This document shows, piece by piece, positions 1 through 64,000 of a stretch of DNA of 64,000 nt. The notes beneath the pieces were generated by a model. That model had not been told where the DNA came from. It did no database searches and worked only from the letters and a program-made list of their open reading frames with translations. The DNA comes from an uncultured Granulosicoccaceae bacterium (GTDB lineage Bacteria > Pseudomonadota > Gammaproteobacteria > Granulosicoccales > Granulosicoccaceae), in contig CAKZUP010000013.1 in NCBI GenBank assembly GCA_937922945.1, forward strand, positions 1-64,000, in the 5' to 3' direction. The first letter of the stretch is position 1. Every line of letters starts with the position of its first letter. A program made the position numbers and the translations under genes.

Positions 1-506
1 GCAAGCGCATTCGGAATCAGCAGGGCTGTTACCAATTCATTCGGTTGCAGGCATGTGGCTCGCACGCCGACAATAAACTCCGCTAGCGGCACCACCCGGG
101 TTCCGGAAACCGACTGCAATTCCACCTGTGCATCCAATGCCAGTAACGCAGGCACACCATCGGCAGCGGGTGAAGCATTACATAAGTTACCGACCAACGT
201 TGCCGCATTTTGGATCTGCTCTGAGCCAACCTCTTTCGCGGCTTGCTTCAGCGCCATGAAGCACGCTGGCAACTCTGCACGAATAAGCTGCGTCCAGGTC
301 ACGCCGGCACCAATCCGCCAGTGCGTCTGTAACAACTCAATAGTATCCAGCCCCTGAATTTGCCGCACGTTTAACAAACGTTGGTCAGGCGCTGCGTCGT
401 TTAAACTCGGGTAGTAATCGGTGCCGCCAGCAAGTATGCGGGGGCGATCACTGGCAAGAGTTTGCAGTGCAGAGTCGAGTGAAATCGAGTATGGCCCGTT
501 AGGCAT
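1..506 (-). CDS. Xanthine-dehydrogenase-type FAD-binding subunit (partial)
   Basis: The reading frame starts at ATG 506-504 and is open to the window edge, so about 168 N-terminal residues are visible and the C-terminus is missing. The family (CoxM / xanthine dehydrogenase FAD subunit) passes electrons from molybdopterin through Fe-S centres to FAD. Visible signatures are AGGTD at residues 26-30, which normally contacts FAD phosphates, and TLVGNLCNASPAAD at 103-116, the second FAD loop. The start codon directly abuts the stop codon of the DUF1185 gene (507-509), so the two are translationally linked. The large Mo subunit and the 2Fe-2S subunit would be expected just beyond the left edge. Family assignment is firm; the substrate (purine, nicotinate or another N-heterocycle) is open. 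Confidence 0.85.
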   Translation of the reverse strand, partial: MPNGPYSISLDSALQTLASDRPRILAGGTDYYPSLNDAAPDQRLLNVRQIQGLDTIELLQTHWRIGAGVTWTQLIRAELPACFMALKQAAKEVGSEQIQNAATLVGNLCNASPAADGVPALLALDAQVELQSVSGTRVVPLAEFIVGVRATCLQPNELVTALLIPNAL

Positions 507-1094
507 TTACCGCAGCCCATCCTTGCCTTCTGCCTTTTCGTGCGTTAGCCCCCCAACACGTGGCAAGGGTCTGCCTGAATCGGTCACGGCAACCGCCACC
601 ATAATCTCGTTGGCACGCGGTGCATCATTGATCTGCACTTCCATACCATCAAAATGCGAACGTACGTAGGCAGCTTCTTTGTGGCCAAGTGGAATATCCA
701 AGGGTTGTCCGGGCGAACCCATTTTCTTACTCGATGCCACTAACGCCGCACCTTTTTCAACAGCCGCCCGGAGTGGCTTACCGAGTTTCGGGTGCAGTAT
801 CGCCGCCGCATGTTCCAGCTCACCGTTTTCACCCACCATTGCCGCCTTGCCATAGCTCTGAGCATCGGCTGGTGCAATACCCAGTAATTCAACGCAGCGC
901 TTACCCAACATGTCACCCATCTGTTCACCAATATCCATTAATGGCGTGAGATCCTGTTCAAACACTGAAGCAAAAGGGTTTTCTATAACAGCAACCGCTG
1001 CAGCCCGACGCGTTGGTGGTGAAACAGCCTGCCCCATCTCGCGGTGGGTTTCATCCATGAACATAACAATTTTTCTGATTCTGGCAGTGCTCAT
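507..1094 (-). CDS. DUF1185 'amino acid synthesis' family protein, copy 2
   Basis: A 195-residue protein of PF06684 (AA_synth), a family with a chorismate-mutase-like fold and no proven reaction. It is clearly paralogous to the protein at 2040-2621: both share an N-terminal RKI core, a central ENPFA/DNPYA segment, YGKxAxVGxxGExEHxA, a KKxGxxGxxLDIP segment and a conserved end (GGLxxxxxxGxDGLR). The start overlaps the UPF0280 stop by four bases (1091-1094), and the stop abuts the FAD-subunit start. Context suggests a part in the same N-heterocycle or amide catabolism as its neighbours; that is inference. Confidence 0.85.
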   Translation of the reverse strand: MSTARIRKIVMFMDETHREMGQAVSPPTRRAAAVAVIENPFASVFEQDLTPLMDIGEQMGDMLGKRCVELLGIAPADAQSYGKAAMVGENGELEHAAAILHPKLGKPLRAAVEKGAALVASSKKMGSPGQPLDIPLGHKEAAYVRSHFDGMEVQINDAPRANEIMVAVAVTDSGRPLPRVGGLTHEKAEGKDGLR

Positions 1095-2026
1095 GCGGTT
1101 TGTCTCCAGGCGATGTGATCAGTTGTACCGACTGTTCTGTGTTCGTTTTGCAAACACAAAAATGCGCTATCGATAACACCTGCATTGTATAAGGTTTGTG
1201 CGTAGGCTTGTCCGGAAGACAAGGCGCGGCGTTTTTCATCTGTTGTTAATATTGGAACGTCAACGGTTACCGGCCTGTTCACTAAATCACTGTCTGGTGC
1301 AAGCTCACAGGCGGGTTGTCGTTCGATATGTTCTGAATTTGGTAAGTCAACCTTATTAGCAATTAGCGTTGCTGCGGCATCGGCAGTGGCCGCATCTGTC
1401 GCCAACACGGTGACCACATCAGCAATACCCATTGAATGGCTGCGTCCTTGCCATCCACTGCTAGCAACACCGCGAACAGAGCTCGATGAATCAATGGTGG
1501 CAAAACCCACTTGCGTGCCGGTAACAGGGCTCTCAATCAGCCCGATGTTGTAGCCCGCAGTTGGTGACAAATACAACGCGATATCCCCACCGTTGTTAAC
1601 CGATGCACGCGTCAGTGTTCTATTGCGTTTTAATGCGTTAAGCGTTGCATCAGCAACAGCCCCTGCGACCGATGCCATAGGCGTTATAAACTCAGGCGAA
1701 AAAACGCTAACCGTGTTCAGCATGTGCTGCGCAACTGCTGAAACGAACGGCTGATCAACCAGCTGATCTGCAGGCCTGCGCAAGCCAGGTAATTCAGCAA
1801 CCAGCTCGTGCAACACTTTATCGATAAACTCTATGGCTTGTTTAAAAGCGAGTACTTGTTCAGCAGGTAGTGCATCAATCTGGATAATTAAATCGATAGG
1901 TCCATGTTGTGCGTGCAGGCGTTGATTAACGTCAAGCCAACGATAACTTGCACCGGTTGAACGCGTTCGCGGAGCGCTTGCAGATATCGAACTCAACGCA
2001 AACGGTGTAGAAACTGAAGTTGCCAA
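1091..2026 (-). CDS. UPF0280 family protein (ApbE-like)
   Basis: A 311-residue protein of the UPF0280 family, distantly related to the ApbE flavin transferases. The motif NNGGDIA at residues 144-150 corresponds to the conserved N-x-G-G-D of that fold. The start is TTG at 2026, chosen because AGGA stands seven bases upstream and no ATG fits. It lies 13 bases after one DUF1185 gene and overlaps the next by four bases, so all three are one operon. UPF0280 and DUF1185 genes are, as I recall, neighbours of 6-hydroxynicotinate reductase/enamidase clusters in other proteobacteria. A role in assembling or serving a flavoenzyme is inference. Confidence 0.8.
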   Translation of the reverse strand: MATSVSTPFALSSISASAPRTRSTGASYRWLDVNQRLHAQHGPIDLIIQIDALPAEQVLAFKQAIEFIDKVLHELVAELPGLRRPADQLVDQPFVSAVAQHMLNTVSVFSPEFITPMASVAGAVADATLNALKRNRTLTRASVNNGGDIALYLSPTAGYNIGLIESPVTGTQVGFATIDSSSSVRGVASSGWQGRSHSMGIADVVTVLATDAATADAAATLIANKVDLPNSEHIERQPACELAPDSDLVNRPVTVDVPILTTDEKRRALSSGQAYAQTLYNAGVIDSAFLCLQNEHRTVGTTDHIAWRQTA

Positions 2027-2039
2027 GGCGGGTTCCTAC

Positions 2040-2621
2040 TTATCGCAAACCATCCTCACCTTTGATATCGGCTGCTCGCAGACCACCCACGCGATCGTGC
2101 ACGCGCCCACCGGTAGTCATCACCAGTGCCAATAGTATTTCATTGGCTTTAGGACCATCGTTACAACCCACTTCCATGGCATCAAAATGGCCGCGCACAT
2201 ACGAGGCGTTAATATGAGTTACCGGGATATCCAAACGAGTTCCCGTGGCGCCCACTTTTTTTGTTGAAGGCACTATGGCTTTTGCATCGCCCAGCAACTC
2301 GCGCATAGCGTAACCGCCCGGGACATGCCACAGTGCGCCGTGTTCAATTTCACCATCGGTGCCGACTATGGCGCCTTTGCCATAACCCTCGATGCACGTG
2401 GCGCCGCCAAGTGTATCGATAAGACGCTGGGCAAGCATGAGTCCAAGCGGCTTTAGCTCTTCCATAAAGTTGGCTATTTCTTCAACGTAGCGTCCAGCAT
2501 AAGGATTGTCGATAACCGCAAATGCGTACGCCTTACGCTGAGGCTTATCAACCACCGGGCCACCCTCGTGCCAGATTTCCTCGACACACACGTGTATTTT
2601 TCTTGGTTGAATAGCAGACAT
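2040..2621 (-). CDS. DUF1185 'amino acid synthesis' family protein, copy 1
   Basis: The first gene of the minus-strand operon, about 193 residues, PF06684. I chose ATG 2621 over the upstream GTG at 2636 because GGAAG precedes it at a workable distance and the N-terminus then aligns with the paralogue at 507-1094 (MSAIQPRKI against MSTARIRKI). It shares YGKGAIVGTDGEIEHGA-type and LDIPVTH/LDIPLGH segments with the paralogue. The two copies have diverged well beyond a recent duplication. No reaction is established for the family. The gap to the divergent amidohydrolase (2637-2818) should hold the promoters for both directions. Confidence 0.85.
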   Translation of the reverse strand: MSAIQPRKIHVCVEEIWHEGGPVVDKPQRKAYAFAVIDNPYAGRYVEEIANFMEELKPLGLMLAQRLIDTLGGATCIEGYGKGAIVGTDGEIEHGALWHVPGGYAMRELLGDAKAIVPSTKKVGATGTRLDIPVTHINASYVRGHFDAMEVGCNDGPKANEILLALVMTTGGRVHDRVGGLRAADIKGEDGLR

Positions 2622-2818
2622 CAAACTTCCAGACACTGTTGAGTAGCAATATTTATCCTCTAATAGGCTCAGAGCGTCAAGTAAAAGCTGGCATTGTTCA
2701 TCTATTTACCAGCTCATCACGACGATCGGCCCGACAGTCGAATTGCGGCCCAGCGCTGGCGTTTACCATCAATTTGCATTAGCGTAGGGAACCTTGATCG
2801 TTCATTCAGGAACCCAGC

Positions 2819-3991
2819 ATGAGCAACGCGTCCAACAAACTGGTTATAAAAAATATTGGACAAATATTGTCGGGCAAATTGGAAGAGCCATTAATTGACG
2901 GTGATTGCGTTATTTGCCACGACGGAACCATCAGCGCAATTGGTCAGTTTTCAGATTTAGACACCGATCAGGCAAGCGTGACAGTCGATGCCAACGGAGT
3001 TTGGCTGAGCCCTGGTCTTATCGACAGCCACGTGCATCCGGTTATCGGTGACTACACGCCGCGTCAGCAACAAGTCAATTGGATAGATTCCTGCCTGCAC
3101 GGTGGGGTCACCACCATGATTTCAGCGGGTGAGGTCCACCTGCCCGGTCGCCCGAAAGATATCGTTGGACTAAAAGCCATGGCGATCGCCTCACAGCGAT
3201 GGTATGAAAACTTTCGACCATCCGGCGTCAAAATGATCGCCGGCGCACCGGTACTTGAACAGGGCATGGTGGAATCAGACTTTAAGGAACTTGCAGAAGC
3301 CGGTGTGAAACTACTCGGTGAAGTTGGGCTGGGTTCAGTGAAGGCTGGCGAGACAGCCGCCGAGATGGTTAAGTGGGCGCGCAAATACGGCATTCAATCA
3401 ACTATCCATACTGGCGGCCCGTCCATTCCAGGCTCCGGTTTAATCGATAAAGATGTGGTGCTCGAAGCAGATGCCGACATAATCGGTCATATCAACGGTG
3501 GCCATACCGCATTGCCCGATGATCAAATTACTTGCCTTTGCGAAAGTTGTACACGCGGAATAGAAATAGTCCACAACGGCAATGAGCGCGCCGGTCTGTT
3601 GGCAATGCGGACCGCTTTCGAAATCGACCAATCGGAGCGAGTCATACTCGGCACAGACTCACCCGCAGGCTCCGGGGTTCAGCCGCTGGGTATTCTTCGC
3701 ATGATCGCGATGCTATCAAGCCTTGGCAATGTGCCGCCCGAAATCGCGTTCTGTTTTGCGACCGGCAATACCGCTCGTATGCGAGAGCTCGACACCGGTA
3801 TTATCGAAGTCGGCAAATCGGCCGACTTCGTTTTACTCGATCAGGCACAGCATTCGCCAGGTAACGATATGCTCGAAAGCATTCATCAGGGCAACCTACC
3901 CGGCATTGGCATGACTATTATCGATGGCGTCGTCACGTCGACTCGCAGCCGGAACACACCACCAGCTACTCGATTGCCGGCAGTGCTTTAA
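2819..3991 (+). CDS. Amidohydrolase, enamidase-like
   Basis: A 390-residue metal-dependent amidohydrolase. The metal-binding HVH lies at residues 71-73 after SPGLIDS. Other likely ligands are the His in TIHTGG (about 198), the His in IGHINGGH (about 225) and the Asp in ILGTDSPAG (about 279). Overall sequence and length match enamidase (EC 3.5.2.18), which opens 1,4,5,6-tetrahydro-6-oxonicotinate to 2-formylglutarate and ammonia. AGGA seven bases before ATG supports the start. It faces a DUF1185/UPF0280/XDH-type operon, which fits a nicotinate-like ring-opening pathway. The exact substrate is not proven by sequence. Its stop overlaps that of the convergent PhyH gene. Confidence 0.75.
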   Translation: MSNASNKLVIKNIGQILSGKLEEPLIDGDCVICHDGTISAIGQFSDLDTDQASVTVDANGVWLSPGLIDSHVHPVIGDYTPRQQQVNWIDSCLHGGVTTMISAGEVHLPGRPKDIVGLKAMAIASQRWYENFRPSGVKMIAGAPVLEQGMVESDFKELAEAGVKLLGEVGLGSVKAGETAAEMVKWARKYGIQSTIHTGGPSIPGSGLIDKDVVLEADADIIGHINGGHTALPDDQITCLCESCTRGIEIVHNGNERAGLLAMRTAFEIDQSERVILGTDSPAGSGVQPLGILRMIAMLSSLGNVPPEIAFCFATGNTARMRELDTGIIEVGKSADFVLLDQAQHSPGNDMLESIHQGNLPGIGMTIIDGVVTSTRSRNTPPATRLPAVL

Positions 3992-5199
3992 GCTGTGTGC
4001 TCAGGAACGGAGCGACGGCGATTGGTATGAGCGGCGAGACGCTCGTTAAACTGTTCGGGCGCAATACCTTGAGCCAGACAATCAGCAACCATCGCACTCT
4101 GAGCTTGCGGCGCCATACCATTAACCGGTGGGTCAGCGTCCAGATTGGTCGGAAACGGGTAACCTTCAGCTGACGCTGCAATAACATTACTCAAGTGCGT
4201 AGCCGATAACGTATTGGTTGACTTCTGGTTGGCTAAAACAGGATAGAGACTGTGCAGCATGCGCACTCTATCAACCGTTTCGATGCTGCGCCCAAACGCC
4301 GAACCAATTTGCAGAAGGTTTGCCAGCCGATAAATATCTTTCGATTGGTTATCACCTGCCGCATGCATAACGGCCGGGTTAAAAAACACCATATCGCCTT
4401 TTTGTAACGGCACCTGACATCGATGTTCGTTGAAATATTCCTGATACTCATCGCGCGCGAATGAAATAAAGCCTTCTAAATGCTGATGTGAATAAGGCAT
4501 ATAGAGCGTAGGGCCAGATTCAAGCGGCATATCACAATGCGCAATAGCCCCTTGTAGTGTCAGCATTTGTCCGAACGAATGCACGTGCTCGGGGTATTGC
4601 AGAATTTGCTCCGGCGTCATAAACCCCAAATGATAATCGCGATGCGCTTTCTGCGCACTGCCTCCGGGGTTCACGCGATTCACTTGCGCCGTTATCTGGT
4701 AACCAGGCCCTAGCCACGCCTGTGCAATGAGCGCGATGGTGTCGTTCGAGAAATAACGGGCAAAGCCTACCGGGTCGGCAACACAGTGCTTCTCTAAGGC
4801 ATTCCAAACCCGATCGTTGGAACCGGGCTTGGCAAAGTGATCACCGGTCACTTGATTATTGCGATGTTGCTCCTCGATCATGCTCGTGAACAACTCGGTG
4901 GTGGCGTCGATAGCCTCATGATCGGACATGGCATTTTTTATGGCAACAATACCCGGACCACTTTGAAGTGCTCTTGCCCACTCGAACATCAGCGCCTTTC
5001 GAGTACCCGGATTAACACTAGCGGCACGAACGTCATCACCGGAATAGACCAACAGATTTTGCTCGACCGCACTGGCAAATGGCCATTGCGCGAGTTGAGT
5101 CTGTTGTGAGACCTGCTTTATGAACGTATCGATATTACCGGCATCAACACTCACCCAACTTTGATTTGGTTGAGGTACTGGTTTTAACGGTGATGACAT
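3988..5199 (-). CDS. Phytanoyl-CoA dioxygenase (PhyH) family oxygenase
   Basis: A 403-residue Fe(II)/2-oxoglutarate oxygenase of the PhyH type. The facial triad is visible as H186-x-D188 (AHRDYHLGF) and H279 (NPAVMHAAG), with R291 (IYRLAN) placed to bind 2-oxoglutarate. I set the start at ATG 5199 because GAGGA sits five bases upstream; an in-frame ATG at 5223 has no ribosome site. PhyH family members act on fatty acyl-CoAs, ectoine, natural products and other small molecules, so the substrate cannot be named. It stands convergent to the amidohydrolase and upstream of no obvious partner. Confidence 0.8.
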   Translation of the reverse strand: MSSPLKPVPQPNQSWVSVDAGNIDTFIKQVSQQTQLAQWPFASAVEQNLLVYSGDDVRAASVNPGTRKALMFEWARALQSGPGIVAIKNAMSDHEAIDATTELFTSMIEEQHRNNQVTGDHFAKPGSNDRVWNALEKHCVADPVGFARYFSNDTIALIAQAWLGPGYQITAQVNRVNPGGSAQKAHRDYHLGFMTPEQILQYPEHVHSFGQMLTLQGAIAHCDMPLESGPTLYMPYSHQHLEGFISFARDEYQEYFNEHRCQVPLQKGDMVFFNPAVMHAAGDNQSKDIYRLANLLQIGSAFGRSIETVDRVRMLHSLYPVLANQKSTNTLSATHLSNVIAASAEGYPFPTNLDADPPVNGMAPQAQSAMVADCLAQGIAPEQFNERLAAHTNRRRSVPEHTA

Positions 5200-5305
5200 G
5201 ACTGTCCTCTTTACGCAAGCCATACGGTAGAAAGTCTGACTTCGCTACCCGTTCTCTGCGGTGGTTTTTGCGACACGTTATTGCGCCGGGCAAAAAAAGT
5301 ATCGA

Positions 5306-6016
5306 CTAGGTTCGCGCCTTTTCAAAAGCGGCCCACGCCAATTCCAGCTTTTCTATTGTAAAGTCTGGCTCGCGTGCAGGGTCGAGTATGATCGACTCTG
5401 TGTCAACAAGAATATTAATGGAGTTGAACAAGTCGGGAATTACCTCTTCAGGAATAACTAACGCGCCATGCTGATCGGCGTGTAGTAAATCGCCTTGCGC
5501 TACCTGCATCCCGAATACGCTAACAGGCGTTCCTAGCTCTCTGACATGGACAAAGCCATGACTGGGCCCGATGGAACCAGCTAGCACCGTAAACTCAGGC
5601 TGCATATCGTCCAGATCGCGCATGACGCCATTGGTCACCGCGCCGCACAAGCCCAAGCCATTATGCACCGCCGTGTGAACGCCACCCCACCATGCACCAA
5701 TGCAATCAGGAAAATCGACGTCTTCGATAACCGCAACTGAAGGTCTTGGGCCTGCAGCCATTTCTCTGAAATACTGCATGCGCCGGGCTTTTATTACGTC
5801 TGCTGGTTCGGTTGGCGGCTCAACAGCGGCAATTTTCGCTGTGCGCGCAAAACCGACCATAGGCGGATTCGATGTCGTCGATACGAGCATGGTTTTACGG
5901 GTGAAGTTCGCAAAACCGCGTTTGCCCTGCGCAACCTCTATAGCGTTGCACACGGTCGGTGTATCAACACTTTGCAATAACTTATACAACTCAGGTGAAA
6001 TTGTTTTTTCACTCAT
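5306..6016 (-). CDS. RraA/HMG aldolase family protein
   Basis: About 236 residues of the RraA-like fold (PF03737). Members are 4-hydroxy-4-methyl-2-oxoglutarate/oxaloacetate aldolases, or in enterobacteria RNase E inhibitors. The core GAWWGG...GAVTNGVMRD is present, with R133-D134 matching the conserved Arg-Asp that binds the oxo-acid and the metal. The long C-terminal half and catabolic context favour an aldolase or decarboxylase rather than the RNase regulator. The start is taken at ATG 6016; a TTG at 6037 is an alternative, and GAGG lies rather far (15 bases) upstream of the ATG. A TTGAATACC box occurs just upstream (6038-6046). Confidence 0.75.
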   Translation of the reverse strand: MSEKTISPELYKLLQSVDTPTVCNAIEVAQGKRGFANFTRKTMLVSTTSNPPMVGFARTAKIAAVEPPTEPADVIKARRMQYFREMAAGPRPSVAVIEDVDFPDCIGAWWGGVHTAVHNGLGLCGAVTNGVMRDLDDMQPEFTVLAGSIGPSHGFVHVRELGTPVSVFGMQVAQGDLLHADQHGALVIPEEVIPDLFNSINILVDTESIILDPAREPDFTIEKLELAWAAFEKART

Positions 6017-6037
6017 GGCGTTATCATTTAACCTCAA

Positions 6038-6046
6038 TTGAATACC
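6038..6046 (+). promoter_or_regulatory. TTGARTACC box upstream of RraA gene
   Basis: TTGAATACCATT lies just ahead of the RraA-like gene. The same box, as TTGAGTACC, occurs twice in the next divergent promoter region (7113-7121 and 7129-7137). I infer a shared operator; no regulator gene is nearby. Confidence 0.4.
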
Positions 6047-6102
6047 ATTAAATTCTGGCGATGCTACTGCACAGATCGTTTACAGCTATACCAATAATTC
6101 GC

Positions 6103-7107
6103 TTACAAGACAATAATTTCAGCAATCTTCATTGACTGCTGTACAGATTGCAGCTGTTCCAATTGCGCATTTGAAAATGCCAGATGCACACTATGCTGAG
6201 TATGATGTCCGCCGTGTTCTGTTGCCTTATTCTCACTTACCCTATTACTGGCCAGGTAAGACTGCACTTGTTCGTCCCCACCAACCAGCGCAACAATACG
6301 GCTTTGCGGCGACATATCCATTATTCGATAGCGCTGCAGCATGTCATCAATATCAATTTGCCCAGGTGCCACCGGCTCGCCAAAGCTTGCGTAAGATATT
6401 GGCGCACCATGTGCGCAGGTTAGAATGCGACTGTATGACCCGTCGCTTCCCATGGTAAAACCAATGCGTTGGATGGATTGACTGGCAGCCGACACCCACT
6501 CAAGCATTGTGGCCGCATCCGCTAGTGAGTGACCGGTGGGAATTATTTTTACCGCCGCTGGCTTTTTTGCCTCCATTGAATGACTTAGTTCATGCAGTTC
6601 TGCCTGACTTAGCATGCCTTCAAAGTTGTGATAGCTGAGGATTACCGGAACCTCGCTTAGCAGCATCTCATCTGCTGCCTCGGTGCCATATTCAAGATCA
6701 ATGATATCGGCACCTGCATCCAGGGCTTTTTTGCAAAACGCCACACGCTCTGTCTCAGCGGCAGTAAATGTACCGCCTTGATCCTGATGCCGTAGCGTAA
6801 ACAGGCACGCTAACCCGGCCGCCTTGGCGTCACGCACAAGCGTTAGCACAGCCTCATCGCCAAGACCTGCACTGCGAAGTAAATCAGCACGAATTTCTAC
6901 GCACTGCAGCTCCCGCTGCACAGCCTCTTGTAGCAGAGAAGCTGCGGTATCGACAATACCTATGACACCACTGAGTGGAAATTCGCCTTGCAAAACGGAC
7001 ATAACCTGTTTCAAACTGTTCCTGAGTCGGACTCCATGATACCTAAATACGCTATGCTCCACGCCGATTAGTCTGCACTGGCAGCCCATTGTGCTAAGTT
7101 TCTTCAT
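6103..7107 (-). CDS. Type I 3-dehydroquinate dehydratase with truncated shikimate dehydrogenase stump
   Basis: Residues about 36-253 are a type I dehydroquinase, which converts 3-dehydroquinate to 3-dehydroshikimate through a Lys Schiff base. Visible are CVEIRAD (69-75), FTLRHQDQGG (103-112), the catalytic His in ILSYHNFEG (H160) and the Schiff-base Lys in AAVKIIPTGHS (K187), then EPVAPGQID. After this, QRYRIMDMSPQSRIVALVGG matches the linker and first strand of shikimate dehydrogenase as found in AroD-AroE fusions, but the protein ends some 70 residues later in unrelated sequence. The start may be ATG 7002 (residue 36) rather than 7107; neither has a strong ribosome site. It is divergent from the oxygenase at 7142. 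Confidence 0.75.
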   Translation of the reverse strand: MKKLSTMGCQCRLIGVEHSVFRYHGVRLRNSLKQVMSVLQGEFPLSGVIGIVDTAASLLQEAVQRELQCVEIRADLLRSAGLGDEAVLTLVRDAKAAGLACLFTLRHQDQGGTFTAAETERVAFCKKALDAGADIIDLEYGTEAADEMLLSEVPVILSYHNFEGMLSQAELHELSHSMEAKKPAAVKIIPTGHSLADAATMLEWVSAASQSIQRIGFTMGSDGSYSRILTCAHGAPISYASFGEPVAPGQIDIDDMLQRYRIMDMSPQSRIVALVGGDEQVQSYLASNRVSENKATEHGGHHTQHSVHLAFSNAQLEQLQSVQQSMKIAEIIVL

Positions 7108-7112
7108 TTAAA

Positions 7113-7137
7113 TTGAGTACCATCAACATTGAGTACC
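7113..7137. promoter_or_regulatory. Paired TTGAGTACC boxes
   Basis: TTGAGTACC occurs at 7113-7121 and again at 7129-7137, 16 bases apart, in the short space between two divergent genes. A third variant lies at 6038-6046. The spacing of about one and a half helical turns and the location fit an operator for a dimeric repressor; this is inference. Confidence 0.45.
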
Positions 7138-7141
7138 GTGC

Positions 7142-7816
7142 ATGAATACCGATGAACACACCATTTCCAGCGCAAAGGCTGCGCTGGGAGACCTGATGCA
7201 ACAACGCCCTGATACCGAATCTGTTGCGACATTCAAACCCGGTGAAGGCATTCAAAAGCTGCCAGTCTCGTTTGATATTTTAAAGCTTCGGGAAGCGCTT
7301 GCAGAATCGTTGCAGCGCACCGAGTTCAAAGGTGCGGTGGAAGACGGGTTTGGCGCGTTCTCACTAACCCGGCGGCCGGGGGTTGAAGTAGAAACTGAAA
7401 ACGATTTATCGGGCCTGTTCTATACGCGTGTTGATGACACTTATGCAGAAGTAAAAAGAGAGGAACTGGTCAATGAATTCGCGTTCACTGAATTTGTTCC
7501 GACTTTTAAAGATACCTACTTCAAACATGTGTGGGAGACGCTGTGCGACATCGCACCTATTGGTCGTATGCGAGTGCTGTCGAAGGGTTTATACAACTGC
7601 AATTCGTGGCATCGCGACCCTGAACCCCGTCTGCACATACCAATTATTTCCAATCCGGGCTCTCTGTTCATCGTTAATCACCATGTTACACACTTGCCAG
7701 CCGATGGCTCTGTCTACTTCACCGATACACGCGGTTACCATACCGCGCTCAATGGCGGCGAAACCCATAGGGTGCACATCGTTGCTGCATTGCCACAGCA
7801 CAACAGCACCGTTTAG
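7142..7816 (+). CDS. Aspartyl/asparaginyl beta-hydroxylase-like 2OG oxygenase
   Basis: A 224-residue protein with the Asp/Asn beta-hydroxylase (PF05118-like) iron site: H157-x-D159 in SWHRDPEPRLHIPI, and a distal H200 with R210 in GYHTALNGGETHRVHIV. The Arg would hold 2-oxoglutarate. Members hydroxylate free amino acids or peptide side chains; the substrate here is unknown. It is divergent from the dehydroquinase, and the two share the paired TTGAGTACC boxes, so they may be co-regulated. It is the second Fe/2OG oxygenase within 4 kb. Confidence 0.7.
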   Translation: MNTDEHTISSAKAALGDLMQQRPDTESVATFKPGEGIQKLPVSFDILKLREALAESLQRTEFKGAVEDGFGAFSLTRRPGVEVETENDLSGLFYTRVDDTYAEVKREELVNEFAFTEFVPTFKDTYFKHVWETLCDIAPIGRMRVLSKGLYNCNSWHRDPEPRLHIPIISNPGSLFIVNHHVTHLPADGSVYFTDTRGYHTALNGGETHRVHIVAALPQHNSTV

Positions 7817-7857
7817 CTATTCTTTAAACCATACAAGCACCTCGATAGGATAAAAAT

Positions 7858-8190
7858 ATGAGTATTTTCGACTATTGGTATGATTTCAGAGCAATGGCCT
7901 ATTCAGATGAGTTGCTGATTGGGCTCGGTGCGCTGTTGCTGATTTTTGGTATTTTGAAAATAGTTAAAAGTAGTCTCTCCATGTTGTTCTGGGTCATACT
8001 ATCCGGTATCGGATTAACATCGATTGCGCAAGGGCTTGATCAAAACCCGTTGCAACTTGCGGCGAATCAAACTGGCCAGGTAAGTGAATACCTTAATGCA
8101 GGTAAAGAAATATCTGCCGACGCTCTTGAGGTGCTTTGCAGAAAACTGGATGAAAGCGGCTTTGGTGTACCGCAGCAAAGCGAGAACTGA
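7858..8190 (+). CDS. Small membrane protein, unknown
   Basis: 110 residues. Two hydrophobic helices are clear at about 17-37 (LLIGLGALLLIFGILKIV) and 40-58 (LSMLFWVILSGIGLTSIA), followed by a soluble tail of about 45 residues containing one Cys. AGGA seven bases before ATG supports the start. I do not recognise the family. It lies 41 bases after the oxygenase and could be cotranscribed with it. Confidence 0.6.
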   Translation: MSIFDYWYDFRAMAYSDELLIGLGALLLIFGILKIVKSSLSMLFWVILSGIGLTSIAQGLDQNPLQLAANQTGQVSEYLNAGKEISADALEVLCRKLDESGFGVPQQSEN

Positions 8191-8397
8191 ACCGCATATT
8201 CTTTTTACAGAAACTGATCGCAAAAAGAGCACTATTCTGTGCATGTCGAGGTAACTTATTAAGCCCCAGAAAGTTTAGACATTAAAACGTGAACTCAAAC
8301 ATTCAGCTTTATACTGACATGTCGCTGACCGGCTCCAAGCAGACCATTTTAAAATGGCGTTTTAAACAGCTCATAGAAACTGTATTTGGAGAACCAC

Positions 8398-8883
8398 ATG
8401 TTAACCTTTCTTTTCGCCCTCGCAGCAATCTGGACTTTATTCTGGTTCGTTATGCTTATACTCGACTGGGGCGAGCGTACGTCTTTTACTGACTCGAAAG
8501 CAATTTGCGCACAGTGCGCCGTATCGAATTCGCAAGGTGCTACAGACAAAAGTGCCAACACAAAAAAACCAACCGCTTCCAAGGGTGACAGCATCGAAAA
8601 GCACCCCGTTGCCGACAAACATGATCAGGCGAATGTAACGCCATTGTTTGTGGCACCCAAGGAAAAAGATGATTTAAAAGTAATCAAAGGCATTGGTGTG
8701 GTTATGGAAAAAACCCTCAACGACTTAGGTATTACTACATTTAAACAACTGGCAGGCTTTAAGCCAGCTGACATAAAAATGGTGTCGGACGTATTGTCTG
8801 AATCCAACGCTGGTTTTGGAGATCGCATTCAGCGAGACGAGTGGGTAGACCAGGCAATGGGGTTGGTGAAAAAAGCCAGTTAA
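8398..8883 (+). CDS. Membrane-anchored helix-hairpin-helix protein
   Basis: 161 residues. I place the start at ATG 8398 (GGAG six bases upstream) rather than the TTG at 8386. A single N-terminal helix (about 2-23) is followed by CAQC, a Lys-rich linker and a C-terminal helix-hairpin-helix unit starting DDLKVIKGIGVVMEKTLNDL (about 92-111). This HhH type, with KGIG and a following LGI..F.QLA, is found on membrane or ribosomal-type small proteins and usually contacts nucleic acid or another protein. No specific role can be named. Confidence 0.7.
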   Translation: MLTFLFALAAIWTLFWFVMLILDWGERTSFTDSKAICAQCAVSNSQGATDKSANTKKPTASKGDSIEKHPVADKHDQANVTPLFVAPKEKDDLKVIKGIGVVMEKTLNDLGITTFKQLAGFKPADIKMVSDVLSESNAGFGDRIQRDEWVDQAMGLVKKAS

Positions 8884-9119
8884 ATATGCAAGTTCAGCGA
8901 TACCGCAGCTATCCATATAAACACACCCGACGCAGCACTGCTGCAACAGCACACAAGCTTAGTTTCGGGTATATATTCGCTTAGCTTTGCCGCCGAACAA
9001 TACGTTGCGTTTCCTGCTCAAGCGCAACCGTCGGTGCATGGCCACGAGATACTGCGCTGCGACGCAACGTCACTGCCACGGACGGCAACGGTGGCAGCCC
9101 CGCTTGATCAGCAAGCATT

Positions 9120-9923
9120 TTATGATGACTGAAATTTTGCTTCACGTTTCTGCAAATTCGCCATGGCAGCTTCTATCTGATTGTCGGTGCCCACCAATTC
9201 ACTTTGCAGCTCCGCCTCCAGCTTCAACGCCTGCGCGGTGGATAAACCAACGCTATCGCGTAACAGCTTTTTCGCCCTCGACGTTGCATCCGGTGAGTTA
9301 GACGCTATTTTGCGCGCAAGTTCTCGCGTAGCTTGCAGTGGGTCTTGTTCAACACGTGAAACCAAGCCTATGCGTTGCGCTTCATCCGCTTTCACCACGC
9401 GCCCGGTCAACATTAATTCGCTGGCTATGTCAGCTCGAACCAACCGAGGTAAGGTTTGTGTTATCCCCATGTCAGGGATAAGGCCCCAATTAATTTCAAA
9501 CAACGACATGCCAATAGTGGGTGATGCAATTCTGATATCACCCGCCAGCGCCAACTGCATTCCTGCCCCATAAACAACACCTTGTAGGCAAACCAAAACC
9601 GGTACGTTGATGTCTAACCAAACCATGACAGGCTTCTGAAATTCGTTGGCGATTTCGCCTTCAGGTAACTGCAGCGCTTTTGCTGAGAAGACCTCGGGGT
9701 CAGACACCGCGCCTTGTAAAAACGCTTTATCCGCACCGGCGCAAAAATGATCGCCCTCCGCACGAATAATGACGACTCGGATCTGTTTGTTACTGCGAAC
9801 CGTTTCTGCAGCGGCGACAAGTTCTGTAAAGCTATTTTCGTTGAGTGCGTTCATTTTCTCTGCACGATTTAAAACGACTTCAGCTATCGGGCCATCAACT
9901 TCAACGTGTACGTAGTTAGTCAT
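9120..9923 (-). CDS. Enoyl-CoA hydratase/isomerase (crotonase) family
   Basis: A 267-residue crotonase-fold protein. The oxyanion-hole segments are HFCAGADKAF (59-68) and GVVYGAGMQLAL (115-126). Of the two catalytic Glu of enoyl-CoA hydratase, the first is replaced by Gln (Q123) and the second is kept (E143 in FEINWGLIP). D151 in GLIPDMG stands where dienoyl-CoA isomerases carry their extra Asp. This argues for an isomerase, hydrolase or lyase activity rather than standard hydration, though family members are hard to assign. It appears monocistronic; no thiolase or acyl-CoA genes adjoin. Confidence 0.75.
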   Translation of the reverse strand: MTNYVHVEVDGPIAEVVLNRAEKMNALNENSFTELVAAAETVRSNKQIRVVIIRAEGDHFCAGADKAFLQGAVSDPEVFSAKALQLPEGEIANEFQKPVMVWLDINVPVLVCLQGVVYGAGMQLALAGDIRIASPTIGMSLFEINWGLIPDMGITQTLPRLVRADIASELMLTGRVVKADEAQRIGLVSRVEQDPLQATRELARKIASNSPDATSRAKKLLRDSVGLSTAQALKLEAELQSELVGTDNQIEAAMANLQKREAKFQSS

Positions 9924-10158
9924 TGTGTTTCGATCTCAGGAAAAGGGGCTGGCACCAGATGCACATGCAGCAGCCAAGAAGTATAACGAATACATAACAT
10001 CAGCGCTCGCTCTCCTGCCCTGCGCGGTCAGTCATGGTTAGCCGCGGATGTAGAATTCATCAGAATTCAACCTGACCCTATCATCAATGCGTTGCACGAA
10101 TTTGTTCTACTGCTTGACTCTTGATTAATCCGTGTATTAAGCAAAGGATAAACGTATC

Positions 10159-10821
10159 GTGAAGCTCACTATTTCCAGCAGCTCTATGTTGAAACCCCTT
10201 TTATTGGCAGGCATAAACACACCATTTACGCCCCCGCCCGATCGGCTTACCGGGCTATTGACGGCACGATCTGGAAATTCCAGCTACACGCGCAAGTTTG
10301 AAAAAATCGTGGAATACCACCGGCCACATACTGCTCACCCGCGATTATCGTGCGCTAAGTGGACAGACTATTTAGCGGTGAATGACGATCAGTTTGAAGA
10401 ATCACTTGCTGTCTTCGGTTTTAATTACGATGGCGAGCAAACATGGTATCAACTCTGGAACAATATCAACGGGCAACTGGTTTGGGTAATGCACGATGAC
10501 ACCCGCGTCTACGAACCCTTTGCAATTCGCGCTATGGATGCACTAGTGTCGCTAATACCACAGTGGAAGGGCTGGCTTTACCCTGCTCCGGGCTGCGCCA
10601 GCGCGCGCAATCCGTTTTCTCCCCGCTCGGCAAATCAAATAGATGCGCAATCCGTGCACAATCTAAGAGTGTCAGACTCAAGCACCGATCTATCCGGCCA
10701 CCTATGGTTTCTCGTGACGGTTTACACTAACTGCATCGATAGGCAAAGATTGCTGCGGAAGGCGCATGAACATGCGGCACCAGATGCTCGCAGCGGATGG
10801 ATCACGCATTTAGACCATTAG
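10159..10821 (+). CDS. Hypothetical protein
   Basis: A 220-codon open frame starting at GTG, with AAAGGA ten bases upstream. The middle part looks protein-like (EQTWYQLWNNINGQLVWV and MHDDTRVYEPFAIRAMDAL), rich in Trp and Tyr. The C-terminal third is less convincing, being rich in Arg, Ser and His with no obvious fold. There is no signal peptide or membrane helix and I do not recognise the family. It stands alone between the crotonase and the TAXI operon. Confidence 0.45.
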   Translation: MKLTISSSSMLKPLLLAGINTPFTPPPDRLTGLLTARSGNSSYTRKFEKIVEYHRPHTAHPRLSCAKWTDYLAVNDDQFEESLAVFGFNYDGEQTWYQLWNNINGQLVWVMHDDTRVYEPFAIRAMDALVSLIPQWKGWLYPAPGCASARNPFSPRSANQIDAQSVHNLRVSDSSTDLSGHLWFLVTVYTNCIDRQRLLRKAHEHAAPDARSGWITHLDH

Positions 10822-10952
10822 TGTTAAGCGAATAAATTTCAGGTTCAGCACAGACAATAATGTCAGGTTCATCGGCTGCATCATTGTTATAAAAGTAGCC
10901 AAGAGTTGCTCTGGCCAGCTATCATAGCGTTCTGCAAACACAGTGGGCTTTG

Positions 10953-11990
10953 ATGTTAACTACAGCCAAAGAATTCAACGATGTTGTAAATCGCCTTAAT
11001 CGTCATGGTCTCAAACGGCTGTGGCTATGCTGTTTGTTAACGTTTGCGATGTGCGCAACCGCGCTAGCGGATCCAATAATCATGAGAATCGGCACCGGCA
11101 GTTCGGCCGGCACCTATTACCCTATCGGTACACTTATTGCCGAATCGATAACCGGTTCGTCACAATTGCATGCAGGCACCGCCTATGAAGAACCCGACCT
11201 GGTTGCGATTGCACAGCGGGCATCTGGTTCAGCCAGTAACGTTGCCGATCTTAACGACGGCTTATTGGAAGGCGCGTTGGCGCAGGCGAATATAGTGCAT
11301 TGGGCCTACGAGGGCAGCGGACCATTCGAAGACGAAGAACCACGGGATAAGCTGCGTACACTTGCCACGCTCTATCTTGAAAGTATGCATCTGATTGTGC
11401 GAGTCGGTTCCAACATAAACAGCGTAAAAGACCTCAAGGGCCGACGTGTTTCTCTTGATGAGTTGGGTTCAGGTACGCGTCTCGATTCATTAGCGGTACT
11501 CGAAGCATTTGGCCTGACCAGTGACATAGTCGATCAAGTTTATTTGAATACATCAGACGCTATAGAGCGCTTAAAAAACAATGAGCTCGACGCGTTCTTT
11601 GTTGTTGCGGGCTATCCTGTCGATCTGGTGTCTCGCATTGTCTCCGATGGATTGGCATCCGTTGTCCCTATATCAGGCCCGTTGGTCGATAAGATTATCA
11701 GCGACTATACGTTTTTTTCCAGCGACCTTATTCCGGCTGGCACTTATCAGAATGCCGAAGACATAAAAACCATTGGTGTGCCGGCGCAGCTTATTCTGAA
11801 CAAAGATCTGGATGATGATTTTGTCTATAACCTGACAAGCATGCTCTGGAGCGATGCAACACTTGCAAAGTTAAGAGAGGGCCATCCCAAGGGACGTGAA
11901 GTTCAACTCGAAACAGCCTTGACCGGGTTAAACGTGCCCGTGCACCCCGGAGCGCTTCGGTTCTATCAGGAACAGGGCCTGACACAATGA
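10953..11990 (+). CDS. TAXI-family periplasmic solute-binding protein
   Basis: About 345 residues. A late, Cys-containing signal sequence ends in ATALA at about residue 40, then comes the TAXI opening MRIGTGSSAGTYYPIGTLIAE. SVKDLKGRRVSLDELGSGT is the usual ligand-loop segment. TAXI proteins normally feed TRAP transporters with small carboxylates such as glutamate or oxoglutarate. No TRAP membrane subunit is present; instead the stop overlaps the start of a histidine kinase by four bases, so it probably serves as the ligand-sensing subunit of that kinase. The start may be ATG 10953 or the TTG at 10950. Confidence 0.85.
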   Translation: MLTTAKEFNDVVNRLNRHGLKRLWLCCLLTFAMCATALADPIIMRIGTGSSAGTYYPIGTLIAESITGSSQLHAGTAYEEPDLVAIAQRASGSASNVADLNDGLLEGALAQANIVHWAYEGSGPFEDEEPRDKLRTLATLYLESMHLIVRVGSNINSVKDLKGRRVSLDELGSGTRLDSLAVLEAFGLTSDIVDQVYLNTSDAIERLKNNELDAFFVVAGYPVDLVSRIVSDGLASVVPISGPLVDKIISDYTFFSSDLIPAGTYQNAEDIKTIGVPAQLILNKDLDDDFVYNLTSMLWSDATLAKLREGHPKGREVQLETALTGLNVPVHPGALRFYQEQGLTQ

Positions 11991-13804
11991 GCGCTCGAAC
12001 CTCATCTATTGCGGTTGCAGCGCTGCTACTCAGTATCGGTATGGGCATTGCCGCGTTTATTTACCAAAAGACCACGCAAGTACGCGAAGCTTTGGCTGAA
12101 GAGATCCTAGAGCAACAACACGATGTTTCGACTCTAATACAGGAGTATGGCAACGTTCTGGTTGCAATAGAACACAACAGGCTTAGCGACGACGAAGCCA
12201 GTGTTGCGGCCATGAAGTCCAGCGTGGCCGCAGCGCAAGACCAACTGGCTCAGATGCGTTCTAACTATAGCTTTGCCCGACTCGACGGCGCTGCAAAAGC
12301 GCATGCTTACGTTAAGCCTATTATCGAAGACATATCCCAATGGACAACCAATGGCCTGCACGGTTATCAGGGAGATGATCACTTCATACTCGAACTTTCA
12401 TCGAAAAGAATGCGTGATCGATTTCCTGCAATACGATCGATCTCCACCGAAATTACCGCAGTTGCAACCGAGTTAATTACCGAGCAAACAGAATTTCTGG
12501 AGCGATTCAGAGATTCACTGTTGCTACTGTTGTTCGGGTTTGTCTGGCTTTCAGTTGCCATTGCAGCGCTATTAATACGACAACGAAACTTACAAACACA
12601 ATTGGCAAAAGATCAGGAAACCAATGCCCAAAAACTGATCGACGCTGAAACCCGCGGTCGCTTACAAGCCGAAACCGCCTTGCTCGGCTCGGAGCAGTTT
12701 CTTCGTGCAACACTAAACTCGCTGAATTCAGATATCGCGATACTCGACAAAGAGGGCATCGTAACTGCGGTGAATACGCCGTGGAAAACGTTCGTATCCT
12801 CTACGCATTCCAGCTACACCGATGGCGGTGTCGGCCATCACTACGCAGCGGTGTTTCGATCCACGGCGGTGACAGACGAAGAGCGAGATGGTATAGCAGA
12901 GGCAATAAAACAAATCACGGAAGTATTGGACGGCAAAAAAGAGGTGATGTTCTACGAATACCCTTGCCACCGAAAAGAGAAAAGGCAATGGAGCTTGGTG
13001 TCCATGTACACGTTTTACACAGACGAAGATCGCTACGCGGTTCTGGTTCACGAAGATGTTTCACGTCGCAAGCAACTAGAAGAACGCGATCAACGATTAC
13101 GTGCAGAACTTGCGCATGCATCAAGACTCTCCACCGCTGGCGAACTCGCCTCCGGGCTGGCTCATGAGCTTAACCAGCCACTTACCGCGATCGCACACAA
13201 TTGCGACGCGGTTGTTTCGAGCATACGTACCTATACGGATATAGATGCAGAACTAGTCGAGACCGTAAACGATATCTCAGAACAAGCGCACCGCGCGGGT
13301 GGAATAATCCGCAGCATGCGGCACCTGGTCAGGAAGGATACGTCAGATAAGCTTCCTACAGATATCAACGAGCTAGTGCGTGAAACCGTTCGTTTAACCG
13401 CACCGGAAGCCCGTGCCAAAGGTGTAAAAGTTATCCTTCGTCTCACCGACAGTTTGCCATCGCCAACGATCGATCCTGTGCAAATTCAACAAGTGCTGGT
13501 TAATCTGGAACGTAATAGTGTTGAGGCGATGGGGCAGCACAATTCAACGATAAAAGAATTAACCATCGACACCTACCTTAACCAAACAGGCCACATTGAA
13601 GTGTGCATCACTGATACAGGTCCCGGCATAGACCCAGGCTTTGCAGAGCACCTGTTTACCGCTTTTCAGACCACCAAACCAGAAGGTATGGGGCTCGGAT
13701 TGTCGATTAGTCGCACAATTGTGGAAGAACACGGAGGGCGACTTTGGATTGACCAGAACGAGGAAGATGTTACGATGTTCAAATTCACTATCCCTGCAGG
13801 CTAG
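11987..13804 (+). CDS. Sensor histidine kinase of the TAXI operon
   Basis: 605 residues. TM1 at about 7-27, a mostly helical periplasmic domain (28-175), TM2 at about 177-197, then a coiled linker and a PAS-like domain (about 235-360). The dimerisation/phosphoacceptor helix carries H393 in ELASGLAHELNQPLTAI. The ATPase domain shows NLERNSVEAM, DTGPGIDPG and GMGLGLSISRTIVEEHGG. The kinase follows the TAXI protein with a 4-base overlap and precedes a FixJ/TtrR-type regulator, so ligand binding by the TAXI protein is likely read by its periplasmic domain. The subfamily with ELNQPL resembles FixL/DctB/TtrS kinases. Confidence 0.9.
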   Translation: MSARTSSIAVAALLLSIGMGIAAFIYQKTTQVREALAEEILEQQHDVSTLIQEYGNVLVAIEHNRLSDDEASVAAMKSSVAAAQDQLAQMRSNYSFARLDGAAKAHAYVKPIIEDISQWTTNGLHGYQGDDHFILELSSKRMRDRFPAIRSISTEITAVATELITEQTEFLERFRDSLLLLLFGFVWLSVAIAALLIRQRNLQTQLAKDQETNAQKLIDAETRGRLQAETALLGSEQFLRATLNSLNSDIAILDKEGIVTAVNTPWKTFVSSTHSSYTDGGVGHHYAAVFRSTAVTDEERDGIAEAIKQITEVLDGKKEVMFYEYPCHRKEKRQWSLVSMYTFYTDEDRYAVLVHEDVSRRKQLEERDQRLRAELAHASRLSTAGELASGLAHELNQPLTAIAHNCDAVVSSIRTYTDIDAELVETVNDISEQAHRAGGIIRSMRHLVRKDTSDKLPTDINELVRETVRLTAPEARAKGVKVILRLTDSLPSPTIDPVQIQQVLVNLERNSVEAMGQHNSTIKELTIDTYLNQTGHIEVCITDTGPGIDPGFAEHLFTAFQTTKPEGMGLGLSISRTIVEEHGGRLWIDQNEEDVTMFKFTIPAG

Positions 13805-13816
13805 AGGTACACTCCA

Positions 13817-14461
13817 ATGCAAGCACCGGCCGAAACTGTAATTGAAAAAATTGTTTATGTTGTCGACGATGATGAATCTGTTCGAACCGCGTTAACCCGT
13901 TCGCTTGAAAAGCGTGGCTACACGGTGCATTGTTTTTCGAGCGGTGATTCTTTTTTGCAACACTACATCCCCGGCCAAGCTGCTTGCCTGGTGCTCGATG
14001 TGCGCATGCCCGGCATTAGCGGTCTCGACCTTCAAGAACAAATTGTCGACAAATATCCATCCCTGCCTATCATTTTCGTTACCGGACATGGCGACATCCC
14101 CATGTCGGTGCGAGCGATGAAAAATGGTGCGTTCGAATTTTTAGAAAAACCCTATTCAGTAGATGCGCTACAAGAGCACATCGAGCTGGCTATTTCGCGC
14201 AGTGCCGTCTTGCTTGAAAAGGAACAACACGCAACCGACATTAATCAACGCTTTGCAAAACTGACCGCCCGCGAATTGGATGTCATGCGCTTGCTTGTTG
14301 CGGGCATAGCGAATAATTCAAACAAAGAAATTGCGCGCGAGCTCGACATCAGTCACCGTACTGTTGACGATCATCGAGCAAGAATAATGGCAAAGATGAA
14401 AGCCCGGTCATTGGCTGAATTGGTTGATATGTCGAAAATTTGCGGAATCCACGAGCCTTGA
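13817..14461 (+). CDS. FixJ/TtrR-type response regulator
   Basis: 214 residues: a receiver domain (about 11-125) with acidic pocket DDDE at 17-20, phosphoacceptor D61 in LVLDVRMPG and K111 in FLEKPYS, then a LuxR-type helix-turn-helix (ELDVMRLLVAG...NKEIARELDISHRTVDDHRARI). It starts 13 bases after the kinase and is its obvious partner. The genes it controls are not evident in the window; a TRAP transporter or dicarboxylate catabolism elsewhere in the genome would be the natural target. Confidence 0.9.
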   Translation: MQAPAETVIEKIVYVVDDDESVRTALTRSLEKRGYTVHCFSSGDSFLQHYIPGQAACLVLDVRMPGISGLDLQEQIVDKYPSLPIIFVTGHGDIPMSVRAMKNGAFEFLEKPYSVDALQEHIELAISRSAVLLEKEQHATDINQRFAKLTARELDVMRLLVAGIANNSNKEIARELDISHRTVDDHRARIMAKMKARSLAELVDMSKICGIHEP

Positions 14462-14472
14462 TTTAGCAATCA

Positions 14473-14511
14473 GGCTTTAATGCGCAGCTTACAGTTAAAA
14501 CTGCGCAAGCC
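14473..14511. other. Hairpin between convergent genes
   Basis: GGCT and TGCGCAG on the left (14473-14487) pair with CTGCGCA and AGCC on the right (14501-14511), leaving a small bulge and a 13-base loop. It lies between the response regulator and the convergent carbonic anhydrase. No T-run follows on either strand, so I cannot call it a canonical terminator. Confidence 0.4.
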
Positions 14512-14562
14512 TTCAGGATAAATTCTCAACGCTCAGGTAGCCCGGGTTGCCCGGGGCAGACA

Positions 14563-15186
14563 TCACATGGGCAAGCCATCGAAGAAGTCCACGACTCCCG
14601 ATTGCAGATTGTACTCTGCACCCACTACCAGCAAATCCTGGCTAGCCACCCGCTCTTTGATTACGCCCGATGCGGCCCTCAACTGCCCAGCTGCAGAACT
14701 GACATTATCGCGAATAGCCTGATTCATCAACGCCACCCTATCGCCTTTCAGAGGTGAGTCCAGCAAGGGAGCAACAATCGAGCAAATCGGAACAACAATG
14801 GGTTGCAAGCCATCCGGAACTGGTTTTTCGGGATGCTCCAACGCGTCGATACTTGCCGCTATTGCCCCACAATTGGAATGCCCCATAACCACCACCAATG
14901 GCACGCCAAAGCTCATGACTGCAAATTCAATACTGGCCAGCTGTGCCGGCGTCACAATATTCCCCGCAACCCGGACCACGAACAGTGCGCCAAATCCCTG
15001 ATTGAACAACAGCTCAGCTGGCGCTCGTGAGTCAGAACAGCTCAGAACAATCGCAAACGGCTTCTGCGCTTCATGCATGGCAGATGCCTCAATGGCAGTG
15101 GTTAGTGGCTTGGCCTGCTCTACGGTGGAGACAAACTGGGCGTTACCGGTTTTCAGGGCTTTTAAGGCATCGAGCGGATTATTCAT
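14563..15186 (-). CDS. Beta-class carbonic anhydrase
   Basis: 207 residues from ATG 15186, the start that puts the usual LxxLKxGNxxF segment near the N-terminus; an in-frame ATG at 15228 adds 14 unlikely residues. The zinc ligands are visible: Cys and the Asp/Arg dyad in LSCSDSRAPAE, and His and Cys in GHSNCGAI. Proteins of this type interconvert CO2 and bicarbonate in the cytoplasm. It is convergent with the TAXI-operon regulator and divergent from the NarL-type regulator at 15354. Confidence 0.9.
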   Translation of the reverse strand: MNNPLDALKALKTGNAQFVSTVEQAKPLTTAIEASAMHEAQKPFAIVLSCSDSRAPAELLFNQGFGALFVVRVAGNIVTPAQLASIEFAVMSFGVPLVVVMGHSNCGAIAASIDALEHPEKPVPDGLQPIVVPICSIVAPLLDSPLKGDRVALMNQAIRDNVSSAAGQLRAASGVIKERVASQDLLVVGAEYNLQSGVVDFFDGLPM

Positions 15187-15353
15187 GATTGCGCGTCTAT
15201 AGACAAATAAGCAGGAGTGACGCTGCATATTGTGCCATTTTCCCTTAAACCTTGGGCTCTCGTGCCCAATATTAGCTTCAAAAAACTAGCCTTTAGCATA
15301 AATATGGACTTGATCGCTAGTGTGGGGCGCCACAAATTGCCATACTTCCGCGT

Positions 15354-16046
15354 ATGAATATTCTGCTAGTTGAAGATCACCGTCTGGTCGCTGATGCGAT
15401 GAAAGTCATGCTCATGGAAATTGAGCCTGGCGTCAACATTACTGCCTGCTACTCTACCCAGCATGCACTGTCGACGATAGACGCAGGCAAACAGCTCGAC
15501 CTCATACTCACCGACTTGTTTATGCCTGGCATCGACGGCATTGGCCTGTTGGCGGGTCTGAGTAATAGAGGCATTACCATTCCCGTGGTGATCGTCAGCG
15601 GAGCCACCGAAGATAAGTACGTACGTGCAGCCATAAAAAACGGCGCTGCAGGATTTATCCAGAAAACCCTGCCAGGCGCCGAGATGATGGCAGGACTGAA
15701 AAAAGTACTCTCAGGCGGCCGCTTTTTTCCAGAACGTTACTTGGATGGTAAAAATGAAGGCAAAAATGATGGCAAAAATCAGGACGCCGCATTAGCGAAC
15801 GAGACACAGTCGGGTGGTCAGCGGGGCATCAGTATTCCGCAGCCTGGCGAGAAGCAGCTCCAAGTATTGCGGCTCATGGCCGAAGGAAATTCCAACAAGC
15901 AGATATCGCAAATTGTCGGTATCTCTGAAGCCACCGTGAAATACCACACCTCACAGCTATTCAAGCTCTTGTCGGTGAAGAACCGCACCTCTTGTGTACG
16001 TGAGGCGCAGAACTGCGGCTTGTTGTCTGCCTACAACGAAGCGTAA
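15354..16046 (+). CDS. NarL/LuxR-family response regulator
   Basis: 230 residues: receiver domain with D54 in LILTDLFMPG, an unusual linker, and a LuxR-type HTH (GEKQLQVLRLMAEGNSNKQ... and ISEATVKYHTSQLFKLL). The linker contains three tandem GKN units (GKNEGKNDGKN) from a 12-base DNA repeat around 15748-15780, probably a slippage product. No kinase is adjacent, so it is an orphan regulator. Divergent from carbonic anhydrase. Confidence 0.85.
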   Translation: MNILLVEDHRLVADAMKVMLMEIEPGVNITACYSTQHALSTIDAGKQLDLILTDLFMPGIDGIGLLAGLSNRGITIPVVIVSGATEDKYVRAAIKNGAAGFIQKTLPGAEMMAGLKKVLSGGRFFPERYLDGKNEGKNDGKNQDAALANETQSGGQRGISIPQPGEKQLQVLRLMAEGNSNKQISQIVGISEATVKYHTSQLFKLLSVKNRTSCVREAQNCGLLSAYNEA

Positions 16047-16074
16047 AAACTCACCGCAGATTGACTGCAACCGG

Positions 16075-16596
16075 TTAGGCGCTCGCCCGCGAGCGACCGG
16101 TAAACAATGCATAAGGAATGAGCGCCACCAGCGCCACCAGCCATTTAACGCCCAAATCACCAATAGCCCATTGGTGCCACGCGGCTCCGGTACCAATAAA
16201 CGCCAACGCATAGAAAAGAAAGGTATCAAACACCGTGCTGATGACTGAGGATGTAAACGGCGCGACCCACCACTCTTTCGATCGAAGTTTGTCGAACACT
16301 GAAACATCCAGTAGTTGAGAAATCAGAAACGCGGTACCTGAGGCCAGCGCGATGCGGACATCTGCCAGCACCAACGAGGCAATCACGCCTACCGCAAACC
16401 CCGCATACACGACCTGCCTGGCTTTTTGAACGCCAAAGTAGCGGTTCATAAGGTCGGTTACCAGAAACGCAAACGGGAAAGTCAGTGTGCCCCAGGTTAA
16501 CCATGAGTTAATCGGAATCGCGACAAGGATGTTGGATGCCACGATAATAATGGCCATTGCAACGATCGATATGGCGAGGGCAGATTTGGGGTTCAC
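16075..16596 (-). CDS. VUT/YhhQ-family transporter (queuosine-precursor type)
   Basis: 173 residues with about five hydrophobic helices. The start is GTG 16596 with AGG eight bases upstream. Segments such as WGTLTFPFAFLVTDLMNRYFG, ASGTAFLISQLLDVSVFDKLR and SSVISTVFDTFLFYALAF are the signature of the PF02592 family, whose E. coli member YhhQ imports 7-cyano-7-deazaguanine for queuosine. It is a short but complete member. It ends convergently with the NarL-type regulator. Confidence 0.85.
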   Translation of the reverse strand: MNPKSALAISIVAMAIIIVASNILVAIPINSWLTWGTLTFPFAFLVTDLMNRYFGVQKARQVVYAGFAVGVIASLVLADVRIALASGTAFLISQLLDVSVFDKLRSKEWWVAPFTSSVISTVFDTFLFYALAFIGTGAAWHQWAIGDLGVKWLVALVALIPYALFTGRSRASA

Positions 16597-16761
16597 GGCT
16601 AAGGCCTGTTCATTGTGACGGCGCGCATTGTACCGCGTTCACGAAACTAAGGGGTGTGCCGGCTCTCGTAAGGCCAACCCTGCCCCATAAAGGCCGAAGG
16701 GTTGCGCAATAGCCTCTAGTGTTACATTAACCAACACCAGAATTTACCAAAAAATGGGCTC

Positions 16762-17205
16762 ATGGATACCAGACACGCTAAGGCAGACGATTTTGACGCG
16801 ATTAATGCATTGATGAGAGACCTCAATGCAGCCGATAAGCATGAGAATACCGAACACAAAAAGGCTGTATTTCTAGCAATAATCGACGACCCTTCAAACT
16901 TTATTTTCGTTGGTGAACATCTGGGCGAAATTGTCACTACGTGCTACTTGAATATCATCCCCAATATCACTTGGCGTGCGGCGCCATATGCGCTTTTGGA
17001 AAATGTGGTGACAGCGAATGTACATCGACGAAAAGGGTTTGGTCGTCAGTGTTTGCGCCATGCCATCAATTTTGCTTACGCGCAGGGCTGCTTCAAAGTC
17101 ATGTTGCTGTCCAGCCAGCGTAATGAACGCACAAGGGCATTCTATGGCTCAGTTGGATTGGTGCAGAGCAAGGACGGGTATGCAATGTACAAGGAAATAA
17201 TATAA
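16762..17205 (+). CDS. GNAT-family N-acetyltransferase
   Basis: 147 residues with a full GNAT core. Motif A lies in LENVVTANVHRRKGFGRQCL, where RRKGFG is the acetyl-CoA pyrophosphate loop, and motif B follows as CFKVMLLSSQRNERTRAFYG. The substrate is not predictable. It stands alone. Confidence 0.85.
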   Translation: MDTRHAKADDFDAINALMRDLNAADKHENTEHKKAVFLAIIDDPSNFIFVGEHLGEIVTTCYLNIIPNITWRAAPYALLENVVTANVHRRKGFGRQCLRHAINFAYAQGCFKVMLLSSQRNERTRAFYGSVGLVQSKDGYAMYKEII

Positions 17206-17350
17206 ACGCGATGAAAACGTTCCATCACGCACAATGGATTTTTTCGGTGCGGCGCAGGCATTGAGTGTTCGCATCCGTGCGAATCTACTTGTTTAACAAG
17301 GTTAACCTACGATATCAGGAAAACTCATCAGCAGCCGTTCTGGGGCATTT

Positions 17351-18346
17351 TTACACGCGTTCGAGCCAATTGTGCGTATCTTCAGCCTCACCCCACTGAA
17401 TATCGTTAAGCTCTGCGCGTATATCACGAATAATCGGACCCGGTTCACCAGAGCCTACTTTGTATTCTTTGCCGTTATGAATAAACGTGGTAACGGCAGC
17501 CCAAACCGCCGCCGTTCCAGAAAGACCTGCCTCAGTACCCGGTTTGGCACAGCGTTCCAACAATTCTTCAACGTTGAAGTCACGCTCCTCTACTTTTAAC
17601 TGCCTGTCGCGCGCAAGTGTCAGAATCGATTCACGAGTAACGCCATGCAGAAAACTGTCGTCTAACGCTTTGGTTATTAACGTATCGCCATCGATTAATA
17701 TGAAGTTGGCAGCGCCCGTCTCTTGTATATCACCGTCGGGGCAGAACAGCACCTGATGCGCATTGTGTTCCTGCTTTGCCCGCATACAATGTTTCAATGC
17801 ACTGGCGTAGTTACCACCGCCTTTCACCATGCCATGATCTGGACCACACCTGACGCCAACTTCATCGAGCAGGATGCGCAAGGATGCTTCGCCGTGAGAG
17901 AAATAATCGCCTACCGGCGATAGCAGAACAAATAACAAAGAAGTATCACTAGGCTCTGCGGCTTTACCAATGGCAGCTTCAGTGCCGATATGCGTTGGTC
18001 GAATGTACATCGAAGCGGGTGGTTCCGGCACCTCGTTTCGGTATTGGCCAACAATACTGGTTATCATATTTTTCGTTAGCTCGATATCCAGTGGCGGCAA
18101 ATACAGGAGCTCACTGCTCTGACGGAATCGATCGATATTTTTGTCCATGCGAAAAATATTCACCGACCCATCTTTGTGACGAAAGGCTTTTAGCCCTTCA
18201 AAACAAGTACTGGCATAGTGAAAGACATGCGCACCGGGATGCAAACTGACTGTATCAGCGTCAACGGTTCGCATGTCGCTCCACCCATTGTCATACTCGC
18301 TCAACGTCATTTGGGGCATGAATTTAGTGCCAAATTCACCGGCCAT
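17351..18346 (-). CDS. ilvE: Branched-chain amino acid aminotransferase
   Basis: 331 residues, fold-type IV PLP enzyme that transfers the amino group between Val/Leu/Ile and 2-oxoglutarate. The PLP lysine is K175 in MVKGGGNYASALK. Further family segments are HYASTCFEGLKAFR (substrate/PLP side) and QETGAANFILI, where the Glu contacts the pyridine nitrogen. GGNYA and the CxEGLKAF region place it with the longer BCAT class. AAGAAGG eight bases before ATG supports the start. It is monocistronic. Confidence 0.88.
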   Translation of the reverse strand: MAGEFGTKFMPQMTLSEYDNGWSDMRTVDADTVSLHPGAHVFHYASTCFEGLKAFRHKDGSVNIFRMDKNIDRFRQSSELLYLPPLDIELTKNMITSIVGQYRNEVPEPPASMYIRPTHIGTEAAIGKAAEPSDTSLLFVLLSPVGDYFSHGEASLRILLDEVGVRCGPDHGMVKGGGNYASALKHCMRAKQEHNAHQVLFCPDGDIQETGAANFILIDGDTLITKALDDSFLHGVTRESILTLARDRQLKVEERDFNVEELLERCAKPGTEAGLSGTAAVWAAVTTFIHNGKEYKVGSGEPGPIIRDIRAELNDIQWGEAEDTHNWLERV

Positions 18347-18456
18347 AGGTAAAACCTTCTTATTTGTGTTTCTGAATCATACAATTTACACCAGCACAGC
18401 AAATGCGAAAAGCGCTAATTGTTTGCGTTTGCGCAACTGACAGGCCAAGGAAACTT

Positions 18457-18501
18457 AAAGTGTGAGAGAGCCGTAAAGTTTGAGAGAGCCATAAAGTGTG
18501 A
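18457..18501. repeat. 18-bp tandem repeat, 2.5 copies
   Basis: AAAGTGTGAGAGAGCCGT (18457-18474) is followed by AAAGTTTGAGAGAGCCAT (18475-18492) and a partial AAAGTGTGA (18493-18501). It lies in the gap between the divergent ilvE and modA genes, about 70 bases before modA. Confidence 0.8.
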
Positions 18502-18568
18502 ATGTTACAACCTACCGGATGTTATCGAGCCTACTCACTCCGGCTAAACAGGGTGTTACCATCTTCGA

Positions 18569-19336
18569 ATGAAGACGACGCGAATGGCATTGCTACTCAC
18601 ACTTTGGCTCGCCGCGGTTCAAGCCAACGCCAACGAGAGCCCATTGATTGCGGTCGCCTCTAGTTTACGACAAGTCTGGCCAGCCTTAATGCACGAGTAC
18701 CGTGAACTGGACGCAGCCACACCGCGCGTGACGTTCGGCTCTTCTGGCAACCTCGCTCGCCAAATTCTTCAGGGCGCACCGTTCGATCTGTTCCTCTCTG
18801 CCGACGACACCTACCCGCAATGGCTGATAGAGAACGGTGTTACTGATCACACTCCCGTCACTTATGCCTACGGACTTCTGGCGTGGGTTACCCAGCCCGA
18901 TTCGACGCTTGCAGTATGGCTTAATACGACTGAAAAAACACCGGACGCGTTGCCTGCACAATTAACACGGTTATCGATAGCGAATCCCGCGTTTGCGCCT
19001 TATGGTATTGCCGCCAGAGAGTTACTCGACGCCTATCCAGAATCCGCTAACCTTGCGTTCACGCTCGGAGAGAATGCCGTACAGGCGTTGCAATTTGCTC
19101 TATCAGGAGCAAGCGATGGTGGTATCGTGCCATTATCACTGGTGTCCAATGCAGCAAGAGCGCAGCTGCCACCATTGCAGTTCAAGCGCATAGACCCAAC
19201 CAGACACAATCCGTTAGTGCATACGATGATCTTACTGACAGAAAAATCAGGCGGTGAAAAAGCGCTGTTCGATTTTCTGCTTTCTGAGACGGCACAGCGC
19301 ATTCTGGCACAGAACGGATTTGAGGCCACCCGTTAA
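18569..19336 (+). CDS. modA: Molybdate ABC transporter substrate-binding protein
   Basis: 255 residues with a signal peptide ending near ANAN (about residue 22). The mature protein begins IAVASSLRQVWPALMHEY and has FGSSGNLARQILQGAPFDLFLSADD, the ModA oxyanion-binding pattern (Ser residues and amide nitrogens of the SSG and ASS segments). The start ATG has no strong ribosome site. modB follows two bases after its stop. It delivers molybdate, needed here for the molybdopterin enzyme at the left edge, among others. Confidence 0.9.
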   Translation: MKTTRMALLLTLWLAAVQANANESPLIAVASSLRQVWPALMHEYRELDAATPRVTFGSSGNLARQILQGAPFDLFLSADDTYPQWLIENGVTDHTPVTYAYGLLAWVTQPDSTLAVWLNTTEKTPDALPAQLTRLSIANPAFAPYGIAARELLDAYPESANLAFTLGENAVQALQFALSGASDGGIVPLSLVSNAARAQLPPLQFKRIDPTRHNPLVHTMILLTEKSGGEKALFDFLLSETAQRILAQNGFEATR

Positions 19337-19338
19337 CC

Positions 19339-19998
19339 ATGTCGCCATTCTGGTTATCACTTAAGCTTGCGTTTTGGACCACAATTTTGCTCATACCCAT
19401 TGGCTTGATGATCGGCCGTTTTCTGGCCTATAGCGATGTTCGCGGTCGCGCCTGGTTAGAGGCGCTTGTCTATTTGCCACTGGTGCTGCCACCCACTGTG
19501 CTTGGCTATTACATGCTGGTTACACTCAGTCCAAACCACGTTGTCGGTCAATCGCTGTCTTTTGTTTTTAATGAGCCCTTGGTGTTCAGCTTCGAAGGGC
19601 TTGTGCTCGCCTCATTGGTTGTCAACTTACCGTTCGCCGTTCAACCTTGCCAGCAAGCCTTCAGCGCTATCGCGACGGATACTCGGGAGGCAGCATGGGT
19701 GAGCGGCCTGAGCGCGACCAAAACGTTTGCACGAATCGAGTTACCACAGTGCTGGCTGGGAGTTCTGTGTGCCGCCACACTCACCTTCGCCCATACGCTG
19801 GGCGAATTCGGTGTTGTGCTGATGGTTGGTGGCAACATTGCCGGCGAAACGCGCACACTTTCCATCGCCATTTATGACAGTGTGCAGGCTTTTGACATGC
19901 CAGCGGCTAGTGGTATGACGGTTGCGTTGCTGATATTTTCCATCCTTGCACTGGTCATAGTGCGGGTCGCAGGTATGCAGCAACGCCGCATACGATAA
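19339..19998 (+). CDS. modB: Molybdate ABC transporter permease
   Basis: 219 residues with five to six membrane helices. EAAWVSGLSATKTFARIELP is the EAA loop that docks with the ATPase, and HTLGEFGVVLMVGGNIAGET is characteristic of ModB. It follows modA by two bases and precedes modC by 11 bases, giving the standard modABC order. Confidence 0.92.
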   Translation: MSPFWLSLKLAFWTTILLIPIGLMIGRFLAYSDVRGRAWLEALVYLPLVLPPTVLGYYMLVTLSPNHVVGQSLSFVFNEPLVFSFEGLVLASLVVNLPFAVQPCQQAFSAIATDTREAAWVSGLSATKTFARIELPQCWLGVLCAATLTFAHTLGEFGVVLMVGGNIAGETRTLSIAIYDSVQAFDMPAASGMTVALLIFSILALVIVRVAGMQQRRIR

Positions 19999-20009
19999 GC
20001 TCGAAGTGA

Positions 20010-21140
20010 ATGAAAAAGTCAGCTACATTGTCGAACAACGGAGCGCTTCAGGTACGGTTGACACAACAAACGCCGTTTGCGTTAAACGTGTCTTTGCAAT
20101 GTGCCCGCGGCGAGCTGTTAGCGCTCACCGGCCCGTCTGGCAGCGGTAAAACCACTGTGCTGCGCAGCATCGCCGGTTTAAACCATACAGCCTCTGGTTA
20201 TATCGCTGTTAACGACCGCGTCTGGCAAGACACCGAAACCGGTCAGTTTCAAACTGCACAGCAGCGACGCGTCGGCTTGGTATTCCAACAATACGCACTT
20301 TTCCCCCATCTTGATGCGCTTGATAACGTTCAAACGGCCATGTCGCATGTGGCACGTGCCAAGCGCAAACAACGAGCGCAGGAATGGCTGACGCTTGCCA
20401 ACATGGATGGCTTACAACATCAGATGCCACACCAACTTTCAGGTGGACAGCGTCAACGGGTTGCATTGGCCAGAGCACTTGCACGAGAACCGGATGTGTT
20501 ATTGCTCGATGAACCGTTTTCCGCAGTCGATCAATTAACCAGAGAAAAGCTCTATCGGGAATTAGCACAAATACGCTCGACCCTGGCAGTGCCCATGATT
20601 CTGGTAACGCATGATATGCTCGAAGTGCAACAGCTAGCCGATACGCTATGCCTTATGCACCACGGCAGCACACTTCAAAGCGGTGAGGTTGAAAACGTCA
20701 TGCAACGTCCACTCAATGCTCGAATTGCACGATTACTCGGGCATAAAAATGTGTTCTCGGTAAAATTTACAAACCATGGAGTTGGCGGTCGGTTGCACGC
20801 GTTTGGTACGTGTCTGGATATTCCCAAACCGGCGTCCTCTCAATGGATACCAGCTGACGGCGATCAGGTTGATATACTGGTTGATCCCTCAGCGATCATA
20901 ATGCACAGACCCGACAAACCATCGAATGGGGAGCGTGAAAACCCGATTAGCACCGTGGTTGCTGAATCTGTCTGCCTGGGAAATGATGTAGCATTAAAAC
21001 TCAAGGTCGAATCAACCGGCGAATCTATTGCATTTCGCTTATCAAGACATGTGGCTAAGCGCAACAGTGTCACATTAAATAGTCAATTGAACGTATCACT
21101 GTTGGCAGAAGGCATCCACCTGATGCCACACTTGGCTTAG
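20010..21140 (+). CDS. modC: Molybdate ABC transporter ATPase
   Basis: 376 residues. Walker A GPSGSGKTT at 41-49, Q-loop near FQQYALFPHL, signature LSGGQRQRVALARAL, Walker B VLLLDEPFSAVD and the switch His in LVTHDM. The C-terminal third carries the MOP/TOBE regulatory domain (about 290-370, ending VSLLAEGIHLM), which binds oxyanion in ModC. Length is usual for the family. Confidence 0.92.
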   Translation: MKKSATLSNNGALQVRLTQQTPFALNVSLQCARGELLALTGPSGSGKTTVLRSIAGLNHTASGYIAVNDRVWQDTETGQFQTAQQRRVGLVFQQYALFPHLDALDNVQTAMSHVARAKRKQRAQEWLTLANMDGLQHQMPHQLSGGQRQRVALARALAREPDVLLLDEPFSAVDQLTREKLYRELAQIRSTLAVPMILVTHDMLEVQQLADTLCLMHHGSTLQSGEVENVMQRPLNARIARLLGHKNVFSVKFTNHGVGGRLHAFGTCLDIPKPASSQWIPADGDQVDILVDPSAIIMHRPDKPSNGERENPISTVVAESVCLGNDVALKLKVESTGESIAFRLSRHVAKRNSVTLNSQLNVSLLAEGIHLMPHLA

Positions 21141-21143
21141 TCA

Positions 21144-21178
21144 AATAGCGTACTCGAATAGCATAGTTAAATAGCATA
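21144..21178. repeat. 13-bp spaced repeat AATAGCRTA, 3 copies
   Basis: AATAGCGTA (21144), AATAGCATA (21157) and AATAGCATA (21170) recur at exact 13-base spacing in the 86-base gap between modC and mbfA. It may be a slippage product or iterons upstream of mbfA. Confidence 0.6.
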
Positions 21179-21226
21179 GTGAAAACGAATATTAAAAAAC
21201 CGACGAACAAACGAGTTGGGTAAGCG

Positions 21227-22210
21227 ATGATATCCAGATTTTTCTCCATTTCGAAACGTACTTTCAGCTCACTAACCGAGCAGGAAATCTTAGCGCTCGC
21301 CATTTCGTCTGAAGAAGACGATGGTCGAATTTATCGTGCCTACGCAGACGGATTAAGAGAAAGTTTCCCGGCATCCGCCAGTGTGTTTGATGCCATGGCA
21401 GAAGAAGAAAACGAACACCGTGGTCGCCTTATAGCACTGCACAAAAAACGCTTTGGCGACAAGATTCCACTATTGCGCAGGGAGCATGTGCGAGGCTATT
21501 ACGAACGCAAACCAGACTGGCTCGTGCGCCCGCTATCGCTCGAAAAAACCCGCGACATGGCGCAGACTATGGAACGCCAAGCTGAACGTTTCTATCTTGC
21601 TGCGGCTAAAAACGCCCGCGATGCCGATACCCGAAAACTGCTAGGTGATCTGGCACTTGCTGAGGCCAGTCATGGGAGTCTGGCAGCCGATTTATCCGCA
21701 GAACTCACACCCGATTCGGTACGCGAAGAAGAAGCAGAAAAAGAACATAAGCAATTTTTACTGACCTATGTCCAGCCCGGGCTTGCAGGTTTGATGGATG
21801 GGTCTATTTCAACGTTGGCACCAATATTTGCCGCAGCTTTCGCCACGGGCAGAACCTGGGATACTTTTTTAATTGGCTTATCAGCATCGGTGGGCGCTGG
21901 AATTTCAATGGGGTTTACCGAAGCTGCTCATGATGACGGCGTGCTCACTGGCCGAGGTTCCCCGATAAAACGCGGGCTCGCCAGCGGTATCATGACAACC
22001 ATAGGTGGACTTGGCCATGCATTGCCATATCTGATTCCAAATTTCAAGGTGGCTACCACCATCGCTATTGCGGTTGTGTTCGTTGAGCTTTGGCTTATTA
22101 CCTGGATACAAAATCGTTACCTTGAAACACCTTGGGGCAGAGCAATGTTTCAGGTGGTATTAGGCGGTTCACTGGTTTTTGCCGCAGGTATACTCATCGG
22201 GCATGCCTAA
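21227..22210 (+). CDS. mbfA: Membrane-bound ferritin / iron exporter
   Basis: 327 residues in two parts. Residues about 15-165 are a ferritin-like domain with the Glu/His iron ligands in ISSEEDDGRIY, AEEENEHRGRL, QAERFYLAAA and AEASHGSL. Residues about 180-325 are a VIT1-type membrane domain with five helices (LAGLMDGSISTLAPIFAAAF, VGAGISMGFTEAAHDDG). This architecture is MbfA, which exports iron or holds it at the membrane under iron or peroxide stress. In rhizobia it is Irr-controlled; I see no clear Irr box. Confidence 0.9.
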   Translation: MISRFFSISKRTFSSLTEQEILALAISSEEDDGRIYRAYADGLRESFPASASVFDAMAEEENEHRGRLIALHKKRFGDKIPLLRREHVRGYYERKPDWLVRPLSLEKTRDMAQTMERQAERFYLAAAKNARDADTRKLLGDLALAEASHGSLAADLSAELTPDSVREEEAEKEHKQFLLTYVQPGLAGLMDGSISTLAPIFAAAFATGRTWDTFLIGLSASVGAGISMGFTEAAHDDGVLTGRGSPIKRGLASGIMTTIGGLGHALPYLIPNFKVATTIAIAVVFVELWLITWIQNRYLETPWGRAMFQVVLGGSLVFAAGILIGHA

Positions 22211-22305
22211 TGCGTTACCGCATTTACGCTTGGCGCCATCAAGCGTATGTGTTCCAAAACACTGTTTGAAGCGCATACCTTTTCCTTTCAGAGTGAATAA
22301 ATAAC

Positions 22306-25300
22306 ATGGCCGAGAGCCAGTCAATTCGAGTTGCTATACGGCAGCGGTACTTACAAAGTGAACCAGAGATTGTTCGGGAGCTTTTGCAGGAAGTGTCTTT
22401 GTCCGAGCGCGAGCGGCACATGCTAACGGAGCAAGCCGCAGGTGTTGTCACCGCGCTTCGCGAAGAGAATAACCCGAGTATCATGGAGAGTTTTCTGAAT
22501 GAGTACGGACTCTCTACCAAAGAAGGTGTGGGGTTAATGTGCCTGGCAGAAGCTCTGTTGCGTGTCCCCGACCCTCAAACAATCGATGAACTCATTGCCG
22601 ATAAAATAGAGCCTTCTAACTGGGGTGTCCATTTAGGTCGTTCGAGCTCAAGCTTAGTCAATGCATCCACCTGGGCTTTATTATTAACCGGTCAAATCCT
22701 CGACGATGGTGATACCGAAAAAGACAGCGTTAACCCCATCGGTGCACTGCGGCAACTCATTAAACGACTCGGTGAACCTGTTGTAAGAACCGCCGTGAGT
22801 CAGGCCATGAAAATGCTCGGCAAGCAATTCGTGCTAGGTGAAACCATCGATGCGGCATTAAAGGAAGCGGTGGAACTTGAATCTACCGGCTACACATACT
22901 CCTACGACATGCTCGGTGAAGCTGCCCGCACAAACGAAGATGCGGAGCGTTACTTTAATGCCTACGCCCGTGCTATCGAACGTATTGCAACTGTTGCTGG
23001 CAATAGCATCAGTGAAAAACCCGGTATATCGATCAAGCTTTCCGCCCTGCACCCGCGCTACGAATACGCGCAAAAAGAAAAAGTACTAAATGAACTTTTA
23101 CCACGCGCACAAATTCTGGTGGACATGGCCGCCAAAGCCGACATCGGTCTGAACATAGATGCAGAAGAGGCCGATCGTCTCGACTTGTCACTGGATATTA
23201 TCGACGGTTTACTGAGCAACGTAGCAGTACCCTCATGGCAAGGATTCGGAGTTGTTGTGCAAGCTTATAGTCGGCGTGCGTTGCCAGTACTCGATTGGCT
23301 GATCAGCGTATGTCAGAGCAGGCAGCGCCGTATTATGGTCAGATTGGTGAAGGGCGCTTATTGGGATGCAGAAATAAAGCAGGCACAGGAACTCGGGCTT
23401 GCAAACTTTCCGGTGTATACGCGCAAAGCCCATACCGACCTTTCCTACCTGGTGTGCGCGCAGCGTTTGCTCGACAATCGCGAACTGATCTATCCCCAGT
23501 TTGCCACGCACAACGCACATACCGTTTCAGCTATTCGTTATCTTGCCGGTGCTGATACCAGCAGCTACGAATTTCAGCGATTGCATGGGATGGGAGAAGC
23601 CTTGCATCAGCACGTTAAAGCGAAGCACAACACACGTTGCCGAATTTATGCACCGGTTGGCGCACATGTTGATCTGCTGGCTTATCTGGTTCGACGTTTA
23701 CTGGAAAATGGCGCCAACAGCTCCTTTGTTAACCAGATTGTGAATACAGAAATACCAGCACTGGACGTTGCCAGATGCCCGATAGAAGAGTCCCTGTCCT
23801 TTGCCGATGCCGAACACCCATCGATAAAAAAACCGCTGGCTTTGTTTGAACCCGAACGGGTTAATTCCAAAGGGTATCGCATAAACGATCCGGCATCCAT
23901 TCAAGTGTTACTGGATGAGCGTGACGCATTCGCCCACACAAGCTGGTCGGCAGAACCTTTGTTGGGCAGTAGCACAGCAGAGCGCAGCGCCCCGGTAAAC
24001 GGTAGCGTGACGAAGCAATTCAACGCTGTTTTAAACCCGTCCAACCATAACGATAGTGTTGGTAAAGTGGCCGAGGCTACCGTATCCGATGTTGCATCCG
24101 CTATTGATATTGCACTGGCAAACCAGAGCGATTGGGCGAAAGCCACTGCTGAGCAGCGAGCAGCGGGATTACAAAAAGCGGCTGATTTGTACGAAGACAA
24201 TATCGCTGAACTGTGTGCGCTGTTATGCCGCGAATCGGGTAAGCACTTATCCGATGGCATTGCCGAAGTTCGGGAGGCGGTCGACTTCCTGCGTTACTAT
24301 GCACTCGAAGCAATAAAGCATGCGCAAAGCAGGCAAGCCAGAGGCTTGATCGTCTGCATTAGTCCGTGGAATTTTCCTTTGGCGATTTTCAGTGGCCAGC
24401 TCGGTGCTGCACTTGCAGCTGGTAACGTCGTGATAGCAAAACCTGCGCAGCAAACACCGCTTATCGCAGCCAGAGCAATTACCTTGTTGTATGAGGCCGG
24501 GATTCCCAACGGTGCTTTACAACTTTTACCTGGCGATGGTGCAACGATTGGAAATGCGTTGGTGAGTGATCATCGCATCAATGGCGTTTGCTTTACCGGC
24601 TCTACCGGTGTGGCAAAGCACATAGAAAAAACACTTAGCCAACGTTTAATCCAACACCGTGATGAAACCCAAGCTATTGAACTCGACACCGACCCCATGC
24701 TGATTGCTGAAACCGGTGGTTTGAACGCGATGATAGCGGATACAACAGCACTCACTGAACAAGTGGTTCGCGACGTTATCATGTCAGCTTTCCAAAGCGC
24801 TGGTCAGCGATGTTCTGCATTGCGCGTACTATACATTCAGGAAGAGGCCGAGCAACGCTTGCTTGCCATGTTATGTGGTGCACTCGATACGCTCACCATA
24901 GATAACCCGTGGCACCTTAGTAGCGATATTGGCCCGATAATCGATGAGCAAGCGCAACTGAAGATTAATCGTTACATCGATGAATGCGATAAAAACGGCC
25001 AACTATTGAAGAAAGTGAGCGTGCCTGTGTCAGGCACCTTTTGCACACCTGCTATCGTTCGTGTTAACGGTATTAGCGATATGAAGGAAGAAATTTTTGG
25101 ACCGGTATTACATGTCGCCAGCTTTAAAGCCGATGAGCTGCAAAAGGTTATCAACGACATTAACGCCAGCGGCTATGGACTAACGTTCGGACTGCACACC
25201 CGAATAGATGATCGCGTGCAACACATTGTTGATCACATACACGCTGGAAACATCTACGTTAATCGCAACCAGATCGGCGCTATTGTCGGCTCACAACCAT

Positions 25301-25965
25301 TTGGTGGTGAGGGTCTGTCAGGTACCGGACCAAAAGCCGGCGGACCACATTATCTGCCAAGGTTTTATAGCCCTCTTGAAAGTTGCCTGCACGCTAGCGA
25401 CAAACCCGCATCGCAAAACGGGACACAAACGAACGACAATGCCATTTCAGAACAAACACTGCAGCAAGCTTTAAATAACTTATCACTGCCTGACACCGCA
25501 CCGGAGTTTACGCATGAGTGGCTGCTACCAGGCCCAACTGGCGAAAGCAATCAGCTTACCTTAAGGGCTTGTGGGCGTGTTCTGGTTATTGCCGATAACG
25601 CCAGCGCGTGCGAGTCACTGTGCACAACCGCCCTATCCTGTGGTTGCGCTGTGCTTGCAGTTTGTGCTGAACCAATATCCACAAATGCGTTTAAACAAGC
25701 TGGTTCTGCAAAAGCATTTGAGTTCCTGCACGGTTCAATTGATAACTTGCCTTTACAACAACTCGACAACGTCGATGCCATCGCGTTTGCAGGAACCCAT
25801 GCAAATAGCTCGATGTACAGAAACAGTTTGGCGGGCAGGGAAGGGCGCATAGTTCCTTTTATTACTCACACCAACGATCCCATTCGTTTTTGTGTTGAGC
25901 GCCACGTGTGTATCGACACTACCGCTGCTGGTGGCAATGCCAGTTTACTGGCCTCAGCTGAGTAG
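22306..25965 (+). CDS. putA: Bifunctional proline dehydrogenase / glutamate-semialdehyde dehydrogenase
   Basis: 1219 residues. It oxidises proline to P5C (FAD, transferring electrons to quinone) and then glutamate semialdehyde to glutamate (NAD). The proline dehydrogenase barrel is about 150-470, with ISIKLSALHPRYEYAQ, RIMVRLVKGAYWDAEI and FATHNAHT. The aldehyde dehydrogenase part is about 580-1040, with the catalytic Cys near 836 in SAGQRCSAL and the general-base Glu in LIAETGGLNAM. A C-terminal domain follows to the end. The N-terminus lacks the ribbon-helix-helix DNA-binding domain of E. coli PutA, so it should not repress its own gene. Channeling between sites is known for the family. Confidence 0.95.
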   Translation: MAESQSIRVAIRQRYLQSEPEIVRELLQEVSLSERERHMLTEQAAGVVTALREENNPSIMESFLNEYGLSTKEGVGLMCLAEALLRVPDPQTIDELIADKIEPSNWGVHLGRSSSSLVNASTWALLLTGQILDDGDTEKDSVNPIGALRQLIKRLGEPVVRTAVSQAMKMLGKQFVLGETIDAALKEAVELESTGYTYSYDMLGEAARTNEDAERYFNAYARAIERIATVAGNSISEKPGISIKLSALHPRYEYAQKEKVLNELLPRAQILVDMAAKADIGLNIDAEEADRLDLSLDIIDGLLSNVAVPSWQGFGVVVQAYSRRALPVLDWLISVCQSRQRRIMVRLVKGAYWDAEIKQAQELGLANFPVYTRKAHTDLSYLVCAQRLLDNRELIYPQFATHNAHTVSAIRYLAGADTSSYEFQRLHGMGEALHQHVKAKHNTRCRIYAPVGAHVDLLAYLVRRLLENGANSSFVNQIVNTEIPALDVARCPIEESLSFADAEHPSIKKPLALFEPERVNSKGYRINDPASIQVLLDERDAFAHTSWSAEPLLGSSTAERSAPVNGSVTKQFNAVLNPSNHNDSVGKVAEATVSDVASAIDIALANQSDWAKATAEQRAAGLQKAADLYEDNIAELCALLCRESGKHLSDGIAEVREAVDFLRYYALEAIKHAQSRQARGLIVCISPWNFPLAIFSGQLGAALAAGNVVIAKPAQQTPLIAARAITLLYEAGIPNGALQLLPGDGATIGNALVSDHRINGVCFTGSTGVAKHIEKTLSQRLIQHRDETQAIELDTDPMLIAETGGLNAMIADTTALTEQVVRDVIMSAFQSAGQRCSALRVLYIQEEAEQRLLAMLCGALDTLTIDNPWHLSSDIGPIIDEQAQLKINRYIDECDKNGQLLKKVSVPVSGTFCTPAIVRVNGISDMKEEIFGPVLHVASFKADELQKVINDINASGYGLTFGLHTRIDDRVQHIVDHIHAGNIYVNRNQIGAIVGSQPFGGEGLSGTGPKAGGPHYLPRFYSPLESCLHASDKPASQNGTQTNDNAISEQTLQQALNNLSLPDTAPEFTHEWLLPGPTGESNQLTLRACGRVLVIADNASACESLCTTALSCGCAVLAVCAEPISTNAFKQAGSAKAFEFLHGSIDNLPLQQLDNVDAIAFAGTHANSSMYRNSLAGREGRIVPFITHTNDPIRFCVERHVCIDTTAAGGNASLLASAE

Positions 25966-26559
25966 ACGATATAAAAGATCATCATGTTGGATGCGCAAAG
26001 TCAATAAGCAGACCTTGCGCTTTGCAGTTGCTTAAAAATAGCGCGAATCAACAACTCAAAAAACAACAGCGATACCGTATCGGCTATACACCTTGATGTC
26101 AGGATTCGAACGCCAATGTGCATAATAATATTCGAATAACCGATATTTTTAGCGCAGTTAAGTTTATAAATTCACGCCATGCGTGAATAATTAAGCTGAA
26201 AAATTAAAAGAAATAGGAAAATAACAAGCGAAAAAAATGCAACTTATAACGCTATTTACTGCAATCTGTTATGTTTTATCCAACCGATTTATCGCGCACC
26301 TATAATCCCCCCGCATAAGCTCGCACTTGGCACTGCCCAAGCGCACGTTCTCTTAGGTTGCCCAACAACAAATCCAATGATCGGCTAAAACGTAGCCAGA
26401 CTCTGACGGCACGAACATGCCGGTGACACTAAACCAGTATCAGCGAATGAACAACATTGGCCGGAAAAAGGCAGAAATGAAAAATGGGCGTTCTGGTGAT
26501 TATGCGCAATCATGGATTATGCGCAATCGTGAAATCAGCCAAAATAAAACCATGCCAAC
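25966..26559. other. Gene-free AT-rich stretch
   Basis: No convincing coding frame on either strand. It contains a perfect TATAAT at 26301-26306 without a good -35 box at standard spacing, a run of Cs just after it, and a tandem 17-bp repeat near its end. A small RNA from the TATAAT is possible but unsupported. Confidence 0.5.
26498..26531. repeat. 17-bp tandem repeat, 2 copies
   Basis: GATTATGCGCAATCATG (26498-26514) is followed at once by GATTATGCGCAATCGTG (26515-26531); one base differs. It lies just beside the acetyltransferase remnant. Confidence 0.85.
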
Positions 26560-26797
26560 CTAACAAAAGCTGCGCAGACGACATAATATGATCCAATCCT
26601 CAGAAGTGGTTTTGAGGCGAGCTTCCCGACAGCCTTCGTCTTTGGCTAACTCGAGTAATACGATCACCAACAACTTGGCTAATCCCTGCCGTCGCCAATC
26701 AGGTTCTGTTGCAGCCAAATTCGTAAAAAAGATTCTACGCCGAAAACTTGCTCGAATTTCGACCAATACTGCTATCAGTGAATCGCCGTATTTTCAT
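26560..26797 (-). pseudogene. GNAT acetyltransferase remnant
   Basis: An ATG at 26797 opens MKIRRFTDSSI, a typical GNAT start, but that frame stops after about 20 codons. The overlapping frame continues with FFTNLAATEPDWRRQGLAKL, an unmistakable acetyl-CoA-binding motif A (RRQGLA), then AKDEGCREARLKTTSED, which is motif B, and ends shortly after without the usual LYEKxGF segment. The central beta-strands of the fold are missing. This is a gene broken by a frameshift and deletions at both ends of the motif. Confidence 0.7.
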
Positions 26798-27134
26798 GCA
26801 GTGTCGATTCTGAGACTGAAAATGCACATTAAACGCGTTCAGTTAGCGTTTTCGCCTCAGGTTTATGCAATTGTTGACAATCCAAGCCTCACACCATTGA
26901 GCCCTTATGGAACAATTCTGGCAGTTTGTGGGCACGCCCCCTGCAACCGCTCGAATTCAGTTTCGCAACCATCCGAGCTGGTCTGTTCAGCTGTTAAACT
27001 GCCTGGTATGTTGCAGTTTGTTTACGCGGGGGGCACGCGTTTGTGCAGCGAAAGCACAACACCCACGCATACTTGTTTTCTACTGTTCCAACTGGGTACA
27101 CTTTAGGTATTCAGTCCATCAACTCGGAGGTCTT

Positions 27135-27560
27135 ATGATCTGGTTAATTAGTCTGCTTTTGCTCGCTGTGTTTGCCTGGCTCTTACTCAATGGCATTAAT
27201 GAGAAGCAGTGGGTAGACGCCCACATGCACGATGAAAATGTGTCCAGCGATAAAGGTCTGTTCGCCAGTTTCACCGAACTACTCGATGGCGATGAAGAAG
27301 ACAAAGTCGGTAATGTAGTTGGCAATTTGAAGAAAAAATCTGCTGAAGCTGGCAACACTTTGGGTGAAAAACTCAGCGACGCCAAGGAATCTGAAACAGT
27401 CGGTAAATTGATGGATAAAACCAGCGGTATCCGAGAGCGTGTTCAGAATGAAGTGAAAAATGAAGACGGTATGCTAAACAAAATCAAGAACAATGTAACG
27501 TCAGCCGTCGACAAGGCAGGCAAGAAAGTGGACGAAAAAATCGTTAATCGAAACAAGTGA
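27135..27560 (+). CDS. Membrane-anchored, charged helical protein (LEA/YtxH-like)
   Basis: 141 residues. CGGAGG four bases before ATG 27135 fixes the start; the frame is open further upstream but that part is not coding. One membrane helix (about 1-20, MIWLISLLLLAVFAWLLLNG) is followed by a polar, Lys/Glu-rich region with repeating amphipathic helices (LGEKLSDAKESETVGKLMDK, IKNNVTSAVDKAGKKVDEKI). This composition resembles LEA-like or YtxH-type stress proteins. No enzyme motif. A strong terminator lies about 100 bases downstream. Confidence 0.75.
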   Translation: MIWLISLLLLAVFAWLLLNGINEKQWVDAHMHDENVSSDKGLFASFTELLDGDEEDKVGNVVGNLKKKSAEAGNTLGEKLSDAKESETVGKLMDKTSGIRERVQNEVKNEDGMLNKIKNNVTSAVDKAGKKVDEKIVNRNK

Positions 27561-27606
27561 GTTTCAGTTTAGCTTAACTGCTGTTCGCGAAGCGCTGCTG
27601 GTAGGT

Positions 27607-27655
27607 TTCGACCTGAACCATCGAAACTGAACCATTCGAAACTCAACCTTTCGAG
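27607..27655. repeat. 14-15-bp tandem repeat, about 3 copies
   Basis: TTCGACCTGAACCA, TCGAAACTGAACCA and TTCGAAACTCAACCT follow each other between the 27135 gene and its terminator. Copies are imperfect. Confidence 0.6.
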
Positions 27656-27661
27656 CTAAAC

Positions 27662-27698
27662 AAAAAAGCCGATCACCGAAAGGTGATCGGCTTTTTTT
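27662..27698. terminator. Bidirectional rho-independent terminator
   Basis: AAAAAAGCCGATCACC, loop GAAA, GGTGATCGGCTTTTTTT: a perfect stem with a GNRA-type loop, an A-run on the left and a T-run on the right. It can end transcription of the 27135 gene on the plus strand and of dgcNA on the minus strand. Confidence 0.95.
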
Positions 27699-27769
27699 CT
27701 GCGTGTAGCGTTTGTCGCTGCGTTCTCTGACAGGGATATCGCGCTCCTGTTTGCTACGCCCTACTGTGA

Positions 27770-28747
27770 CTATCCCCACAACTCAGCGGGTGCTGGCAAC
27801 ATCGTTGCACCGTTAAAATCAATTGGTGGCACGCGATCTTCTGCCAATAATAACGGACCATCAAGATCGACCACCTCAGCGCCTTGCGCTACCAGCATTG
27901 CCGGAGCCATTGCCAAAGAAGTACTCACCATACATCCAACCATGATTTTAAAACCAGCTGCTTCAGCAGCGGACTTCAGCGCAAGTGCTTCCGTCAAGCC
28001 GCCCGTTTTATCGAGTTTGATATTAATAAAATCATACTTACCGTGCAGGCTTTCCAACGATTGAACATCGTGGCACGATTCATCGGCGCATATTGGTAGG
28101 GTGCGTTCAATACCAACTAACGCATCATCGGCACCAGCAGGCAATGGTTGCTCAACCAAGGCCACGCCGAGCTCAACCATAACCGGCGCCAGTTGCTGGT
28201 AGTCTTCAATCGACCACCCCTCGTTGGCATCCACTACCAGTCGGCTGTCGGGCGCACCCTTTTTTACCGCACGTAGGCGTGCTAAATCACCCTCCCCACC
28301 AAGCTTTATTTTCAATACCGGCATGTGTTTGTTGGCGGTGGCAGCGGCGAGCATCTTTTCTGGCGATTCCAGAGACAAGGTATAACAACTAACGATGGAT
28401 TCGGGTTCGCGCAGACCGGCTAATTGCCACACCGTTGTTCCGGCTTGCTTGGCTTCCAAATCCCACATGGCACAATCCAGCGCATTGCGCGCGGTACCAG
28501 CAGGCAACGCATCTTGTAAGCCGAGTCTGTTGAGCCCTGCTTCTATAGCCTTGCGAACCGACTCTATTTGCGCATTGACCGACTCCATGCTTTCACCGTA
28601 ACGCGCGTAAGGTACACACTCACCACGTCCCGTGTGCTCCCCATCGGACAAGCTAACTGTAATAACTTTCGCTTCAGTACGAGAGCCACGCGATATCGTG
28701 AACACTTGCGCCAGCTGAAAAGCATCGTTACTTACAGTGAGTTTCAT
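27770..28747 (-). CDS. dgcA: N-acetyl-D-glutamate racemase (enolase superfamily)
   Basis: 325 residues of the dipeptide-epimerase branch of the enolase superfamily. The two acid/base lysines are in LKIKLGG (K146/K148) and NIKLDKTGG (K247). Metal ligands are D173 (VVDANEGW), E199 (LVEQPL) and D222 (CADES). On its own it would be called an L-Ala-D/L-Glu epimerase. The 4-base overlap with a DUF1611 gene identifies the DgcN-DgcA pair, in which DgcA turns N-acetyl-D-glutamate into N-acetyl-L-glutamate. That assignment rests on the gene pairing. Confidence 0.8.
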   Translation of the reverse strand: MKLTVSNDAFQLAQVFTISRGSRTEAKVITVSLSDGEHTGRGECVPYARYGESMESVNAQIESVRKAIEAGLNRLGLQDALPAGTARNALDCAMWDLEAKQAGTTVWQLAGLREPESIVSCYTLSLESPEKMLAAATANKHMPVLKIKLGGEGDLARLRAVKKGAPDSRLVVDANEGWSIEDYQQLAPVMVELGVALVEQPLPAGADDALVGIERTLPICADESCHDVQSLESLHGKYDFINIKLDKTGGLTEALALKSAAEAAGFKIMVGCMVSTSLAMAPAMLVAQGAEVVDLDGPLLLAEDRVPPIDFNGATMLPAPAELWG

Positions 28748-29742
28748 TTGAGTGCGTCGGCCAAACGATCAGCGCTATCACGGAATGGGTCGACGGTTGG
28801 CAATCCCATTTTTGTTTCTACATCAGCCAAATACGTTTTCGCTTCTTCTTCAGACAGTGCCGCAGTATTCACCGATATACCCACGACTTTGCACTCAGGG
28901 TTAACTACCTGCGCAAGACTCAAAGCCATATCACGTAGTGCTTCGAGACTGGGTAACGCATAACCAGGTAAGCCGCGCATATGCTCACGCGTAGGTTCGT
29001 GACACAAGATTAGCGCGTCTGGCGCGCCACCGTGAATCAGTGCCAGCGTAACGCCTGAATAGCTTGCATGAAAAAGACTGCCCTGACCTTCTATAAGGTC
29101 CCAATGATTATCATCATTATCTGGCGTTAGCCATTCCACAGAGCCTGCCATAAAATCAGCGACGACAGCATCTAGAGGTATGCCGTTACCGGTAATCAGT
29201 ATTCCGGTCTGTCCGGTTGCTCTGAATGTTGCCGGTACACCGCGCTTTTTCATCGACTGTTCCAGCGCCATAGCGGTATACATTTTTCCAACTGAGCAAT
29301 CGGTGCCGACGGCTAAACATCGCTTGCCCTTGCGTTTCACGCCATTGGCGATTGGGTACTCGTGCTGGGGTACACGGACATCAATGAGTGCCCGACCATT
29401 TTTTTCAGCTAGTGCTTTTAAACGCGGCTCATCAACTAGGAGGTTATGCAAACCCGACGCGATATCCATACCGGCATTCAGCGCTTCTTCAAAAACCGAT
29501 AGCCAAGAATCGCTGATGACACCACCTCGATTCGCAACACCCACTACCAGCGTTTTTGCACCCTTCTGCACAGCCTCATCAATACTGAGATCCGGTATGT
29601 TCATATCAGCGTTACACCCTGGCTGACGGAACTGACCAACACAATGTTCCGGACGCCAGTCTTTAATACCTTGAGCAACCTTTGCAGCCAACGGGTCGGC
29701 AGCATCGCCAAGAAAGAGTAAATAGGGGGTTTTTAATAGCAT
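28744..29742 (-). CDS. dgcN: D-glutamate N-acetyltransferase, DUF1611 family
   Basis: 332 residues of DUF1611. ATG 29742 is the start (AGGA eight bases upstream); the open frame to 29895 is non-coding extension. A P-loop-like AVGTDCSVGKMYTAMAL lies in the C-terminal domain, with GQTGILITGNGIPLDAVVADF and EGQGSLFHASYSGVTLALIHG, all family hallmarks. DgcN of marine bacteria acetylates D-glutamate, the first step of a D-Glu use pathway completed by DgcA. The stop overlaps the dgcA start (ATGA), so the pair is cotranslated. Confidence 0.8.
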   Translation of the reverse strand: MLLKTPYLLFLGDAADPLAAKVAQGIKDWRPEHCVGQFRQPGCNADMNIPDLSIDEAVQKGAKTLVVGVANRGGVISDSWLSVFEEALNAGMDIASGLHNLLVDEPRLKALAEKNGRALIDVRVPQHEYPIANGVKRKGKRCLAVGTDCSVGKMYTAMALEQSMKKRGVPATFRATGQTGILITGNGIPLDAVVADFMAGSVEWLTPDNDDNHWDLIEGQGSLFHASYSGVTLALIHGGAPDALILCHEPTREHMRGLPGYALPSLEALRDMALSLAQVVNPECKVVGISVNTAALSEEEAKTYLADVETKMGLPTVDPFRDSADRLADALK

Positions 29743-29972
29743 GCGAGTAATCCTGAAAATAGCGCACGAAAAGGATAGTCGAATGTTGCCACAATAACGC
29801 CTAAGCAGACATTCTGGAAACGCACAAAACCCGATATATTGGCGCTCCACAGCCGTTAAAACAGTAGACCAGATATCAATTTTTCGTGGCGCCAAGCGGT
29901 ATGGTACGTCAGCTGCCGCTCACAGAACAACAAAGGCGCGGTTTAACGCCACCGGTTTGTCAATGGTTTGTG

Positions 29973-31433
29973 CTAAAGCGTTTTCAGGTATTCGATAACG
30001 GCATCACGTTGAGCAGCCGACAAACCATCGCCAAATTGATGCCCTGTGTTCGAATAGCCTTTAACCCGAGTGTCATACACCCAAGCCGCGCCAACACCTG
30101 CGCTGGCCTCAGCATTATTCGCCAGGTCAATGAAGTTCCAACCAAGGTCAGATTGATTGAATTGCGTTTTTGATGCGCTGTCGGTTACTTCGTGACGCCA
30201 GAGTGAGGGTCGGGTTGGGCTGTTCAGCAACGCGCGAATGGTCGGAACACTGCCATTGTGCAGAAATGGAGCTGTTGCCCAAATGCCATCGAGTGGTGGT
30301 GCGACATAACCCTTGCTCGGATAGACTTGAGCCAGCTCTGCAAAGAGCGATTGATTGAACCACTCGACGTACGCTTGGCCATCGCCAAACGCAAACTCGA
30401 TTAAACTCGGGTCGGTACCAACCACGTCGATAGGAACAATACGATTCGGATAACTCACTTGCTCACCATAGGTGCCGTGACACGCACTACAAGTATCCTC
30501 AAATACCTTCTTGCCCTGTTGCGCTAACGTTGAATCAATTTCAAATGGATAAACTGGCGGCTCAATACTCTCGATATAAGTGCGTATATCTGGTGCTATG
30601 GCGTCAAGCTTTTGCACATCCTGTTTGGAATCCGCACAAAGGATTGCCGCAGTCATCATAATCGATGCATGATCTCCTCTGCCCTCTCCCATCCAGAACA
30701 TGGCATGCTTTTTCTTCATGCGCCACCAGGGTGGAACGCTTACCGGTGGTGCGAGTTGAGGTGGTGGTTTTATTAAAGGCTCTTCATGCCACTGCATATT
30801 TTGCGGATCACGATGTGCCATTAGCGCAAAGGTGAGATTGTTTGCAGGGTTCACCCCAGCGGTTTGCATCTGTATATAAGGCGCAATGGCGGCAATGCGA
30901 TTCGCGAATTTCTCCCATGCTTGCGTTTCAGATTCGCCACTGACCAACGCTCCGCTTTGCTCAACCACCGCAGATGCATTCGTGGTGAAATCCAGGAATT
31001 CGTTTCCGAGTCCTATAACCAACTCACCGAACAACGGAGCAGCATGACAGGTTAAACAATTGGACGCGGCTATCTGAACGCCCTGCTCATCTTCGACCAG
31101 ATTAAGGTTGTAGGCCAGTTGCGCAGCCTCGCCTTCCCGCTCTGAAAACGTATACAGTGGATTGGCATCAAGTTGCTTCATCGCGCTCAAGGGTATGCCA
31201 CAAGACACGATCGGCTGGTTTATTAGAGCGTGCTTTCCCGCAACGGCATCTCCGGCTCGTTGCATGCTGGCTGGAATCAAATCAGTTGGTAGCGAACTCG
31301 ATTCTGCGCTGACAGCATTGTCTGTCGCACCCGTTGTTACAACGACTTGCTTCCCGTTCAAGTCTTGTTCATCGCTTTGCTGGCACGCACTAATAAACAC
31401 GCAGACAAACATGAGCAACAGACTAACTTTCAT
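29973..31433 (-). CDS. Dihaem cytochrome c lipoprotein (RoxA/peroxidase-like)
   Basis: 486 residues. A lipoprotein signal ends FISAC with the lipid Cys at 17. Two c-haem sites are seen: CLTCH at 126-130 and CSACH at 315-319. The C-terminal half contains KGYVAPPLDGIWATAPFLHN, typical of the RoxA/RoxB and dihaem peroxidase-like oxidoreductases. It is shorter than RoxA. It is probably a periplasmic or outer-membrane-tethered redox enzyme; the substrate is unknown. Its start overlaps the stop of the AttH-like gene by four bases, making it the last gene of the PLD-AttH-cytochrome operon. Confidence 0.8.
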   Translation of the reverse strand: MKVSLLLMFVCVFISACQQSDEQDLNGKQVVVTTGATDNAVSAESSSLPTDLIPASMQRAGDAVAGKHALINQPIVSCGIPLSAMKQLDANPLYTFSEREGEAAQLAYNLNLVEDEQGVQIAASNCLTCHAAPLFGELVIGLGNEFLDFTTNASAVVEQSGALVSGESETQAWEKFANRIAAIAPYIQMQTAGVNPANNLTFALMAHRDPQNMQWHEEPLIKPPPQLAPPVSVPPWWRMKKKHAMFWMGEGRGDHASIMMTAAILCADSKQDVQKLDAIAPDIRTYIESIEPPVYPFEIDSTLAQQGKKVFEDTCSACHGTYGEQVSYPNRIVPIDVVGTDPSLIEFAFGDGQAYVEWFNQSLFAELAQVYPSKGYVAPPLDGIWATAPFLHNGSVPTIRALLNSPTRPSLWRHEVTDSASKTQFNQSDLGWNFIDLANNAEASAGVGAAWVYDTRVKGYSNTGHQFGDGLSAAQRDAVIEYLKTL

Positions 31434-32659
31434 TCTGGAACATCCGAGGTTAAACCTTTGGTAACGGCATAGCTTACAAACCCAACACCTGTGTGCGACC
31501 CTTCAATGGCAACAGCCATCAATCGATTTAACTCGATTCCGCCAGCAGTTTCAGGTGTGTGCGTTGAGGTTAAAACAACATCTATGGCATGAGACGGTTC
31601 TGTCAATCGAAACTCACTGGGGAACGTATGGGTGCCAATTTGCGCTGCACCGTCAGCAAAAACAACTTGCGTTAATGTCGACGGCGCAGTTTGATCACGA
31701 CCGACATCGGACCGACCGGATAACGAAGGCTTGCTAACGGATCCGGTTGAGATCATGGGCCCTCGACCTGAGCGACGCCTGCTTCGTTGAAGCTGAATAT
31801 CCGCGGTATCTTCAAGCCAAAGCCACGCACGATCAAACACCACCGCCGATTGATTTGTGTCCGGCGGCACACCCCAGGCCCGTTCCAACCAACCCCGCCC
31901 ATCCAATACCAAGTCTCGACCCTGAAACCGATACTCGCCTGAAACTCGCATAGACTCACTGCGAGTCACAAGAATCGTACTAGCACGTTGCTCTGATGCG
32001 CAGGAAAATTGTTCAAACAAAAGATTTAACTGGGGCGTTTGAATGCTGTAGCTTGCTTCGCACTGACGCTGGGTTGTTTTTTTCGTTGTTTTTGTTGTTG
32101 TGAACCCGCCTATCCATAGTTTGCTTTGCGCAGCGCTTGTCCCAGCTAGCGACAAGGCAACTCGATCGGCTTGTTGTACGGTGTGGGTATCGATAGCTGA
32201 GTGTCCGCCAACCGGCTCTAACCGGTAGTCTAGTGCCAAGACGTCTGAAAAATTCCACTGACTTATGGCCTCAGCGCGCTCATCGGTTACCTTTAATCTG
32301 GCCAACCGCTGCTGCATTGCATAACGTCGACCGTGTTGATCCCTCATGAGCGCCAGAAATAACCAGGTTTCAAACGGTGCGCCGGGTTGCACAAACGCAG
32401 CCGGTGTAGACGAATCTACCAACCAGTCTTTGGTTGAGGGCGATTCTCGCAAACGCTTTAAGCCCTGTGCGATAACTTCAGCTTGTTGGCGAAATTGATC
32501 AGGATAATCCGCAGCATTCCGCGTCGGTTGACTTCCACCTTCCGAGCAGGCCGTAAGCGCAAGCGTTGCAGCACCAAGCAAACAGAATCGGTACTTGCAG
32601 CGACCTAAAACGTGCCAAAACCGGTTGCTTCCATAAAACGATAACGCCACTTCAACCAC
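31430..32659 (-). CDS. AttH/CrtC-like lipoprotein (lipocalin-like)
   Basis: 409 residues. The N-terminus ends in the lipobox LALTAC (Cys about 38). GAPFETWLFLALMRDQHGRR and RDLVLDGRGWLERAWG are hallmarks of the AttH / carotenoid 1,2-hydratase-like fold (PF07143/PF17186), two lipocalin-like barrels whose ligands are mostly lipidic. A Thr/Lys-rich stretch (TTTKTTKKTTQ) in the middle looks like local repeat expansion. The start (GTG 32659) overlaps the PLD gene by about 55 bases; a shorter start cannot be excluded but would cut the signal peptide. Most homologues adjoin ABC exporters; here a PLD enzyme and a cytochrome are the neighbours. Confidence 0.7.
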   Translation of the reverse strand: MVEVALSFYGSNRFWHVLGRCKYRFCLLGAATLALTACSEGGSQPTRNAADYPDQFRQQAEVIAQGLKRLRESPSTKDWLVDSSTPAAFVQPGAPFETWLFLALMRDQHGRRYAMQQRLARLKVTDERAEAISQWNFSDVLALDYRLEPVGGHSAIDTHTVQQADRVALSLAGTSAAQSKLWIGGFTTTKTTKKTTQRQCEASYSIQTPQLNLLFEQFSCASEQRASTILVTRSESMRVSGEYRFQGRDLVLDGRGWLERAWGVPPDTNQSAVVFDRAWLWLEDTADIQLQRSRRRSGRGPMISTGSVSKPSLSGRSDVGRDQTAPSTLTQVVFADGAAQIGTHTFPSEFRLTEPSHAIDVVLTSTHTPETAGGIELNRLMAVAIEGSHTGVGFVSYAVTKGLTSDVPE

Positions 32660-34182
32660 ACCGATTCGTTTGCAAATTGTTCATACGCTGTTGAATACGT
32701 TCGTCCGTTCTGGTTCGACCACTGGATGTCAAAATGGGTGGCAGCATCATTAATCGCCGCACGCGTACCGCCCTGCGCCACATCATTGTCAGTGTCTGTG
32801 CCAGAAGCTGCACTGGCGATGGGCAAACGTAACCAGACGTTGGTTTCCAAGTTAAAGTCATCCAGATTCCGCCGTGTATAGTTGCCCGACCCTAACAGTA
32901 AATCGGCGTATTGGCTCGTTTTACGGTACAGCATTTTCGCATGACACTGCTCACCATCGGTTGCACACCAACGCACCGGAATGCCGGCAGCGACAAGCTC
33001 AGCTGCAACTGGCCTGTTCGGTACGCCTTTTTTCTTGCGGCCAAATGCATCCTGATTAACATCAAGCAGCACGCGTAGCTTCACCCCTTTTTGGTGCGCC
33101 GATATTAGCGCATCGATAACATCACGATCAGACAGGTAAAACATGAGCAGGTCTATCTGGTCATCAGGTTGCGCTGTCTCGAGCAACGCCAGTATCGCCT
33201 GTTGTATTCTTGATTCACTGACGATTTGCAGCGAGGCGCTGGATAAAGGCGATGCCAACACCTGTTCTGCCAGTGCTGCATCTTTCGGCGTATTAGATTC
33301 CAGCGCAGGATGAGCTTGTACTGCCGTTTTCACCGATTCTGGCCATGCCTGCCAACTGGTATCAGCGTCTGACATCGATAACAAAGCCTTTTCCGATACC
33401 AACAAATCGATCACCGCCGGCCCGGTGAACTGCAACGCCACATTCCGGTGAGCACTGCTGCCATCGTGCGGATTGGCCGAACTCACAATGGCGTGCAACT
33501 CTCCAGATGCATTATCCGCCACCAGAAGCTTGCGATGATTAGCCTTGAAATTAAGCAAGGCCAAATAACTTCTTACCGACACCCTGCCGGGGCCGAACGG
33601 GTTTGGCAGTGCAGACCCGAGCGAATTGCCGAAAGGCCGCACAAGCCATCGCCAAAGGCCTGAATAGAGGGGGTTACTGTCTTGCAGCTGGGTTAGATCG
33701 GTTAGCACCACATCGATGCCCGCGGCGCGAAGTTTGGCAAAATGCGTGGAGGGTAACCCGCCATAGACCGCGTTCACCGGGTCGCTGATAACCGTTATGG
33801 CAATGGACGGTTTTAATTGTTTCTGCTGGATAAGCGCATCAGTAAGTTCATCCGACAGCGCTCGATGTGTCTCGCTTACGGGCCCTTGCCACGCATTGAA
33901 CAAAAACATATCCAGCACAATCAGCGATTCAGCCTGCGCAATCAATTGCAACAATGCGTCAAAATATTGTTGCTCTATTTGTCGCCCTCCATCTGCCTCC
34001 AACCAGCTCAGATCGGCGAGGAAGGTCACATTTTCAACTGTTTTGGGCGCAAAGCCTAACGATACAGCTCTTGGAGCCGGAAAAATTGCCGTAATTGCAT
34101 ATACCAGTACGAAATAAAAGGCCACGGCCATAACCAGCTGTTGCAGTCGAGATGTCGTCGATAATATCTTGCGCTTAAACAT
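32605..34182 (-). CDS. Phospholipase D-superfamily protein
   Basis: 525 residues with an N-terminal membrane anchor (about 13-34). Two HKD motifs are visible: NHRKLLVADN (H216, K218, D223) and CHAKMLYRK (around 412) followed by LLLGSGNYTRRN. Paired HKD sites form one active site that transfers phosphatidyl or cleaves phosphodiester groups, as in cardiolipin synthases and PLD nucleases. The anchor and the long spacing favour a membrane-lipid substrate. First gene of a three-gene operon with the AttH-like lipoprotein and a dihaem cytochrome. Confidence 0.82.
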   Translation of the reverse strand: MFKRKILSTTSRLQQLVMAVAFYFVLVYAITAIFPAPRAVSLGFAPKTVENVTFLADLSWLEADGGRQIEQQYFDALLQLIAQAESLIVLDMFLFNAWQGPVSETHRALSDELTDALIQQKQLKPSIAITVISDPVNAVYGGLPSTHFAKLRAAGIDVVLTDLTQLQDSNPLYSGLWRWLVRPFGNSLGSALPNPFGPGRVSVRSYLALLNFKANHRKLLVADNASGELHAIVSSANPHDGSSAHRNVALQFTGPAVIDLLVSEKALLSMSDADTSWQAWPESVKTAVQAHPALESNTPKDAALAEQVLASPLSSASLQIVSESRIQQAILALLETAQPDDQIDLLMFYLSDRDVIDALISAHQKGVKLRVLLDVNQDAFGRKKKGVPNRPVAAELVAAGIPVRWCATDGEQCHAKMLYRKTSQYADLLLGSGNYTRRNLDDFNLETNVWLRLPIASAASGTDTDNDVAQGGTRAAINDAATHFDIQWSNQNGRTYSTAYEQFANESVWLKWRYRFMEATGFGTF

Positions 34183-34389
34183 GTATTAGCTTGGAAGCGG
34201 TACTTTGTTAAAACAACGTCACAAAGAACAGTAGTCGAATTGATACAATTGTGGGTTAACGCCCCTGATGTCAGAAAGGAAGCGGTGAAAAGGCGATGCC
34301 TTATGTGCGCTCTTGCAATGAGCACTATACTCCGGTTCCGTTCCGTGATTTGGTCCGACTCAAACAGGACGGAAAACGAGCAATCTTGA

Positions 34390-36651
34390 ATGAAAACTGT
34401 TAATTACATGCCTCCGGGCGGCCCGATGCAGGGCTATGCCACTGTGCCAGCAACTAGCGATGCCAAGGAATACTTGCGCTTGTTGCTGCGACACAAATTT
34501 GGACTGCTCCTGACTCTGCTGCTGGGGATCGGTCTGGCAACGCTCTATCTGATCAGTAAAGCGCCAACTTACGAGGCCTCGACACTGCTTGAAGTCAGCG
34601 ATACCGGTTCGCTTGCCACCGATGGCCGCAACGATGGTTATCGCCCCCCAAAAGACTTAAAAGAAGAAGCCAACATATTGCGGTCTCGAAAGGTGTTGGG
34701 GCCGATCGTTGATCAATACAATTTGCGCAACCACGTCCAGCCCAAAAAGCTCGCGGTATTAGGAGACGTCACGCAACGCGTGCCAGCGATGGCGGAATGG
34801 ATTAGCAGTTTGGACGTAGCCAAATCCTACGCCTGGAGCGACGTGAACTTAGAGGTCGCCACGTTTGCCGTTCCAAAGCAGTGGGAAGATGAGGAGCTTA
34901 CGCTGACGGCGTTGGGCAATAATCGCTATATGCTCGACCGCGATGGCACCAGTATTATCGATGAAGCGGCAGTGGGCGAAAATATCGTCGTAGAACTGGG
35001 CAGCAACTACGACCCGTTGAACCTGATGGTTGCAGAAATAGACGCACCAGCGGGTGTTAAGTTCTCATTGGTCAAAGAGTCACTGCAAACCACTATTTCC
35101 GATTTAAGTTCAAGTTTGATTACGGAAACATCCGACGCTCAATCAAGCATGATCCATATCAAGCTACGCGGCGAAGACCCACAGGAAACTGCCGATCTGG
35201 TTAACTCCATTGCGCAGGAATACAGCAGCGTCAAACTCAACTCCGAAACGCGTGATGCCGACGCCAAGCGTGAGTTTTATCGTGAGAGTTTGCCAGCGGT
35301 TGAAGCAAACTATCGTGCGGCGCAGGCGGCCTTGGCGAACTACCGGGCGAGAATCGGTAACATCAGTGGCGAAGTACAGAAGAATTCGGCTATTCAGGCC
35401 ATGGCCAGATTAGATTCTCAAATTTCTGATCTGCAAATCGAACTGGATCAGAAACAATCTCGCTATACGATCGATCACCCGGATATCAAGCGCCTCACCA
35501 AAGACATCGAAAAAATCGAAAACGAACGCAGACGGTATGCCTCACGGGTGGCGAACACCCCAGAACAGGAACGCAGGCTCTCGGAACTTGAAAACGATGT
35601 TGAACGCACAACCGATATCTACAACGAAACGGTCGACGAACTGAACAAGCTCGAACGCGACCAAAAAGCATTCGTAAGTCAGGTCAGTTTATGGGATCAG
35701 GCGTTGACTCCGCGTAAGCCGATCTCGCCAAATCCATTATTGGCCATGGTGGGGGGAACGCTAGCCACGCTGTTTTTATACATGCTGTATCTCACGCTAC
35801 GCTCGGCGCTCTCGACTGTGATCTCCGATCAAGAATCCCTGGAACGCGCATCGGGCTTACCCGTGTTCATGAACATTCCAAAAAGTAACGCCCAAAAGCG
35901 TCTTGGCAGTGCCACCACCGTCGACCCACGAAGGCTTCTGCCTGGCACCAGTTCCGACAGTAAAGCGCTCGCCCCTGCAGATAGCAACGTGCTGGCATTG
36001 AATAAGCCTGAAGACTACTCCATTGAGAATTTACGTGGCTTACGTTCCATGCTTGAAGATGTCATGGACGGTGCGGCTAATAATGTTCTGATGATCACCA
36101 GCCCGCTGCCCAGCATGGGCAAATCGTTTGTCAGCATGAACCTTGCAGTGTTACTTGCTCAGGCTGGCAAACGCGTGCTGCTGATCGATGCTGACTACCA
36201 GCGCGGGCTTCTGCATAAAAACCTTGGTTTACCCATGGGGCCCGGTTTGCCAGAAGTCGTTCGCGGCAAATCTGAACTGAAGGAAACCGTCAAACCAACG
36301 TCGGTGCAAAACTTGTACTGCATTCCCAGAGGCTTTATGGGCGGGGAAGTAGGCAGGGAAATGCCAAGCGACAAAGAGTTTGGAGCGTTTATGCAAGTCG
36401 TCGCTCCACGCTTCGACATCGCCATTATCGACACGCCGCCCGTACTGAGCGTGGCAACGGCAGCCTCGCTCGGAAAACATGCGGGAAGTAGCATTATGGT
36501 GATCAAGGAAGGCGAAGTGAAGGAGCCGCAGCTTACCGAGGCCCTGAAACGACTATCGTTCTCAGGCGTCCGGGTAAACGGTTGCATCCTGAATGGTTCA
36601 TCTGCGCCAACACCGAGGCACTACGCCTACTATCGTGAGCAAATCGACTAG
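34390..36651 (+). CDS. Polysaccharide co-polymerase / bacterial tyrosine kinase (Wzc-like)
   Basis: 753 residues. A Wzz domain with TM1 at about 38-56, a long periplasmic coiled coil (about 290-430, ANYRAAQAALANYRARIGNI), and TM2 at about 448-470. The cytoplasmic kinase follows: Walker A SPLPSMGKSFV (around 572), Walker A' VLLIDADYQRG and Walker B FDIAIIDTPP. The C-terminus ends HYAYYREQID, a small Tyr cluster suited to autophosphorylation. Such proteins set chain length and couple export of exopolysaccharide or capsule. It is the first gene of the polysaccharide locus; no Wza-type outer-membrane exporter is in the window. Confidence 0.9.
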   Translation: MKTVNYMPPGGPMQGYATVPATSDAKEYLRLLLRHKFGLLLTLLLGIGLATLYLISKAPTYEASTLLEVSDTGSLATDGRNDGYRPPKDLKEEANILRSRKVLGPIVDQYNLRNHVQPKKLAVLGDVTQRVPAMAEWISSLDVAKSYAWSDVNLEVATFAVPKQWEDEELTLTALGNNRYMLDRDGTSIIDEAAVGENIVVELGSNYDPLNLMVAEIDAPAGVKFSLVKESLQTTISDLSSSLITETSDAQSSMIHIKLRGEDPQETADLVNSIAQEYSSVKLNSETRDADAKREFYRESLPAVEANYRAAQAALANYRARIGNISGEVQKNSAIQAMARLDSQISDLQIELDQKQSRYTIDHPDIKRLTKDIEKIENERRRYASRVANTPEQERRLSELENDVERTTDIYNETVDELNKLERDQKAFVSQVSLWDQALTPRKPISPNPLLAMVGGTLATLFLYMLYLTLRSALSTVISDQESLERASGLPVFMNIPKSNAQKRLGSATTVDPRRLLPGTSSDSKALAPADSNVLALNKPEDYSIENLRGLRSMLEDVMDGAANNVLMITSPLPSMGKSFVSMNLAVLLAQAGKRVLLIDADYQRGLLHKNLGLPMGPGLPEVVRGKSELKETVKPTSVQNLYCIPRGFMGGEVGREMPSDKEFGAFMQVVAPRFDIAIIDTPPVLSVATAASLGKHAGSSIMVIKEGEVKEPQLTEALKRLSFSGVRVNGCILNGSSAPTPRHYAYYREQID

Positions 36652-36823
36652 GAAATTGATAACTAGTTCGTTTTGTGTAGCTTGGGCTCACAGTTTTGTG
36701 CGTGACTTGTGAATTGATGTGACAATACCATGATGAAATCGACTGATTGCACCCTTATTAGGGTTAAAATGCGCAACACATTAATCGCACTCGTGCAAAA
36801 GCTCGAGATTCAGGGAGACACCG

Positions 36824-37573
36824 GTGTCTAGCGCCAAGATCATCAATAACAATAATAATAACAACGTGGATTTTGCCGAGAAGGAAGTTCCAGCAAACGC
36901 CCCGATCGCCGAAGGCGTCGCTCATGGCGGTCACTGGCGATCGCTGGTCACTGTTGATAACAGCACACTCAAGCCAATCTCAGGTATTGGTGCTGCTGCA
37001 AAGCGCGCCGAAGACTTTATCGGTGGCTCAATCGCACTACTCATTCTGTTTCCGCTTATGGCGTTGATCTCCATCATCGTGAAGCTGGACAGCACTGGCC
37101 CTGCTCTGTTTTGTCAGGCTCGAAGCGGTCGAAATCGTGAGATCATCAAGGTCTATAAATTTCGCACAATGTACCAGGATGGCAGTGCCGAATTCAGACA
37201 AGCGCAGAAAGATGACCCGCGTATTACGCGCGTTGGCGCATTTCTACGCCGCACCAGCCTCGATGAGCTGCCTCAGCTGTTCAACGTTATCCAAGGCTCT
37301 ATGTCCTTGGTTGGCCCACGCCCGCATCCGTTGAAGCTGGACGAAGATTTCAAATACGTTATTCCTGCTTTAACCTCTCGTTATAGCGTGAAGCCAGGTA
37401 TCACCGGCTGGGCACAAATCAGCGGTTTTCGTGGCGAAACCAGCAAAGTCAGCGATATGGTGGCGCGAATCGAACACGATCGCCACTACATCAAGCACTG
37501 GAGTTTGTGGTTCGATTTCAAAATCCTGGTTTTGACCGTATTTAAAGGCTGGACGCACAAAAACGCGTACTAG
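36824..37573 (+). CDS. Undecaprenyl-phosphate sugar-1-phosphate transferase
   Basis: 249 residues, the priming enzyme that loads the first sugar phosphate on undecaprenyl phosphate. Start is GTG with GGGAG six bases upstream. Family motifs: KVYKFRTMYQDG, DPRITRVGAFLRRTSLDELP, SLVGPRPHPLK and KPGITGWAQISGFRG. One membrane segment lies at about 66-88. It is the short form (catalytic domain plus one helix), lacking the four-helix N-terminus of WcaJ. The N-terminal tail has seven consecutive Asn from an AAT/AAC run at 36847-36867. Confidence 0.9.
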   Translation: MSSAKIINNNNNNNVDFAEKEVPANAPIAEGVAHGGHWRSLVTVDNSTLKPISGIGAAAKRAEDFIGGSIALLILFPLMALISIIVKLDSTGPALFCQARSGRNREIIKVYKFRTMYQDGSAEFRQAQKDDPRITRVGAFLRRTSLDELPQLFNVIQGSMSLVGPRPHPLKLDEDFKYVIPALTSRYSVKPGITGWAQISGFRGETSKVSDMVARIEHDRHYIKHWSLWFDFKILVLTVFKGWTHKNAY

Positions 37574-37649
37574 TCGCCTATGCTGACCGGGCAGACTGCC
37601 TTCTCATCTAATCTACTGGATGAGCGGCTCGGCAAATAAGAAAAAAAAC

Positions 37650-37701
37650 AAAGCGGCGCCGGCTGGAAAGCTCAATCTTTCTGGCCAGCAGCCGCTTTTT
37701 T
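37650..37701 (+). terminator. Probable terminator after the priming transferase
   Basis: AAAGCGGC at 37650-37657 pairs with GCCGCTTT at 37691-37698, with inner GCTGG/CCAGC and AAAG/CTTT pairing, followed by TTTTTT. It stands only about 45 bases before the next gene, so it may attenuate rather than end the operon. Confidence 0.65.
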
Positions 37702-37744
37702 ACGTTTGACGATCTTCCTTTTCGCGATAGATTCTGAGACATCT

Positions 37745-38536
37745 ATGGACGCCGACAGCTCAATGCTGCCTAAACGCAGCCTTCTGGGGTTTTTCACCCA
37801 CCCCGGAACCATCGACGACTATCTGGGCTTGCTCAAACGCAGCATCGAGAGCCGTGAACCCTGCACGATTCTGTACCATAATCTGCACTCACTCTACAGT
37901 TACCTGTCGTCAGACAGCCTTCGGCGCTATTACGCCGATAACACAGTGCTGGTCGATGGCATGCCGGTGATATGGCTCTACAAGTTGGCAGGTGAACCGC
38001 TCACGCGTGAGCATCGCATTACCTACGTTGATTTCATTATGCCCATGATGGAACAGGCAAGAGACAACGGCTGGAAGGTTTATCATCTCGGTCAAAGCGC
38101 TGACATTCAACAAAAAGCCTTGAACATCATTCGCGAGAAGGTACCGGGTATTCAAATTGATGGTCACGATGGCTACTTTGATCAGGACCCGCAAAGTAAA
38201 GAGAGCCTTGAAATTATCGATGGCGTTAACCAGTTCAACACTGATCTGCTGCTGGTGGGTTTTGGCGCACCTCGACAGGAGGCGTGGTTGCACGCGCACC
38301 GCGACCAGCTGAACGCATCAGCGGTATTAACCTGTGGCGCCTGCATGGAATACGTGGCGGGAGCTGTCAGCACACCACCACGATGGATGGGGCAAGTTGG
38401 CTTGGAATGGAGCTTTCGATTGTTCGAAAACCCCCGGCGCTTTGCCTTTCGCTATCTTGTTGAACCTATTCTGCTCGCGTTTATGCTTGGTCGGAATTGG
38501 CTAAGCGGGCGCTTCGGCAACAAAGCCAAACCCTGA
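37745..38536 (+). CDS. WecG/TagA/CpsF-family glycosyltransferase
   Basis: 263 residues from ATG 37745 (GAG six bases upstream); a TTG at 37706 is in frame but lies in the terminator region. Family motifs: TVLVDGMPVIWLYKLAG, with the catalytic Asp of the DGxP segment, HRITYVDFIMPMM, and LLVGFGAPRQEAWLHAHRD. Enzymes of this family transfer ManNAcA, ManNAc or glucose to a lipid-linked first sugar, here likely the product of the 36824 transferase. Its stop overlaps the start of the flippase gene. Confidence 0.88.
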   Translation: MDADSSMLPKRSLLGFFTHPGTIDDYLGLLKRSIESREPCTILYHNLHSLYSYLSSDSLRRYYADNTVLVDGMPVIWLYKLAGEPLTREHRITYVDFIMPMMEQARDNGWKVYHLGQSADIQQKALNIIREKVPGIQIDGHDGYFDQDPQSKESLEIIDGVNQFNTDLLLVGFGAPRQEAWLHAHRDQLNASAVLTCGACMEYVAGAVSTPPRWMGQVGLEWSFRLFENPRRFAFRYLVEPILLAFMLGRNWLSGRFGNKAKP

Positions 38537-39855
38537 TGGACAATTCCGGCGGCGTGTCGGCCGAACACGATGTCGAGCCTAAGCAATCGATCGTGCAGAA
38601 ACTGCGAAACATTCTATTATCGCGATTCTTGATATCACTCGGCGCGCAATTCGCGATGAGCGGCTTTCACATGGCACTCGGGTTTCTGCTGATTCGAGTG
38701 ATCTCACGTTACGATTTCGGTGTTTATTCATTCGCATTTGTGCTCGCGATGTTTGCTGGCGCGCTGAACAATGCACTGATCTCGACCCCCCTCACTGTGT
38801 ACACACCTGTTATAAAAGATGATCAGGAGCGTGCCGATCAAGAAGCCATGTTCAGTACACTGAACGTGTTGTTATTTCTGAGCTTGTGTTTATGCGGAAT
38901 CGGCTATGCCTTTTTCACCGGCATAAGTACACCCACTGGTTTGGCAGTAACGGCATTCGTTGCAACCTATGCAGCCCGACAATTCAGCCGTAGCTTCGGT
39001 TATGCGCGATTCAAACCACTGGTTACCGCCACCGGTGACATTGCTTATGTCTGTTCAGGGGTCACCATCGTGGGCATGGTCGTATACCTTAATTGGGGTA
39101 AAGACATATCGGTGGTTTATATTTTGATGGGTTTGGCAACAGCGAACCTTCTCGCCATGTTTATCGAACGATTGCGTTTACATGGCGCTGGCCGAAGCTG
39201 GTTTACGTTCGCAAAGCTCAATAGCTATGGGCAAGTCTGGGAACAATCTCGCTGGGCTCTTGCAGGAGCCGTTACCACCTTGTTTGTTGGACAAGCACAT
39301 GCGCTCATTGTTACGTCTAAAAGTGGCCCAAGTGCATTCGCACCGCTTGCTGCAGGTATGGTGCTGTTCGGCCCGGTTAGGGTTGCGCTACTCACATGGC
39401 AAAATATGGTGAAGCCGGAATTGGCGTTGGCGCTATCAAACAATCAGGGCGAGTTGGTTAAAAAACAGATCAGAAAAACCGTGCTCCTGGTGGGTGTGGC
39501 CGTGTTGATTTTTGCACTCTGTTTGTGGCTCGCCTGGCCGCATATTAACTATTGGCTCTATTCCAAGGAATACGCTGATCAACCCATGGGTTACATTGTT
39601 TGTATGTGGACGGTGATTACTTTTTTTGCAGCCATTTACAATGCACCCAGCGCTGCGCTACAAGCAATGAAAGATTTTCGTGTGCTGGCGATGGCCAGCG
39701 TATACGGCGCTATTATCAGTGGCGTGCTGGTATCCCTCTTGTTGTACTTCTATAACCCGGCATCCACCCTACTCGGTATCATTGCGGCTGAATGTTTCAT
39801 GGCGGTTTACCTGATTCGCATCATGCTTAATCACCTGAAAGAGGAATGGCAGTGA
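38536..39855 (+). CDS. Wzx-like polysaccharide flippase (MATE/MOP superfamily)
   Basis: About 439 residues with around 12 hydrophobic helices, from ATG 38536, which overlaps the upstream TGA (TGATG). Helices such as MALGFLLIRVISRYDFGVYS and ATYAARQFSRSFGYARFKP are typical of oligosaccharide flippases that turn lipid-linked repeat units to the periplasm. Sequence is poorly conserved in this family, so the call rests on topology, the N-terminal RxxxxYDFGxY pattern and the locus. Confidence 0.8.
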   Translation: MDNSGGVSAEHDVEPKQSIVQKLRNILLSRFLISLGAQFAMSGFHMALGFLLIRVISRYDFGVYSFAFVLAMFAGALNNALISTPLTVYTPVIKDDQERADQEAMFSTLNVLLFLSLCLCGIGYAFFTGISTPTGLAVTAFVATYAARQFSRSFGYARFKPLVTATGDIAYVCSGVTIVGMVVYLNWGKDISVVYILMGLATANLLAMFIERLRLHGAGRSWFTFAKLNSYGQVWEQSRWALAGAVTTLFVGQAHALIVTSKSGPSAFAPLAAGMVLFGPVRVALLTWQNMVKPELALALSNNQGELVKKQIRKTVLLVGVAVLIFALCLWLAWPHINYWLYSKEYADQPMGYIVCMWTVITFFAAIYNAPSAALQAMKDFRVLAMASVYGAIISGVLVSLLLYFYNPASTLLGIIAAECFMAVYLIRIMLNHLKEEWQ

Positions 39856-40796
39856 AGGTCGTTATTTGTGTGTGCACGTACAAACGCCCTGAATCTCTGG
39901 CGGCGCTACTGCACAGCCTGACTCTACTAACTACAACGTTGGGTAAGCCTTCAGAGATCGAACCTCAAGCGCTGGATATTGAGGTTGTCGTGGTCGACAA
40001 CGATGCGGCTGGTGAAGGCGCAGCGGTTTGCCGAGAGCTGAAAGACGACTACCCGTTTACCGTACACGCATCAGTTGAACCACAAGCGGGTATCTCACCT
40101 GCACGCAATGCTGCAGTTAATAATGCACTGGCGCTAGAACCTGCTTTACTGGCGTTTCTGGATGATGACGAACAACCGGAAAAGCAATGGTTGAGTGAAC
40201 TGGTTAGAGTGCAAATTGAATGCAACGCCGATGTCGTGGGTGGCCCTACACTGCCGGTGTTCCCGGACAATGTAACCGACGAGACGAAGAACAATCATTA
40301 TTTCGGAGCCGATCTCGGCTTGGAAGATGGTATGCAATGTACGTTGGAAGCCGCTGGAAATTTTTTAATCAAAGCCGATGTTATCTCCACCATGGCACCC
40401 ACGTTTTTTCATCCTGATTTTGCGCAATCAGGTGGAGAGGATCTGGCTTTTTTTAAACAACTGGAACTGAACGGCGCCTCCATGCATTGGGCCGCCAACG
40501 CAGTGGTCAGCGAACCGGTACCGGCTAACAGACTCACTGAAAGCTGGATGAAATCGCGAATCATCACCATCCACAATTCACGAGTACGGGTTATGCGCAT
40601 GCTTGAACCTGGACCTATTCCAGCCTTAATCAGGGGCCTGAAAACGGTCGCACTTGGCATAGTTGCCGGTCTGAGCACATTATTGGCGCTGCTCCTGCCT
40701 GCCAAACGCCAACAGGCGCGTATGTTGCGTTTGAAATTCTGGGGAAAACTCAGCGCGCATCTGCGCATAAAGTCGGTCCGTGCCGAGGAACACTGA
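39852..40796 (+). CDS. Glycosyltransferase family 2
   Basis: 314 residues of a GT-A enzyme. VVICVCTYKRPESL begins the nucleotide-binding fold, PARNAAVNNAL follows, and FLDDDEQPEKQWL supplies the DxD metal site. A hydrophobic C-terminal helix (about 265-285) may anchor it to the membrane. I prefer GTG 39852, which overlaps the upstream stop (GTGA) and has GAGG seven bases before it, to the ATG at 39846. It should add a sugar to the lipid-linked repeat unit; which one cannot be read. Confidence 0.85.
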   Translation: MKVVICVCTYKRPESLAALLHSLTLLTTTLGKPSEIEPQALDIEVVVVDNDAAGEGAAVCRELKDDYPFTVHASVEPQAGISPARNAAVNNALALEPALLAFLDDDEQPEKQWLSELVRVQIECNADVVGGPTLPVFPDNVTDETKNNHYFGADLGLEDGMQCTLEAAGNFLIKADVISTMAPTFFHPDFAQSGGEDLAFFKQLELNGASMHWAANAVVSEPVPANRLTESWMKSRIITIHNSRVRVMRMLEPGPIPALIRGLKTVALGIVAGLSTLLALLLPAKRQQARMLRLKFWGKLSAHLRIKSVRAEEH

Positions 40797-41743
40797 TGTC
40801 CAAACAACCACGTTATTCCATTGTTATTCCAACCTACAACCGAGCAACGTCGGTTGAAGAAACATTGACGAGTTGCTTCAAGCAAACTTTCGAGAATATC
40901 GAAATTATTGTGGTTGATGATGGCTCCAGTGATAACACTCTAGAGGTGCTCGGCAACATAAGTGATCCAAGGCTTGTGGTGGTATCACAACAGAACGCAG
41001 GCCCGGCCGCTGCACGTAATCACGGTATGCGGGTTGCCACCGGCGACTACATTGCTTTTCTGGATTCCGACGATGTCTGGTATCCGGGTTTTATACAGCA
41101 AGCCGAAGAGGCTTATGCCAAGGATCCTAATCAACTATTGTATGGACAAATTATTGTTGATCGCGGTGTGGGTCGTTATTGGGTGAAACCCGATATTGCT
41201 ATGGGTAACGAGGAATCGATCTACGACTATCTTTACATTAAAGGCTGCTTTATTCAAACCAGTACTATCGTGATACCCAGCGCTTTGCGGGAACAGGTGC
41301 TTTGGGATGAAGCGGTCACGTTCGGAGACAACGATCAGTTTGCGATTGATTGCTGGCGCACGGGTATCAAGTTTACGATGCTGGAAAAACCGCAAACGCT
41401 TTACGCTGATGCAATGAGTGCGGATGCATTGTCACAACTTCCCATTTTTGCAGGTAAGTCAGAGAAGTACACCAACTTTTTCGATTGGATGGAAACCCAG
41501 CGCGAGCACATGAGCGATCAAGCCTGGCAAGGTTTCCGTGCTCGGTTTGAAAGTGTTGCACTGGCGCGCTCTAAACCGGTGGAAAGCCTCAAACTACTGA
41601 TGGCAGCGCGCAAAGCCGGTGCCATGAGTGCCAAAGGCATTGTCCGGCAATTGATTCAAAACTATGCGCCTCGAATGTACCGTCGTTTGGTCGATCAATA
41701 CGTTCGCTTACGCGGTGCACCTTTGAGCAACTTCGATAACTAA
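40796..41743 (+). CDS. Glycosyltransferase family 2
   Basis: 315 residues, GT-A fold. YSIVIPTYNRATSVEETLTS, VVDDGSSDNT, GPAAARNHGM and AFLDSDDVWYPGF are classic GT2 motifs; the Asp residues of DSDD bind the metal and UDP-sugar. The ATG overlaps the stop of the previous transferase by one base, so the genes are translationally coupled. No membrane helix. Confidence 0.9.
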   Translation: MSKQPRYSIVIPTYNRATSVEETLTSCFKQTFENIEIIVVDDGSSDNTLEVLGNISDPRLVVVSQQNAGPAAARNHGMRVATGDYIAFLDSDDVWYPGFIQQAEEAYAKDPNQLLYGQIIVDRGVGRYWVKPDIAMGNEESIYDYLYIKGCFIQTSTIVIPSALREQVLWDEAVTFGDNDQFAIDCWRTGIKFTMLEKPQTLYADAMSADALSQLPIFAGKSEKYTNFFDWMETQREHMSDQAWQGFRARFESVALARSKPVESLKLLMAARKAGAMSAKGIVRQLIQNYAPRMYRRLVDQYVRLRGAPLSNFDN

Positions 41744-41747
41744 GTCG

Positions 41748-43265
41748 ATGTCTCTGGCCACCCTACACGGTAGCTTTAAAGTATCGCTGTTGGCGATGTT
41801 TGTGCTATGCCTGACTTTAATTCAAGGCACCAGTACCTCCTTAACACTGGTGTACCAACTGTCCCCTGCTCTGGAACCAGCGCTGAGTGCGTTATGGGGT
41901 CTTACTTATCTAATGGCGTTGGTCGGTCTTGTCGCTAATTTCGGTATCAACTGGATAAGCTGGCTTATACGCTACCGATTCCTTCTTACTATTTTACTGC
42001 TTGGCACCGCCTTCTCAGCGATGTGGTCAATCGATGCTGCATTAACCATGGAGCGAACTGTCCACCTGATTGGCAGCACCATTATTGCTTTCTATATCGG
42101 CTTCACCATTCCGTTAATGCGCATTATTACCATCACAGCTGTGGTGTTAGCCACGCTGATGTTCAGCAGCATCATCGTGGCTTTTGGCGTACCGGATATT
42201 GGCATCGAAAACTACGAGGGCCGCAATGTCTGGCGCGGCATTATGACATCCAAGAACACGCTGGGTTTCTGGGCGGCCATATGTATTCTTGCCAATGCTG
42301 TAATGATGGGCAATGTGGCCACCTTGGGTAAGAAATTCCTTTGCTTGCTGGGTGTGCTGTTCGGGGGTGTTGCCCTGGTATTCAGCGTATCCGCCACATC
42401 ATTGTTGGCGTTGGTGGTGGCAGCTCTGGTGATGAGCTACCTGTATGTTGCGTTTCGATTTGAGCTGGGGCTCATTTCCACACTGGTGCTGGGCATACTG
42501 TGCGCCGCTCTGGTTGGCTTCGCGTTTTACAACATCGACACGGCAGAACTTATCGGTCGATCTGGCGATCTGACAGGCCGTGGCGAAGTCTGGATGCAAA
42601 CCTGGAAGCTGATAAAAGAAAACCCACTAACCGGTTATGGATACGGCACAATTTGGTACCCGACCGATAACTCCATTTGGATACAACAATCCTTAACCGA
42701 TTTTTCCTGGAAAGTATTTCATGCCCACAACGGGTTACTGCAACTTGCATCAGAGATAGGACTGCCGCTCACAGCGTTGGCTGTACTGATGATTCTTCAG
42801 CAGCTTATTGAAATTATTTATTGTCAGTATCAACGCCAGCAAGCGGGCGTACTATTTGTTCTCGGCTTTACTGTTGCACTGTTAGTCAGTAACTACTCTG
42901 AAGCACGTCTGGTGGTTAACCGCGAACTTTATTGGATATTCTTTGTAGCATTGCCCATTAGTATGCTGCAACAGGTCATCGTCAAGGCAACGGGCACAGC
43001 CTTCTACCCGATGCCTGCCACACTGCATAAAAGAACCAGAGACAAGCCTGCGACCAACGCAGCCAGTCGCGCGCACAGGCAGCAACTCAAACAACGTCTG
43101 CGCGATCGCTATGCCGAGCAGAACGGCAACGGCGAACGCATAATAGAAGGCGAACAAGGCAAACGTGATCAAAACGTTGTCAGCACTGACGGAGTGGTAT
43201 CAATCGCGTCAGAGAACAACCGGCAGCGCAAGCTTGCACGGCGTCAGAAAAAAACCGGATCATAG
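41748..43265 (+). CDS. O-antigen ligase / polymerase family (Wzy/WaaL)
   Basis: 505 residues with about ten membrane helices. The large periplasmic loop contains GRGEVWMQTWKLIKENPLTG and HAHNGLLQLASEIGLPLTAL, the PF04932 signature, in which Arg and His contact the lipid-linked sugar. In a Wzx/Wzc locus it is most simply the Wzy polymerase. The last 80 residues form a basic soluble tail (AHRQQLKQRLRDR, NRQRKLARRQKK). It follows the GT2 gene by four bases. Confidence 0.85.
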   Translation: MSLATLHGSFKVSLLAMFVLCLTLIQGTSTSLTLVYQLSPALEPALSALWGLTYLMALVGLVANFGINWISWLIRYRFLLTILLLGTAFSAMWSIDAALTMERTVHLIGSTIIAFYIGFTIPLMRIITITAVVLATLMFSSIIVAFGVPDIGIENYEGRNVWRGIMTSKNTLGFWAAICILANAVMMGNVATLGKKFLCLLGVLFGGVALVFSVSATSLLALVVAALVMSYLYVAFRFELGLISTLVLGILCAALVGFAFYNIDTAELIGRSGDLTGRGEVWMQTWKLIKENPLTGYGYGTIWYPTDNSIWIQQSLTDFSWKVFHAHNGLLQLASEIGLPLTALAVLMILQQLIEIIYCQYQRQQAGVLFVLGFTVALLVSNYSEARLVVNRELYWIFFVALPISMLQQVIVKATGTAFYPMPATLHKRTRDKPATNAASRAHRQQLKQRLRDRYAEQNGNGERIIEGEQGKRDQNVVSTDGVVSIASENNRQRKLARRQKKTGS

Positions 43266-43276
43266 GAATCAGTACC

Positions 43277-44293
43277 GTGAGTAAAACAATTGTTGTCACC
43301 GGCGGCGCCGGCTACATAGGCTCTCATATGGCCAGGCTACTTACAGCCGACGGACATAAAGTGATTGTGTTCGATAATTTAGGCAGAGGTAACGCCGATG
43401 CTGCGCTCGACGCAGAACTGGTTGTTGGCGATATCAGCAACACCGAGCAGCTTGCTCCCGTGTTCCAAAGGAACAAGGTGGATGCAGTTATGCACTTTGC
43501 CGCTTTTGCATATGTTGGTGAATCAGTACATCAACCTGATATTTATTATCGTAATAATGTTGCAGGAACGCTGAACCTCATTGACACCATGCGAGCGCAC
43601 GATGTCAATCGACTGGTTTTTTCTTCAACGTGTGCAACCTATGGTGTTCCCGAAAGCCTGCCCATTACAGAGGCAACGCCACAGAATCCGATTAACCCTT
43701 ACGGTCAATCGAAATTAATGGTTGAGCAAATATTAAAAGATTACGGGCATGCGTATAACTTTCGCAGCATCGCACTTCGCTACTTTAATGCAGCTGGTTG
43801 CGCTGAAGATGGCTCATTGGGTGAGCGGCACGACCCCGAAACACACTTATTACCGTTAATTCTGTTCGAAGCGTTACGCGTGCAAGCCGGTGGTGACCCA
43901 AAAGACACCAATCTGCGTGTTTTTGGCAGTGATTTCGATACACGCGATGGCACCTGCATACGCGATTACATTCACGTTAACGATCTGTGCTCTGCACACA
44001 CGGCAGCATTCAACCGAATGCTCGAAACACCGGAACTCGGTGCGGAGCAATTTAATTTAGGCGTCAACAAAGGCTATACCGTTATAGAAGTCATCGAAGC
44101 ATGTAAGAAAATCACTGGCGTCGATATTCAATATCATCTATCCGATCGACGTGACGGCGATCCACCGGAGTTGGTAGCCAATGCATCTGCGGCTATGGAT
44201 CAACTGCAATGGAAGCCTGCATTCCCGGATATCGAGCAGAGCCTGCAGCATGCATGGGACTGGTTTTCCAAGCATCCACCGGCGAAGCTGTAG
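43277..44293 (+). CDS. galE: UDP-glucose 4-epimerase
   Basis: 338 residues, short-chain dehydrogenase fold. NAD site VTGGAGYIGSHMARL near the N-terminus; catalytic S-(S/T) in VFSSTCATYG and Y-x-x-x-K in NPYGQSKLMVE. RYFNAAGC and GTCIRDYIHVNDLC complete the GalE pattern. GTG start with AGGA nine bases upstream. It interconverts UDP-glucose and UDP-galactose and presumably supplies galactose to the polysaccharide. Length is normal. Confidence 0.92.
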   Translation: MSKTIVVTGGAGYIGSHMARLLTADGHKVIVFDNLGRGNADAALDAELVVGDISNTEQLAPVFQRNKVDAVMHFAAFAYVGESVHQPDIYYRNNVAGTLNLIDTMRAHDVNRLVFSSTCATYGVPESLPITEATPQNPINPYGQSKLMVEQILKDYGHAYNFRSIALRYFNAAGCAEDGSLGERHDPETHLLPLILFEALRVQAGGDPKDTNLRVFGSDFDTRDGTCIRDYIHVNDLCSAHTAAFNRMLETPELGAEQFNLGVNKGYTVIEVIEACKKITGVDIQYHLSDRRDGDPPELVANASAAMDQLQWKPAFPDIEQSLQHAWDWFSKHPPAKL

Positions 44294-44339
44294 ACTTTGT
44301 AACAGCACAAACCGCCTACCGTTTAAGGAATATCGCACA

Positions 44340-45209
44340 ATGCTAGACATGAAAAAATCAATCGCGATAGCGCTCGGCTTTACCGTGCTGGCGGGCACAG
44401 TTGGGCTCATGCAGGCACAAGCACAAAACAGCGTGCCCAAAACGATCAACGAAAGCTGCTGGCTCGAAAGTTTCAGTGAAGATTTTAACTCGCTCGATTT
44501 ATGGGATGCGCAAACTGGCAAAGGCCAGTGGAAAACCAGCTATATATGGGATCGACAAACCATCATAAACAATGAGGAACAGTTTTATATCGATCCAAAA
44601 GAACACGGTATATCACCATTCAGTGTAAGCGACGGCATACTCACCATAACAGCAGACAAAACACCCAAGGCATTGAAAGATCGCGTTAGTGGCCAACCCT
44701 ATGTCTCAGGCGTGCTAACCAGCGAAAACGGATTCTCCCAGCAATATGGTCGTTTTGAAGCGTATGCAAAAGTACCGGCTGGGCGAGGGCTATGGTCTGC
44801 CTTCTGGTTGCTTCCCAGCTTTGATCAATGGCCACAAGGGGTTGCGGTGCTGCCGGAAATTGATGTTATGGAGAGCCTTGGCCATGAAACGCAAACCTAT
44901 CACACGACCCTGCACACGAACCAGAACGGCCCGCTGGAGTCGCACCCCTACTCTCACAATGTCAGAAAAACGATCAGTGAAGCCTTTCATTTATACAGTG
45001 TGGTCTGGAACCCTGAAACAGTGAATTGGTATTTTGATAAGCGTCTGGTCGCCTCGCACAAAACACCTAAAGACTTTACCAAGCCAGTGCATTTTCTATT
45101 AAACCTGGCAGTTGGTGGTAACTGGCCAGGTTCGCCCGATGCGCAAACGGTCTTCCCAGCTAAATTCAGCGTGGATTACGTTCGTGCTTATACCAATCAG
45201 TGTGGCTAG
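44340..45209 (+). CDS. Secreted GH16 beta-glucanase
   Basis: About 289 residues from ATG 44340, with AAGGA ten bases upstream; the open frame to 44181 overlaps galE and is not used. A signal peptide ends in MQAQAQ (about 30). The retaining GH16 active site LPEIDVMES (E-x-D-x-x-E) is near residue 172, in the fold's usual place, with LWSAFWLLPS before it. GH16 enzymes cut beta-1,3/1,4-glucans or beta-galactans; ExoK-type members trim the exopolysaccharide of their own cluster, which fits its position as last gene here. Confidence 0.88.
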   Translation: MLDMKKSIAIALGFTVLAGTVGLMQAQAQNSVPKTINESCWLESFSEDFNSLDLWDAQTGKGQWKTSYIWDRQTIINNEEQFYIDPKEHGISPFSVSDGILTITADKTPKALKDRVSGQPYVSGVLTSENGFSQQYGRFEAYAKVPAGRGLWSAFWLLPSFDQWPQGVAVLPEIDVMESLGHETQTYHTTLHTNQNGPLESHPYSHNVRKTISEAFHLYSVVWNPETVNWYFDKRLVASHKTPKDFTKPVHFLLNLAVGGNWPGSPDAQTVFPAKFSVDYVRAYTNQCG

Positions 45210-45502
45210 CCAAAGCTTGGCAAACGCGCTCATAACTGACCGCTGCGCGATTCGCGGGTAGGCTCGCCACTATCGCCTTCGCCTGCTCACCGATGACACA
45301 CGGCTGCGTTACTCCGTAGCCGTTTATTTAAACACGCTTTTCGTTAGCGCTCTTACCCGTTGCGGTCCATCGCACTGTGAACCATGTCCAGCCCTGACAA
45401 GCGCAAAGTGAATTCTGTCACATCAATATCCGGAACCGAAGCCGATACAAACGGTACAGCGTTTTAATAAAAGCTCTCCAATACTCCGGAACCCACAACA
45501 AA

Positions 45503-46990
45503 ATGGATTTTTTTCAAACACAAAACGATAAACGGCGAGAGTCGCTATTGTTGCTGGTAGGCTTCGCCGCGGCATTTGCTGTTTGTTTTGCCATCATTTA
45601 CTGGCTCGCAAGTGCCATCGCTGGTTGGGTACCTGACGATACTCAGGTATTCGTAAAGTGGGGCATCATCAGCGGCTTTGCAGGTGTTATCACATGGGGT
45701 TGCTACCAGCGATGGCAGGATGTTGCCGGTGGTGGCCACACACTTGCCGAACACTTGGGCGCTGAGCGTATTCATCGCAGAACCGATGATCGAAACCAAA
45801 GACGTCTTCTGAACATGGTTGAAGAGATATCGGTTGCTGCCGGTATCAAACCGCCACGCGCGTATGTGTTGCCAATGGAGCAGTCTATAAATGCTTTTGT
45901 GGCCGGAAACAGAACCAGCACCGTTCTGGTTGTAACAAGAGGTGCGTTAACCCATTTCAATGAAGATGAAATGCGCGCGGTTGTTGCTCATGAAATAGCC
46001 CACATAGCCAATGATGACCTGGGTATATCAATGAAACTGCTAATTGGTCTGGGGGGCTTAAACGCGATCACTGAAGCGGGTTATTCTTGCTATGCCACAA
46101 CGCATATTAAAAGCAGCGATAACAAAATTGTAGACATGTTCAGCGATAACCCGAGCCGTCGGCATGGCAATCCTGTTGCCGGTTTCATGTTAGCGATAAT
46201 CGTTGGCACGTTACTTGTGCTGCTCGGTTGCGTTTTCACCCTCTTGGGCGATATTCTGAAAACGGCTTTTTCACGCAAGCGCGAGTTTCTGGCTGACGCT
46301 AAGGCGGTTCAGTACACCCGTGATACCTGGGCTATGGCAAGCGCCCTACAAACCATTTCCGAACATGAAGAATTAAGAGGATTAAGGCTAAGATACCAGG
46401 GCGCGATTGATCACATGTGTATCGATGCGCCAGGCTCGCATATGTTCTTTGATAAATGGTTGGCAACACACCCACCGTTGGATACCCGTATTAAAAGCAT
46501 CGACCCACACTTCGATATCAAGCTCAGAAAGCGACGGGAACGAGAGGCAGGTGGAAACACAGATGCTGCTGCGACCAATGCATCGGGTAATAAATCAGCA
46601 GGTGCTGCAAGAACAGTCATTGCACCGGCAGCAGAGCCAATAGTCAGCGCGTTAAACATCGCACATTGCGGTGCCGAGCTCTCGATTCTTATCTCTCTGA
46701 TGATTCAAACGGCTGGCTATAACGATGAATCAAACTTGCCAAAGTATGAAAGTACGTTGAAGTGCTATACCGGTGAAAAACACCCAATGCGTAATTGGCA
46801 AGAGCCGAATATCACAGAAGAATTCGAATCAGCATTGGATACCTTGCTTAAATTACCTGCGATACAGCGACAGAACCTACTTGACCATATCGGCGAGCTC
46901 GTGGAACACGATGGTATTTTATTGGAAGAGGAAACCAGGTTGCTTGAGCATGTGTATAAGCGATTGAACCCATCAGATAAAGCAGCTTAG
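45503..46990 (+). CDS. M48-family membrane zinc protease
   Basis: 495 residues. Two N-terminal helices (about 15-36 and 48-66), then the zinc site HEIAH (about 162-166) in VVAHEIAHIANDD with the third ligand Glu in REFLADAKAVQYTRD, and a further hydrophobic pair between (about 228-255). This is the HtpX-type layout. The C-terminal 150 residues are an added soluble region resembling a helical TerB-like unit (LPAIQRQNLLDHIGELVEHD). HtpX-like proteases act in membrane-protein quality control; the extra domain may give another role. Confidence 0.85.
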   Translation: MDFFQTQNDKRRESLLLLVGFAAAFAVCFAIIYWLASAIAGWVPDDTQVFVKWGIISGFAGVITWGCYQRWQDVAGGGHTLAEHLGAERIHRRTDDRNQRRLLNMVEEISVAAGIKPPRAYVLPMEQSINAFVAGNRTSTVLVVTRGALTHFNEDEMRAVVAHEIAHIANDDLGISMKLLIGLGGLNAITEAGYSCYATTHIKSSDNKIVDMFSDNPSRRHGNPVAGFMLAIIVGTLLVLLGCVFTLLGDILKTAFSRKREFLADAKAVQYTRDTWAMASALQTISEHEELRGLRLRYQGAIDHMCIDAPGSHMFFDKWLATHPPLDTRIKSIDPHFDIKLRKRREREAGGNTDAAATNASGNKSAGAARTVIAPAAEPIVSALNIAHCGAELSILISLMIQTAGYNDESNLPKYESTLKCYTGEKHPMRNWQEPNITEEFESALDTLLKLPAIQRQNLLDHIGELVEHDGILLEEETRLLEHVYKRLNPSDKAA

Positions 46991-47103
46991 TGCGCTCTTG
47001 ATTATCCACAACCAGTCTATCCATATGTAGTATTGTTGAACGCTAATTTACTAGCGTATATTCCAACCACTAATCTATCGCAAACTGGTTGGAGCGTTCT
47101 TTC

Positions 47104-47874
47104 GTGTCTACTTTTCCCAATACAAAGATAAAATACACGCTGTTAGGCTCTGCACCAGAGAGTAAATTCAGTGCTATTTACTATGCCAGCTCTGATGCGA
47201 AAAACGCTGGCCACCAGATGGCATCCGTTAACGCCGGCGACCCTGGACTGTACGTTGGCGGTGGTACCATCAACGCACACTTCGGGGAGGTGGTTCCCGA
47301 TGCCAATCAGTACACTGCAATTCACAATATTGCACTTGATCAGGTGAGGAAAGCACCAACCGATACCATCACTGTTACCACGACATTCGAATCAGTCACT
47401 CCATTACCAGTGTCAGTGGTTCTAGCGTCACTGGCCGATGGGGATAGCGGATCGGGCAGCCCATCTGCAGGCACCACTTTCCTTGATGTGTTCTCCAAAG
47501 ACTCTCGCCCCGATTCGTTACCTGAAAACTACGCAATGATTTATATCGTTCCGCCGCATGGCAGTCGCTACGACACAGATAAAGCCTTTCTGAGCGCAGT
47601 TGGAACGGCAGCCACCAGGTCTGTTAATGTGGTATCCAAGTACAACGAACTCCTGTCTGGCGACTTGGCAGGCATGGGGTTACAACCGATTAACGTCATT
47701 CGGATGTGTCTATTCAGCGGAGGGGCATTCCGACGCGCCGGTTTGGAAAGCTCGCAAGTGGCGAAAGCCAATTTCGATGGATTAAATGCAGCACTTCAAT
47801 CCGGTGACACCGGTATCGACTTAGTTGAATTTGAAAGCGGCACCGGAGAATTTTCCGTTCTTCAATCAACCTGA
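47104..47874 (+). CDS. Conserved hypothetical protein
   Basis: About 256 residues. I take GTG 47104 (GGAG about ten bases upstream) rather than TTG 47089. No signal peptide or membrane helix. The sequence looks like a globular cytoplasmic protein (KFSAIYYASSDAKNAGHQMA, VVPDANQYTAIHNIALDQV, LQPINVIRMCLFSGGAFRRA). I do not recognise a family. Downstream lies a large hairpin before the convergent ABC operon. Confidence 0.65.
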   Translation: MSTFPNTKIKYTLLGSAPESKFSAIYYASSDAKNAGHQMASVNAGDPGLYVGGGTINAHFGEVVPDANQYTAIHNIALDQVRKAPTDTITVTTTFESVTPLPVSVVLASLADGDSGSGSPSAGTTFLDVFSKDSRPDSLPENYAMIYIVPPHGSRYDTDKAFLSAVGTAATRSVNVVSKYNELLSGDLAGMGLQPINVIRMCLFSGGAFRRAGLESSQVAKANFDGLNAALQSGDTGIDLVEFESGTGEFSVLQST

Positions 47875-47920
47875 ATGGGAATTTGCTAGCCGCCAAACCG
47901 AACGGTGGTAGGAGTTATAA

Positions 47921-47998
47921 GATACTACAAAGACTCTACGATACTGAAAGGCTCTACAACACGTAAGAGCCTCACAGTATCATAGGGCTCTTATGTTG
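47921..47998. repeat. Tandem repeats forming two alternative hairpins
   Basis: GATACTACAAAGACTCTAC (47921-47939) and GATACTGAAAGGCTCTAC (47940-47957) are near-tandem copies. The second pairs with AGAGCCTCACAGTATC (47966-47981) in a 16-base stem with two mismatches. An overlapping alternative pairs CAACACGTAAGAGCC (47957-47971) with GGCTCTTATGTTG (47986-47998). It sits between two convergent genes and reaches the permease stop codon. Confidence 0.7.
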
Positions 47999-48758
47999 CA
48001 GGCCGTTCCGCCCAACCAGCGAATATTTTCTCCAGCATCACAACAACGTAGTACAACAAAATACCCATAAACGCCAAAGCAATCAGTACGGCAAACATTA
48101 GCGGATAGTCTGAGTTTATCTTTGCGCTGTCGAATAGATGCCCCAAACCACGCCCGTGCGGTTCGATGATCTCCACCAGGTTGGTTCCAATAAAAGCAAG
48201 TGTTACCGCAACCTTTAACGCACCAAAAAATTCAGGTAGCGTTTTAGGTAACGCAATTTTACGAAATATGGTTAGCTTGGACGCACCAAGCGCGCGAAGA
48301 ATATCGCGGTACTCCGGTTCCAGCGTGCTAAGTCCAATCGACACCGATACTGCAATAGGAAAAAACGAAATCATAAACGCCATTAAAATGGTATTCATGT
48401 TGTGTTGACCAACAAACATCAAGGCAATAATCGGCACCACGGTTGCCTTGGGAATAGCATTAAAGCCGACAAGCAATGGATACAACCCGTCACGTATCCG
48501 TTTCGACATACCCATCAGCAAACCGATTAACGTGCCAAATACAATCGATAAAGACAAGCCAGCAATGGTTCGCCACAGTGTTTGCCAACCGTATTCAAAA
48601 AACAAATGCTTGAACTTCCAGAATGCTGGCCAGATATCAGTAGGCGATGCCATTTTGTAGTTCGGCCACTGATTCACCCAAACAAGCAGTTCCCACAGCA
48701 GCAGAAAGACGACAATGGCGAACAGCGGAATGAGAACTTTCCCAATGTTTGTGTTCAT
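47991..48758 (-). CDS. ABC transporter permease (NitT/TauT/THI5 type)
   Basis: 255 residues with about six helices. The EAA loop is YRDILRALGASKLTIFRKIALPKTLPEFFGAL. This subfamily (SsuC/TauC/ThiX-like) serves small anionic or heterocyclic solutes. Its start overlaps the ATPase stop by four bases. The substrate is open. Confidence 0.88.
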   Translation of the reverse strand: MNTNIGKVLIPLFAIVVFLLLWELLVWVNQWPNYKMASPTDIWPAFWKFKHLFFEYGWQTLWRTIAGLSLSIVFGTLIGLLMGMSKRIRDGLYPLLVGFNAIPKATVVPIIALMFVGQHNMNTILMAFMISFFPIAVSVSIGLSTLEPEYRDILRALGASKLTIFRKIALPKTLPEFFGALKVAVTLAFIGTNLVEIIEPHGRGLGHLFDSAKINSDYPLMFAVLIALAFMGILLYYVVVMLEKIFAGWAERPAT

Positions 48759-49543
48759 GACGCTACCGATACAGTATTGCCTTGGGCAACCTGAATTTGT
48801 TTGCGTAACTCTGCCAACATTTCAGTCGCTTTTGGGGAGTAGAGATCTTCGAGCGTACGCTTGGCTGGCATGTCTACCTTAAGCACGTGCTGCGCGTGTG
48901 CAGGCCTCCCCGACAAAACAATGACCTCGTCGGCCAAGAACACGCTTTCACGAAGATCGTGCGTAATCAACAAAGCGGTAAACGGCTCTTGCTCGCGCAA
49001 GGTATGCATGGTTTGCCACAGGTCTTCGCGAGTAAACGCATCTAATGCACCAAAGGGTTCATCTAGAATAACAACATCGGGTTTGTGTACCAGCGAGCGA
49101 CATAACGACGCACGTTGACGCATTCCACCCGAGAGTTCCGACGGGCGCTTATCTTCAAAGCCATCGAGTCCAACCAGTGAGAGAAGAAAACGAGCCCGCT
49201 CCTCCTGCTGTTTGATCGGCATACTGCCACTGACTATTTCCAGTGGCAACATCACGTTTTTCAGTATCGATCGCCATTCAAGCAGAACCGGGTTCTGAAA
49301 CGCCATGCCTACCGTTGAACGCGGGCTAACCACCCGCTCGCCGTGTAACCATACCTCACCTGCATCGGGAATGAGCAGGCCAGCGATGAGTCGAGTCAGG
49401 GTAGATTTACCGCAACCCGAAGGCCCGACAACGGCTGTGAACTGGCCTTCTTCAATAGACAAGCTCAGAGAATCAAGCACGGGCAACTGCCCTGTCGCCG
49501 TGCTAAAGGTGTGGCTAACTGCCGACAATTGAATTAAAGACAT
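48755..49543 (-). CDS. ABC transporter ATPase (NitT/TauT/THI5 type)
   Basis: 262 residues. Walker A GPSGCGKSTL, Q-loop FQNPVLLEW, signature LSGGMRQRASLCRSL, Walker B VVILDEPFGALD, and switch His in LLITHDL. LSGGM with FQNPVLLPW/LLEW is characteristic of the SsuB/TauB/ThiZ group. Middle gene of the binding-protein, ATPase, permease operon. Confidence 0.9.
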   Translation of the reverse strand: MSLIQLSAVSHTFSTATGQLPVLDSLSLSIEEGQFTAVVGPSGCGKSTLTRLIAGLLIPDAGEVWLHGERVVSPRSTVGMAFQNPVLLEWRSILKNVMLPLEIVSGSMPIKQQEERARFLLSLVGLDGFEDKRPSELSGGMRQRASLCRSLVHKPDVVILDEPFGALDAFTREDLWQTMHTLREQEPFTALLITHDLRESVFLADEVIVLSGRPAHAQHVLKVDMPAKRTLEDLYSPKATEMLAELRKQIQVAQGNTVSVAS

Positions 49544-49590
49544 TTAATTTTTGCTTGCGTAAAGAAAATGCGAAGAAAAAGCGCTGCGCT

Positions 49591-50646
49591 CTATTTCAAG
49601 CTGAAATTGCCTTCGGGTAAGTACTTATCAGTAAAGTATAAGTCAACGTTAGGCTCGCCTTTGAATTCATAATTCTTGGCCAGCTGTTCAATGGCCGCAC
49701 TCATGCGTTCGCTATCGATACCGCCCATACCATTTGCCAGCACGTATTCAGTGCGCACATTGGCGTCAATAGCGAGTTGAAGGCGGCGCTGCTCTAACGC
49801 AACATCGGAAGCCGGATTGCGCTGACCAACTGCTGCTGCGCCCATTGCAGGGTCGGCAATAACATCGTTCCAACCAGCTGCAACAGCTGCCAGAAATCCT
49901 TCAATAACCTGAGGGTTTGCGTCGGCATATTCTGTGTTGACGATAATGGCGTTGCCATAAAGACTCAAGCCATGGTCGGCCATAAGAATCACTGAGATAT
50001 CATCTTCTGGAACACCCAAGCGGACCAGATTCAGAAAGGAAGAAAAAGAGAACCCTGTTACCGCATCCACTTTACCTTCAGCAAGCATCGGTTCGCGGGT
50101 GGGGAAGCCAACAGGTTCGACTTTGACTTTGTCCATATCGATTCCGGCAGCTTCCGAGAACGCAGGGAATTGCGCCCAGGCACCATCCGGTGGTGGCGCA
50201 CCCAGCGTGCGTCCTTCAAGATCTTTGGGCGCTGATACGCCTTGCGATTTCCGTCCGACAACCGCAAACGGTGGCTTGTCGTACACCATCATGACAGCCG
50301 TTACCGGTGCACCCGGGTTCTGATCAAGAAATTGTATTAGTGAATTAATATCAGCAAACCCAACAGGAAACGCACCTGTTGCGACTTTTGGAATAGCTGC
50401 AAGCGAACCCTGACCAGCGCTTATTTCAACGTTGAGATCGGCTTTGGCAAAATGTCCGTTGTCAATAGCGGCGAAAAAGGCGGCCGAAGGACCTTCGAAT
50501 TTCCAGTCAAGCGCGAAAGATACATCGGTGGCTGCAGAGGCTACCGTGGAGCAGGCCAACAGGGCCGCCGCACAGATTAGTTTGGTTTTACCGCTAGCTA
50601 ACGCGGTAGCGCTGGCTAATTTAGGAATATATAGAGTCATAGTCAT
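49591..50646 (-). CDS. ABC transporter substrate-binding protein (NMT1/THI5-like)
   Basis: About 351 residues from ATG 50646; the in-frame upstream codons to 50709 overlap promoter sequence. The signal peptide ends at VASAATD. The mature start FALDWKFEGPSAAFFAAIDN is the PF09084 opening (DWxxxGxxAxF). Relatives bind thiamine precursors, pyrimidines, nitrate-like or sulfonate ligands; the sequence alone does not choose. A promoter-like TTGTTC-N18-TATGAT lies upstream. Confidence 0.85.
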   Translation of the reverse strand: MTMTLYIPKLASATALASGKTKLICAAALLACSTVASAATDVSFALDWKFEGPSAAFFAAIDNGHFAKADLNVEISAGQGSLAAIPKVATGAFPVGFADINSLIQFLDQNPGAPVTAVMMVYDKPPFAVVGRKSQGVSAPKDLEGRTLGAPPPDGAWAQFPAFSEAAGIDMDKVKVEPVGFPTREPMLAEGKVDAVTGFSFSSFLNLVRLGVPEDDISVILMADHGLSLYGNAIIVNTEYADANPQVIEGFLAAVAAGWNDVIADPAMGAAAVGQRNPASDVALEQRRLQLAIDANVRTEYVLANGMGGIDSERMSAAIEQLAKNYEFKGEPNVDLYFTDKYLPEGNFSLK

Positions 50647-50732
50647 CAGGATTTTCTTTGTGGTTGGTGAGATTAGCTCGAAACTACTCGCAGTCGGTGC
50701 ACTCCACATGCCAATAGATAAAAGGCTTAATA

Positions 50733-50762
50733 ATCATACCCTTACAAATCTAAACCGAACAA
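50733..50762 (-). promoter_or_regulatory. Promoter candidate of the NMT1-type ABC operon
   Basis: Read on the minus strand: TTGTTC (50762-50757), 18-base spacer, TATGAT (50738-50733), about 87 bases before the chosen start codon. No riboswitch-like structure (for example a TPP element) was found between it and the gene. Confidence 0.5.
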
Positions 50763-51246
50763 TTCTTGTTTAAATTCAGTGCAACTTGTCGCGCTGTTGC
50801 ACCCTATCCGAGCAATTACCTCTTAAACGGATTTACTAACACCAATATCCTAACCTAAATGTGCAGCACGAGAAATACGTATTTTTGTAAAGACGAGAAT
50901 TACGGAAGGCTTGCGCGCGAGTATGTAATCGGACTTGCCGGAGTAGCAATCGTCGCACGAGTGAAACAGCTAGTACGTTCGAATGCAGACCATCGCTGCG
51001 CTTTAGCGGCTACTCGCCGAACCAATTCACGAAATTCCAGACTTTTGGTCGGGCGTTTGCCGTATTTCTTTCTCAGCTAATCAACTCTGGAAAATCAAAC
51101 GCCATCATTAGGTTTCATCGCCTTAACGGTAACCCGGGCAAATAGACTCATTAGATGCTGGACACCTCATATGCAAATTAGTTAAGCAGAACTCAATTGC
51201 AGAACTTGATCGTTGAACTTGATTGCTGCAATCAAATTGTTGAACC
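50763..51246. other. Gap without a supported gene
   Basis: Only short open frames without ribosome sites or protein-like composition. A short direct repeat GAACTTGAT lies at about 51202-51224. The region may hold the lost 5' part of the phospholipase-like remnant that follows, but I cannot recognise it. Confidence 0.4.
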
Positions 51247-51249
51247 TAG

Positions 51250-51480
51250 GTTTTACATGCGTGTGATCACCATGATGGTTGTTATGGCCAAACATGGGGC
51301 TGGCGCTCGTCTTGTGACTATGACATGTACCAGAATATGGAAGCATCCTGCAAACACAACTGGCAGTGGTGGAATCCAGCACGTACTGCGTGTCGAGCGG
51401 TTAGAGACGTTTACTACGTTGGTGTGAGAACGTTCGGATGGCCGTTCTACAACAGAAAAAGTATTTGGACTTCGTTCTAG
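51250..51480 (+). pseudogene. Phospholipase A2-like gene remnant
   Basis: A 76-codon frame between TAG 51247 and TAG 51478 has no usable start but encodes a clear secreted-PLA2-like core: HACDHHDGCYGQTWGW, then SSCDYDMYQNMEASC and further Cys and Trp. The CxxHDxCYG motif carries the catalytic His-Asp pair and the disulphide Cys of PLA2 enzymes. The N-terminal half (signal peptide and calcium loop) is absent in this frame, so the gene is frameshifted or truncated upstream. A terminator-like hairpin begins 24 bases after the stop, as expected for a former gene end. Confidence 0.65.
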
Positions 51481-51503
51481 GTCTGGATTGACGTAGTCGA
51501 TAG

Positions 51504-51534
51504 CACTGATGATCAATTCGATCATCAGTGTTTT
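51504..51534 (+). terminator. Terminator hairpin after the PLA2-like remnant
   Basis: CACTGATGATC, loop AATTC, GATCATCAGTG: a perfect 11-base stem followed by TTTT. The T-run is short, so termination may be partial. Confidence 0.65.
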
Positions 51535-51567
51535 ACTCGTAATTAAAATCAGAGCGGAGCGAATGCA

Positions 51568-52071
51568 ATGACTAAAAATCGTATAATTCCTGCCACTAAA
51601 ACGTTGAGCTCGATGGCCATCATCACAGTTGCAATCGTTATTGGCTACATAGGCTACTCAATATCTTCAAGCCCGTCGAACCATAATCATCCGCATGGTA
51701 CCGATTCGGCGTCGAATGATATCAATAAATCAGCCACAGGCGGCACCGTTCACTCTGCGAAGATCAACACAAGTAAGACAGAAACAACGCACACTCACAA
51801 ATCTGCCCAAACTAAATCAACGGACATCGATACGTTGGGTTCAAAAGCCGACGAAACGATCGATGCATTGGCAGATGAATCACTCGATACCACGACAACT
51901 GAACCAGAAAGTGTTGCACCATACGAAACAGCTGCAACGGAAAATATCAATCCTACAGAGCCATCGCAGATAGACACCATCGCATCTGTGACAAACGACG
52001 ATGATATTCCATCGCCACTGAGCGAGTTGCTTGGTTTAAATGCAAGCAACCAGAACAGCTTCGAGAACTAA
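51568..52071 (+). CDS. Membrane-anchored Ser/Thr-rich protein, probable 5' part of a broken gene
   Basis: 167 residues with GGAG eight bases before ATG. One N-terminal membrane helix (about 15-33, MAIITVAIVIGYIGYSI), then a low-complexity Ser/Thr/Asn/His-rich stalk and an acidic end (LSELLGLNASNQNSFEN). The frame continues past the TAA (52069-52071) into a sequence typical of an extracytoplasmic domain, so the stop looks secondary. Alone it is a stalk with no domain. Confidence 0.6.
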   Translation: MTKNRIIPATKTLSSMAIITVAIVIGYIGYSISSSPSNHNHPHGTDSASNDINKSATGGTVHSAKINTSKTETTHTHKSAQTKSTDIDTLGSKADETIDALADESLDTTTTEPESVAPYETAATENINPTEPSQIDTIASVTNDDDIPSPLSELLGLNASNQNSFEN

Positions 52072-52158
52072 GAGCGTATGGCTCAGGAGTCATTAAAAAA
52101 TTGTATGGCTAACAAGGGTTTCGAATACATACCCACGCACCCGATGGCGCACCTCTAA
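52072..52158 (+). pseudogene. Internal fragment of the broken gene (CM..GFEY motif)
   Basis: In frame with the 51568 gene, directly after its TAA: ERMAQESLKNCMANKGFEYI and then PTHPMAHL and a stop. The motif C-M-x(3)-G-(F/Y)-(E/D)-Y recurs in the 52179 gene as RCMAAEGYDYG. This supports one ancestral protein interrupted by a nonsense codon and a downstream frameshift or deletion. Confidence 0.55.
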
Positions 52159-52178
52159 ACCCGCTAACGGGCCATGTG

Positions 52179-52661
52179 ATGTCTGAATCAAAGTTTGCCG
52201 ATCTATCCAACGGTAGTTGTTTGCAAGAGGCGTATGCGCCCGAAAATGAGCCCCATTCCTATTTAGTGTCCGATCTATTGGGAAGCGATGCTTACAGTGA
52301 GCTTCAGATGCAAATACAAAATGACAAGCGCATGATCGACCTGCAAGTTGATTGGTCTCGATGCATGGCTGCTGAAGGTTACGACTATGGCTCGTCCCAG
52401 GAAATAAAAGACCAACTGTTTTCGCAAGGCAATGCGATTGCCCAGCAAATCGTCGAGACCGGTGCCAGGCCCGACAACGCGGAAATCAGCGAATTGTTAG
52501 CCAGCTATAAATCAGACGAAGTCACATTAGCCGTGGCCGATTGGAATTGCAGCGTTGATTATTTCACAGTAGCACCTGCGATCGTTCGTGAGCATGAGAT
52601 AAATTTTATCGAAGAAAACGAAGCGCTGATATTAGAAATACTGGCTGCAAAAGCAAACTAG
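52179..52661 (+). CDS. Hypothetical protein, probable 3' part of the broken gene
   Basis: 160 residues from ATG 52179, with no ribosome site, which fits a fragment rather than a gene. It contains GSCLQEAYAPE, DWSRCMAAEGYDYGSSQEI and ADWNCSVDYF; the paired Cys suggest an extracytoplasmic disulphide domain, yet there is no signal peptide. Joined to the upstream pieces it would give a membrane-anchored protein with a CM..GFEY-type domain. Confidence 0.55.
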   Translation: MSESKFADLSNGSCLQEAYAPENEPHSYLVSDLLGSDAYSELQMQIQNDKRMIDLQVDWSRCMAAEGYDYGSSQEIKDQLFSQGNAIAQQIVETGARPDNAEISELLASYKSDEVTLAVADWNCSVDYFTVAPAIVREHEINFIEENEALILEILAAKAN

Positions 52662-52728
52662 TTGGATTTCAGACAATAGGATTGCAAACATGTAGCGTGT
52701 CTGCAATCAATCTGCTTATCAGGTTCTT

Positions 52729-53808
52729 CTACCGTCTCGCATCGCACAAATCCCGTGTATTCATTGCACTATTGTCGTCGCAATCGATCGGATAAAGCCA
52801 TACATCGACTTCCGAAACCGATTGGAGGCCATCGCCCACACTGTATGTCATCAATCCGGCTTCTGATTGTGACGGAACAACCGTTATACTCCCTGTTGGT
52901 ATTTGCACATAGGAAACTTCGCCCGATAACACATCATCACTGTAAACCGGTTGGTTGTTAACATCCAGCTGACTGGCGTATAGCAGAACAGGATCGATAC
53001 TGATTGTGTATTCTACTGGTATTTGATTTTGGGTTTCGACGGCTGTTAACGAACCCGATTCGCTAAGCCGGTAATAGGTATTGACGTTTTCCGATTCGAA
53101 ATAATCGGACTCCAGCTTCTGTATGTAGCTGGCATTGGCTATGGTGATACCCATGTTACCCTGATCATTCGTACTGTTTAGAGTCTCACGATACGACTCC
53201 GTATTGTAAACATGACTATATTCAAGATAGGCTGCGCCCCATCCAGAATTCGTACTGTACGTCCCGGTAAGTTCACTCACCCTGTCCAACGATGAGCCAG
53301 TTTTTATCTCCATATCGGTAAATGTAAGAACCACCCGGCTACTTTGCCCACCCAATCTGGACGGAGTATCACCATCAAGCTCAACTTCTACAGAGCCATT
53401 AATAACCCTAGACGACAATACGCAATCTGCGAAGTCAAACCTTGCCAAGATGGTCAGAGTAGAGGAATCTGATGAGAATACATCACGTGTGACGCTACCA
53501 CTATCACAGGATGTCGATTCAATGCCCGTTGGATACGGTTCAAAACCAAAAAACTCATGAGCATCGGGAAGCGGTTGTTGAAATAACTGGTTGGCACTGG
53601 CCGGTGCTTGAATGAATGGCTCAAAATAAGAACCCCGTAAGAGATCCAATGCGCCGGAAAGCTTTGTGCGATAGTTATTGACATCAATGATATCGGTAGC
53701 ATCATCAACGGGCATATTATCTTGAAGAACGGAAGTGCTATCACCGTCGCTACAGGCAGATAAAACTAAAAAAAGACTACTCGCAATCGTCGTCTGGATT
53801 ACTTTCAT
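52729..53808 (-). CDS. Hypothetical lipoprotein
   Basis: 359 residues with a lipoprotein signal ending VLSACSDG (Cys about 19). The mature part is rich in Ser, Thr, Asp and Tyr with alternating beta-strand pattern (YTISIDPVLLYASQL, VSYVQIPTGSITVV), as in secreted beta-rich proteins. Several Cys (ESTSCDSG, DFADCVLS, PIDCDDN, DLCDA) could form disulphides. I do not recognise a family. It is convergent with the broken gene. Confidence 0.7.
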   Translation of the reverse strand: MKVIQTTIASSLFLVLSACSDGDSTSVLQDNMPVDDATDIIDVNNYRTKLSGALDLLRGSYFEPFIQAPASANQLFQQPLPDAHEFFGFEPYPTGIESTSCDSGSVTRDVFSSDSSTLTILARFDFADCVLSSRVINGSVEVELDGDTPSRLGGQSSRVVLTFTDMEIKTGSSLDRVSELTGTYSTNSGWGAAYLEYSHVYNTESYRETLNSTNDQGNMGITIANASYIQKLESDYFESENVNTYYRLSESGSLTAVETQNQIPVEYTISIDPVLLYASQLDVNNQPVYSDDVLSGEVSYVQIPTGSITVVPSQSEAGLMTYSVGDGLQSVSEVDVWLYPIDCDDNSAMNTRDLCDARR

Positions 53809-53968
53809 GCTGTCGGCTCATGTGTGTGTAGAATTGACAGCAGTTTACCGTTGCGAACATCAAACACAAACTCCTTGGTATTATTACCGTGTAGGTGGCT
53901 AAGCAAGCTCCGAGAGTTTCATTCAACTGGGAGACTACGGCAAAAATAGACCAGTTTTTCATCAATGG

Positions 53969-54973
53969 CTAAGTAAAACGTAACACCTGCCCAAGCCCTT
54001 GTTGCTCAGCTTTCATCCAGATAGCATGACCCAGCGCAATATCGGTGGTACTTAAGCCACGATGCCAAAACAGATTCGTTTCGTCGTTGCTTTCTCTGCC
54101 GGGTTTTAAGCCAGCGACAATATCCCCCAGCTCTGCGTGAATATTTTCCTGTGTAACTTTGCCTTCATCGACGTGCCGCCGAAGTGAACCAAACGGTTTA
54201 CCGGGTGCACACTGGCCCCAGTCATCGACAACCACTTTTGTCATAATATCAGTGAGAGAAAACTCGACGGCACTCATGGTGCCGTAAGGCACAATAAGCG
54301 CACCCGGCTTTATCCACTCAGTGAGTAGGTGTGGATGGGGTTCGGGTAGCCTGGACGCCTCGACTAGAATATCTGCGTCCTTTAAACAATCATGCCAATT
54401 GGATGTGACAGTTATGTCTCTGTTCAAATCGTTGCTTAATTTTTCGGCAAACGCCTTTTGACTCTCCGGTCGCTTGGAATGCACGCGTATTTCAGATAAG
54501 TCGAAAAGATGGTTCAGTAATCGAACGTTCCAATAAGCGGTACCGCGCGCACCAATGTGACCAAGCACCTTACTATCAACTCTGGCCAGATACTTCGCAC
54601 CCAAGGCCGTCATGGCACCGGTTCGCATGTCGGTTATCGCGCTGGCATCGATAATCGCCTTGGGCGCTCCGGTTTTAGGACAGAACAAAGTAAGTACGGC
54701 CAGCTCGGAAGGCAAATCCTGTTTGTAGTTATCGACAAAATCACCAACGACTTTTACACCAGCCACACCCAAGGTATTAACCACACCCCGCAGCACATTG
54801 AAGTGACCTTTATCAGACGATTCAGGAACCAAATGAACCCGCGGCTCTATCACCGTATCGCCAGTGCCCTGTGCACGCAAGGCAGATTCAACCGCATTTA
54901 GAATCTCATCGTTGGTTAATGCCAGTGCGCGTATATCCACACCGTTGATATAGCAAAGGCTTAATTCTTTCAT
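53969..54973 (-). CDS. Ornithine cyclodeaminase / mu-crystallin family protein
   Basis: 334 residues of the OCD/mu-crystallin fold, NAD(P)-dependent enzymes including ornithine and lysine cyclodeaminases, ketimine reductases and alanine dehydrogenases. VAGVKVVGDF holds the usual substrate Lys, IDASAITDMRTGAMTALGAKYL is the family signature, and VLGHIGARGTAYWNVRLL the nucleotide loop (G-x-x-G-x-x-G altered to GARGTA). The start overlaps the stop of the HAL-like gene by four bases. Its pairing with a lyase homologue that lacks MIO suggests a joint pathway; the substrate is unknown. Confidence 0.82.
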   Translation of the reverse strand: MKELSLCYINGVDIRALALTNDEILNAVESALRAQGTGDTVIEPRVHLVPESSDKGHFNVLRGVVNTLGVAGVKVVGDFVDNYKQDLPSELAVLTLFCPKTGAPKAIIDASAITDMRTGAMTALGAKYLARVDSKVLGHIGARGTAYWNVRLLNHLFDLSEIRVHSKRPESQKAFAEKLSNDLNRDITVTSNWHDCLKDADILVEASRLPEPHPHLLTEWIKPGALIVPYGTMSAVEFSLTDIMTKVVVDDWGQCAPGKPFGSLRRHVDEGKVTQENIHAELGDIVAGLKPGRESNDETNLFWHRGLSTTDIALGHAIWMKAEQQGLGQVLRFT

Positions 54974-56472
54974 AGCACAAACGCACCCCCGTTGATTATA
55001 TTTTCCAGTTGTTCAAACTCCCCACCCAGCGCACGATCATCGGTCAACGGTGCTGAAACGGCGCGAACCTCTTGATATATTTTGCGTAATGCTGGCGCAA
55101 TGGATTCTGATAACTCGCGAAGGTCAATTGCTTGTGCTGCAACCACCGCTTCTATTGCGCAGAGTTGACGCAAACGATGCGCTATGGGAAACAAATTTTT
55201 AGCAGGAATTGCCGCATGCGTTACGACATCTTCAAGCCCGTCGGCTGATATGCCAGGATAAATAGGCGGCGCGGCAGACAAGTGCGCAATCTCTGCAAAC
55301 AATGCCTCGGCAGTTTTCATCACAGGGCCAAGACCTGCCCCTGCTGCACCCACAAAAGACAAACCGTTTGAAAGGCCCGAGAATCGTTCAACCAGCAATT
55401 TGTTTATACGCGATACCTGCAAAGCAGCCAGATGAACGAATGCCTGCGATGTCGCATTTAGCGTAACGCTGATATGTGGTGGTAAATAGCCTCCATTGGA
55501 TAACACTTCTTGCGAATCCACTATAACCGCAGGGTTATCAGAAGCCCCGTTTATCTCAGCTAACAATGCCTCTTTAGACACATTCAGCATCGCCCGTACC
55601 GAACCATGCACTTGAGCAATATTGCGAATACTCAATGGGTCCTGCAAACGACGTGCTTCTCCTGAATTAAACAATGCTGAGCCGTTTAGTCTTGCTCGCA
55701 GCCCACTTGCAGCATCCCATTGGCCAGGTTGAGGACGAAGCGCTAACACACGTTCATCCAGTGGAGAGAGGTTCGCACGAAAGCCTTCCATTGTAAGAGC
55801 CGCACAGGTTTGTGCTGTTTCAAATACATTATCCAATTCCACCCAACCAAGCGAGGCCAACCCGGCCGTGATCGTGGAGTGTGATACCAGTGCAAGTCCT
55901 TCACGAGGTTGTGGTTGATAAGGATCAATGCCTGCATCGCGCATTGCGTCACGGGCGTTAACCACACTGCCATCCGTTAAAGACATTCGGCCCTCCCCGA
56001 TCATAGCCAAACCAAGCGAGCCACCCCAGCAAAGGTCGGCAACACCAATCGTACCAGTCTCTGGAATAACAGGAATAAGATCGGCATTGATGCACGCAGT
56101 TAAATGAGTCGCAAGTTCAGGTCTAACACCTGCAGCACCGATAAGTAACGTGTTTATTCGGACCGCTACGCCCGCACGCACCCACTCGCGGTGTAATGGA
56201 TCACCGACGCCGTGTGCTCTGCCTCGAATAGTGTTTATTGAAAACGCATCGATAGACTCATCTGGCATTGCCTGAGTTACACGCGGCCCCAACCCAGTCG
56301 TGACACCGTAAACGGGCACACGATGCCTGATCGCGTCTTCAATGACTTTGCGGGCATCAGTCATGGTGGCCAGTGCTGTGGGTTCAATAAGAATACCCGC
56401 GCCTTTGGCTATGGAAAAAATAGCGTTGGGGGTGAGGGTTTTTCCGTTAAGGGTTATAACGTCTGGTTTCAT
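54970..56472 (-). CDS. HAL/PAL-fold protein lacking the MIO triad
   Basis: 500 residues of the histidine/phenylalanine ammonia-lyase fold. Shared features are VPVYGVTTGLGPRV (Y55, the catalytic Tyr loop), LQDPLSIRNIAQVHG and EINGASDNPAVI. Where HAL has GASGDLAPL, this protein has GVADLCWGG (143-151): the Ala-Ser-Gly that cyclises to MIO is absent and one residue is deleted. The NGT of HAL (EGLALLNGT) reads EGLALVSHS, the Tyr of QDPYS is Leu, and the His of RSHAxGVG is Arg. It therefore cannot work as a standard ammonia-lyase. It forms an operon with the OCD-family gene. Confidence 0.85.
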   Translation of the reverse strand: MKPDVITLNGKTLTPNAIFSIAKGAGILIEPTALATMTDARKVIEDAIRHRVPVYGVTTGLGPRVTQAMPDESIDAFSINTIRGRAHGVGDPLHREWVRAGVAVRINTLLIGAAGVRPELATHLTACINADLIPVIPETGTIGVADLCWGGSLGLAMIGEGRMSLTDGSVVNARDAMRDAGIDPYQPQPREGLALVSHSTITAGLASLGWVELDNVFETAQTCAALTMEGFRANLSPLDERVLALRPQPGQWDAASGLRARLNGSALFNSGEARRLQDPLSIRNIAQVHGSVRAMLNVSKEALLAEINGASDNPAVIVDSQEVLSNGGYLPPHISVTLNATSQAFVHLAALQVSRINKLLVERFSGLSNGLSFVGAAGAGLGPVMKTAEALFAEIAHLSAAPPIYPGISADGLEDVVTHAAIPAKNLFPIAHRLRQLCAIEAVVAAQAIDLRELSESIAPALRKIYQEVRAVSAPLTDDRALGGEFEQLENIINGGAFVL

Positions 56473-56623
56473 GTTCGATTAGTTAAAACTGATTCGTTGA
56501 ACAGATTCAGCACACATTAGCATTAATGTCATGGGATACAACAATCGTCAGTAAGACTTTTAATGCTTTGAGTGAATTTACCAGGGAGGGAGAGTACTGC
56601 GGAGGTTGAATCAACGCAACTCA

Positions 56624-56644
56624 GCGCACCGATTATCGGTGCGC
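56624..56644. promoter_or_regulatory. Perfect 21-bp palindrome upstream of the HAL-like/OCD operon
   Basis: GCGCACCGAT-T-ATCGGTGCGC, ten-base arms around one base, about 150 bases before the HAL-like start. It has no T-run, so an operator is more likely than a terminator. Confidence 0.5.
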
Positions 56645-56732
56645 CAAGTTACTGTTCTTGCCCAATTTTTTATATTGCTATTCTTTATCGCTATCCTTTA
56701 TTGCTAAAAAAAAGGGCACAATTTCTAACAGA

Positions 56733-58466
56733 TTACTGCGACCATTGCTTGATTAACTCATCATACGCGATGGTTTCGCCTTGCGGCTTCTCGTTGTCAA
56801 GTTTGGCCTTTGCGCCACCCTTACCCAACCATTCCGACGGGTCTTTAGGCTCATTTAAACGAGGGCCACAACCGCCGTACACTTGCGCACCTTCATCGGC
56901 GGCTTGCATACGAGACATAACCAAATCCATCTCTTCTGCCAAACGGTCCATAGCCTGCTGAGGCGTAAACGCACCAGAGTTTACATCACCGATTTGTTGC
57001 CACCAGATTTGCGCAAGTTTTGGGTAATCAGGCACGTTGATACCAGTTGGCGACCAACGAACTCGATCGGGTGAACGATAAAACTCAACCAACCCGCCCA
57101 ACTTGGGGGCACGCTCAGTAAAGGATTCATGCTGCACTGACGAGTCACGAATAAACGTCAAACCAACATGGCTCTTTTTAACATCAACCGTTTTAGACAC
57201 TGCAAATTGCGCATACAACCAGGCCGCCTTGGCACGATCGGTTGGTGTGGATTTCAGAATAGTCCACGAACCCACATCCTGATACCCAACCTTCTGACCT
57301 TCTTGCCAGTATGGTCCGTGTGGGGACGGCGCCATACGCCACAATGGATTGCCCTCGTCGTCAACGGTGTTGTTACCTTCAGATTTTGGCGCAACCATGG
57401 ATGCGGTAAACGCTGTGTACCAGAAAATCTGCTGCGCAACGTTACCTTGACTTAATGCGGGCAGCGACTGATAGAAGTCATAGCTGGCAGCCCCTGGAGG
57501 TGCGTAAGCTCTTAACCATTCATCCCACTTACGAATGGCGTAAACGGCCGCAGGACCATTGGCAGCACCACCACGAGAAACCGATGCGCCAGAAGGATTA
57601 CAGGAACCTTCCTCCATTCGGATACCCCATTCATCGATAGGAATGCCGTTTGGCTCACCCGGGCTACCGGCGCCTGCCATAGACAACCACGCATCGGTCA
57701 TTCGCCAACCCAGATCAGGGGCGCGCTTACCATAATCCATGTGTCCATAGATATCGACACCGTCGACCTGTTTTACATCGTTTGAGAAAAACTCTGCAAT
57801 GTCTTCATAGGCAGACCAGTTAACCGGCACACCCAGATCGTAACCGTACTTTTCTTTAAACGCCGATTTGAGATCTTCGCGATCAAACCAGTCTTTTCTG
57901 AACCAGTACAGATTAGCGAACTGCTGATCGGGCAATTGGTATAAGTCACCATCGGGTCCGGTGGTGAATTGCGTACCCATAAAATCATCCAGATCGAGCG
58001 TTGGCAGGGTAACGTCTTTACCTTCACCCGCCATGAAATCCGTCAGATTAACCGCAAGCTGCAAACGAGAATGTGTTCCGATTAAATCAGAATCGTTTAC
58101 ATACGCATCGTATAAGTTACGACCGGTTTGCATCTGCGTTTGTACCGCTTGAACCACCTCACCTTCACCCAGTATCTGGTGATTAACCTTAATACCGGTG
58201 ATTTCCTCAAACGCTTTAGTCAGCACCGTTGATTCATAAGTATGAGTTGGAATGCCCTCAGAGAGGACATTGATTTCAAGACCTTTAAACGGTTCAGCTG
58301 CATTGATAAACCATTCCATTTCAGCCTTTTGTTCATCCATACTGATGGATGATGGTTGAAATTCGTCAGTGATCCATTTCTCGGCTGCGGCCATATCCGC
58401 TGCGGCATAACCTGACGCAACGGTAAAAGCAGCAGCAACGAAAGATGCTACGAATTGTCGTTTCAT
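56733..58466 (-). CDS. glpV: Glycerol ABC transporter substrate-binding protein
   Basis: 577 residues with GGGAGG ahead of ATG. The signal peptide ends GYAAADMA. The protein is a large periplasmic sugar-binding type (LEINVLSEGIPTHTYESTVL, QILGEGEVVQAVQTQMQTGR, YQLPDQQFANLYWFRKDWF). Size, sequence and operon order match GlpV of the rhizobial glycerol transporter GlpSTPQUV. It ends the operon, separated from glpU by about 220 bases of AT-rich sequence with its own repeats, so it may be expressed more strongly than the membrane parts. Confidence 0.88.
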   Translation of the reverse strand: MKRQFVASFVAAAFTVASGYAAADMAAAEKWITDEFQPSSISMDEQKAEMEWFINAAEPFKGLEINVLSEGIPTHTYESTVLTKAFEEITGIKVNHQILGEGEVVQAVQTQMQTGRNLYDAYVNDSDLIGTHSRLQLAVNLTDFMAGEGKDVTLPTLDLDDFMGTQFTTGPDGDLYQLPDQQFANLYWFRKDWFDREDLKSAFKEKYGYDLGVPVNWSAYEDIAEFFSNDVKQVDGVDIYGHMDYGKRAPDLGWRMTDAWLSMAGAGSPGEPNGIPIDEWGIRMEEGSCNPSGASVSRGGAANGPAAVYAIRKWDEWLRAYAPPGAASYDFYQSLPALSQGNVAQQIFWYTAFTASMVAPKSEGNNTVDDEGNPLWRMAPSPHGPYWQEGQKVGYQDVGSWTILKSTPTDRAKAAWLYAQFAVSKTVDVKKSHVGLTFIRDSSVQHESFTERAPKLGGLVEFYRSPDRVRWSPTGINVPDYPKLAQIWWQQIGDVNSGAFTPQQAMDRLAEEMDLVMSRMQAADEGAQVYGGCGPRLNEPKDPSEWLGKGGAKAKLDNEKPQGETIAYDELIKQWSQ

Positions 58467-58522
58467 TGTTACCCTCCCACAAAGTAATAACTTAACTAAT
58501 TAATAAAATATTGCTCATAATG

Positions 58523-58548
58523 AAATATTGCCAATAAATATTGCCAAT
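58523..58548. repeat. 13-bp perfect tandem repeat upstream of glpV
   Basis: AAATATTGCCAAT occurs twice back to back (58523-58535, 58536-58548) in the AT-rich glpU-glpV gap. A CAATATTG follows at 58557-58564. The AATATTG core also occurs in the palindrome before glpS. Confidence 0.85.
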
Positions 58549-58684
58549 AAAAGCCGCAATATTGAAAAGCGCTACGATGAGCAAAGCGTTGCTTGGATAT
58601 GCTTACACCAAATAACAGGATCTTCGGCCAAGCACCGAAGTGTTATATAAAGCGATCAGACCCCAGTATGACTGTCTAATCTCA

Positions 58685-58969
58685 CTACACCCACCAAAAA
58701 ACAGCAAGTGCATAAAAAACGGCAACCACTGAACCCCACCATAGCGGTAAACTCGTAAGCCCCAGCCACGCGACGTGAATATAGGCACTGCCCAGCAGCG
58801 ATATAAACAGACGATCGCCTCGCGTTGTATCAAGACCAAGAATACCGTTGCGCGGACCGCCGCCAGGCCTTGCCAGTTCCCATACAAACATGGTGATCAA
58901 ACAGATCGCTATAAAGATAAAGAACGCACCGGTGTGCCAGGTCCAGGCCATCCAGGACAACGGTTTCAT
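58685..58969 (-). CDS. glpU: GlpU small membrane protein (DUF2160)
   Basis: 94 residues, DUF2160. Three hydrophobic segments: AFFIFIAICLITMFVWELA, LFISLLGSAYIHVAWLGL and VVAVFYALAVFWW, with RPGGGPRNGILGLDTTRGDR between, the family signature. It is a membrane component of the glycerol ABC transporter of unknown function. It sits in its normal place between glpQ and glpV. Confidence 0.9.
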   Translation of the reverse strand: MKPLSWMAWTWHTGAFFIFIAICLITMFVWELARPGGGPRNGILGLDTTRGDRLFISLLGSAYIHVAWLGLTSLPLWWGSVVAVFYALAVFWWV

Positions 58970-59071
58970 TGTGCATCCTCTGTCATATCACTCACCCTAT
59001 TCAATTGAGCCCTACACATCCGCAAACGGTTTAATCGCACTTTGAGCACTGTGGTTGTCACACACCATGTA

Positions 59072-59872
59072 TTAAACCCGCCCTAGAGCAAAGCCTTTGG
59101 CAATGTATTTCCGGACAAACCAAATAACGATAGCGCCCGGTACAATCGTTAATGCACCCGCTGCCGCAAGCAATCCAAGCTCATAACCCGAGGTTGACGC
59201 AGTTCTTGTCATTACTGCCACAATGGGCTTCGCCGATACCGATGTCAGGTTCTTCGCCAACAACATTTCTACCCAACTAAACATAAAGCAGAAAAATGCG
59301 GTAACACCGATTCCTGCTGCAATGAGCGGCATAAATATCTTGACGAAAAAGTGTGGAAAAGAGTACCCATCGATATACGCGGTTTCATCAACTTCTCGAG
59401 GCACACCAGACATAAACCCTTCTAAAATCCAGACAGCAAGCGGCACGTTAAACAAGCAATGCGCTAGCGCCACCGCCAGTGGCGTATCAAACAAGCTCAT
59501 CGCTGAGTACAGTTCGACGAAGGGCAACACGAATACCGCCGGTGGAGCCATCCGGTTGGACAGCAACCAGAAGAACAGATGCTTATCACCCATGAATCGA
59601 TAACGAGAAAACGCATACGCCGCCGGCAGCGCGAACGATACCGATATCACGGTGTTCATCAACACATAAGTAATAGAGTTAATATAACCGTTGTACCAGG
59701 TGGGATCGGTAAAGATGGTTTTGTAGCTTTCCAGCGTAAAGCTTTGTGGATACCAACTAAACCCACCCAGAATTTCGTTGGTGGTTTTAAAACTCATGTT
59801 TAGCAGCCAGTAGATAGGCAACATGAGAAATAGAATATACACAAAAACAACGATTATTTTAGTGCCCTTCAT
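59072..59872 (-). CDS. glpQ: Glycerol ABC transporter permease
   Basis: 266 residues, six helices, MalG-type permease. EVDETAYIDGYSFPHFFVKIFMPL is the EAA loop. The start overlaps the glpP stop by four bases. Together with GlpP it forms the membrane channel. Confidence 0.88.
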   Translation of the reverse strand: MKGTKIIVVFVYILFLMLPIYWLLNMSFKTTNEILGGFSWYPQSFTLESYKTIFTDPTWYNGYINSITYVLMNTVISVSFALPAAYAFSRYRFMGDKHLFFWLLSNRMAPPAVFVLPFVELYSAMSLFDTPLAVALAHCLFNVPLAVWILEGFMSGVPREVDETAYIDGYSFPHFFVKIFMPLIAAGIGVTAFFCFMFSWVEMLLAKNLTSVSAKPIVAVMTRTASTSGYELGLLAAAGALTIVPGAIVIWFVRKYIAKGFALGRV

Positions 59873-60738
59873 GACTCATCTTCTCCGCGCATCATCAGCG
59901 TGTAGAAAACCCAACAAACCAGTAAGGTCATTAAAAAGTACAAAATACTCATGGCTGCAGCAATACCCAAATTGAATTCGCCAATGGCTGCTTTTACCAA
60001 GTCAATTGAAAGGAATGTGGTGGAGTTACCTGGACCACCGCCTGTCAGCACAAAAGGCTCGGTGTATATCATGAATGAATCCATAAACCGAAGCAGCAAC
60101 GCGATAATGAGAACGCGCTTCATTTTGGGCAGCTGAATATACCTGAATACTGCGAAGCGCCCTGCACCATCAATTTTGGCTGCTTGATAATACGCATCCG
60201 GTATCGATGATAAGCCTGCATACGCCAGCAATACAACCAACGATGTCCAGTGCCACACGTCCATCAGCACAACCGTAAACCACGCCGCAACCGGTTGTTG
60301 GGTGTAGTTATAATCGAACCCAAGCCAGTTCAAACCAAACCCGAGCAATCCGATATCGGGTAAAGCAAAAATATTCCACATGGCGCCAACCACATTCCAA
60401 GGAATTAATAGTGGCAATGCCATTAATACAAGACACACCGACACCCACGGACCGGTTCTCGGCATGGCCAGCGCAACCATCACACCCAGCGGTATTTCTA
60501 TTGCAAGAATAATTGCCGTGAACAGAAACTGACGACCGAGTGCGCCATGAAAACGGGGAGATGACAGCACTTCCTGATACCACTTTGTACCTTCAAAGAA
60601 AAACACACCTGGGCTGAAGGTGTCTTGCACTGAATAGTTAACCACCGTCATCAGCGGAATGATGGCGTTCATTGCCACTACCAGCAACACTGGCAGAACC
60701 AGAAACCATGCCCGCTGATTGACCGTCTTTGCAACCAT
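59869..60738 (-). CDS. glpP: Glycerol ABC transporter permease
   Basis: 289 residues, six helices, MalF-type permease. The EAA loop reads YYQAAKIDGAGRFAVFRYIQLP, and FTGGGPGNSTTFLS-like sequence (LTGGGPGNSTTFLSI) follows. Its first base overlaps the glpT stop. Confidence 0.88.
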   Translation of the reverse strand: MVAKTVNQRAWFLVLPVLLVVAMNAIIPLMTVVNYSVQDTFSPGVFFFEGTKWYQEVLSSPRFHGALGRQFLFTAIILAIEIPLGVMVALAMPRTGPWVSVCLVLMALPLLIPWNVVGAMWNIFALPDIGLLGFGLNWLGFDYNYTQQPVAAWFTVVLMDVWHWTSLVVLLAYAGLSSIPDAYYQAAKIDGAGRFAVFRYIQLPKMKRVLIIALLLRFMDSFMIYTEPFVLTGGGPGNSTTFLSIDLVKAAIGEFNLGIAAAMSILYFLMTLLVCWVFYTLMMRGEDES

Positions 60739-61841
60739 CAGGCAACACCACCGGCACTAACAGGCACGCCTTCTATCCGATGATCGTTTGCATACACACT
60801 GCTGCGTTCAGGATCGCAAACAATGCCGATGTTATAACTCGGCACTGGCTCCCCTTCTGCGAGCAGAACGTTTAATACTTGCTTGCCCAGATGCACTTTG
60901 GCAATTCGGTGACGCCCCACATCGTCCACGCGTTCAACGGATACTGGAACCCCGTACTCTGTCGACTTGGCAAAGCGAACAAACTCCGGACGCACACCTA
61001 GTTCGAGCTTGGCACCAGCAGGCGGCTCGTAATAAAACCGCAAGGGAATACGATGATTGTCCACGATTGCCGCATTGCCTTCTATTTTACAAGGCAACAC
61101 GTTCATTCCCGGCGAGCCGATAAAGTAACCCACAAACGTATGACTGGGCCTTTCAAACAACTCTTCGGGGGTACCGATTTGAACCACTTCTCCCTCGTAC
61201 ATAACAACCACTTTGTCGGCAAACGTCAGTGCTTCAGTTTGATCGTGCGTGACATAAATCATGGTGTGTTTAAAACGCTGATGCAGCTCTTTGAGTTTGG
61301 TACGTAGCTGCCATTTCATCTGAGGGTCGATAACGGTGAGTGGTTCATCGAACAATATGGCGTTCACATCGTAACGAACCAAACCACGACCCAGAGAGAT
61401 CTTTTGTTTTTCATCAGCCGTGAGTCCTTGCGCACGACGATTCGCTTTGTCACTCAACTCAAGCGTTGCAAGCATATCCTGCACGCGCTTGTTCACTTCA
61501 TTTCGTTCTACACCACGATTCAATAGTGGAAAAGCAAGGTTGTCTGCTACCGTCATGGTGTCGTAGATAACTGGAAACTGAAATACCTGTGCGATGTTAC
61601 GTTGCTCAGGCGATCGATTAGTGACATCGGTATCATCAAATTGAATGCGACCCTGAGATGGTGCCAATAGCCCGGATATAATGTTCAGCAAGGTGGTCTT
61701 GCCGCAGCCTGATGGCCCAAGTAACGCATAGGCACCACCGTCATCCCAACTGTAGTCCATGCTTTTCAGTGCATAGTCTGCAGGTTCTGCCGGGTTCGGG
61801 TAGTACGAGTGAGCCAACTTATCGAGAGTTATCTTAGCCAA
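60738..61841 (-). CDS. glpT: Glycerol ABC transporter ATPase
   Basis: 367 residues. Walker A LLGPSGCGKTTLLN; the signature is degenerate (LTADEKQKISLGRGL where LSGGQ is usual), Walker B AILFDEPLTVID, and switch His YVTHDQTEAL. A TOBE-like C-terminal domain begins near 240. The degenerate signature in one of two ATPases is typical of the GlpS/GlpT pair, which work as a heterodimer. Confidence 0.88.
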   Translation of the reverse strand: MAKITLDKLAHSYYPNPAEPADYALKSMDYSWDDGGAYALLGPSGCGKTTLLNIISGLLAPSQGRIQFDDTDVTNRSPEQRNIAQVFQFPVIYDTMTVADNLAFPLLNRGVERNEVNKRVQDMLATLELSDKANRRAQGLTADEKQKISLGRGLVRYDVNAILFDEPLTVIDPQMKWQLRTKLKELHQRFKHTMIYVTHDQTEALTFADKVVVMYEGEVVQIGTPEELFERPSHTFVGYFIGSPGMNVLPCKIEGNAAIVDNHRIPLRFYYEPPAGAKLELGVRPEFVRFAKSTEYGVPVSVERVDDVGRHRIAKVHLGKQVLNVLLAEGEPVPSYNIGIVCDPERSSVYANDHRIEGVPVSAGGVA

Positions 61842-61927
61842 TACGCTACACCCCTTACCGTACTAAGCCGATTACTGGCAACTGGATATTGTTGGTTCTG
61901 TTCCATTGAGTAAGTAGTTGTGTTGTA

Positions 61928-61952
61928 CTTAGCTGAGTAATACTCAGCTAAG
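61928..61952. other. Perfect 25-bp palindrome between glpS and glpT
   Basis: CTTAGCTGAGTA-A-TACTCAGCTAAG, twelve-base arms around one A, in the 132-base gap between the two ATPase genes. It could form an RNA hairpin within the operon message (stability or attenuation) or be an operator. Confidence 0.6.
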
Positions 61953-61973
61953 CTGAAATTGCCTGCGCTGTAC

Positions 61974-63083
61974 TCACCCATGATGTGCTTGTACGGGTTG
62001 TTCAGGTTGGTATTGAGTTGGCGCATGCACCAGCGACTCATTGCTATTGAATAAATACACACTTCTGGGGTCTATATAAAGCGTAATCGTTTCGCCTGGA
62101 TTAACGCGATGAACGCCGTGCGTAAGCACCACCCATCGGTTACCACCGGCATCAACATGAACGAACGTTTCCGAGCCGGTAATTTCACTGGTGCCAACCA
62201 CTGCCTGCAACGTAACGCTGTGTTTTTCAGAAGGTGCAAGCGATACATGATGTGCCCGCACTGCAGCTGTGTAGGCACCATCGCTTAAGGCTCCAAAATC
62301 AGCCGCAGTAACCGGCAATGAAAAAAGCGGACTTGAAAACGAATCACCCGACTTTTGCAGCGCAATCGTATTGAACGGTGGGTCTGAAAACGTTTGTGCA
62401 GTCGACAGTGTTTGCGGTCGGTTATACACATCGATGGTGCTGCCGAATTGCGTTAGCCGACCCTCGCTTAATGTCGCTGTTTGTCCACCAAGCAACAACG
62501 CCTCATGCGGTTCAGTTGTCGCATAAACAAATACAGCGCCGGTTTCGGCAAATATCCGAGGCAACTCAATCCGCAATTCTTCGCGCAGCTTATAGTCAAG
62601 GTTGGCAAGCGGTTCATCGAGTAGAACCAATTCGGCTTGCTTTACCAGCGCACGTGCAATGGCCGTACGCTGCTGCTGCCCACCCGATAATTGTAAAGGC
62701 GTTCTGTCAAGAAATTCGGTTAGGCGCAACAGCTCAGCGGCCTCTCGCACACGGGTGTCGAGTGTTTTCTTATCAACACCTGCCAGACGCATTGGCGATG
62801 CGATGTTTTCGTAGACGGTAAAGCCGGGGTAATTAATGAATTGCTGGTACACCATAGCAACGTTGCGGGAACGCACCGGTTTGCCGAGCACGCTTACGTT
62901 ATCTATCAGAACATCACCACTTGTGGGTCGATCGAGCCCTGCCATCAAGCGCATCAGTGATGTCTTACCCGCCAAGGTAGGCCCTAACAGCACGTTAAGG
63001 GATCCGCGTTCGAACTGAACAGACACATCGTTGATGTGCAAATCCTTACCGACTACTTTGCTGACATTTTTCAGTTCAAGCAT
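61974..63083 (-). CDS. glpS: Glycerol ABC transporter ATPase
   Basis: 369 residues. Walker A GPTLAGKTSLMRL, signature LSGGQQQRTAIARAL, Walker B LVLLDEPLANLDYKL, and a switch region that reads VYATTEPHEALLL in place of the usual THD, so the His is missing. This complements GlpT, whose signature is degenerate but His is intact: a heterodimer with one full set of site halves. First gene of the operon; a TTGACA promoter and a palindrome lie upstream. Confidence 0.88.
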   Translation of the reverse strand: MLELKNVSKVVGKDLHINDVSVQFERGSLNVLLGPTLAGKTSLMRLMAGLDRPTSGDVLIDNVSVLGKPVRSRNVAMVYQQFINYPGFTVYENIASPMRLAGVDKKTLDTRVREAAELLRLTEFLDRTPLQLSGGQQQRTAIARALVKQAELVLLDEPLANLDYKLREELRIELPRIFAETGAVFVYATTEPHEALLLGGQTATLSEGRLTQFGSTIDVYNRPQTLSTAQTFSDPPFNTIALQKSGDSFSSPLFSLPVTAADFGALSDGAYTAAVRAHHVSLAPSEKHSVTLQAVVGTSEITGSETFVHVDAGGNRWVVLTHGVHRVNPGETITLYIDPRSVYLFNSNESLVHAPTQYQPEQPVQAHHG

Positions 63084-63150
63084 TGGCGTTTAGCGCAACG
63101 ACAGTCGAGTGAAGATTTGATGTACCCATCCTTACATTTACCAGAATGTG

Positions 63151-63160
63151 ACAATATTGT
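63151..63160. promoter_or_regulatory. Palindromic operator candidate of the glp operon
   Basis: ACAATATTGT is a perfect 10-base palindrome about 70 bases before glpS and just downstream of the promoter at 63172-63200, where a repressor would block transcription. The same CAATATTG core recurs at 58557-58564 before glpV. Confidence 0.5.
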
Positions 63161-63171
63161 GCATACGTCTC

Positions 63172-63200
63172 ACACTAATAATTGACCCTATTAATGTCAA
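63172..63200 (-). promoter_or_regulatory. Promoter candidate of the glp operon
   Basis: On the minus strand: consensus TTGACA (63200-63195), 17-base spacer, TAGTGT (63177-63172). The -35 is perfect, the -10 weak, which suits a regulated promoter. Confidence 0.5.
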
Positions 63201-63408
63201 TAAACGCTTGGGTATAAATTAAGCCTTGAAACGAAATTAAAACGAAACTAAAACGAATATGCGACTTTTTTTACCAATCGCTAAGCGCTAGACTCAAAAC
63301 CACTGCCTAAAGATTTTTTCAATACCATGCCAACAACGCGAGTAACAGATGTCTCTCTTAGCCATGCGCAGTGTTGAGATGTTCACAGCCAAATACCCCG
63401 CTATCCAT

Positions 63409-63984
63409 CTACTTAAATCGATAACCCACAAATAAAGCCGGCGTAAATTCTGCGCTATCGCCTCTAACAACCGCATCACCCAGATTCGTGCGGCCTATTG
63501 GATTAAAGTAGTGTCGATACGAAAATGAAAATCGCCAGTAAAGTTCCTCAAACCCGAACACACCCGAATTGGTATAGGACAGAGACACACCCGCGACAGT
63601 TGATTTTTGTCTAACAGTCTGATCAAGCACGGTATGCGAATACTTCGAGTCGTAGAATCCGACCGATGGGCTTACAAAAATGTGAGTCGTCAAGGGCACG
63701 TCGTAATGTAATTCAGCACCTCGCCAAAGCCCTTCAACGTTGTCCCCATTAACGGCACTGGCTTCACTACTCGACAAATGCCTTTCAGACAGGGCCACAT
63801 TCAAAAACGTTAGCCTGACAGATGCGTTGCTTTCAAGTTCAACACCCACCTCACCCGCAACGTGTTTAAATCCATTGAACGCCATTTGACCAAATTCGTA
63901 ACCGACGAAAACAGACGAAGCTATCGCTTGTGTAGAACTAAAACAAATAACCAAGCACAGTGCGAATTTATGCCGTTTCATCAT
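63409..63984 (-). CDS. Small outer-membrane beta-barrel protein
   Basis: 191 residues. Signal peptide to about residue 22 (FSSTQAIAS), then alternating amphipathic strands (SVFVGYEFGQMAF, GVELESNASVRLTFLNVAL, ELYWRFSFSYRHYF) and a C-terminal ALFVGYRFK, close to the aromatic-ended strand that the BAM machinery recognises. Probably an eight-strand barrel of the OmpW/OmpA-like size class, with no recognised family. The start is ATG 63984 or 63981. Confidence 0.7.
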   Translation of the reverse strand: MMKRHKFALCLVICFSSTQAIASSVFVGYEFGQMAFNGFKHVAGEVGVELESNASVRLTFLNVALSERHLSSSEASAVNGDNVEGLWRGAELHYDVPLTTHIFVSPSVGFYDSKYSHTVLDQTVRQKSTVAGVSLSYTNSGVFGFEELYWRFSFSYRHYFNPIGRTNLGDAVVRGDSAEFTPALFVGYRFK

Positions 63985-64000
63985 TCAGTCCTTTGAAAAC

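Follow-up and report, generated by a model that had tools for sequence, protein, structure and literature searches.

The window, by which we mean the whole 64,000-nucleotide stretch of DNA analysed, encodes a HAL/PAL-fold lyase that has lost the Ala-Ser-Gly triad of the MIO cofactor, and this lyase groups with ergothionase in one clade of MIO-less enzymes. Within that clade it occupies an OCD-linked sister subclade, which is what is new here. With about even confidence, the protein would act as an MIO-independent, trimethylamine-type C–N lyase on a histidine-derived betaine, with the OCD-family enzyme encoded beside it helping to carry the pathway on to urocanate. PMC13405746 (2026) describes ergothionase, a trimethylamine lyase, as lacking MIO and cites Maurer 2019 for this; MIO-independent catalysis on the HAL/PAL fold is thus already known. 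The preliminary description of this locus, which presented such an activity as a repurposing of the fold, is corrected on this point: the activity has a precedent in ergothionase.

The lyase gene and its OCD partner

The features discussed below are as follows.

54970..56472, minus strand: MIO-less HAL/PAL-fold lyase, 500 aa (PF00221, short loop, K386, L280)
53969..54973, minus strand: OCD/mu-crystallin-family partner, 334 aa (PF02423, orthologues)
56032..56055, minus strand: GTIGVADL codons, residues 140–147 (GSVGASGDL in HutH), position computed from the ORF
55315..55317, minus strand: codon of K386, a Lys also present in ergothionase (alignment)
56473..56732, no strand: 260-bp gap separating the lyase from the ABC-transporter gene upstream of it

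The lyase ORF begins with ATG, and its product matches the Pfam profile PF00221 (Lyase_aromatic) with 374 bits over profile positions 1–466 of 466, placing it in the HAL/PAL fold by sequence. Its score against the NCBIfam HutH model TIGR01225 is 318.8 bits, under the curated cut-off of 539.15, and it falls below the cut-off in all 8 NCBIfam models matched. The same organism (genome G000) carries a second HAL-type gene on another contig (G000:C43; L001), a HutH with the GASGDL loop. As the preliminary description held, the gene is intact and constrained: the 500-aa frame contains no internal stops, and the lyase is under purifying selection, because pS in ten pairs is 0.74–0.81, with synonymous sites near saturation, while pN is 0.18–0.31. 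The GVADL loop recurs in five genomes, namely that of the window, G010, G022, G005 and L031 (Chromatiales MAG-68 RZ), whose lyases share 56–75% protein identity, and a sequencing error in these codons is thereby ruled out. A single-sequence scan of genome contigs returned one relative, L031.

The OCD ORF overlaps the end of the lyase ORF by 4 bp (54970–54973), confirming the pairing noted earlier. Its product scores 174.5 bits against PF02423 in Pfam, above the cut-off of 24. The best NCBIfam model, ala_DH_arch, gives 189.1 bits against a cut-off of 409.15, and in none of its 13 NCBIfam matches does the protein reach the model's cut-off. The motif VHSKRPES, which follows the nucleotide-binding strand, suggests NADP(H) use. 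OCD orthologues that neighbour lyases are 57–87% identical. Orthologues were found in 11/398 genomes of the phylum sample, 4/369 of the class sample and 9/57 relatives, the window's own genome being counted in all three, and in 84/72,556 plasmid records at E 1e-100 (82 at 60–80% identity; 69 from Rhizobium).

On the upstream side, a promoter scan of the 260-bp gap yielded no sigma-70-like site. The ABC transporter beyond this gap was considered as a member of the unit and rejected, as the pair has other neighbours in L023, L024, L031 and L066; the transporter looks unrelated to the pair.

Loss of the MIO triad and replacement of active-site residues

The loop G140-T-I-G-V144-A145-D-L147 is encoded by GGT ACG ATT GGT GTT GCC GAC CTT and is one residue shorter than the corresponding loop of 31 aligned GASGDL sequences, with V144-A145 (GVA-DL) in place of the Ala-Ser-Gly triad and no dehydratable Ser, Thr or Cys. 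MIO cannot form in this protein because the loop is one residue short and lacks the Ser; the earlier reading of GVADL for GASGDL, with no cyclisable triad, thus holds at the level of both codons and alignment. The three substitutions read from the sequence at the outset, His to Arg, Asn to Ser and Tyr to Leu, correspond to R85, S197 (Asn of the NGT segment) and L280 (Tyr of QDPY), and the replaced residue is present in 31/31 MIO-type sequences in each case. Retained are Y55, within the fold motif VYGVTTGLG that had been recognised as kept, together with Q277, R283 and E414. The counterparts of positions 85, 197, 280, 55, 277, 283 and 414 have known roles in HAL, where Y55 and E414 correspond to the catalytic Tyr and Glu; Arg85 stands at the position of HAL His83.

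A further position, K386, had escaped the preliminary description. Lys occupies it in 31/31 window-type lyases (the subclade that includes the window's protein) and 3/3 ergothionase-type lyases, as against 0/31 MIO-type sequences, and His replaces it in L011. At position 280, 29 of the 31 window-type lyases have Leu and the remaining two Ile or Val, against Tyr in all 31 MIO-type sequences. Across the 35-member short-loop clade described below, Leu280 is found in 33/35 and Lys386 in 34/35. Eight further ergothionase-side proteins (L116–L118, L126–L130) all combine the short loop with Leu280; six of them have Lys386, and two, from the Sinorhizobium species S. meliloti and S. sojae, have Ala. 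Position 85 is more variable, with Arg in 26/31 window-type lyases and His in 5/31 (L038–L042). In alignment A1, a selection of 21 MIO-less lyases that does not include L011 (His at 386), Y55, Q277, R283, K386 and E414 are invariant.

The combination of a one-short loop, QDPL and usually K386 separates MIO-less lyases from MIO enzymes. Some of the former, Rhizobium plasmid proteins among them, are annotated "histidine ammonia-lyase" though they are unable to make the cofactor. The subclade also offers a test case for how a cofactor-dependent fold works after loss of its cofactor.

Phylogenetic placement

The tree comprised 74 HAL-fold sequences, made up of proteins from fetched loci and ergothionase, with partial or short proteins dropped and the duplicate L094 omitted, and its alignment held 442 columns after removal of those of six motifs. 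With the motif columns removed in this way, 35 of the 36 one-short G-x-x-[DE][LI] sequences form one clade (UFBoot 91), which also appears with the motif columns kept (FastTree support 0.941). The remaining one, L033, is divergent and lies outside the clade; support is 43 if L033 and its relative L112 are included. The clade consists of 6s7j ergothionase, the ergothionase-like proteins L079 (Polaromonas) and L081 (Paracoccus; 301 bits to 6s7j), L011 and 31 window-type sequences, the last forming a subclade of their own (UFBoot 90; FastTree 0.984). The window lyase therefore shares a clade with ergothionase and lies in a separate subclade, not within the ergothionase branch. Searching 239 genomes with an ergothionase-type protein produced a single match.

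Linkage between lyase and OCD genes

The family-tree check proposed earlier, whether MIO-less sequences form a clade with an OCD neighbour, came out positive in both respects: to the 35/36 grouping is added an OCD gene within the fetched locus of 24/31 window-type lyases. Divided by the residue at position 85, an OCD gene lies in the locus of 24/26 Arg85 lyases and 0/5 His85 lyases (L038–L042); for two of these five, none was found within 20 kb either (L091, L100). The two Arg85 lyases without an OCD gene in the locus are L006, whose genome G005 holds one elsewhere, and L009, from the 63% complete G011, which has the lyase without a close OCD gene. In G005 the two genes lie on separate contigs, the lyase alone on its own and the OCD gene beside DUF1445-like and TRAP genes, an arrangement shared with G016 apart from the lyase that G016 has at that place. 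G027 and G035 have the OCD gene without an adjacent lyase.

Viewed from the OCD side, 31 stretches of 6–26 kb were scanned with local profiles; they are not independent, several coming from one genus, and contain a window-type lyase in 16 cases, an ergothionase-type lyase in three (L079, L081, L118), a MIO HutH only in three (L084, L086, L096), a divergent GHGGAGEI-type protein in one (L094) and no lyase in eight. The OCD gene thus does not need an adjacent MIO-less lyase, since 8/31 stretches lack any lyase and 3/31 hold only a MIO HutH. A 555-aa gene next to the Paracoccus OCD gene was considered as a lyase and rejected, as it matches TPR proteins, not lyases.

Gene clusters and co-occurrence with urocanase

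Among the 31 OCD stretches, a PhnD-like protein is encoded in 14, HutC-like regulators in 10 (phmmer, E 1e-10, one match weak), OpuAC-type betaine-binding proteins in seven, a true urocanase in five, YeiH-like exporters in four and SsuD/NtaA-type flavin monooxygenases in three. These themes are not exclusive to OCD stretches, as nine thiourocanate-hydratase clusters contain OpuAC-like proteins in one, a monooxygenase in one and HutC-like regulators in two. In L098, urocanase, HutI and a BCCT betaine transporter lie beside the lyase–OCD pair, and in Paraburkholderia PGU19 the OCD gene, a true urocanase (930 bits to urocanase 1uwl vs 614 to 7ned) and an ergothionase-type lyase (GSMGEADI) stand in a row. 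In R. johnstonii (L067), genes for a CoA transferase, an SDR, MaoC, HutC and the lyase form one run of overlapping genes, and the CoA transferase/SDR/MaoC set fits an enoate (unsaturated acid) product of the lyase. Against the simplest reading of the Hut link, no more than 5/31 OCD stretches have a local urocanase, and the rhizobial clusters L065 and L067 have none; a CoA/beta-oxidation route accompanies the lyase there.

By visual inspection the PhnD-like protein has no signal peptide; it keeps a Cys in the eight copies inspected and has no match in the window's own genome at E 1e-5. It was considered as a thiohydantoin desulfurase and dropped, because DUF917, not PhnD, is the regular partner in thiourocanate-hydratase clusters. 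A PxpBC assignment in L027 was not borne out, one gene being a LysR regulator and the other having no NCBIfam match.

At the genome level, every OCD-bearing genome of two samples has urocanase. Within the window's own family (36 genomes) it is present in 9/9 OCD-positive versus 7/27 OCD-negative genomes (Fisher 1.2e-4), and in the phylum sample in 11/11 versus 146/387 (Fisher 2.9e-5), both values being uncorrected for kinship and genome size. G000 is in both samples, with its urocanase a contig-end fragment; seven of the 11 OCD-positive genomes of the phylum sample belong to one family (f219), and of the four class-sample genomes with the OCD gene the counts cover one, the window's own.

Proposed function and alternatives

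From these comparisons we infer for the lyase a reaction, a leaving group, a substrate class and residue roles as follows. The substrate would be a betaine derived from histidine, with hercynine, ergothioneine or oxidised ergothioneine as candidates, and what the enzyme removes from it would be a quaternary ammonium, such as trimethylamine, that is already a good leaving group. The enzyme would need no electrophilic MIO because trimethylammonium, unlike NH3, leaves without activation. Tyr55, Lys386 and Glu414 would perform the acid/base work, R283 would hold the substrate carboxylate, and a urocanate-type enoate would be the product. The OCD-family oxidoreductase would act in the same pathway, which would end in ordinary urocanate and the Hut enzymes; its step is a matter of conjecture, perhaps a reductive desulfurisation. 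Among the observations that speak against this proposal, Arg stands at the HAL His83 position, and K386 is not universal, being His in L011 and Ala in the two Sinorhizobium proteins. If the proposal is right, the OCD-linked subclade points to an unassigned route by which marine and soil bacteria process quaternary histidine compounds.

Possible but rather unlikely is that the lyase is MIO-independent and acts on a quaternary-amine substrate that is not histidine-derived, such as another amino-acid betaine, the Hut link being incidental. Such a substrate would suit the rhizobial clusters, where CoA transferase, SDR and MaoC instead of urocanase sit with the lyase, and the replacement by Arg of the imidazole-end His of HAL in 26/31 window-type lyases; it would also suit the OpuAC-like binding proteins, which import various betaines. 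However, several OCD clusters contain HutC-type regulators, urocanase and HutI, and the urocanase co-occurrence of 9/9 and 11/11 likewise favours a histidine-derived betaine.

A more specific form of the histidine-betaine proposal is doubtful. In this shortcut, lyase and OCD enzyme would by themselves convert ergothioneine, or its sulfonate, into ordinary urocanate: the MIO-less lyase would expel trimethylamine, and the OCD enzyme, as a reductive desulfurase or desulfonase with NADPH as hydride donor, would reduce the imidazole-2-thione (or 2-sulfonate) at C2 and expel sulfide or sulfite. If true, ergothioneine catabolism would have a second route, one that feeds Hut and takes the place of thiourocanate hydratase and DUF917. 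The OCD step would also be new to its family, for which we know of no reductive desulfurisation or desulfonation. The shortcut would explain the urocanase co-occurrence, the mutual exclusion of DUF917 and OCD in the clusters examined, and the YeiH exporters and flavin monooxygenases in some clusters; the first two would follow equally from hercynine as the substrate, with no part for sulfur. Titles and abstract openings in the open literature place no OCD gene in ergothioneine or hercynine breakdown and point to no work on this OCD-linked group, the one paper with both terms being a review on cyanobacteria. Papers on ergothioneine and its sulfonate (Maurer 2019, Beliaeva 2021, Feng 2025, Muramatsu 2013 and above all Yan 2022) may overlap with this proposal.

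Another course of reaction, a different elimination such as loss of a beta-substituent to give an imine or enamine that the OCD enzyme reduces directly, appears improbable. It draws on the OCD relatives with solved structures, which include imine reductases and alanine dehydrogenase, on the 4-bp gene overlap and on the NADP(H) use suggested by VHSKRPES. Against it, ergothionase, which is the nearest relative among MIO-less proteins whose reaction is known, removes an amine and yields no imine, and the enoate-handling genes of the rhizobial clusters fit an acrylate product.

The preliminary description had left room for a binding role beside a non-MIO activity. The non-MIO activity is supported by the placement in one clade with ergothionase (UFBoot 91). 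Y55, Q277, R283, K386 and E414 are invariant in the 21 lyases of A1, so a purely binding role is unlikely. A non-catalytic, dead lyase serving in binding, sensing or regulation would suit a protein that lacks MIO and in which several catalytic residues of HAL are replaced; that invariance, the Lys shared with an active enzyme, ergothionase, and the purifying selection make it very improbable. That a sequencing or annotation error has disguised an ordinary MIO enzyme is scarcely credible, given the same loop in five genomes, the same shortening in 35 clade members and an intact frame.

Comparison with known systems

Ergothionase (PDB 6s7j, 6s7q; ergothioneine trimethylamine-lyase) resembles the window lyase in its HAL/PAL fold and in a one-short loop without MIO, the window loop aligning ungapped with GEGDI of 6s7j. 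The two also have QDPLS, Lys386, Ser197, Tyr55 and Glu414 in common and belong to the same clade, and the window lyase is 29–30% identical to two ergothionase-type proteins in A1. Unlike ergothionase, it has Arg instead of His at 85, an OCD-family gene alongside and an activity that is putative. The ergothionase stretch NRGVGWNKD/TVGVGxNKD is not kept and reads TTGLGPRVT in the window lyase, whose substrate may therefore differ. HutH (for example PDB 6v6h, 7tqr, 1b8f) has the fold, the length and the Tyr, Gln, Arg and Glu in common with the window lyase, which in turn lacks the Ala-Ser-Gly and has R85, S197 and L280 in place of His, Asn and Tyr.

Two related pathways are reportedly described, a five-step ergothioneine pathway in Beliaeva 2021 and an ergothioneine sulfonate pathway in Yan 2022. 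We take 7ned, whose database name reads urocanate hydratase, to be the enzyme that hydrates thiourocanate in the published five-step pathway, and DUF917 is presumably a member of the same Beliaeva 2021 pathway. The nine thiourocanate-hydratase clusters compared here are L117 (Burkholderia arboris) and L122–L129, eight other plasmid records at >60% identity; DUF917 and a hydantoinase-type gene are present in 9/9, and OCD or PhnD-like genes in 0/9. In contrast, DUF917 or a 7ned-type hydratase occurs in 0/31 OCD stretches, so that the OCD gene and the thiourocanate-hydratase/DUF917 set are mutually exclusive in the clusters examined. Some of the thiourocanate-hydratase/DUF917/hydantoinase clusters hold ergothionase-side MIO-less lyases, namely L117, L126 (GEADI) and L127–L129 (GCADI), and in Burkholderia arboris the ergothionase-type lyase lies beside a hydratase that best matches 7ned (812 vs <=612 bits), with no OCD gene.

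The OCD protein itself resembles archaeal alanine dehydrogenase 1omo and pyrroline-2-carboxylate reductase 6t3e, which fixes its family by sequence, and the Lys of its motif GVKVV aligns with a Lys of 1omo. It differs from 1omo and 6t3e in belonging to a tight orthologue group of its own, often found beside MIO-less lyases.

Loop variants of MIO-less lyases and divergent HAL homologues

The following homologues, from other genomes and plasmids, are considered (residues in window-lyase numbering):
L030:9333-11815 (same gene as L011, genome G023), GASDL homologue and preceding ORF
L067:8030-17747 (R. johnstonii 3841 pRL12), "hutH", a MIO-less lyase with a GAADL loop
L116:11923-13563 (S. meliloti pSymA), ergothionase-type lyase annotated hutH, GSVGQADM, Ala at 386
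L094:8324-9865, highly divergent HAL homologue, loop GHGGAGEI, Asn at 414
L112:5315-6781, highly divergent HAL homologue, loop GNTSAGEI, Asn at 414

The GASDL homologue falls inside the MIO-less clade yet carries His at 386; the upstream ORF is co-oriented, overlaps it by 4 bp and looks by eye like a fatty-acid desaturase. GCADI represents another loop variant, found in the MIO-less lyases of L127, L128 and L129, which adjoin thiourocanate-hydratase-type genes. On pRL12, the GAADL lyase is preceded by CoA transferase, SDR, MaoC and HutC genes, and its annotation as a histidine ammonia-lyase is doubtful. In the vicinity of the pSymA ergothionase-type lyase are an ABC transporter and a gene that carries the annotation dimethylsulfoniopropionate lyase. 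The GHGGAGEI-type homologue overlaps an OCD orthologue (68% identical) in L094.

A further MIO-less HAL type, GSVGY---L, in which three residues are deleted, occurs in L043, L044, L047, L055, L062 and L098 (14478-16112). The loop reads GSAGY in L055 and GSVGY in the other members, while His85, NGT and Glu414 are retained in all six aligned sequences. Around lyases of this type, urocanase and HutI were not found nearby in L104 and L105, and lie close by in L098, L101, L102 and L103.

ABC transporters in the window

47991-50709, ATPase, permease and binding protein
56733-63083, two each of ATPases and permeases, plus a binding protein of 577 aa

From its ORFs, the 47991-50709 transporter reads as nitrate/taurine-like. 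The gene arrangement of the 56733-63083 transporter is similar to that of the rhizobial glycerol transporter.
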